Shown here in pieces: positions 1 through 64,000 of a DNA stretch of 64,000 nt (positions are counted from its first letter, which is position 1; each line of letters starts with the position of its first letter). This DNA comes from Chloranthus sessilifolius (taxonomy: Eukaryota > Streptophyta > Magnoliopsida > Chloranthales > Chloranthaceae). The notes under the pieces are model-generated. The model saw only the letters and a program-made list of their open reading frames with translations. It was not told the origin of the DNA and ran no database searches. The DNA is taken from assembly GCA_021018995.1 (NCBI GenBank), contig CM037586.1, positions 8,468,328 to 8,532,327 on the forward strand, read 5' to 3'. The position numbers and the translations under genes were made by a program.

Positions 1-691
1 TATAATCAACGATCTTTATGCATGATTGTAAATGAGATTGAATTAAGAAATAATATATGGGTTTTTGCTTATTTTATATTTTAATACAGTTATTATTTTT
101 TTCGGACTTGAAGTGTCTGATCTCCATTTTTCGACGTCTTGCTTCTTGAATTTAAATCGCCGGATCTCCATTCTTTGGCCTATCAAGAGGAAGACTAAAT
201 CACTACCATTAAAATTAGAATAAGATGGAGTTTATATACTGTTCGAGAGAAATGATTGGCAAGAGCTGCTCCCCAACCTCCATCTCCAAACGACTCTTCT
301 GTGATCAAGTCACCGAAAAGAATGATCTTGGATCGCATCTCTTTCTCTCTCTCAACAAATCGACTCAAATCAAATCTTCAGAGGGTTTCTTTAATTTCTT
401 CTTCTATTTTCATCTGGGTTTGCTTTCTGTTATATATGTCATGTAATCTGCTCTATGATATGATATGGTTGAAATATATTAAAGGATATCGTAGTAGTTT
501 AATAATTAGAGTTTTTAAAATATAAATATATTAATTAAAAATCTTAGGTGAATCCTAGCCATTGAATTTAATTTTAGTTTCAATGGATGAGATGATTTCT
601 GATCATGCAATCCACGTGCATTTACACGTGCATCCTTACTAATCTAATTAAAAACACAAAAAAATTAAGAAAAGTTTTTGTGCACTCAAAA
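1..691. other. AT-rich stretch without a recognised gene
   Basis: Only short, unconvincing reading frames are present. No transposon ends or motifs were recognised before the hAT MITE that begins at 692. Confidence 0.5.
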
Positions 692-942
692 TAGGGCTGT
701 CAACGGGTTGGGTCGGGTCCAGTCAACCTGATACTCAACCTGATATTTTATACTAAAAAGTATAAAACTAGGTATTTTTTATGGAGTCGGGTCAAGTTCT
801 CAGGTCGAGTGGCTTGAGTGCATTATCGGGTCGAGTCGGGTCGGTAGCTTGAGTTCACTACCAGGCGGATCGGGTCACGTCGAGCATATGCAGATTTCCT
901 GTCAAGTAATCGAAATTTTGACCCGACCCATTGACAACCCTA
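692..942. mobile_element. hAT-type MITE (251 bp)
   Basis: The ends are inverted copies of each other: TAGGGCTGTCAA on the left and TTGACAACCCTA on the right, followed inward by GGGT-rich repeats. The flanking 8-mers ACTCAAAA (684-691) and GCTCAAAA (943-950) match at 7 of 8 positions, as expected for an aged hAT target duplication. There is no coding capacity. Confidence 0.8.
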
Positions 943-959
943 GCTCAAAAGCTGTTATA

Positions 960-3900
960 AACTGAAATTTTTTAGGAATTTTTGCATTTAGCCCCCTATG
1001 TTATTGCAAAATTACACTCCGCCTCTTGTGTTAAGCATATTTATTTTTCGACGGCATTTATATAGAAAACCCATTGCAATTAGTTGACCAACTTTGACTG
1101 GTATTGATTGCTAGATGGACGTTAAGGGAATTGTGTAAAAAAAATTTACCCTTATGACTCAATGAAAATTATAATTTGAAACCACAAATGCCCTCAACTT
1201 CTCTCCCAAAAATCCAATACACTTCCACTTCATTTTCTTCCCAAGCAAAAAATTTAAAACCAACCAAGTCGTCTTCTACCCATGTCTACCCTTCACTGGC
1301 GCCAGGTCGTTTGATGCAAAGCTATAATGCAAGCCGTCTTCTTCCCCAAAATCCATTGCTCAATATTAGCAATGGAGTTCCTTGAAGTGGGTTTTTGTGA
1401 TTCAGCCATGGAAAGGGTGTATGAAAGAAGAGGAAATTATTTTTGTAGATTGGCCATAGAAATAGTTATATGAAAAAGACGAAATGAGTTTTTGTAGATA
1501 TATCAATGGTCATTTGAAGTTGGTTCTGTAGATCGGCCATGGAAAGGGTCATATGAAGAAGCTGAAGTTGGTTTTGTGAGGGAGAATGACAGGGAAGAAG
1601 CGGGTTTTGGATACCTTTATTTACAACTACAAATCCTTTCGTTCCAAGTTGGGTTTCACATGCTTGTACTCTTGGATTTTGGGTTTGAATTCAAGGCAAC
1701 TCATTGCTAATAGACTTCAAAAATCCAATCAGCAGTCCACAACTCGATGGCTTGGAAAGCGACTTCAAATTGCTCGCACGGGATAGCCTCGGAGTTCGGG
1801 TATGCTTTCTCGGCGGTGACTTTGCTGTACGTGCCGGATACGCCCTGGTACGCGACTAGATCTAGGGTGGTGTGAACGTTAACGATTGAAATTGGTGTTA
1901 CTGCTTTTTTCGGTGTTTTGTTGGTGGACGAAGACTTTGCTGGAGAGGATTGCATAGGAGCTTTGCCAATTGGCTTTCGTTGTGATTGTAACAATGACTA
2001 TAAGTCAAGAGATTGAAGATGACCTAACGACAATGCAGGGTATAAATGATATTTCATACCACTTAATCATCGTTAAATGAATAAGTGTAACAACCCGAAT
2101 TTTTGAACTTTCTTTTATTGGTGTTAGATTGTGTTTTATACCTTGCATGGTGTTAGTGCTCTACACCAGAACCTACCCTAGTTGAGAAAATACACATTTT
2201 GATTTTTAAGAGGTATTATATTTAAAATTGTCTTTATTTGACACAAGTTGTGTTGTAGCCTAGTGGTTGAAAGTCTTTGGATATAGATAAGAGGTCTAAA
2301 GATCAAACCTTGCTACGTGAGTTTTAAACCTTTATTTTAAACTTTGAATTAAAAGCCTATACACCCTTATTTGGTGCGACCGCTTAGCACTGAATTAATG
2401 CCTATATATTATAAATAAGAAAGTTACGGAGAACCCTAAATCATTATTATAAGAATTCTTCTTAAAAACCCTAGCCATCACTCCATCTTCTTCTCTGGCC
2501 ACCCTTCTTTAAAAATACCCAAATCTCTTTTAAATTTCTTGTGTATTCTTCCACAAAGAACACCGTAGTGTTTTTCTGCCGTCAAATCGTGGTGGAAGAA
2601 GGTGGCGTAATCATGGACGGATCATCGTGTGGACGCCGATCTCTATCGCCCTAATCGTGCCGATCCGCTTGGCCACGCTTCAAGAGGTGGGTACCCATCT
2701 ATCCGTCTCATCCTTCTTAGATCCCATCGCGTAAAATATGTTGATCGCGTACCGATGGGATATTTAAAATAAATCTAAAACTGTTTTTATTTATTTATTT
2801 ATTTTTTAAATCTATTTTAGGATTATAATAATAATGAAATCTGTTTTTGGTATGAAATTTTGTAAATTCTGTTTTTGTATGAAATTTTGTGAAATCTGTT
2901 TTTGTATAAAATTTTGTGAGATCTTTGATGCATTGTTGGGTTTTATTTTTAACCCTATATTTTTATTTACTTTATTGTGAATCTGTGGTCGTCAATCGAT
3001 TGAAAGCGCTATGGGAAGCGCGTGCCCTACTACCCGTACCCACACCCACTCCCTACCCCGTTGAAAAATATAAAATTAAAATATTAATTAACAACTAAAA
3101 TAATAAATAAATTTTACGAAAGAGATTACGTTAAATAAATATTATTGTATGAAAGTGGTATTATATTAAAGAGTAAAATATTATTAGGTTAATTAAATAA
3201 TAAATTAGTTGATAAAAAAAAAATGTAATAATTAGTAAAAATGTATAATGGGCTGTAAATGTGATGAGTTATTAAAAAGTAATATTTTCATTGAATAATA
3301 AATTGAATAATGATAAATATAGCTTATATGTTTGAGTAGTATTATTATAATAATTGATAATAATACAATTATTAATTAGTAATTAGATTAATGATATTTA
3401 GATAAATGAATTAAATTAATAAAGTAAATATTAAATATTAAGATTATTTGTTGTATTATATATCATTTAATTAATGAATTATTAAAATTTGTACATGAAT
3501 ATTACTATTATATAATTCTGTTATAATAAAAAGTTTATTTATAACAACTGTCATAAATGCTTTTATTGTTAATGTTTGTATTAAGGTTACATTTAATATA
3601 ATATATATATTATATGAATATGGTCGAATTATTTTTAGCAAGTATTTATATAGAATAAATACCCTAAGTCATTACCTATTGAAAACTTGTAAATTATTCC
3701 ATTTTAAAACAAACGAAAATTAATAAACTGTTGGAATTCCTTACTCCTTTTAGAAATAAATTCCCCTATTAATGTGAACTAAGATTCGATCAAGCACCCT
3801 AAATTGCAATCATCACCCTATTATATAATTATATTAGTGTGCTATATAAATAAACATAAATATAGATATACTCAAAACCTAAATGTAAACTTTTGATGTG

Positions 3901-5590
3901 TGATACTGTTGTGTTTGTAACTAAATCAAGTTATATGAATTAAGGATATGTTAGAACACAGTGCGAGTGTATGAGATCATGCCTACACTTGGGCGTGGTG
4001 ATTATTTGAGATGACATCGAGCGAGAATACCAAATATTCACATGCCTTACAACTCATGGTGGAATGGGACCCATGGCCAGGTCGGTGAGTGTGAATTCGA
4101 GGTGTAATCTAAATGGCGGTGGCATATCTGGCGACCCTATCACCCAGTTCAAATATGATAGTATAGATTATGAGTAAGTTATGAGGTTCGACCTTAGGCT
4201 TTAAGCGGTGGTGAGGCTATCTCACTATAGTTAAGTCTTAAATTAAGTTATAAAATTATGTTATAGTGTATGAAATAAGATATGTTATTAGCATGCGATA
4301 ATAAGATACTACCGTGTAGGCAAAAGATAAATAACTTAAGTTTACAGATGCGTCGTTCCTTACGTAGCCACCGTAAAGGGCAACAACGCCTTCACCAAGA
4401 CGGATCTCCGGAGAGATTATGAGTATGAGTATGTCTACAAGTCGATTTGGCCATTATGTCTCCCCATTGGTGGATGGTGGAGTATGAGTATGACACGAGG
4501 CGTTATGATATGGTGGTATGATACTATGTTGACCCTCTCATAGTAGCTCGAGCAGCGACTCTGGCACAGGTCGTATAGGATTTCACTAGTATGTTAGTTA
4601 CGCTCATGCGATGTACAGACGTATGAGCGTGAATGATAATAAGGCTAGGTATAAAAAGGTATGAGATATGGTGAGGCGTTGGGACATCGATATCTAGATC
4701 ATGGTCTTGCATTTATGGTATGAGCTTTATAATATGCATATGATTTTGTCATTCTTTTGCTATCTGTTTGAGATACTATTATTTTTATCACTCACAAGAT
4801 GCACCCATGCAATGAGAAGTATGGGGTGGATTGGTGTATCCATCGAAGTTACGTGGATCGAGTAAACTCATCCCACGATAATCTAACAGCTGCAGGTGAT
4901 TTCACGGGTGGAGTGGACATCGGCCTTTTCCGATCCTGCCGACAACCGATTTTCTTGATCCATGGTCTTTGAGTACCGTGAGCCTTGGGAGGGTGACGGA
5001 GCCGAGTACCAGGAGGGTTATAGTGCCGATTTCGATCCGAGTACCGATTATTGAGCATTGCGGACTTGGTAGTAGTTTGAGTCTTTCTTTTTACCATGGA
5101 TTTTATGATTCTATTTTATCGGATTTGTCTCCGACGTTTACTATTGTTTATTGATGGATTTCTCAGATTCAGCACTTCTATTTTAGCATTTATGATTCTT
5201 TATATTCCACTGTTATATGTTGATTTTCACGGATTTCGTGGAATCGGACATGCGCGATAACTCTGATTAAGTGTATGTCCGCTTAGCATATCCGGGATAT
5301 GTGCGGGTCATAACCCGGAATTCTAGGCCCTTGGGATGAGGTAGAATTTCGGGTCGTGACAATAAGTGTAACGGCATAAGCAAATTTTAAAAATCCGTCA
5401 CAATAAGGAGCCATATGTACAAAAAAAGCCAGTCAAAGGGGTAGAAAATAAATATGTATAACACAGGAGGCAGAGTGTAATTTCACAATAATATCAAGGG
5501 CTAAATGCTAAAAACCCAATTTTTCATAATGGTGTAATTTCACCATAACATCAGGGGCTAAATGCTAAAAACCCATTTTTTTATAATGGG
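960..5590. mobile_element. Long-inverted-repeat (Mutator-like?) element, split by a solo LTR
   Basis: About 72 bases at 980-1049 are inverted at 5442-5515, by eye roughly 80 percent identical; both arms share GCATTTAGCCC, AATTACACTC and ATATTTATTTT blocks. The right arm is partly duplicated in tandem (5522-5575). Long inverted repeats are typical of Mutator-like elements, but I could not fix a 9-bp target duplication, so the class is an inference. Without the LTR at 2086-5361 the element would be about 1.3 kb, and no transposase is visible in it. Confidence 0.5.
2086..5361. mobile_element. Solo LTR of a retrotransposon (3.3 kb)
   Basis: It starts TGTAACAACCCGAA and ends TTCGGGTCGTGACA, the TG...CA form with imperfectly inverted ends usual for plant LTRs. 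It is flanked by a perfect 5-bp duplication, ATAAG, at 2081-2085 and 5362-5366. No second LTR, gag, pol or primer-binding site was seen, so it is read as a solo LTR left by recombination between two LTRs. A tRNA-like stretch (about 2248-2325) resembles a SINE head. Gypsy or Copia origin cannot be decided from the LTR alone. Confidence 0.75.
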
Positions 5591-6837
5591 ATGCTACATT
5601 GCTACTAACTCTCATCAAATACTTAAATATCCCAATCAGGTATCGACTCCAATGACTGCTTTGAATTGAATGACAGATATAAGTTATTACTTTATTTTAT
5701 AAATAATGATAGATATATTTTTGAGAAAAGTAGAAAATGCGACCCATTTATATTTTTATTATAAAAAAGGTTGAAAATAATTTTAATTACAAAATGAGCC
5801 TAATGCGAGCTAATACGGACCCGTATTCATACGCATTCTTCATACACATATTGAATGCCTAATATAAAAAAAGTCAAAAAGAAAAAAAAATTAGAAATTT
5901 GTTGACAAAGACAATATTATAATTATTCATTAAAATTAATCAGTGCCCTACGCAGGTTGATGTGTATGATCGCCCGTTTCAAGCACGTGAGGACGCTATT
6001 TCAGAAGAAAAAATAACATATGATTTTTTTGGTGAAAACAAATGACACAGGGCTCTGTTTTGTAAATCCTCATATCAAAGTGCCCTATCAAAAAAGGTAA
6101 ACACATGGGTTGATATCTGAGTGCAGTAGTCCAATCTCATTCTCCTTGCCAAATGGTCTAGTCTCCACGAAGTGCCCAATTATATATAAAAGGACACTTA
6201 TGACTTATGGCTTTTCAAAGATTTTAGTGTTCACATTTCTTATTAACCTCAATAATATGTACACATTCCCAAATGTTAAGGGTAAGAAATTGACCCAAGT
6301 GCCACCATTGGGATAGAGAGATTGCCCGGACCTCTCAACGAAATATACACATTCTCAAATGTTGAGGTTAAGAGATTGACCCAAGTGCCGCCATTAGGGT
6401 TGAAAAATTGCCCGAGTGACGCTGCTAGGATCCAGGTCCAACACCTAGTGCCAACTCTCCCTATGGCGACAATTGTACATTTAATTACAGAGAATGTTAT
6501 TGGTCAATCGATATCCTCTTTCCTTGTGGAAGCAACAGGTCATGGGTTCCTTTGTAGACTCCTACAACTTACAGGCTCATTGTAGCCTCTTGAGTAACAC
6601 AATAGTATTTTGGCTGCAAAAAGCAATCAAAATTGGCAAATTTATTACGAACAAATCCAGTTGATCGCCATTACAAAAGGGGTCGATTCTCTTCTCCCAT
6701 ATCATAAGATTTTCGAGCTTATGAGTAGTTGGGTAACTTTGTGCAAGGCAGCTTTTGACACAATCAATGGGGTAAAAGGGTTTCCATAAGCTTGATAATC
6801 TGTTTTTCTCACCGGGAGTGAGGACCACAGTTTTTTA
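5591..6837. other. Non-coding stretch with a diverged 90-bp tandem repeat
   Basis: No gene is recognised. Two diverged copies of a roughly 90-bp unit lie at about 6235-6325 and 6330-6415; both contain a run ending in GAcCCAAGTGCC. A related fragment recurs near 8890, inside NUP96 intron 5. Confidence 0.5.
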
Positions 6838-7145
6838 GGATGAAAACCATTGACTCATTTGAATCACACAATGGAGATTATTTTTCGCTCCAATCTTCCC
6901 CCAATAGATCTTAAGATCATGGCACACCTATTAGACGGTCAGATGTTGATTTCACATAGCACTCGGCCCTAAAAATAAAGGTCAACTCTTTTGCCCTTGA
7001 TGTAGGTCACATATGGGAATGTGTACTATGTGGAATCAACATTTGACCATCTAATAGGTGCGCTTTGATCTATCATGGGAAAGATTAGAATAAAGAAAAA
7101 TCTCCATTGCCTTATTCAGCTTAGTCAATGGATTTCATCCGTCAA
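6838..7145. repeat. Fold-back repeat, copy 1 of a family in this window
   Basis: The arms CCATTGACTC...GGAGATTATTTTTC and GAAAAATCTCCATTG...GTCAATGG are inverted to each other around a centre containing CATGGCACACCTATTAGACGGTCA. The same core recurs near 15728-15995, 31240-31500, 49560-49935, 61040-61275 and 63680-63930. It is probably a MITE family; no coding capacity. Confidence 0.6.
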
Positions 7146-7199
7146 AAATTATATTGTCCTTACTCCGAAAACGGGTGAGAATAGCCATACACTTTCTTT

Positions 7200-7376
7200 T
7201 TATATAACGAGGTGTCCGGCCTCTTAAAGCAACCCACTAAGTACGTACAACACCCACACATCACACATACCAATTAGTAGAGATAAATATCTACGAATGG
7301 CCATGATGGGAGGGATTCGAACTCAAAACCTCCGCTTCTTGAGGCATGATCCTATCAACTATGGCAACCCCTTGTT
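7200..7376 (-). repeat. tRNA-derived SINE-like element
   Basis: On the minus strand a box-B-like GAGTTCGAATCCC lies about 40 bases after a box-A-like TTGCCATAGTTGATAGG, the spacing of an internal Pol III promoter. The tRNA-like head is followed by an unrelated tail that ends near GTTATATAAAAAG. It does not fold as a convincing tRNA gene. Target duplications were not identified. Confidence 0.5.
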
Positions 7377-7411
7377 GGTTACAAGCTTGATAATCTTATG
7401 ATGCTTGCGAA

Positions 7412-7605
7412 CATGGATCAAAATTTCGTTCGATACTGATACATATCGGACGATACGTATTGGTATCAGAAGTGAACGATACGGTACATTGAATGTACCG
7501 TATCGGTCAATAGTATGTAAAGTACTATACCGATACGTATCGTCCGATACATACCGGTTTTGAGCTCGAACGATACATAACGATTTTCCGGCATTTTGAT
7601 CCATG
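7412..7605. mobile_element. hAT MITE of the CATGGATCAAAAT family (194 bp)
   Basis: The ends are CATGGATCAAAAT and ATTTTGATCCATG. Flanking 8-mers CTTGCGAA and CTTGTAAA match at 6 of 8 positions. The interior is palindromic, with repeated CGATACGTATCG and TATCGGACGATA motifs, and looks like the ends of the hAT element at 16128-21683. Confidence 0.8.
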
Positions 7606-7739
7606 CTTGTAAAGCCCCATTAGCTGATTATAAGCATGGCAACCTTATAGTCATATTCTCACTATTTCACTCTTTTAGGCCTCGTAGTGCACGTTTAACA
7701 ATCCAAGTAGCATACAGTTTTTACCAATTCAAGTCATCT

Positions 7740-8280
7740 AAGTGGCAGAACATTATAAAATCATCACTCAACCCAATGAAAGTCATCAAGTGGCAGAGCA
7801 TCATAAAATCATCACTCAACCCAATGCAAGGATTAAAATCATTAGATCCAGGAACTATAAAATGTACCTTTGTTCATATCTACCATGGCTCATATTGAAA
7901 TGCTCAGATCCGATCGGATGGTACAAATCCCCTACTTGGGATTTTTTGTGCTAATTGAGTTCTTGTGTTCTTCTGCCACTTCTGTGGGTAAAAAATAAGT
8001 GCCATCTGGCACCCACCAACTATCCTAAAAGTTGGATGGTGAAGGTGTTATCTGAACCCAGACTATGACCAGAATCAAATCACTTAAGGATCCTAATTCT
8101 GATAGCTAAGTCAAAATGAGATTTGAAAGTTGATGTATTTAGTCACATATGAGTCTTCAAGCATCAGCAAATTGTGCGATCGATAATGTTTCGGATAATA
8201 TTTCGTAAACAAATCTTGCAGATACTTCAAGAATGTTTCGGATAATATTTCGTAAACGAATCTTGCAGATACTTCAAGAT
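7740..8280. repeat. Local tandem duplications beyond the NUP96 3' end
   Basis: Two short direct duplications are visible. One unit of about 42 bases (GTGGCAGA...CAACCCAATG) occurs near 7741 and 7790. One of about 47 bases (GAATGTTTCGGATAATATTTC...) occurs near 8185 and 8233. No gene is recognised between 7606 and the NUP96 stop codon. Confidence 0.7.
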
Positions 8281-8392
8281 CCATATTTGCAAAAACTCCT
8301 CAACTCTCGTAAAAAAATATAACACGGACGAAAGAACAGTAGCAATGAGGCCAGGAACAAAAACAATAATATACATTTACAACACTTCAAAA

Positions 8393-30857
<22,465 letters not shown>

Positions 30858-31150
30858 CTCCAAAAAATATGAGAGATTTAGGGTTTAGTTTATACAGGTG
30901 CTTCAGTTTTGTCTGCAAAAAGCAGTAGAAAAACGAGAATTGAGAAGACGGAGCTTTAATAAGAGAGTTGATCTTAGCTGCTCGGACCGTGTACTGAATG
31001 AGCCAATCTCAGCCTCTCATTAGGTCAAAACCATTCTTTCGCTGACTTTCAACTCCTGGATATCCGTTATGTCTGCGAAAGCTCCGAGCGCTGTACTTCT
31101 GGAAGGGGAATAGAGAAGAAGGGGAGATTTCGGTCGCTAGGGTTTCTCAA
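30858..31150 (-). promoter_or_regulatory. Likely NUP96 leader and promoter region
   Basis: This stretch lies upstream of the predicted NUP96 ATG and is free of recognised repeats up to about 31150. The first bases have leader-like CT-rich sequence (ACTAAACCCTAAATCTCTC). No convincing TATA box was picked, in line with a housekeeping gene. The call rests on position. Confidence 0.4.
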
Positions 31151-31239
31151 GAGGAATGTTATGGCCACACCATTTTTTAGGGTATTTCTTTTTGCACCCA
31201 CGCATTCTCTGAAAGCGCCCAAATCCCAATACCCTTTAA

Positions 31240-31500
31240 AACCATTGATTCCATCTAATTAGATGTGGAGATCGTTTTTCAGCCGTACATTCCATACAAA
31301 AGATCTTGACATCATGGCGCACCTATCGGACGGTCAATTTTTTATTCCATATACCACAGATCCTAAAAAAATGATCCTTAAACCAAGTGACACACATGAC
31401 GCTCAAAGATAACTTTAAGGCCAATTTTTTGGGATATGATAGAATTAAAACTGACCTCCTGATCTAAAGATATATTGTATGGGAGATTGGGGTGAAGCGC
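31240..31500. repeat. Fold-back repeat, copy 3
   Basis: It shares the core (ATTGATTCCATCTAATTAGA, GGAGATCGTTTTTC, GGCGCACCTATCGGACGGTC) with the other fold-back copies; the second arm is degraded. Confidence 0.55.
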
Positions 31501-32114
31501 GTTCTCAACAATTGACGTTGGGCAATTGTTTAGAACGCGCAAGTGCAGAGGGAGGTACTTTTGGTTATTGTCACATTATTTAAAGAAGGCTGTCATTACT
31601 TGCACACGAAAACTTGGCCTTTGCATATACTTTATTTGTGTTTTGTGCCATGTGAAAGGACCATCTAATCCATCTGATTTTTAGGTCATGATCGTAAGAT
31701 CTGATTCAATGCAACTTTTGAATCGGATAATGGCTTTTGACTGCATCCAATCATATGATAAAGATCGTGTTTCATACCAATATTTTATACCTGAGATCTT
31801 AAGATTGTGGCTTTCAAATTAAATGGCTCAGATGGTGTTTTCATTTGACACATGCCACTAAAATATGGCTTCGATGGTGTTTTCATTTGGCACATGTCAC
31901 TAAAATACATATTCTTTTGTTTAAATTATGTGCAAAAAGGCAACTTCTCATATGCTAATGGCACCCTTTAAATAATTGCTTCCTCGTAAAAACAAAAGAA
32001 AAAAAAACTGTGTTTTTGGGAAATATATGCAGATAAGACACGTTTTTTTTAGCTAGAAACATTTAAAAAAAAAAAAAAAAAAAAAAAGAATGTCGTTTTA
32101 TAAGGAAAAACATA

Positions 32115-32613
32115 GGGAGCCATTACTTGTTTTTTAAGTGACTGCACCAAGGATCAAAATTTTGGTTTCAGTCAAAAATTTGGGCCGAAATTTCGATTCC
32201 CATACAAAATATGACCAAAATTTCAGCCGAAATTTTGATCCTTGGATTGCACCGAAGTTAAAAAAAGACTTTCTATATTAGGGACATGTGACATTTGAAA
32301 ACGCAATCTAGGCCGTCTGATTTAAAGTTTATGATCTATTGATCCTTAGTGGATAAGAATGGAGCAAAACATGATATTTACCATATGATTTATTGTTGTC
32401 AACCATTGAATCAAATAATAGCTTTTGACTATATTTAATCGCATGATGAAAGATTATAGTTCGTACTAATCTTATCCACTAATGATCTATAGATCATGAA
32501 CTTTAAATCAGACGGCCCAAATTGCATTTTCACATGTCCCATGTCCCTAAAATACAAAGTCTTTTTTAAACCTCGGTGCAATCACTTAAAAAGTGTGTGC
32601 AAGTAATGGCTCC
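32115..32613. mobile_element. TIR MITE with a hAT MITE inserted in it
   Basis: The ends GGGAGCCATTACTTG and CAAGTAATGGCTCC are inverted; the sequence folds back over most of its length, with a duplicated, inverted block (AATCTAGGCCGTCTGATTTA... / ...AAATCAGACGG) in the middle. TA flanks both ends. The ends resemble those of the larger element at 55782-57129. The hAT MITE at 32148-32244 interrupts the left arm. Confidence 0.75.
32148..32244. mobile_element. 97-bp hAT MITE with 8-bp duplication
   Basis: Ends CAAGGATCAAAATTT and AAATTTTGATCCTTG are perfect inverted copies. Flanks GACTGCAC (32140-32147) and GATTGCAC (32245-32252) match at 7 of 8. This small copy supports the hAT assignment of the whole ATCAAAAT-ended family. 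Confidence 0.85.
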
Positions 32614-32626
32614 TAAAAACATATAA

Positions 32627-33506
32627 GAGCATCTCCAGTAGAGAAGCTATTCCACTCGCCAAGGCTATTTTAGCTATCCAAATGCCAAAAAACAAGCTCC
32701 AGCAGAGAAGTTATCCCACCCGCCAAAATAGATGTTAGCTATTACTGTAGCGGAAGCTAAATATTAAAATAATACTATTTTTTAAGGATAACTCTCTTTT
32801 TCTCTCCTCTCTCTCTTATCTAGTAGTAAAATAATAAAATAAGAATAAATCGAAACCGCATCGAAACTCGAGGGTCCCAAATCGGATTGAACGACATTGA
32901 AACCCGACACTAACCGAACCGAGCCGAACCCCAATTCGGTTCAATTTGGGTGGCTTGAAAGCGAAAAAAACTCGAAAGTACAAAAAAAAAAAAAAAAATA
33001 CCCTAAAAAAAAAAAAAAAAAAAAAGGTATTTTACCTACACCAAACTGCACTGAAACCCGACACAAATTGAACCGAACTGAACCCCAATTCGGCTCAGTT
33101 TCGGTTTGGGTGGTTTGAAGCCCGAAAAAAATGAAAAGATACCCTAAAAAAATATAAAATGCAGGTATTTTTCCTACACTGAACTGAACCAAATGGGTTT
33201 CGATTTCAGAAAAAAAAAAAATTTGAACGGAACCAAATGGGTCCCGATTCGGTTTCGGTTTGGGGTGTACCGAACCGAACACCAAAAATTTCGAGTTTGG
33301 TTTGGTTCGGTATACCGAAGTTGCATCCCTAGTGTGGGTAATAAAATATAATAAAACAAGAATGAAAAATAATATTTTAAAGAAAGGAGTAGCTAAAATA
33401 GACTGTCTGCTGGAGTATTTTTGCTGTAGTAGTAGCGAAAGTACTATAGCAGTGACTAAAGTAGTGTTTAGTTACCCAAATTTAGCTTTCCGTGCTGGAG
33501 ATGCTC
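32627..33506. mobile_element. PIF/Harbinger-like MITE with inserted Pro/Asn-frame repeats
   Basis: GAGCATCTCCAG at the left and CTGGAGATGCTC at the right are perfect inverted ends, flanked by TAA (32624-32626 and 33507-33509), a Tourist-type duplication. The centre (about 32850-33330) holds three diverged copies of a segment rich in ACCGAACCGAACC and GGTTTGGG, probably another inserted repeat. Confidence 0.7.
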
Positions 33507-33761
33507 TAAAGCAAGAATTTTTTTTCCATTTAAAACATGTTTTCTATATTTTTTTGTATAGAACGCGTTAAGTTTCTTTTTATATTTCTTATAATTTTTA
33601 ATATATATGCTTATTATTAAATTTTATGTATTTTTTTCCATATTTTTCATTTTTATCATAAAATTTCCCTTGACCTATTCTTCCCATATCCCGTCCTGTT
33701 TTCCCTTTTCTTTACCGTACTCTCAAATTTTGCCCTTTTTTTATATTTTATGTCGTCGTCA

Positions 33762-34023
33762 AGGTAATAAAATTGGTATCGATATCGGGTATCGGTCTTT
33801 GGAGGACCGATACATATCGGCCTATTTAAAAAAAATAAAATAAAATATAGGTATCGGACGATACCAAATACGTATCGGCTGATACATACCTACTTAAAAA
33901 AAATAAATTAAAATATAGGTATCAGACGATACCAAACACGTGTTGGCCGATACCCGATACATATCAGTTTGCCAAAAAACTAATACGTATTGGTGCCAGT
34001 ACTAGCTGATATTTGATACCATG
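33762..34023. mobile_element. hAT MITE, CGTATCGG family, with internal duplication
   Basis: AAGGTAATAAAATTGGTATCG at the left pairs with CAGCTGATATTTGATACCATG-type sequence at the right. Flanking GTCGTCA and GTTGTCA match at 6 of 7. An internal unit of about 70 bp (AAAATATAGGTATCGGACGA...) is tandemly duplicated. Confidence 0.6.
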
Positions 34024-34149
34024 GTTGTCATCTTACTCCCGTACTACATTTTTGTGAGTGTGCCTCCTTTTTTTCAAATCTTTGCATACCCATATAAATA
34101 CATGACCTTGTTCCAGCACACAACATAACTAAACTTAGAATACTCGGTA

Positions 34150-34632
34150 ACAGTAAGGCTCCTTTTGGATTAGTTCTTTGGCCAAATAGTAGCTCTTTTG
34201 CTCTATATTTATTTTTACGTTTAACAACAAAGCTCCTCACCTCATTTGCTCTTACGGAGAGCTACTTTAAGTGATAAAATTACTCTTTATTTACTCTACG
34301 TCAAAGCTGATAAAATCTGCTTTGATGACGAGCGGGCAAAGAGCTATATTTGCTCTTATAAGAGTTAACCCAACGTAGCCTAAGGCTGTGTTTGGGTTTG
34401 CTTTTATAAGAGCAAAAGCAGTTCTTTGTCTGCTCTCTGTCAGAGCAGATTAAATCTGCTTTAAGATAGAGCAGGCATAGAGCAGTTTTATTACTTAAAA
34501 CAATTCCTCACTAGAGTAAATGAGGTAAAGAGCTGTGTTACCAAATGTAAAAATAATTCTCTGTCGGAGCCTAAATCTGAAAGAGCTGCTTTTTCCCCCA
34601 AAAGAGCTAACCCAAACACAACCTAAGGCTCC
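34150..34632. mobile_element. Two adjacent fold-back MITEs
   Basis: Two units (about 34150-34383 and 34384-34632) each begin TAAGGCT and end in AACCCAA(A)C..CCTAAGGCT, with AGAGCAAA-type inverted blocks inside. They lie head to tail and share the joining TAAGGCT. A (CT)n tract follows at about 34921-34956. Confidence 0.55.
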
Positions 34633-34921
34633 TTCCTATTCTTCGGTTCTTTGCCTACCGCATCTTCTTTTTAATGTCGCCTAAAAACTCATTTCTAAGA
34701 CACTTGCCAATCATGTTCAAAATATAATCACCTTAAATCTGGTCTCTTGGAGATTGTGGCTCAAGATGGACCTAATGAAGGCTCTCGCCTTTTTAATCTT
34801 TTTGATAATCCGACTATTCGGGCCTCTTAGAGCATCCGACTAATCTTAGAGGCACTTGCGCACACGCACCCGGTGTTGGGTAAGCACGAAATTTGAATCC
34901 CTAGTGTGGCTTGAAGTCAGG

Positions 34922-34954
<33 letters not shown>

Positions 34955-34984
34955 TCGTGAAGGGGATACCTGGACATCACGCGG

Positions 34985-36317
34985 AACACCTTTAAGAGCA
35001 TCTCCAAAGCAGCTCTTCAAATCCAACGTGGCCTTTGAAAGGACTAATTTTGGTATTTGAAGAGTATCTTGCTTTATTCCAACCTACTCTTTAAATCCAA
35101 CTTGGATTAGAAGACTTGGTTTCACTCCTCAGATTTGAAGAGTCACCGTTCACTCTTCAAATTTAAATATAATTTTATTTTAATAAAATATGGAATCATT
35201 GATTAGAAAAAAATATATATATATATTTTTTTATTTGAAGAACATGGTTAAGAGATCCAACATCCTCGGCTCTTCAAATTCAAACCCACTCTTCAAATAG
35301 CCAAAAAATTTTGTTGGTGGGGACTACAAATGATAAAGAACCATACTTCATAGAAACTGAGTTAAATGGGGGCTTCTACATCATAGATTCGGGGGCTTAC
35401 TTACAAGCAAAGGTTATATAAGAACCATACTTAATAGAAACTCTAGAGTTAAATGGGGGCTTGAGCCCCCACACCGTTCTATGTGACTACGCTAGTGTTA
35501 TCATACTTGTATTCATAGTTACCAAGTGAGAGGTCCGGAATAAATCGGCTTGAGAAAAATCAGTAAATTTCGTGAAATTCAAGAAAAATATGATCAAAAT
35601 TTCCCTTAACGAGATTTTTTTATTATCAAAGGCCAATACTTCATTACAAGAAAATTTGGATGAAAAATTCAAAACCTTTCACCATAAACATCGAAAGAAA
35701 AGAGCTAAAAAGTTGATTTTTATTAAACCCTAATGGATGTTGTGAACCTTATAGTGTAACTTGCAATCATGTGCCGCACGGCACATAATCTAACCCCTGA
35801 GTATAATATTTTCATACTACACTCAAATATATATATATATATATATATATTCTTTGTTGCATTGATATGTGGTCACAAATACGTAGAGAATCATGTCATG
35901 TATACAACTTATTAAAGATCACAAAGAATGATCTGTGTATTTAAATTTATAAGTTAGTTTTCTTAAATAAAGAGATAGTATAGGTTCAAGTTACAAATTG
36001 ATCACCACTCTTTCGAATACTGAATTGATCCACTTGATTAAAAAATACATTTCTCTCGACTATTCATAAAGTCATAAATCATTGCTTGAGGTTTGTCATT
36101 TTAAATAAGTTGAGATTTAATCTGAAATTTTAATATAATTATGATATTTTTACCTTCCATAGTAGACTCCATCATTATATTACAGCTTGAAATAGGTTTA
36201 GTAAACATGTACTAAAGTTGATTTAATGAGTTTTAACATAAAATTATATATTAAAAGATCTTTGAACTTGATTTAGAAGGACTTGATGTGAGAAAGTTCA
36301 TATTAAATATATGCACC
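34985..36317. other. Non-coding stretch with a MITE remnant and an (AT)n tract
   Basis: A truncated GAGCATCTCCAAAG...-type MITE lies at about 34993-35310, and an (AT)n tract at 35827-35850. No gene is recognised up to the CACTA element. Confidence 0.5.
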
Positions 36318-36329
36318 CACTACAAAAAA

Positions 36330-36660
36330 TATGTTTATTGGAGACGGCCATTCAAAATGTGTTTATTGGAGACGGCCAATGACCGTCTCCAAAGGTGTCT
36401 AAGTCGTCTCCAATAGTATTGGAGACGGCTTCCATGTAGTCTCAAATAGTCCCGTCTCCATTGTCTTTAAAGACTAAATGAAAGCCGTCCCTAATAGTCA
36501 AGATTATTGCAGACGACATATGGCCGTCTTCAAAGATATGTTAGAGACGTCTCTAATAGGTCATCTAGCCATTTCCAAAACTTATTGGAGACGGCTTTAA
36601 GCCGTCTCCAATAAGTGACCTCCTGTCATTGGAGACGGCTTTTAGCCGTCTCCAACATTT
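36330..36660. repeat. Left subterminal repeats of the CACTA element
   Basis: About a dozen copies of GGAGACGGC or its complement GCCGTCTCC occur, several paired as hairpins (for example GGAGACGGCTTTAAGCCGTC). The right counterpart is at 46950-47070. Confidence 0.9.
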
Positions 36661-37179
36661 TATTTTTTCTTTAAATATATTTTTAAAAATATATATATTT
36701 GATAGTGATTTTTTTATGAAAATTTTTTGGCAGTAGTTTTTTTATGAAATTAAAAAAAAAAAAAAAAAATTTACGTCGACAATTTTTATGCAAATTTTTT
36801 TATAAATACTATTATTTTTTATTGCTTTTTCTTAATGCAATTGCTTTAATGCAATTTTTTTTAATGCATTTTTTAAATACTTTTTTTTAAGCAATTTTTT
36901 TTATTCCGAAAACAAGTTGATGGTGTAGACAACATATAATGATACCTCCAGCTACTAAAACAGAAAGAATGCACAATTGAGAGATCCTTCTCTGGATCAA
37001 ACTCCTTTAATTGATTGAAACCATTTTTATTTTCAAATTACAGAAAAACCATTCATTCTGTCAAATTATTTATATGCAAGTAAGGGACCGATATTATTCA
37101 CGGCAGGCGGTGGTCAGCAAATAAAAACTCCTTTTTGATACAAAAAGCTGAATATGTGACAAAGACAAGCTGATGAATC

Positions 37180-37376
37180 ACATCATGTCTGCAAAAAGGT
37201 GCAGCCTCGGTGTTGACCTCAGAATAGTTTCATCAAGGTGTCTAATCCACTCCAAAAGCCTCCACTATTTCCACTTCCACTTGAACTATAGTAGGCACTG
37301 ATGATTACTCATTTTCTATCTCTAGAGCTTTCTTGCTTCTCCTGCAACTGCTAGTTTCTTCATAACAGGTTATTTC
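37180..37376 (-). other. Exon-like tail, unidentified
   Basis: After an acceptor-like ACCATGCAG the minus strand reads EITCYEETSSCRRSKKALEI, then ENE and a stop. In another frame, after ATCATCAG, it reads AYYSSSGSGNSGGFWSGLDT, then LMKLF and a stop. Either could be a captured 3' exon; the frames are mutually exclusive and neither was recognised. Confidence 0.25.
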
Positions 37377-37534
37377 CTGCATGGTAGGGAGTCTAGGGAC
37401 CATTGAAAACAAAAGAGGATGACAGATAGATTTGAAAACACCTTTCTAAATTTACTAATAACCACAAAAAGCACTTCATTAATATATATTGCAAGGAAAA
37501 ACTAATGAGTAGTGACGATTTCACGCATTTACCT

Positions 37535-37775
37535 CACTACAAAAAAAAGTACCTACGCTGACGGCTACCAGCCGTCGGTAAACAGAAACACCGACGGCTT
37601 AAAGCCGTCGGCAATATTTCCGTGGGCGAATATCTACTCCGACGGCTAAAGTCGTCGGCATAAAGTTAGGTCCCAACGCCGACGGCTATAGCCGTCGGCA
37701 TAGGGTTATTTTTAGAGAAAAATTATTTCTCACCTACGCCGATGGCTGTAACCTAAAGCCGTCGGCGTAGGTGTT
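37535..37775. mobile_element. Second, truncated CACTA end nested inside the first
   Basis: It begins CACTACAAAAAAAAGTACC and is packed with GCCGTCGG and CCGACGGC repeats, a different subterminal repeat from the host element. A partner end with TTTTTTGTAGTG was not found nearby; the sequence ends in GCGTAGGTGTTTTTTTT without GTAGTG. It is probably a fragment or a decayed small CACTA derivative. Confidence 0.6.
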
Positions 37776-37785
37776 TTTTTTTAAG

Positions 37786-37823
<38 letters not shown>

Positions 37824-38307
37824 TAATAATAATAATAATTTTTTTTTTTTTTTTCAATTTATTTCCCCAGCTCACTAGTAGGTCACCCATTTTGCTGTTT
37901 TTTTGGAGTTTCCCTAAATCCATGCATGGGAGCACCAGCTACTCGGCCCGTGTAGCCTAAATATTACAAAGCTTATAATTTTTTGGATACCTCTTTTAAT
38001 AAACTGATTGCTTGGTCTGGCAAATGAATTATCAGTATCCTCATAAAAGCATGCATCTGATTAGAATTCACACATAAAGATCTGTTTAATAGTAGGGAAA
38101 CTCTAAAAAAGAAATAAAATCAATGAACTGATTTCCTCAAGCCTCAAGGGAAATTGGGTAGAAATGAAATATAGCAGCTAGACCTGCATATTAAAACACT
38201 TCTTCAACTTTTGTGCAATACGATATTATTCAACGTGAAACGAATGAGTTTATGATGTTAGAATTTAGACGCTGACACATGGCCATAAACCATAACAAAA
38301 TTCATAC

Positions 38308-39248
38308 CTTTGATGGATCTATAATTCTGGAACCCATCAAATCCTCATAAAGATCTTTAGCAGCATTATATCCGTATTTCACATCATCACTAGACAAAAT
38401 CTGAAAAAATAATTTAACCAGTACATGTTTTACAATGGCATAAGCAAGCAAAAATTCTCGGTATGGAAAACATATATTTAAAATTGAATTTCAGCATTTT
38501 ATAATATTTTATGCAGATCTTCTCTATAACAACGCTTCCATTTACACCTACGTTTTTCGCTATCAACTTTAAAGGATAGGTGAAAGCCCTTTTGAAGATG
38601 TCTGCTCCAATCAGCATGAACAATTCTACATATAAGATTCCGATCTTCCAAAAAAACAACAATTAGAAGCTTAAATCTAGTACACATTCAAACGAAAAAT
38701 TTATACACAACAAAAGTCTACAAAAAGATCATTCCCATATACAAGTCATTTCTAAATTTTCCTATCTAATAGACACTCTACGATAAAGTAGCATCCATTA
38801 GGTTCCCTCTCCGGTAAATTTTTAAAAAATTTAAGGGTGTATCCTGCAGAAGGGACTGCATGGTAAGACTTTCAACAATTGAAGACTATGAATACATAGC
38901 AGGTCAATCAATCTACAGAGGAACTCATATTTTCCTATCTGTACTACAAGATCCAATTTTAGTATCAAAATTTCAAAAGCATAACAATAAAACAACACTT
39001 TCTGCTCTTCATTAGTCAGAGATTCCTTGATTCCATCCACCTTCAAAGATAGCCTCAGCATGCTACAACCACCACCAACCACAACACCTTCCTCAATAGC
39101 AGCCTACAAGATTAACTAGCATAATTTACTAAAAGACTGATATCAACCTATATCGATAAAGAGAGTTAGTAACTACCTTAGTCGCATTTAGAGCATCTTC
39201 AATTCTCAGCATTTTATCCTTCAATTCAACCTCTGCTTGTGCCCCTAC
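38308..39248 (-). pseudogene. Captured fragment of a plastid chaperonin CPN60-beta gene
   Basis: Four exon blocks match the C-terminal part of plastid Cpn60 beta, which folds Rubisco and other proteins. 39248-39177 reads VGAQAEVELKDKMLRIEDAL. 39103-38999 reads [20 protein letters not shown], with the GGG nucleotide-binding loop. About 38611-38519 reads [20 protein letters not shown]. 38400-38308 reads [20 protein letters not shown], then [11 protein letters not shown]. Introns are kept, so it was not copied from mRNA. The N-terminal and apical parts are absent. The third block has lost its AG acceptor (CTGATTGG) and its GT donor (AAG|ATCTGC). It is therefore a partial pseudogene. Confidence 0.85.
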
Positions 39249-40281
39249 CTATCGTGAATTAAAAACAAAATGTATTGGATCTCAAGGGTATCTTGAAAGT
39301 TAAATTCTAAAGGGTTCGATACTTTGGCCATTGTAGCTTGCTGGACTGTAGAGTTTTAATTTTTTGGCCATTCACCTAAAGTACTATGCAAATGCTGAGG
39401 AGAGATAAGGTCAACAGATTTGTATCTTGTGAAGAATATGCTCGATTAACCCATACTAGCTTTCTATATAAATCCCAACAAGTATCAATTGTATTATTAT
39501 TAAATACCGTAAGTACATGTAAGGGGTCCATGGCCCCTAATAATGAGGATCCAATGTCATTAATCATAAATCAGACCCGATTTAGTATAGCTCTGATACC
39601 AATTGATGTAAGAACACAGCCAACGATATTTTAATTTCAGGTTAGTAGATAAAAACCTACTTTAAAATAAGTTTTAGCGTGTAAAACCACGACTAATCTG
39701 TCCTCGATAGTAAAGTAGTACAAGTTCAGATTTTCTGCTCACAAATTCGTTTAAAAACATAGAATTTAACAATGATAAAGATAATTGGCTTGCCTAGAAA
39801 TCTGTGTAGAAATACTGCCCACTATGCCACAAATTTTAGATGAAATCTGAACGCCAAACTACCATATATATAAATATTTGGACATAGAAAATATTTGCCA
39901 CACACCTGTTATTACAATAAGATATAATCTGATCAGTAGTAAAGGAATCCACAAAATTTTTCAGAGCGAATATCCAACAAATACAAATCTTTAACACGTA
40001 AACTAGGTGCGTGATAACAACCTTTAACTGGTCTAAGAAAAATAGTAGATTCATGGCGAACACGAGAACTAAAACCCTATAAATTGGCTACCAAAATCGA
40101 TAAATGTTTTCATCGAACATGAGGTGGTCTACATACCTTGGTAAAACACGATCTTTTTATAATGGATGATCCCACCAGTGAAGAAAGCACATCCAAGCAC
40201 TAGAAGCATATTTGATAAGATAGAGCCAAGCAACAACCATTATTATGAATTGCACAAAATAATAAACCGTGAGAAATATCA

Positions 40282-41205
40282 CTATCCATCAATCATACAA
40301 CTTGGCCATATACTGAAGCCTTTTCTTCCACCCGCTGCATTGTCATCTTCATGAAGGCTATCTGTAAGAGACACTCTGAAGTCTCTTCCTCTGCGCTGGT
40401 ACAAAGCCCTTGTTTCCTCTTCCTACAATATGAAATATAAACAGAAAAAAATAAATATAAAAATAAATAACGGTTCATGAAGCCACATTTTATCGTATAG
40501 AATTAAGTGCCTAGAGTGCAGAGCATGAAAAATTAAAAACAGAACCTTAACAACAAAATGAATAGCTGAAAGGGTACTGTTACTACTAAAATCAATTTGC
40601 ACTTCCTGTAGTATCTGCCCTTCCAAAGCTGATGAGGATTTTTTCAAGGGTGTCTCCATTGCATAGTCCTGAAAGATCAAGAAGCAAATATATTAATGAC
40701 ATAAACATAAGGAATATATGGATGTCAAGAGACCAATCAATACCTTAATGGGCACAGATCCAGAGGGTCTCATTTCAGGAGGCAGTTGATCCCATTCACT
40801 ACAAAGCTTCCAAAGATACAATAAGTTCTTGTGATTATTAGCTTGCCAAATGATACATCATCACTATAAACATAAGTCTCAATTCAACAAAGATCCTATA
40901 GACCCCCAGTTTCAATCAATATTCATCTCGTAACTTCATTTAATATTCTGTCATTATGCATAACGCATGTTTTATTCAATCATTGGATGAGGCTCAATGG
41001 TGAAGGTCAAAACTCGCACTAGAACTTTTTTTTGCCAAATTAACTTATAAGAACACACTTCAAGGTAAACGAAAACCAAGATTGATGAAGTAACCTTTTT
41101 GAAGAAATTTTCCATCCCCATATCTGAAGCATTAGGCGAAAACCCAATCCCTAGTTCAATGCCCTCCCCTCTAGAAGGTTGGCCTCTAGCCTTCTCAAAG
41201 GAATG
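40282..41205 (-). pseudogene. Captured fragment of an unidentified gene, at least four exons
   Basis: Four blocks look coding. 41205-41095: HSFEKARGQPSRGEGIELGI, then FSPNASDMGMENFFKK, with good splice sites. About 40840-40744: LYLWKLCSEWDQLPPEMRPS then GSVPIK. 40668-40546: DYAMETPLKKSSSALEGQIL then QEVQIDFSSNSTLSAIHFVV. 40422-40282: EEETRALYQRRGRDFRVSLT, then about 26 residues and a stop. The last three join in frame at GT-AG introns. I do not recognise the family. Low-complexity AT introns separate the blocks. Whether the first block belongs to the same donor gene is uncertain. Confidence 0.5.
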
Positions 41206-42828
41206 CTGCATGTACACCCTCAAAATAAGCTCACAGAAAGAGGTGACCAACGACACTACTTATTTAATAGAGGAAAAAATTAAACTACTTTGCAAAAATA
41301 CATTTAAAAATTAGATAATGCAAATTTAAGAGAAAAAAGAAGCATAATCTTGTAAATCAGTACCTAAAACAGAACACTCACAAGACCATTAATAGGTTAT
41401 TTCCAAGATTATTTCCATTTAAAGGTTCTTAAAAATAATAGGACTAGTATACTTGATCACATCTCCCATAATAGAATTTAGAACACATGCCCTAAATGAT
41501 AGAAAATAAAATTTTAATTTTCAGTGATTAGTTAGATTGATTTTGAATCAGATTCCAAAATAATTCACAATTCACCAAGTCTAGTACCAAATTTTGACAA
41601 AAGATAAGACTAGGTAGAAAAAATTCAGAGAATTCAATCTGAAAACAGAAGCTCGTGAGCCATTTTTTATTTTATTTTGTTTTGTTTGGGTGGTTGCATT
41701 GATCAGTCACAAATTTCTCCTAATTTCGTTGAATTTTCAGTGAAATTTTCCACACGTGTGGGTTGAGGAATATATGATGCACCAATTTTATGGAGTAAAA
41801 ACATTGTATTTCAACTTCAAATATGTTAGAATATATGCTTTATATATTTTAATATTTTTTATTTATTTCTCATAATCCATGAATTTTTAAACCTCAAAGC
41901 TATTTTTAAACCTCAAAGTCATGTTCTAATTTTTCTCTCATGTACAACTGTTATCATTAAAGATTGTGGGATCAGTAGAATCTCATTTTATCACTCTTTG
42001 ACATAATTCCAAAGCTAGGACAGGGACATTGGAGATTGGACTATAAACTTCAATAATTCGCCTCTGCTCTAGCTATCTTGGCACCTTGAGTTCATAAACT
42101 AGTATTTGTTTCTACTAAAATAATTGAACTGATTCGCTTAAGAAGCTAGCTCAGTAACTCAACTGATCCGATTCAATATCTGAACTAGATCAGTTCATAA
42201 ACTACTAGTATTTTAGTTTCAGTTACACTCCAAAACTGGGCTAACTATGCATTTCTTTGTTATGAATTTATTCAGTTTAGCTGACCCAGTATTTGTACTT
42301 CTTTCCCCACACATATGGATACACAAACTAAGAGCACTCACTCACTGATCAACAACTGTCATCCATTCCACAGTCTCACTTCACTAGACCCAATTCTAAT
42401 TGACAAGGATACGTAAGGGAGAATCTATAGGAATGATAGTTCTGTCCCTTCAATCTGTCCCTGAATGACCAAGTTGTACCAATATATTGCTCCCCTCATC
42501 CACCGAGGACACTTTTTTATGGATCTCATGGCACCTCCCACAGAACTTTTATGCCATTACAGAGGATCATATCATTAGAGACCCAAATTTGTCCTGGATT
42601 ACCTATACAACATCACTAATTATGTCCTTTTCTTTGTCATCTACCTCACCTTAGAAGAATTTCAAATGGAGGGAATAGACAATTCACTGCACATGTTTCT
42701 AACAGATCATTCTATGATAACTGTGACCCGCAAGTATTGTGGGCATAACAACAAACTACACAAGAAGCAAGCTCTGAGTTGTAGCAAAGCTCTGAGTTGT
42801 AGCAAAGGGTAGTGATAAAAATATGTAC

Positions 42829-44980
42829 CTTCTTGCCAATCCTCCGGAAGTGGGTTCCAATAGGCATGATCTCTTCCATCCCAATATGCACAAAGGGGAC
42901 AACTACAGAGACATAGTCGGCATCCATTACCAACCTGTTAAGGAAATGAACAGTAATGAATGGAGAAAATACAAAATTTTCCATAATGGCACAGAAAGCA
43001 AATTAGAAAAAAGGTGCCATAAGGATGATTTCCATAAAAAAAATCTGAAGGTATGCAAGCATGGTACTTGGACTGCATCAGAAAATGGTGCTACTACACT
43101 AAAATGATGTTACACTTAATACAAAATGATTTTACCGAAAAACTACTTTTCTATGCTCAATGCTTCAAAATAATCACCATCATCATCATAGCCTTATCCA
43201 ATCTATTTGGGGTCAGGACTTATCCTACAAAACATCCGACACAAAATGCTGCCCTTGCTGGCATTTAAACTCGACTATGATCAACCAACAAATGACAATT
43301 GGTAATCTTGATAACATGGTTTTACTTGAAAAAAAAATTGCATACTGTATAGATCATGTATAAATTGTGTTGATGCAATACCCTTCCTCACACATCTCCA
43401 AGAAATTGCAGGATGGCAGGGCTCATATATTTTGACCCCAATTCTTATGAGGTTTGAGTTGGTTTTTAAATTGTTGATGCAGGCACGTATTGAAACGGAA
43501 ATTTGATCTAGATGTTGCATATGAGAGCAACTCTACATGTCAGATCATGATTTCGTTGGTTAAAGTGTCTTAGAACAGATCCTTGTAGAAGATTGACAGA
43601 AGGATTGAGATTTGGCTGGTGGAAAGATTTCAGATCATCTCTCCATAGATCGTCATCTGGATTGTGGTCACATTCGACACATACTACTTAAAGATAAATC
43701 ATATGTTGAATTAGATGATGGTGATATCATAGTACAGAAGCATGAAAATCTCATTCACTTTTGAATAATGTTTCTTTAACACTAAACATTTAAAGATCTA
43801 TTTTACAAAGATTATCAAAAGATTTAGCATGGTTACTATCGTTGGATCCATAACCCAAGGAGGCAAGGTTCATTGTACCATGGAATCCCATAATAGAAGG
43901 ATTGGAGCGTATGATAGGCCTGAATTATGAACTACCAAAGATTTCAAAGATAATTTTGAAAGAAGGGGGGGGGAGACAGGACCAATTAAACTCAACGGAG
44001 AATATCTCCCAGTTGGGTGGGAATGATGTGGCTTAATATTTAAAACCAAATAAGAAAAGGTAGAAAACAAAGATGATGAGAGGAGATGTGGGCCATGTGG
44101 CAGTGAGCGCTCAAGAATTCAAAGACCTGCAGCAGAAACAGAGCAAAGAGTACACATTTTTGGCTAAAGATCTTATTCACTGGGACTGAAATATGGACCT
44201 GATATAAAAATTAAAAACAAATGGGTCTAAAAAACCCCAATGGAATTGCTTAAAGACCTCACATGAGGCTCTTGAAGTCCCCATGTGATCACGTGATTAT
44301 AGATCCGAGGTTTAACTTATACGATGTACCATTTTCTTCTTTTTAATTTGTGAGAAACACAAAAAAATGATTCTGTTTAATTATTTATTGATGAGAAGTA
44401 CGAAACTTCTCTTGTAGATTTGAAGGGTGCTCTTGCATATTCAAAGCTTAAAGTTACATAAATGGCATTAAATATATTTGTAAGTAAAGATCCAAGATGA
44501 CTTCATCAAGTGTGAAATTAATCTTCGGTCAATTTTACATACACACAAACACATTTTCTCAATTTCAGCTTGAAATTTCTAATCAAACTGTTATCTTAAC
44601 ACCAAATAGTAGGTCAGTTAGGAAAGATGCTCTTAACCATATGGAGAAGGAAAAATATAAGACACAGGTGCCAAGATTTAAGTTGTTTTAAACAAAATTG
44701 GGTAACAACTGCAAGTAAAAAATGAATTGCCTAGCTAACAACCTAAAATACTGAAACTTGCACAAGGAAAGCAAAAATAATATATATGTATATATATATA
44801 TATATATATATAATATCTAATATAATATAAAAATGAAAAATAATCTTACATCATTTCTCACCTTCCAACCCCTCTCTTAGCAGGGCCCAAGGTTCTGCCA
44901 CCATCGCAGGAACGACTGCCCTCTGGGAATATATGAACCCACCCATCTTTGTTCAGCTTTGACAGAGCCAAGTCCATCCC
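42829..44980 (-). pseudogene. Captured fragment of a tafazzin-type acyltransferase gene
   Basis: Two exons, 44980-44862 and 42934-42829, encode GMDLALSKLNKDGWVHIFPE, then GSRSCDGGRTLGPAKRGVGR, LVMDADYVSVVVPFVHIGME and EIMPIGTHFRRIGKK. HIFPEGSRS is the glycerolipid-acyltransferase motif III and KRGVGRL...PFVHIGM is typical of tafazzin (cardiolipin or NAPE remodelling; At1g78690-like). Donors, acceptors and phases (the Arg codon is split AG|G) are intact. The HX4D catalytic motif and both protein ends are missing, so no active enzyme is encoded. The separating intron is 1.9 kb. Confidence 0.85.
44770..44813. repeat. (AT)n microsatellite
   Basis: An AT tract lies just downstream, in minus-strand sense, of the first tafazzin-like exon. 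Confidence 0.9.
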
Positions 44981-45281
44981 CTGCACAGGTTTACAGATGA
45001 AAATATAATTATTTTAGCAAACAAATACCACATGAATCTAGAAATGGGAGCAGTCAAATGCATTCGGAATATAGAAAGTAGTCATGGAGAAGATAAGATA
45101 AACTATTACAAAATAAGATGACTAACTTGGTTTCCAAGCTGTACGTTCCAACATATGGGTAATGTTAGATTAATTTTACTTAGATATTCATCACAGTTCA
45201 AGCCAAAGAAACTTGTAGCCATTTTTTCTTGTTAGACGTGAATTTACTGAGACTATAACAGAAATACATTAAAACATAATA

Positions 45282-45282
<1 letters not shown>

Positions 45283-45353
<71 letters not shown>
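45283..45353. repeat. (AT)n microsatellite
   Basis: A pure AT tract of about 70 bp lies beside a stretch (45370-45560) rich in ACCAATACATATA/TATCGGTATT that resembles a decayed CGTATCGG-family MITE. Confidence 0.9.
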
Positions 45354-45356
<3 letters not shown>

Positions 45357-45599
45357 CCATGTATTTGAGCTCCAAATACATATATATGTATATGTATACC
45401 AAATACCAATACATATACAATACCAATATATGTATTGGTATTGTCTGATACCAATACATATATCGGTATTGCAGATATAAAATTTGTGTTGGCTAATCCC
45501 CATATCTCGTTGAGCTTCGATACAGGGATGTATCAGGTGATACAGATATAGATAAATCATACCTTGGAAGAACAACAACTGGAATAGCATTTATCCATA

Positions 45600-45836
45600 G
45601 TTTTAAATTTCGCCCAAGACGTATCGGGCAATGCATCTCACGTCTCAAAAAGCATAGCAAGATGAGATTGAGATGCGTTTCACACCGTATCGCTGAGATG
45701 CAAGACGTCTCAAAGCATAGCAAGATGAGATTGAGATGAGTTTCACACCGTATCGCTGAGATGCAAGACGTCTCAGTCTCCTGATTGTCCGAGACAACTC
45801 AGAAATTCGAGATTTCAAGCCATGCATGTATCTGTC
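45600..45836. mobile_element. hAT-like MITE with a 64-bp internal duplication
   Basis: The ends GTTTTAAATTTCGCCCAAG and the complement of CGAGATTTCAAGCCATG resemble the ATCAAAAT hAT ends. A unit of about 64 bases (AAGCATAGCAAGATGAGATT...) is repeated in tandem. It lies inside the CACTA element. Confidence 0.5.
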
Positions 45837-46235
45837 TTAGGAAATTCAGAAGCAGCCAAACAGGTCATAGGCAACATAATTTTTTAACTCAATCTTACAC
45901 TTAGATTAGGTCTAAGGTAACTTTTACTCTTCCCTTAGTTACAGCTCACCTCTAATCATACTCCTTTACATTAGAATAACCACTGCTTCATGACAAAGTC
46001 ATTGAGTTATTTTAACAAACATATTATATGCAGGCTATAGGTCCATAAGAACACTTCATCCAAAAATGATAAATATTATTTCTTATAGCAGCCATTAATC
46101 TTAATTAACAAACTAATCATCAAATTTAACCCAAATTGGTCCATAAGAACACAAGTATCTTAAAAAGAAAATAAAAATTTACAACAGAAAGAGGAAATGT
46201 GAACAGAGATGACCAGAGATCTGACCGAAAAATAC

Positions 46236-46250
46236 CTTATCATCTCCCAT
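46236..46250 (-). CDS. Short leader exon with start codon inside the CACTA
   Basis: The minus strand has a CT/GA-rich leader-like stretch (about 46330-46251), then ATG and MGDDK, then donor AAG|GTATTT. It ends in phase 0, the same phase with which the tafazzin-like exon at 44980 begins. It could be a captured first exon. A reading of four exons (15 + 119 + 106 + 111 nt) stays open for 117 codons. Confidence 0.3.
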
Positions 46251-46787
46251 CTCTCGCGAACTGATTGGAAACCAGCTCGTCTTCTCTCTCTTTCCTCTTG
46301 TCTCCTCGTTTGTCTAAACTCCAAAAGTCGAATAGAAAACATAAATAAATAGATATAATAAAGCGATTTGAGAGTTCGACGCCGATCAAAATCACTCTAA
46401 ATTCGAAAATCGCCTAATCAATGTATCCACGTGAAGCAGAAAAAAATCAAATGAAGCGATTCAAGAGATCCACACGGACACACCGATTAAACCGAGATCT
46501 GGAACAAAACCATGCCGAATTCAAGCTTTAATCGATACGGAAACGAAGAATACGAATAGAATATTGGTTTCAAATGAAATTAGGGTTAGGAAGAGCGATT
46601 GAGAGCTCGATAGAGATCTCTCGAAACCCCTGATTCCGATCGAGACCCTAGCTTTGTTAATTTTTTTAACAGAGTGGGAGATTGGAAAAAGAGATTAGCG
46701 AGAAAAATTGGGAGATCGATTAGGTTCGGAGAGAAGAAAGGGTTCCCTTGGGTTTTTTCTCATCGAATGGGGTTTGGATTCGGTTTT

Positions 46788-46790
<3 letters not shown>

Positions 46791-46821
<31 letters not shown>

Positions 46822-46824
46822 GGA
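46791..46824. repeat. (GA)n followed by a G run
   Basis: About ten GA units run into a G tract of about 13, in the putative captured promoter part of the CACTA element. Confidence 0.9.
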
Positions 46825-47085
46825 GTGGGCAGACAAACAATAGAGGTCGTGGATCTCATTTTATATGCAAAGAGTTTTTATAAAGTGCTAAATAAAAGTT
46901 TTTAGGGTAGTCTCCTAAAGCTCCTACCTAATTATACATGAAGTGATCCTTATTGAGACGGTCATGATATGCTATTTTATATAGGGAGACGGCTTTAGCC
47001 GTCCCTAATTAATAAATAGTTATTGGAGACGGCTTCAAAAAGCGGTCTCCAATAACCGTCTCCAAAAGTTCTTTTTTTTGTAGTG

Positions 47086-47264
47086 ACCTAACTTTTGAGT
47101 AGAACTATATCAATCATTTAATATTGTCCTTATGAAAAATTGAGGAAAAGAAAATGCAAGGTATAGAATATTAAAAAAAAAATAAAAAATAAAAAAGTTC
47201 CCTTTATAAACAGTTACTCATTCAAATAAATTTGCATATTTTCCTTTGTAATTACCAAGAAAAG

Positions 47265-47344
<80 letters not shown>

Positions 47345-48415
47345 AAGACAAAGATCTAAAACTGAAATTATATCTTAGTAAAAGAGAAAAAAATTAAAAA
47401 AAAAAATTAGTGAGAGAAAAAGAATCAATTTCCTCAAAAAGAAAGACTTTGGTATTTTTTATTTGTCAAAGTCAACAATTGAATCAACATTGAATCAAAT
47501 GACGGTCTTTGACTATATTGAATCAAATGATAGATATCACTTTTCATGTCGATCTTTGGCAGAAATGGTCTTTAAATCATTACTTTCAAATCAAAGTGCT
47601 TAGATGGTGTTCCACAGCCCACAGATCTCAAAAATATCATGTCTTTCTTTTTTAGCAATGTGCCACAAAACAAATCTCGGGTGCAAGTTGCAGGTCCCAT
47701 AAAAAAATCAAAATAAATAAAAATGGATACACTCATGCAACATACTTTTTAAAAGTAGTTCTTGAACAAATATATAATCAACGGCCCCATCAAGAAATCT
47801 CAAAACTTTATTAAGTAGTTTTTCCCCATTTGAAATTGAATTTAAACCACTACCTAATTCAATAAAATCTATCTAGTGAATTCACTTAACTGCACACATA
47901 AATTTAGGTTCTATAAAATTAAAAGATGAAAAAAATTTCAAACTTCAATACGATTCAATGATGATTTGACGAGAGTGTACTTTCTCTGTGGCCAATCGTT
48001 ATACATGAACTGCATCCCTTCTCAGTTAACAACTTGGTCTTTTCATATTCAGGTGTAATTTACCTAAAATTATATGACACTAGAGTATTTGATTAATTTC
48101 CTCATGTTCATATAATGAAACAGGAAGTAAAAATTGTAAATAAAATTCGCTCATTATGTTTATATTCAAAATTTATTGAATAACATCTAGAAGATTGAAA
48201 AATATATGATAAGAGTGGTTAAGGAAAAGAAAATATGTTAACTATTTACCATCAAGCATATTTACAAACCTAAAAAATATAATAATTTATGTTTTAAGTG
48301 ACAAAATATGCTTACAAACTCAAGTAGTCTGAACGGATGTCTTATCTACAAAACCATATTTATAAACCAAAAAGATATTGTAGAGGATCTTTTAAGAAAA
48401 GTTCATGTTGTTTTT
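47086..48415. other. AT-rich stretch with a 70-bp (AT)n tract
   Basis: (AT)n lies at about 47268-47339. A diverged copy of a sequence also near 31700 and 32400 (TTGAATCAAATGATAG...) lies near 47470-47540. No gene is recognised. Confidence 0.6.
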
Positions 48416-48775
48416 TTATAATTTCCAACTTTCACGATATCCTTCTTCTAAAGATGATGCACTATCTTCAACCGCGATCACATTCAATTTTCGTGCGCCT
48501 AGTTCTCGAAAGTTGTAATCAGTAAAGTTTACATAGAAGATGTATTCATTGTCTAACAGATTTCGAGCAAGAGTTCTTAGAAATTTTACTCTGTCCTGCA
48601 GATTATGGAAGAAAAATGTTAGAAATTTTATACAAACTTTTGAAATGATTTTATAAACATATATATAATAAAATTATTACTTTTGTAATTCTGCAGTTGT
48701 ACATCTTATCATTCTTACCGTATCTTTTTCAAATACAACAACCCACGTTGAAGATGTGTTATTATTAATTTCCAT
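48416..48775 (-). CDS. Possible small two-exon gene, 78 residues
   Basis: Exon A (48775-48719) reads MEINNNTSSTWVVVFEKDT and has the strong donor ACG|GTAAGA. Exon B (48595-48416) follows acceptor ATCTGCAG and reads DRVKFLRTLARNLLDNEYIF, YVNFTDYNFRELGARKLNVI, AVEDSASSLEEGYRESWKL, stop. The phases agree. In sequence as AT-rich as this, a 60-codon exon of balanced composition with canonical splice sites is unusual. I do not recognise the family; it could equally be the last two exons of a larger or decayed gene, since the ATG follows an AG that could be an acceptor. Confidence 0.35.
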
Positions 48776-50545
48776 TCTGATAACACACCTTAACAAACGA
48801 TATAATATTTATGATTAAAATAATGTATCTAATTGGGAAAAAATAATTATAGAGTATATAGAAACTAATATGAAAAAGGAGTTAGTATGTAATGGGTGTC
48901 CACTCATCATGAGTATTGAAGAATACACCGTCTCCTACTCATGGCAATACACATACACATTTCTAATATTATCATCATGGCAAAAAGAAAATAATTTTTC
49001 CGCTAAAAAGAAGAAAAAAATAAAAATAAGAAAGGCTATTGAGAAAATATAGAAAACCTTTGACAAGGTAATGAAAAATAGAAAAAATATTGATTTATTA
49101 TAATTTAGTTCTTATAAAAAACTCATTCACAAAAAATAAAAAATTGTTTTCATTTTTCTTACAAAAAACCTTAAGAAATTTCAAAATGTAAGAAACTCAA
49201 AATATTAGTCCATTGTAATTTTTTCCTTATAAAAAATACATTCACAAATCTAATATAACAAAATATTAAAAACTAAACTTCCTTATGAAAAAAGCAAATA
49301 TATATAAGAAAAAATTTCCTTTAAAAAAATAAAAATCTTAAAATTAATCTCTACACTTTTCGGCCTTGTTTGGAATAACACATAGGTTTTTTTTTTTTTT
49401 TTAACTTCCCACGGGCGGGTGAAAAATAAAACTCAAGGAATTTTTTTTTGTAAAAAAAAAGGCAATGCTTGTATTTAAAGGGTACTGAGTTCTTCATCCA
49501 AAGATTCTTGCAGCGCCATGTTCCAGCATTCACCCTGTCGACTACCTTGAATCTGATGATAGAGGTCATTTTTCATCCCAATCTTTCACACCTTAGATCT
49601 TGATATCATGGCCCCCATATCATACGCTTAGATGTTGATGACACAGAAAGTGACCTTGATCATGGTGTGCCATTGTGCACTGTGATCACGGATGTGTGCC
49701 GTGTGTAATCAACATCTTAGCGCCTAATATGTAGGCCATGGTATTAAGATCTAATATGGGGAAGAAAACGACGTCTATCATCTGATTCAAGTCGGTCAAA
49801 GGTGTGGATGGTGGGACCTCTACGATCACTTTCACTTTTTGCGATGTGTGCCACGTCGAATCAACATTTGACCATCTAATAGTAGGGCAATGATGTCAGG
49901 ATCATTTGTGTTGAAGATTGGGTCGAAAAACAATCTCCATCGTCTAATTTAAAGAAGTCAACGGAATTTTCATTCATTTCAGTGAGGTGGCTGTAATATA
50001 AATTGGTATAGTGGTAACACCAGCCTTTTAAAAATGTGCATTTATTTTAAACCGAAATTCATCTTCCTTGAGTTGAGTTTCACATTGTTAAACAATTGAC
50101 TTCTTTGAATTAGAACATGAGTATCTTTTTCTGCCCCAAGATCGATTTGTGAATGGTTGGCGCCAAAAATGAAACTCCATCTTCAAATTCAAAGCAATCA
50201 AATAATTTAAAGACATGAAACCCAGGTGGCTAAGGAAGAATCTTGGATTGCAAACAAGGTCGCCATTTAAACCCACTGCACGACGACGCCTCTGTTTTCG
50301 CTCGAGTCTCGAGCAAAATAAGTTTTAGCAAAAAATTTGGTGAAAATTTAATCCAAGTTATTTTTGTTTTTTTCTAGGAACAGTGGGACCCACTGAGCAA
50401 CCAAACACCGAGTTGTTTCACTTTTGTGTAAAAATTTACAGGAAAAATCATAAAACCCACGTTGTCAAACAATGCGTTCATGAAGGAAAATTTATTAGGA
50501 GAAAAACAGAAAATCAATATATAAAGGAAAAGTCATAGACCCTTA
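48776..50545. repeat. AT-rich stretch with fold-back repeat copy 4
   Basis: The fold-back family is seen at 49560-49935, here as two inverted halves (GATCTTGATATCATGG... and ...CCATGGTATTAAGATC). A T run near 49386-49402 may be a LINE or SINE tail. No gene is recognised. Confidence 0.5.
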
Positions 50546-50893
50546 GGGCTCGTTCAAGTGTTTCCTGGCTTTTCCCAGAAAGGCTATGAATCCTGACAAC
50601 TCAGAATCCTGTTAATTCTTAGCAGGCTTTGATTCTTGTCTTTTCCCAGAATTGTTCTTAAGTTGCCCTGATTCTTGACTTTTCTCAGAAAAACCAATTC
50701 TCAATCTTTCTTAAGTTTTTCTCCGAAAAGCTCAGAATCGGATGTACCAACATACGAATGTTAATTATCAAATTACTTGTCGTTCTCGGATTTGGCTAAA
50801 AAAATATTGGGCGACCAATGCGAGGTTGGACTTATGTGACAGATTTATTATTAAATATAATTTCTCGAGACTATTCTTAAAACACCAAAAACG

Positions 50894-50967
<74 letters not shown>

Positions 50968-51132
50968 AATACAAATTAGAAACTCATGAAAGTGTCCAGG
51001 CCAATATTATTAATGGAAAATGATGAGGTTTATTAGCCCAATACATTCAATGTCGGTTTAATCAAAAAATCAAAATACAGAAATACAAAGTTAAAAAGGA
51101 CCTAGGAAAAGTAACATAGAACATGAAGATGA

Positions 51133-52330
51133 CTATGAGGTAGCATCGTCGCCATCTTCATCTTCGGAAGAGTATGAGGCAGTCATCATCTGTCTGGGAG
51201 AACTAGTATGATCATCCCAATTACTATCATCACAAACATGTTGTACAGGAGTGACTATCCTCACTTGTGTTTTAATGGAGAATCTTGTTGGGGTTTTTAG
51301 CATTAGGAACCATTGTTTAAGTACCCCGAAAATACGTTGGACAACGTTGCGTAAGGAGGCATGTTGCTTGTTAAAAAGTTCTTGGGGAGTGACAGGGGAT
51401 TTGAGCTATTAAACTTTTAAAGATGGCATCTTATCCCACGATACGGAGCAAGAAACCCCCGCATGTTAGAATATCCCCCATCAACAAGGTAGTATTTGCC
51501 TTGTGGCGCATAAAGCCTATTGAGGGGCTTTTACAGCGCACTTGCAAGAACTTTGAGTCAGGACTAGAGCCCTTCCATCCAGGGAGAACATATTGGAATA
51601 GCATATCGAAGCTCACATAACACATAACATTCTGTAATGTTGCTTGTTTATGATTTCGATATCGTTGCGAGTCTTTCTTCAGAACCGAAATATCTACATG
51701 TGTACCATCGATGGCTCCTACAACATCCTTGAACCAAGGATACACCCAAGGCTTGTTCAAGAGCTCAGGGGGTGTGACGCTCATAGCTTGCTTCACAAAC
51801 TCGGGTAAAGATCCAAAATAGCAAGAAGTACACTATTAAAGGATAGGCCAATAGTTGACCTTGAACGTTGAAATCTATCTTGCACAGCCCGATTCTTTTG
51901 ATTTTGAGCCATGGATCAAAATTTTGTCCGATACCGATACGTATCAGTATCGGAGTTGAACGATATGGTACATTCAATGTACCGTATCATTCAGTTGTAT
52001 GGCAGATATTGAACGATACATTCAATGTATCGTTCGGTATCGGATGACACCAAATCGTTTTGGAGCTTGGACGATACGTATCGGTAACCTGAGATTTTGA
52101 CCCATATTTTAAGCTACTGTGCAAAGGAAAATTGCCACGGTTTCTTCGACCATCATCCTCTGTGTATCTTGTAGGAGACCTCTCGATCTTAGTCCATTGC
52201 ATAAACTCTTAAATGAAGGTGTACGCATAAGAAAGAGTTCGTATATAATGTTAAGATGGCTGTTAAGTGTCTCCGTCACATATAAGGATCTAGTGAGGAT
52301 ATAGTTGTGTCGTCGCCACCTTTCAGGATG
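51133..52330 (-). pseudogene. Harbinger DDE transposase, split by a MITE
   Basis: N-terminal part (52330-52115): FKSLCNGLRSRGLLQDTQRM and MVEETVAIFLCTVA, the helix-turn-helix part of plant Harbinger transposases. Then a 197-bp MITE intervenes. After it come NRAVQDRFQRSRSTIG, VVGAIDGTHVDISV (first catalytic Asp), RYRNHKQATLQNVMCYVSFD, YVLPGWKGSSPDS (second Asp) and, after a frameshift and stops near 51430, PQELFNKQHASLRNVVQRIF then GVLKQWFLMLK. The C-terminal acidic end stops at 51133. MITE insertion, frameshift and stops make it inactive. Confidence 0.85.
51910..52106. mobile_element. hAT MITE inside the Harbinger transposase
   Basis: The ends are CATGGATCAAAATTTTG and GAGATTTTGACCCATA. Flanks TTTTGAGC (51902-51909) and TTTTAAGC (52107-52114) match at 7 of 8. 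The interior has CGATACGTATCAG and inverted copies. It separates two adjacent codon blocks of the transposase, so it entered after the Harbinger element was in place. Confidence 0.85.
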
Positions 52331-52539
52331 GGGCGTCATATAGTAGACGGTCGCAGTGATGAGGAACTCATTGTCAATATGATGATTAGTTTTTCATCGG
52401 ACACGATGGGAGGTGCCATTAAACCTACCAATTTAAGGATAATGCAGAGTAACAAACAATTAGAAGTTTATTTGAAAGAGTTACAAATAAGCATAATGAG
52501 GTGGCCACAACCTCCCAAGCAATGTAAATAGTTACGCTT

Positions 52540-53530
52540 GGCAATGACTTGCATCCATTGCGAGGACTATTTATGCCAATAGGGAACTGGTTTCTTCCAC
52601 CCTAACATATAGTTCTATAAACATAGGCATGTCGATAAAGTTATTTGCCTTAATTTCCTCCAATATCTCTATAAATCTATTGTACTGGGTGGCTGGGGCG
52701 TGGCGTTGAGTTACGAGAGTGTCAAGAGATGTTTGAAACCCTTGCAAGTGTTCAAGTAGACCATCAGAAAGATCACAACTTTTTCTTTTCGTCCCAGAAC
52801 TAGAGGTACAGGACCAAGTTGGGCGGGTTCTCGAGGACGGGCTTGGACCACTCTCCGCTGTGAAGAGAGATTGCGCATGACCTAATGTCTGTTGGTTGGG
52901 GGGTTAGGCTGTTCGAATATCGGATGATACGAGTCACCACTATCATCACTGCCTAGTGGAACGGTGAGTTATTCCTCTTTACGGGGATCCATTAGGTGGA
53001 ACTCCTCATGCCCAATGTATATGGTATTTCCGAGCATAAGGCACATGCATGTATTGTCTTGCGCCTTATGACCTCGATAGGTCGTTGCCCACCCAAAACT
53101 CTGGAGTCAATTAAGAAACAAAGAACATAATTATTAAGTGAAGATAAAACCTCAATTACATAAAATTAACTTGATTTGCAAGGTCCTTAAATGACTAACT
53201 AGTCGATTGCAAAAATTGTCTCAAATATCGGGGTCTACAAGGACTATCTTCGCATGGTTGTCCCATCCAAAACCACAGGTTTCTAGGATGCATTTCATTT
53301 GACTGTAATAATTTTTCACAGCTCTCAAATGGTTGTAACACTTCTCTTTGGTGAGTTCTTCTAGTTTATTCTATAAGCAATGGTAAGTCCTTCACTTCAT
53401 AGCCATCTTTGGCCAAACATTTTTTTGTCAGGACCCATTAGCCAATTTCCTGTGTAGATGAAATTGTTTGACCATCTCCTTGATGAAGGACTCCTCCATC
53501 TTCTCATCTCACGAAAAATTTCTCAAAGAG
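52540..53530 (-). pseudogene. Harbinger Myb/SANT-like protein, decayed
   Basis: The minus strand reads MEESFIKEMVKQFHLHRKLA near 53490, then KCYNHLRAVKNYYSQMKCIL and ETCGFGWDNHAKIVLVDPDI near 53330-53220. This is the Myb/SANT-like domain (..LKNRYKNLRKQY..GFGWDE..) of PIF/Harbinger ORF1 and related plant proteins. A C-terminal part (GLLEHLQGFQTSLDTLVTQR, then RFIEILEEIKANNF) lies near 52770-52600. Stops and shifts interrupt the frame. The protein would help the DDE transposase bind its ends. Confidence 0.7.
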
Positions 53531-53599
53531 GCAGCGGTGGCCTTTTGTTTTCCTTTATGACCGAACAAACTAATAACTTACGTACAAAACACACAATTA

Positions 53600-54480
53600 G
53601 AGGTTACATACAGTAGGCACAAATAAAGTTTGGGCAAGTTCCCACATTAATTTAAAACGCTATATCTGTATAAATCACTAGGCCCTTCTCCTGATGGGGT
53701 TCATCAAACAGTAGGCCCCAATGAAGTTTGTATGAAATTTGTGAAAATGCATGCACCCATAATTTTAGTCTCCGATACAGGGAATTCACAATGGGGTGAA
53801 CAATAACACACCCCTATATGGCAGACTGACAAAGTTGTGGACTATAGTAGGTTAGCAAGATATGTACTACAGACATAGCTAATATAAATTGTGTTGTTGT
53901 TGTCTACTATAGTCCACATGAGATTCATATAACAATATATTTACTATAGCAGGCCTTAAAGTTAACTACATTAGTGGACTATATGTCTACTACTCCAATA
54001 CAGTCCACCCGCACCAAGTGTCATACATGAAGTATACAATGCAACTTGTTTTAAAGCATTACAAATATTATATGACAAATAGCCCTTCCATCAACGATAG
54101 CAACCCACCTGCTTATATTGGTAGTTGGAGCTCTAGGATTCGCAACGTCGTCTGCTTAGCTGCCAATGAAAGAAAATATTTTATAATATGAACTACAACA
54201 TGCAAGATCAATCATTGATATGTGGAGAAATCATTTATCTAGAACTTAAATACAACTAAAAAACATCAATCTTTGACTTAACTGATTATCAAAATCACAT
54301 TTTTTTGCCAAATATATAACAGTTGGATGAGAACCAGAACACAGTTCAGACTGGAAATGGCAACAACTTTGAAATGGAATTACATTCTTAGATAAAAGTA
54401 AACAAAGTAATTTATGCTCTCTAATCTCATAAGAAAGCCAAGAAGCAATTTCAACACAAATTCAAACAAACGAATTAAGT
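53600..54480. other. No recognised gene
   Basis: I see no coding homology or transposon ends here; a short direct repeat of TAGTCCAC/CTACTATAGTCCA motifs lies near 53840-54000. Confidence 0.5.
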
Positions 54481-54520
54481 AGCAGTTTGTACTCTCCTTA
54501 TATATACAACAAAATCATAG

Positions 54521-54617
<97 letters not shown>

Positions 54618-54781
54618 GCCCTTGTGACTGCAGCAGTGCTCCTATTAGAAGAAACAGACAACTTATATATAAATGGCTCAAAATCATAGTTGGAGGAGAG
54701 TAAAATCACAGTTTAGCCGAAATAAATAAATAAATAAAATATCAATTTTTACTCTCCTTATATATACAACAAAACCATAGT

Positions 54782-54839
<58 letters not shown>

Positions 54840-54840
54840 G

Positions 54841-54871
<31 letters not shown>

Positions 54872-55024
54872 TTGTGACTGCAACAGTGCTCCTACTAGAA
54901 GAAACAAACAGAACTTATATATAGATGGTTTAAAATCACAACTGGAGGAGAGCAAAATCACAGGTCAGCCGAAAAAAAATAAAATTAGTTTATACTCTCC
55001 TTATATATACAATAAAATCATAGT

Positions 55025-55076
<52 letters not shown>

Positions 55077-55163
55077 TGTATTGCCCTTATGATTGCAAAA
55101 GAGTCTCCTCATATATAGATGGGTCAAAATCACAGATGGAGGAGAGCAAAATCACAGTTCACC

Positions 55164-55232
<69 letters not shown>

Positions 55233-55420
55233 CAGTTTGTACTCTCCTTATATATCAGTTGAATATATACAAAAAATATCAGTTTGTACTCTTCTTATAT
55301 ATACAGCAAAATCATAGGGAAATCATAGCTCGGTACAAACAGAGCTTATGGAACTACAGCAGTGGTCATAGCTGTATATGAGACTGCAGCAGTGCTCATA
55401 GCTGATATGGGACCGCAACA
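54481..55420. repeat. Tandem array of about 240-bp units, each with an (AT)n or (AT)n(GT)n core
   Basis: Units start TTTGTACTCTCCTTATATA near 54486, 54749, 54989 and 55233, each followed by an AT tract (54522-54576 then GT to 54614; 54783-54837 then GT to 54865; 55025-55072; 55166-55231). After the core each has a GTGACTGCAGCAGTGCTC-like piece and GGAGGAGAG(T/C)AAAATCACAG. A further copy, with a 100-bp AT core, lies at 57130-57450 beyond an inserted TIR element. Confidence 0.88.
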
Positions 55421-55781
55421 GTGCTCATAGTTGCTATAATAAACTGATAATCAATGAGCACATCTATAGAGGAAAGTGAGCATAACCACATGACAGAAAC
55501 TGGAAAAGAAAACTGTTATAATAAATCATAGTTCAACCGAAAAAGAAAATCAGTTTTATACTATTTTAACTGATGACAAACAGTTTTGTAACCTTTAATC
55601 TTTTCTTTCATTACATTTTAGCAAATTAATGCTAAAAAATTTGGCATTTTCTACAACATTGAGCATAATTATTGTATGTTTTTCAAATTTCATTTCTGAA
55701 TCATTTACATATGAAGTGAACAAGCAATAAAATACTAATAAAACAAATCCTAGTTATCATAAATAATATATATATATATAT

Positions 55782-57234
<1,453 letters not shown>

Positions 57235-57449
57235 GTTTGTACTCTCATTAGGACTGATCCAAGCTCAGTACAAACAGAGCTTATAGATAGATGGGTCAAA
57301 CCAATAAGGAAAACATAGTTGTTGCTTATGGGACTGCTGCAGTGGTCATAGTTGTATATGGGAGTGCAGTGGTCACAGCTGATATGGGACTGCAGTAGTG
57401 GTCATAGCTGCTATGGGACTGCAGCAGTGCTCATAGCTGCTATAATAAA

Positions 57450-58950
57450 CTAAAAATCAATGAGTACATCTATATAGGAAAGAGAACAGGACCATATGAC
57501 AGAAACTGGAAAAGAAAACTGCTATGATAAACTGAAGAGGAAAGAACCTCATAATAAACTGAAAAGGAAACAACCTCATAGCTTCTATAATAAATTGTTG
57601 TAATAATTTGAAAATCAATGAGCACATTCATAAAGATCTCTGGATTAGCAGCAACCTCTTCATATTTACCTTGGGGTATAGGATACAAGTGTATCACTGA
57701 ATCTACTACATCTCTTATGTCAGGTTGTGGTCGAAAAGTTATTTTGGTGGTCGACATATTATAATTGTAGTCAAAGTTAAAAGGCATGCTAGATATTTTT
57801 GTATGAAAATGTTTCAAGTAGGGAAATTGACGGGGATGCCGAGTATATGGACATCGGTTTTGTACCACATTGATTCTACCGGCGTCGGAAGAAATGAAGA
57901 AGCACGAGTACCACAGCTTCAAGGGAGAAAAGGAGACATAAAGACACAAAACCGTCATCTAATGACGGACGTCCATGAATAATATTGTGAACAATGACGG
58001 ACGTCCGTGAACAGTGGTAGACGTCGTGAACAGTAACAAATGTCCGTGGAAATCTCCACTCAGCGACGAGATTTTCGTTATTTTCTGTGGAAATTGCCTG
58101 TTTAGTCTTTATTTCTTTTAGGACACTATTTTATTCGAATTATTAATGGTTTATTAATGGTTGCCTATTTAAAGAGACTTGTAAATATTTTTTAATTGAT
58201 TATTGAATATTTTGAATGCTTTTTGCTTGAATATTCTTCTTCCTCGTGATGGGTTTGGCGTGAGGGCAAGGGAGTGATTTTTATCTATTTTCTGTGGTCT
58301 TTTATTATCTCTGCTATCTATCTATCTCTGCTTGTTTCTCTAAACCCTAATCTATTTATTTTATCGATTCCAAAACCCTAAATCAATCAGAACCATAAAC
58401 CTATTACAAAACCATAAACCTATTCGAAACCCTATTTCCATCAAAACCTTAGTTTTCATGCAGACCATCAAACCTACTCAGTTCTATAACCCTAGTTTGA
58501 ACCTGTGAATCTACGTTAGATTGAGGACGAACGCCCAAGCTTGGAAAAGCTAGAGTTCTATTTCTAGGCCCGATCCCGCCTCAAATCTAACGGGACTTGC
58601 GCATCAGATTGAACCTTATTCGAATCTCGCGTGATTTGCCTACCTAAATTCTCAAAACCCGGAGGTATCGTGATAATTTTGAGATTAAGCTTGATTTAAT
58701 TTTGTTTAATTTCAGTAAATCCACATTAAATCAATATTCACACATTTTAGGGTTCTCGTCTTGCGTCAGAAACCCACTAAAGCAAGAAATTCCTCAAGAC
58801 CTAAATCAGTGTAACCTTCTAATTTCACTGCTATGGAGCATAAGAACCCAAAATGCTTTCAAACTGCTTAGAAATTTCCCACAAACTTGGTAAAAATCTC
58901 TCCATTTTCTCATCGCTTTTTGTGAGTATTCTGTTCTCTTCAAATGCTTT
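57450..58950. other. Non-coding stretch with GACGGACGTC repeats
   Basis: The minus strand holds one exon-like run (SSMPFNFDYNYNMSTTKITF then RPQPDIRDVVDSVIHLYPIP near 57770-57660), not recognised. GACGGACGTCCRTGAA repeats lie at 57960-58050. 58330-58520 has CCCTAA-rich, leader-like sequence. No gene can be supported. Confidence 0.35.
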
Positions 58951-58999
58951 AACTAATTAGTCTTTACTTTTTGCCTTGGGCTTATTGGTGTATCAGGAA

Positions 59000-59265
59000 T
59001 CACCATTGCTGAGGAACCCAAGTATATATAACAAAGGCAAAGAGAACCCATTTGCAGATACCTTTCCTGATTCACTTTGCATTCTTAATCTCAAAGAAAA
59101 GTATGATTTTGTAAAAGCCTTTCCAATGACTATGGACAACATGGGTGAAAGCAAAGCGTAGCTTGAAACCTCAACTCATAAGAGGAGTTTTGAAACTCCT
59201 TCCACTCCTAGAATGCCTGTTTTCAGCTCTAAAATAGGAAATAATTATCTCTCTCTCTAACAGAG
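59000..59265 (+). other. Exon-like sequence, unidentified
   Basis: After the acceptor-like GTGTATCAG the plus strand reads ESPLLRNPSIYNKGKENPFA, DTFPDSLCILNLKEKYDFVK, AFPMTMDNMGESKA and a stop; the frame then continues LETSTHKRSFETPSTPRMPV. It has the composition of a real plant exon, with one in-frame stop, so a gene relic is likely. I could not name the family. Confidence 0.3.
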
Positions 59266-60370
59266 AAGGGTGGAGATGGCATCTTATATGTGAGTGACGA
59301 TGAGTAAAAAAAAAGGATCAACTCTAACAATGGATGCAACTATAAGTTAGCTCCAATGGCTGCAACTAGCTTATAATTCCAACCAAAATATAAGACCTGC
59401 CCCTGTTTACTAAAACTCCAGCTCATAAATTTTAATGCAATGCCAATATGGAGCAACATAATAAAAATTTCATATTTTCAACCTGTCCAAAATGAGGGTA
59501 AACATCAGTCTGAGCTTAAAATTGGGGGTGATTTATATTGCCATTAGGCCATTTTGATAACAAGAAAGAATCACTTGTGGAAGAAGAGACAAAAAAGATC
59601 ATTGACAAGGCTTTCCTAAAGAAGATTTAAAGCAAGAGATGTGAGAAGAAAGCCATATGGGGTGGGGGCATTTACAGTCACAACACACACTATTCCAGAC
59701 CCTCTACCAATGGGCCTTGTAGATAGCTGCCAATGTAGCTCTAATGGCTACTGCTGCACAGTCCACACCCTCCAAGTGCCCTCCTCATATCTACTAGACA
59801 AAAGGGTACCTCCACTGTGCCTTACTTGTGTAGCCCCACAAGTACAAGCATCCAAGGGCCTTGTACAGGGAAGAGACAAACAACCCATAGAGAAGATCAG
59901 TGAGAGGTCTCATCAGCCTTCTTCAAGCTCCATGGAGCTAACACCTGGAAAGGGAAACATTGATAAATCTATTATTGCCTTCAATGGGGTTGTAATGGCT
60001 TCCAATATTTATACGGTTGTTACAAAATTTATTTGCCATTAATGGAGTAATTGAGCTTTTACAGGAAAAGAAGAGGCAGTTCAATGAAAAACGATTTTAA
60101 ATGAAAGAGAAATCACATTCTTTATAGCTGTTGTAAAGGTACAAACTAAAGATACAATCATATGTATAGCCTTGGGAGAATTATACTCATTCCTAAGCTT
60201 TTCTATGCAAAAATTCGTAAAAGGAAACGCCCCTTTTAGCAGAAAATGTCCTGAAAGCTCAGATACCGAGAGAAACTCCCGAACAACAAAAAGGGGAATT
60301 CAGAGTTCAAAATTTGCACTTTTTGAGGAAATAATTCAGAATCTGGGCTTTCCCCAGCTCTTGAACAAGG
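59266..60370. other. No supported gene
   Basis: A plus-strand frame of about 110 codons from ATG near 59710 is open, but has no recognised domain or splice context. It may belong to the same relic as 59000-59265. Confidence 0.35.
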
Positions 60371-60374
60371 CCTT

Positions 60375-60925
60375 AATGAAGGAAGGAGAAGCTAATAAGA
60401 AAACAGAAAAATATTATAGTTTTTCTTTTGAAAATACTAAGAAAAATTTACGAATTAAAAAATATATATAAGTTTATTAAAACTTTTTCTATTATAAAGA
60501 GCAGTTAAAAAATTTAAAATTTAAAATTTTAAAAAAAATAGCTAAAGTTAGTAGTACTCTACTGAACATTTCACAATTCACAAAGAAGCAGCAGTATATA
60601 GAAGGAAACTAAAAATAAGAGAAAATACCAGAAAATAATCATGTGACATTCCTCCTCCGTTCAACGCGTTCCACCTACACTCAACTCTTGTCAAAACCTA
60701 CGTAAATGGTAAACCCTTCTCAATTTTTTTTTATTTTTTTATTTTACTGCTTGTGGATCAACAACCTTTGATCGAAGTGCGTTTCTTCGTGGAAAAGATT
60801 GTACTGTCATTGTAAGAAAATAATTATTATAGAAAAAAAAATATATCTCAATGGATGCACCCTGCTTCGTGGCAATGATCAACGGTGATCATTCCACGTC
60901 GAAATAGCAGTGGAGAGATTCCGCC
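60375..60925 (+). repeat. Diverged direct duplication, copy A
   Basis: Copy A (GAAGGAGAAGCTAATAAGAA...) matches copy B at 62398-62820 over several hundred bases with many small changes, including AAAATATTATAG and CCTACACTCAACTCTTGTCA (diverged in B). Both end near AGAA(G)AATGATTATAG. Confidence 0.7.
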
Positions 60926-60969
60926 CTTGCTCTGCATTTATTAGCGAAAATGGTATAAAGAAGAGTTTT

Positions 60970-62290
60970 TTATGGGTGGCAGTATTTGCACCCGTTTTTC
61001 TTGTGAAGAGCACATGCTCTTTCATAGGAAAAAATTGTTGACTACCTTAAATCAGATGATTGAGATTGTTTTTCCTCCCAATCTTCCGCACAATCAATCT
61101 TGAGATCATGGTGCACCTATCATATGGTCACAACTTCATTCCACATGGCTCACATCCCCAAAAGTGACCGTCTGATAGGTATGCCAATGATCACAATTAC
61201 TTTTGGGGATTGTGCCATGTGGAATCAAGATTTGATTGTCTTATAGGTGCGCCATCATCTCAAGATCTATTGTGTGAAAGAGCGTGTTGTGACGGGGCCA
61301 AGACTTGAGCTTGCAGCATGGTGCACGTGGCACGACATGTGGTGCCAGGAGGGCACGCGACATGGGGCCATGTTGGCCTTTATGACGTGGCCATGGCGAG
61401 GACGCGACACCTGGCCGCATGAGGGCACGACGTGAGGCCACGCCGCACACCTGACGCGACATAGCCAAGGTGGGCTAGCGATGCATGAGGCGTTGCGGTA
61501 TGTCAAACCAATAGGTTTGAGGTTCTCCTGCCATTCTGGCTGAATGACTGTTTTACCCTTATATAGGGGAAGGGAGCTTGAGAGCTATTCCCCCGCACAC
61601 GGGGCCTTGCTGCTGTAGAGGGGCGCAAGTGTCTCCTAGGCCCGAAAGGGTGGGCCTAGGACGCCGACGCAGCCGATGCCGTGGGGAACCCGAGGAGGTT
61701 GATGTATGGTTCGACCACGCTGTCACGGTGCATACGGCCGGGCAACCTCGCGAGAACTCTAAGGCGCCAAGGTGGGACTCCGCTTGAGCACGACAAAGAT
61801 GTGGGCTAAAGATGAACGGTGCTAGTAATTCGAACGCACACGAAGGCAAGTTATGGGGACTGGGGCTAAGCACGCGAGCGAGGCACAAGGTCAGGCTTGG
61901 TTTGGCAAAGTAGCGAGGTACTAGTGCAAAGGCATGTGGTGAAGCTTGAGTGTGCTGTTAGCGCAACAATGGCAGGCGTGTCGTAAGGGACACGATGAGC
62001 CGAATGGTAGGCCGTGAAACAGAGGCAACCACGTTGGGAGGAGTTCCCGTCCTCTAGGTGGGTGGTATCAAAGCTGATGTGCAGAAAGGGTTGGCTTCGT
62101 TGCACGCGATAGCGAAGCACCGCGTGGGTTGAAAGCGCGTCGAAGGACGCCCTCGCGACGATTGTTATTAGAAGTAGGCTGACCTAGCGAAGCGTGCGTT
62201 AGGTGCCGCACGGGACTGAGGTTGCGGAACTGTGACCCCGTGACAGTGTGCTCTTCACAGGAAAAACGGGTGTGAATAACTCTTCACCGG
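60970..62290. mobile_element. TIR element containing a solo LTR
   Basis: Left TTTGCACCCGTTTTTCTTGT then GAAGAGCACA is mirrored at the right by TGTGCTCTTCACAGGAAAAA then CGGGTG. The left arm also carries fold-back copy 5 (61040-61275). A GC-rich LTR-like block (61288-62245) fills the rest. A target duplication was not established. Confidence 0.5.
61288..62245. mobile_element. GC-rich solo LTR (958 bp)
   Basis: It starts TGTGACGGGGCC and ends GACCCCGTGACA (TG...CA, with the outer ten bases nearly inverted). GTGT flanks both sides, four bases of a likely 5-bp duplication. A TATA-like TTATATAGGGG lies at 61558-61568. The high GC contrasts sharply with the AT-rich surroundings. No internal region is present. 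Confidence 0.6.
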
Positions 62291-62397
62291 GTTGTTTCAC
62301 TTTCGTGTAAAAAACTTATTTTTAAGGCGTTCATAAAGGAAAATCTATTTGGAGAAAAACAGAAACTCAATATAAAGGAAAAATCATAGACCCCTTG

Positions 62398-62820
62398 ATG
62401 AACGAAGGAGAAACTAATAAGAAAACTGAAAAATATTATAGCTTTTCGTTTGAGAAAACTAATAAAAAATTAAGAATAAAAAAAATATTAGTTTATTATA
62501 ACCTTTTTTATTACAAAAACCCTAAAAAAACCTTCAAAAATATAGTAGTACTCAATTGAACGTATCACAATCCACAAAAAAATAGCATTATATAGAAGGA
62601 AATTGAAATAAGAGTAAATACTTGAAAATAATCCTGTGACGTTACTTCTTCGCTCAACTCTTGTCAAAACCTATGAAAGTGGTAAACCTCCTCAGTTTTT
62701 TTAATTTTAATTTACTGCTCGTGGATGAACAACCATTGATCGAAATGGGTTTGTTCGTGGGAAAGATCATACCGCCATTATAAGAGAAGAATGATTATAG
62801 CTAGAAAAAAAAAAAATATC
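62398..62820 (+). repeat. Diverged direct duplication, copy B
   Basis: This is the second copy of 60375-60925, 2 kb away, on the far side of the TIR element. Part of the sequence just before it (GGGTTGTTTCACTTTCGTGT, 62291-62400) also recurs near 50400-50540. Confidence 0.7.
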
Positions 62821-63087
62821 CATTAAACCGCTAACATGCACTTAGCATTTAAAGAAATGACACGTGGTGGGGAGGTTTTGCTAACGTAAACTATTAACAT
62901 GTATCAACTTTTTTTCCTAGGGGAATGAGTAGAAGCCAAACATAAGAATTTTGTCTTTTAGTAATAAGACCGATAAAAAATTATTCTTTTTTTTTAAATT
63001 TTTTTTATAGGTTATAGGTTATGGAAATTTGTCCTTTGCTTTCTCTTTTTATTGGTTATAGATATAGAGAGAAGACCAATATTCGTT

Positions 63088-63225
63088 TTTTTTTTTTTTT
63101 TTTGATGGAGAGATCGCTAATAATCTAAGAAGCCTTTTACATCGTCAATCCCACCAGAAGTCTGTTCTTTCGAAATTGATTGAGCTTGGATGGGAAGCAA
63201 TAAGAAAAGGAGATATGTGTGTGCA
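63088..63225 (-). mobile_element. Probable LINE 3' end
   Basis: A run of about 20 T at 63088-63107 precedes TGATGGAGAGATCGC... The complement reads into a poly(A) tail, as in plant L1 3' ends. Only the untranslated end is present. Confidence 0.4.
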
Positions 63226-63615
63226 GGACCGGCCTGGACCAAGACCCAAGAGGCGGCCGCCTTGGGCCCCAAATATTTAGGGGCCCCAAATCTTGAAAGT
63301 CTTTACTCTTTACCATCTAATTGTTTAATATAATTTTAAATGTATAAATGTATTAAAATGATCTCATTGTTTAGTTAGTTAAGTGACTAGTATTGTTTTA
63401 CTTTTTACCCAACAGGTTGTGGGTTCAATTCTTATCGGGTCCCATATTTACACTTTTTTTTTAAATGGGTCATGGATCAGGTCTCGGCCGGGTTGGTGAA
63501 GGTCATTGGTAGGGTCACTGGCCTCACTGGGCCAAGCCATCCATATATATTGACCTAGTAGATTCTCTAGCCCAATTTTTTACTGCACTAAATTTGTTTG
63601 ACCAAATCCTTTATA
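63226..63615. repeat. GC-rich repeat end and a SINE-like box pair
   Basis: GGCCTGGACCAAGACCC... at 63230-63290 resembles a hAT MITE end with GGCCCC repeats. TAGTTAAGTGACTAGT (63374) and GGTTCAATTCTTA (63423) look like tRNA-type boxes A and B of a SINE. Neither element can be delimited. Confidence 0.35.
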
Positions 63616-63621
63616 TATAGG

Positions 63622-63967
63622 GTACCTCTAAAAGCGCCTGCGCGTTATCCGAAAGCGCCCATGTCCCAGATCCCTTGAAAATCATTGATTCCTTTGAATG
63701 AGATGATGGAGATCACTTGTCAAACTTATCCTTCACAAAATAGATCTTCAAGTCATGACCCACCAATCAGACGATCAATTTTTGTTTCATGTGTCACAAA
63801 TCCCCAAAAAATGGCCTTGAATCATATGGCACACATCACGCTCAGATGCACCTGAACTCAAGATCTATTGAGTGAAAGATATGAGTGAAAAATGATCTCC
63901 ATCATATGATTCGAAGGGTTCAATGGTTTTCAAGGGGTCTAGGATGTGGGCATGTTTAGAGGTACCC
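63622..63967. mobile_element. Fold-back MITE, copy 6, with delimited ends
   Basis: GGGTACCTCTAAA at the left and TTTAGAGGTACCC at the right are perfect inverted ends. Inside lie AGCGCC(T/C)..., CCCTTGAAAATCATTGATTC and GATGGAGATCACTTG, with inverted partners near 63895-63950. This copy defines the ends of the fold-back family better than the other five. Confidence 0.75.
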
Positions 63968-64000
63968 TCATATCTTCGAAAGAGCCCATGTCTCAGATCC

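Follow-up and report, generated by a model that had tools for sequence, protein, structure and literature searches.

A probable Pack-CACTA transposon of Chloranthus sessilifolius with an interior of host gene fragments

Introduction

How Pack-type transposons gain fragments of several unlinked genes is still an open question. Multi-locus Pack-CACTAs are on record in soybean (PMC1947982) and in maize, whose elements are described as holding the most distinct loci (PMC8903248). In the soybean wp allele, the 5.7-kb CACTA element Tgm-Express1 lies in intron 2 of its host gene and was studied by RT-PCR, and its captured exons are reported to end up in spliced chimeric transcripts, of which some have open frames (PMC1947982). 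Arabidopsis and maize Pack-CACTAs are described as bounded by terminal inverted repeats (TIRs) and target site duplications (TSDs), without transposase and with coding DNA of several loci (PMC8903248), and a local-insertion model of capture has been proposed for those of Arabidopsis (PMC8903248, PMC13317346). Elements of the Tpn1 family of Ipomoea nil, also CACTA transposons, are described as having conserved terminal regions around interiors made of host gene regions, with some transcribed and with 3-bp TSDs in nearly all (PMC5105172).

Here we describe an element in a window of 64,000 nucleotides from Chloranthus sessilifolius (GCA_021018995.1, contig CM037586.1, the whole stretch analysed). 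It resembles Tpn1 elements in terms of their published description, rather than base by base (PMC5105172), and shares the boundaries, missing transposase and multi-locus coding DNA of Arabidopsis and maize Pack-CACTAs, for which capture by neighbouring insertions was proposed, whereas four of its junctions have no CACTA ends (PMC8903248). Unlike Tgm-Express1, it is 10.8 kb long and known from DNA alone, and a single genome supplies its probable source genes, its paralogous empty sites and copies of its junction. The element is a clear, well-documented case of a known phenomenon, not a new kind of element. Because one assembled genome holds probable sources, the fused product, seven junction places, a cargo-sharing composite and empty sites, overlaps, filler and leftover ends make it possible to read how and in what order the pieces were captured, and to rank the steps in time.

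Results

The non-autonomous CACTA transposon occupies positions 36318-47085 of the window (10768 bp; C3:8504645-8515412), with the following boundaries.

36315..36317, no strand: left-hand ACC of the target site duplication, from matching flanks and empty sites
36318..36329, + strand: left terminal inverted repeat CACTACAAAAAA, exact match
47074..47085, - strand: right terminal inverted repeat CACTACAAAAAA, exact match
47086..47088, no strand: right-hand ACC of the target site duplication, from matching flanks and empty sites

Both TIRs are perfect 12-bp copies of CACTACAAAAAA, which begins with CACTA, and the ACC at 36315-36317 and 47086-47088 is a 3-bp duplication, as is characteristic of the CACTA superfamily. 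Only one further combination of perfect ends exists in the window (37535 and 47085), and its flanks differ (CCT/ACC). A query of 600 left and 187 right flanking bases joined by a single ACC matched across the junction in C2 (93%), C16 (86%), C5 (88%) and C6 (76%), at paralogous loci; all four alignments were contiguous at the insertion point, with ACC at the junction in C16 and C5 and ACT in C2 and C6. An earlier note on this DNA had delimited a 10.8-kb element by perfect ends, an ACC duplication and subterminal repeats and had suggested a search for an empty site with a single ACC; exact ends, equal flanks and four of four contiguous paralogous sites, each with a single ACC or ACT, confirm its delimitation.

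Both ends come from a large GGAGACGGC CACTA family of the 2.17-Gb genome.

36318..37534, + strand: cargo-relative 3' end of the GGAGACGGC family, made up of the TIR, a stretch of subterminal repeats (36340-36655) and further family sequence beside it, from repeats and genome matches
45544..46898, - strand: 5' module common to sibling elements, from sibling copies, with 46360-46724 also in a transposase-bearing relative
46898..47085, - strand: 5' subterminal region with GGAGACGGC repeats, from repeat matches

With at most one mismatch, the window held 5 matches to CACTACAAAAAA (0.87 expected) and 21 to GGAGACGGC (2.54 expected), 15 of the latter being inside the element and close to its two ends. 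Short subterminal repeats in both orientations, a further superfamily trait, are thus present, with GGAGACGGC repeats at both ends. Across the genome, CACTACAAAAAA had 21,046 matches compared to 753 for a reversed control, and TTGGAGACGGCNNNNAGCCGTCTCCAA had 525 forward and 549 reverse matches compared to 0 and 0 in the control, many of these being single palindromic sites counted on both strands. Positions 36770-37530 returned 40 scored matches including itself, at 89-100%, out of 952 first-look candidates.

No transposase was recognised within the element, as the earlier note had also remarked: the longest stop-to-stop frame was 130 aa and rich in AT repeats, and the window was absent among the 150 scored Transposase_21 places (1763 first-look candidates). 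Transposase_21 is abundant in the genome by the same counts, and one bearer, at C14:111.61 Mb, has the family 5' end and the 46360-46724 piece; its Transposase_21 stretch is broken by two stops, and its second (3') end was not found within the 10 kb read. Since 46360-46724 also occurs in a transposase-bearing relative, that part at least is family sequence, and a captured host gene as the origin of the 5' module was ruled out at least for 46360-46724, which in L057 adjoins a CACTA end upstream of transposase frames. The 45544..46898 module may act as a promoter.

The interior, at about 37535-45553, is a chain of fragments running from tafazzin through gene 4, alpha-amylase, a CAX-like exon and the 39368..40036 piece to CPN60-beta.

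37535..37775, + strand: terminus of a second CACTA family with CACTACAAAAAAAAGTACC and GCCGACGGCT-type repeats, adjoining the CPN60-side cargo, right border approximate, from repeats
37846..38174, listed on -, sense not fixed: piece flanked by CPN60 and the second CACTA terminus, also present at the C9 composite locus (L048 4927-5262, 94%)
38167..39365, - strand: CPN60-beta fragment with introns, exons 39248-39177, 39103-38999, 38611-38519 and 38400-38308 (PF00118, 9e-10)
39368..40036, listed on -, sense not fixed: piece 94% to C2:171932120-171932788, from a genome match
40099..40233, - strand: weakly assigned exon fragment of CAX-like type (vacuolar cation/proton exchanger), from PDB and L048
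40242..40983, - strand: alpha-amylase fragment with introns, exons ~40798-40744, 40668-40546 and from 40422 (PF23166; C7 gene)
40980..42664, - strand: 'gene 4' fragment, one plausible exon 41205-41095 with bounds set by eye (L046 match)
42663..45553, - strand: tafazzin-type acyltransferase fragment with introns, exons 44980-44862 and 42934-42829 (PF01553, 1e-7; C15 gene)

The probable tafazzin source gene lies at C15:1.523-1.5315 Mb, where an upstream exon lengthens the Pfam match (3e-15) and a downstream exon was recognised by eye. Gene 4 aligned at 93.95% with positions 776-2428 of L046 (C3:102.30 Mb), a related locus and candidate source; it matched no Pfam family, and querying PDB with the joint gene 4 and amylase peptide yielded only antibody chains (E 0.15 or worse). 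The amylase fragment, which we take to be AMY3-like, encodes a starch-binding Ig-like domain on the minus strand (PF23166, 1.7e-14), and its probable source gene at C7:28.578-28.590 Mb carries alpha-amylase catalytic exons. In PDB, alpha-amylases made up 9 of the 9 distinct sequences matched by these exons at E <= 1e-10, and the Pfam match was weak (PF00128, E 0.0021, 17.8 bits, cut-off 22); the C7 amylase locus was not listed among the three matches of a PF00128 genome search. GWD1, suggested by a Pfam domain named after alpha-glucan water dikinase, was ruled out as the third gene by the catalytic exons.

The CPN60-beta fragment matched Chlamydomonas chaperonin 60B1 (6.8e-27), and its probable source gene at C7:40.2158-40.2223 Mb has the upstream exons in order. 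In exon 38611-38519 the acceptor is gone from both the window and the C2 copy, and the window has lost the donor as well. The best of five PDB matches to the CAX-like exon, four cation transporters and one unrelated protein, was vacuolar cation/proton exchanger 1 (E 0.0037), while PF01699 fell under the cut-off (E 0.045); the exon is also common to L048 473-610. The C2:171.93 locus is related to the 39368..40036 piece and a candidate source for it, and the ~62 bases from 40036 to 40099 lie outside the assigned stretches.

The same CAX-CPN60 cargo adjoins a related second-family terminus at C9:78.54 Mb, together with Lon-like exons (PF05362, 2.9e-6) and CAX-like exons recognised by eye (PF01699 was applied to the window exon only). 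These exons and the CACTA-type terminus at its end ruled out that locus as a native CPN60 gene. Because the CAX-CPN60 part stands beside a second-family terminus both here and at C9, it may have arrived as the cargo of another Pack-CACTA.

The parental-gene search that the earlier note had proposed found probable sources elsewhere for tafazzin (C15), alpha-amylase (C7) and CPN60-beta (C7). The note's intron-containing tafazzin and CPN60-beta fragments are upheld, and the number of sources is higher than three; its unidentified gene is two, an alpha-amylase fragment and the separate gene 4. The genes are unlinked as far as tafazzin is set against the others, whereas the amylase and CPN60 sources are both on C7, ~11.6 Mb apart. 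Tafazzin, amylase, the CAX-like exon and CPN60 do lie on one strand, on which gene 4 also has its plausible exon, and the 39368..40036 piece is of no fixed sense; the cargo might form one transcription unit.

The cargo also occurs in other mobile copies, for which the earlier note had proposed a search. A collinear C2 copy covers 36354-47032 and keeps nearly the whole interior and one end only, and on C1 an element at 32407752-32416207, flanked by an AGT TSD of its own, carries portions of this interior within its two ends. Further copies lie at C1:153.85, C13:14.17, C15:23.2, C4:128.38 and C7:126.97 Mb. With a 241-bp query spanning the gene 4/amylase fusion, seven places including the window matched over all 241 bp (97-100%), two matched the amylase side alone (118-241), and five matched the gene-4 side alone, whole or in part (1-121), C3:102.30 Mb among them. 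As seven places share this fusion, the junction probably formed once and then spread.

Kimura distances (K2P) between the window and the C2 copy were 0.0177 for tafazzin, 0.0170 for gene 4, 0.0210 for amylase and 0.0153 for CPN60, compared to 0.0374, 0.0432, 0.0478 and 0.031-0.033, respectively, between the window and the probable sources (0.0534 for a second amylase locus). The gap is not uniform across segments. Distances to the C2 copy were higher in the 5' module (0.0345) and the 39368..40036 piece (0.0307; against its relative at C2:171.93, 0.0406). For the C1 copy the amylase value was 0.0329, and a 72-bp CPN60 stretch stood at 0.089. That the split from the sources came before that between copies is clear for tafazzin, gene 4, CPN60 and, judged by the C2 copy, amylase, but weak for the 39368..40036 piece.

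Discussion

TIRs, a 3-bp TSD, subterminal repeats, paralogous empty sites, intron-containing fragments, further copies and no recognised transposase uphold the Pack-CACTA identity given in the earlier note, and we put the probability that 36318-47085 is a non-autonomous Pack-CACTA with its interior replaced by host fragments at roughly 0.9. A GGAGACGGC-family CACTA would have retained its ends (36318-37534 and 45544-47085) while its interior was exchanged for pieces that have relatives at five or more other loci. These fragments may have been joined successively by repair-type template switching: two internal junctions have overlaps of 2 and 4 bp, others have short filler, and an end-motif scan found no CACTA ends at the 5'-module/tafazzin, tafazzin/gene 4, gene 4/amylase and amylase/CAX junctions. 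The CAX-CPN60 part would have been brought in by a nested Pack-CACTA of the second family, whose terminus remains at 37535, a step based on collinearity with one locus, C9:78.54 Mb. Transposase made elsewhere could mobilise the element in trans, and transcripts that start in the retained 5' region could join captured exons into chimeric RNAs by splicing. More generally, we tentatively suggest, at less than even odds, that the GGAGACGGC and GCCGACGGC CACTA families exchange gene cargo by nesting and loss of inner ends, such that exon chains grow stepwise and then amplify. If so, surviving intermediates within one genome would be a fossil record of stepwise growth.

Local-insertion capture, in which two nearby CACTA copies flanking a gene are mobilised together as one, differs in the capture step only. 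The CACTA terminus at the cargo boundary (37535) would fit it, as would the same cargo adjoining such a terminus at C9:78.54 Mb, but the four junctions with overlaps or filler and without CACTA ends make it the less likely route here.

It is conceivable, with very low probability, that the fused exons are a functional chimeric gene under selection. A putative first exon picked by eye (46250-46236), the two tafazzin exons and the gene-4 exon form one 117-codon frame; if the amylase exon is entered at an AG further upstream, this frame continues to a stop at 40282. However, the inferred native amylase acceptor leads to an immediate stop, and an open frame through all exons is a weak proposition that depends on a first exon and an acceptor picked by eye. 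Ten captured exons also differ between the window and the C2 copy at 18 of 1018 bases (1.8%), a rate equal to that of whole segments (K2P 0.015-0.021), and CPN60 exon 38611-38519 is without an acceptor in both copies and without a donor in the window. Since the exons diverge as fast as the sequence around them and both splice sites of a CPN60 exon are gone, no protein product appears to be conserved.

That two unrelated CACTA insertions bracket an old cluster of gene fragments, their outer ends mimicking one element, is scarcely credible and already contradicted by empty sites and by interior copies at new sites: CACTACAAAAAA is very common (21,046 matches) and an extra CACTA end lies inside at 37535, but the outer ends have equal flanks (ACC/ACC), precisely where the paralogous empty sites run through, the C1 element encloses interior parts within two ends and has another TSD (AGT), and the C2 copy has nearly all of the interior, though one end only.

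Substitution rates in plants are 6.5e-9 to 1.3e-8 per site per year. At these rates, which are not species-specific, so that the order alone is relied on, divergence among copies (0.015-0.021) would correspond to ~0.6-1.6 million years and divergence from sources (0.031-0.053) to ~1.2-4.1 million years.

Element ends and insertion site

The element, a non-autonomous Pack-CACTA, spans 36318-47085 of the window (10768 bp, GC 0.35). The perfect ends and ACC duplication described in the earlier note were confirmed, with exact inverted CACTACAAAAAA at both termini and ACC on both flanks. We joined the two flanks with a single ACC and searched this 787-base empty-site query against the genome, where related sequence on chromosomes C2, C16, C5 and C6 was continuous through the join. 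All four sites aligned there without insert, reading ATGCAC and TAACTTTT with C or T between them. These matches represent paralogous empty sites rather than an allele, and they show that the element entered repeated sequence with a 3-bp duplication. Two more CACTA-like ends, with one mismatch, lie outside the element at 24847-24858 and 15119-15130.

Mother family and 5' module

Across the 2.17-Gb genome, CACTACAAAAAA had 21,046 matches compared to 753 for the reversed pattern, and the GGAGACGGC palindrome had 525 + 549 compared to 0 + 0 for its control. Window 36770-37530 had 40 scored matches among 952 candidates, self included, all at least 89%. At C14:111.61 Mb, part 46360-46724 plus the TIR precedes frames for a CACTA transposase, whose Transposase_21 stretch has two stops. 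Both element ends are therefore mother-family sequence, and the 5' end may retain that family's promoter. The 5' module (45544-46898) is whole or nearly whole at C1, C2, C3, C5 and two C9 loci, with partial matches at further loci. It is shared by a sibling element carrying different fragments as cargo (C9:4065062-4073967), which has GTA on both sides and one end mutated to CATTATAAA; its exons include a lipin-like (PF08235, 1.6e-6) and a kinase-like one (PF00069, 1e-4), both under Pfam cut-offs, besides further open frames.

At C7:45663757-45715491, at least 19 matches to 46146-46757 (84-90% identity; 40 of 668 candidates scored) are spaced by ~2.85 kb, and the window's CACTA end was also matched in two of four units in the part read. 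This locus is apparently a tandem array made from a piece of the CACTACAAAAAA family.

Captured fragments and their probable sources

Captured fragments, with genomic matches
42663-45553, tafazzin fragment; C15:1.53 Mb, 93.4% including gaps
40980-42664, gene 4 (no family name); C3:102.30 Mb, 94%
40242-40983, alpha-amylase fragment; C7:28.58 Mb, 94%
40099-40233, exon like a vacuolar cation/proton exchanger (CAX); weak assignment
39368-40036, further piece; C2:171.93 Mb
38167-39365, CPN60-beta fragment; probable native gene C7:40.2158-40.2223 Mb

At the tafazzin match, the acyltransferase hit is lengthened by an upstream exon (PF01553, 3e-15), and a further exon could be picked out by eye downstream. 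Gene 4 is a member of a five-locus set. The C7:28.58 Mb gene has alpha-amylase catalytic exons (barley alpha-amylase, 1.3e-33) and, by eye, a second similar N-terminal stretch; C7:48.70 Mb is a second, similar locus. In the probable native CPN60 gene, further exons follow the expected order upstream (E 2.5e-6 to 9e-4), and identity to the fragment is ~96% in two long aligned stretches and 92% in a short one. Elsewhere CPN60 matches were exon by exon, but at C1:31763845-31765329 a full-length Cpn60 frame runs without interruption (571 aa, E 1.3e-159); this stretch of the assembly may be of bacterial or organellar origin.

Comparable captures are described in published work. The soybean element Tgm-Express1 contains five unrelated gene fragments, which are spliced into chimeric transcripts (PMC1947982). 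In Tpn1 elements the ends are retained and host gene regions replace the interiors (PMC5105172), and capture of gene fragments is also described for CACTAs of Chenopodium (PMC8978399).

Junctions and proposed assembly of the cargo

The 5'-module/tafazzin junction has a short filler, tafazzin/gene 4 a 2-bp overlap, gene 4/amylase a 4-bp overlap and amylase/CAX ~8 bases between matches; CACTA ends were looked for at these four junctions and not found. The gene 4/amylase junction is complete in seven places, and other loci match the amylase side alone (n = 2) or the gene-4 side alone (n = 5). A second CACTA family is represented inside the element: one of its ends, at 37535 and with GCCGACGGCT-type repeats, points towards the cargo. 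At C9:78.54 Mb the order seen in the element recurs, with CAX-like exon, CPN60, piece 37846-38174 and a GCCGACGGCT-type terminus (ending CTAGTG); a Lon-like exon is present there too. The simplest reading, with the C9 locus read at one end, is that the CAX-CPN60 part would already have been inside another Pack-CACTA.

Related copies and divergence

A C2 copy is collinear over 36354 to 47032; its right end was looked for and not found. Window and C2 copy differed by K2P 0.015-0.021 in tafazzin, gene 4, amylase and CPN60, compared to 0.031-0.053 between window and probable sources, such that capture is older than the split of the two copies. Divergence between them was higher in the 5' module (0.0345) and piece 39368-40036 (0.0307); amylase in the C1 copy gave 0.0329. 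Ten captured exons differed between window and C2 at 18 of 1018 bases (1.8%), similar to whole segments. In CPN60 exon 38611-38519 the splice acceptor is gone from both copies, and the window copy lacks the donor as well. No constraint was seen in these small numbers.

The C1 element (C1:32407752-32416207, 8456 bp) has an AGT duplication and internal losses, and C1:153.85 Mb has the family 3' sequence with its two palindromes at the expected distance from cargo. Three copies (C1:153.86, C15:23.19 and C13:14.18 Mb) depart from the tafazzin sequence at 42918 and have similar open frames in common upstream of the break; these copies seem to have spread after the fusion of an alternative 5' part.
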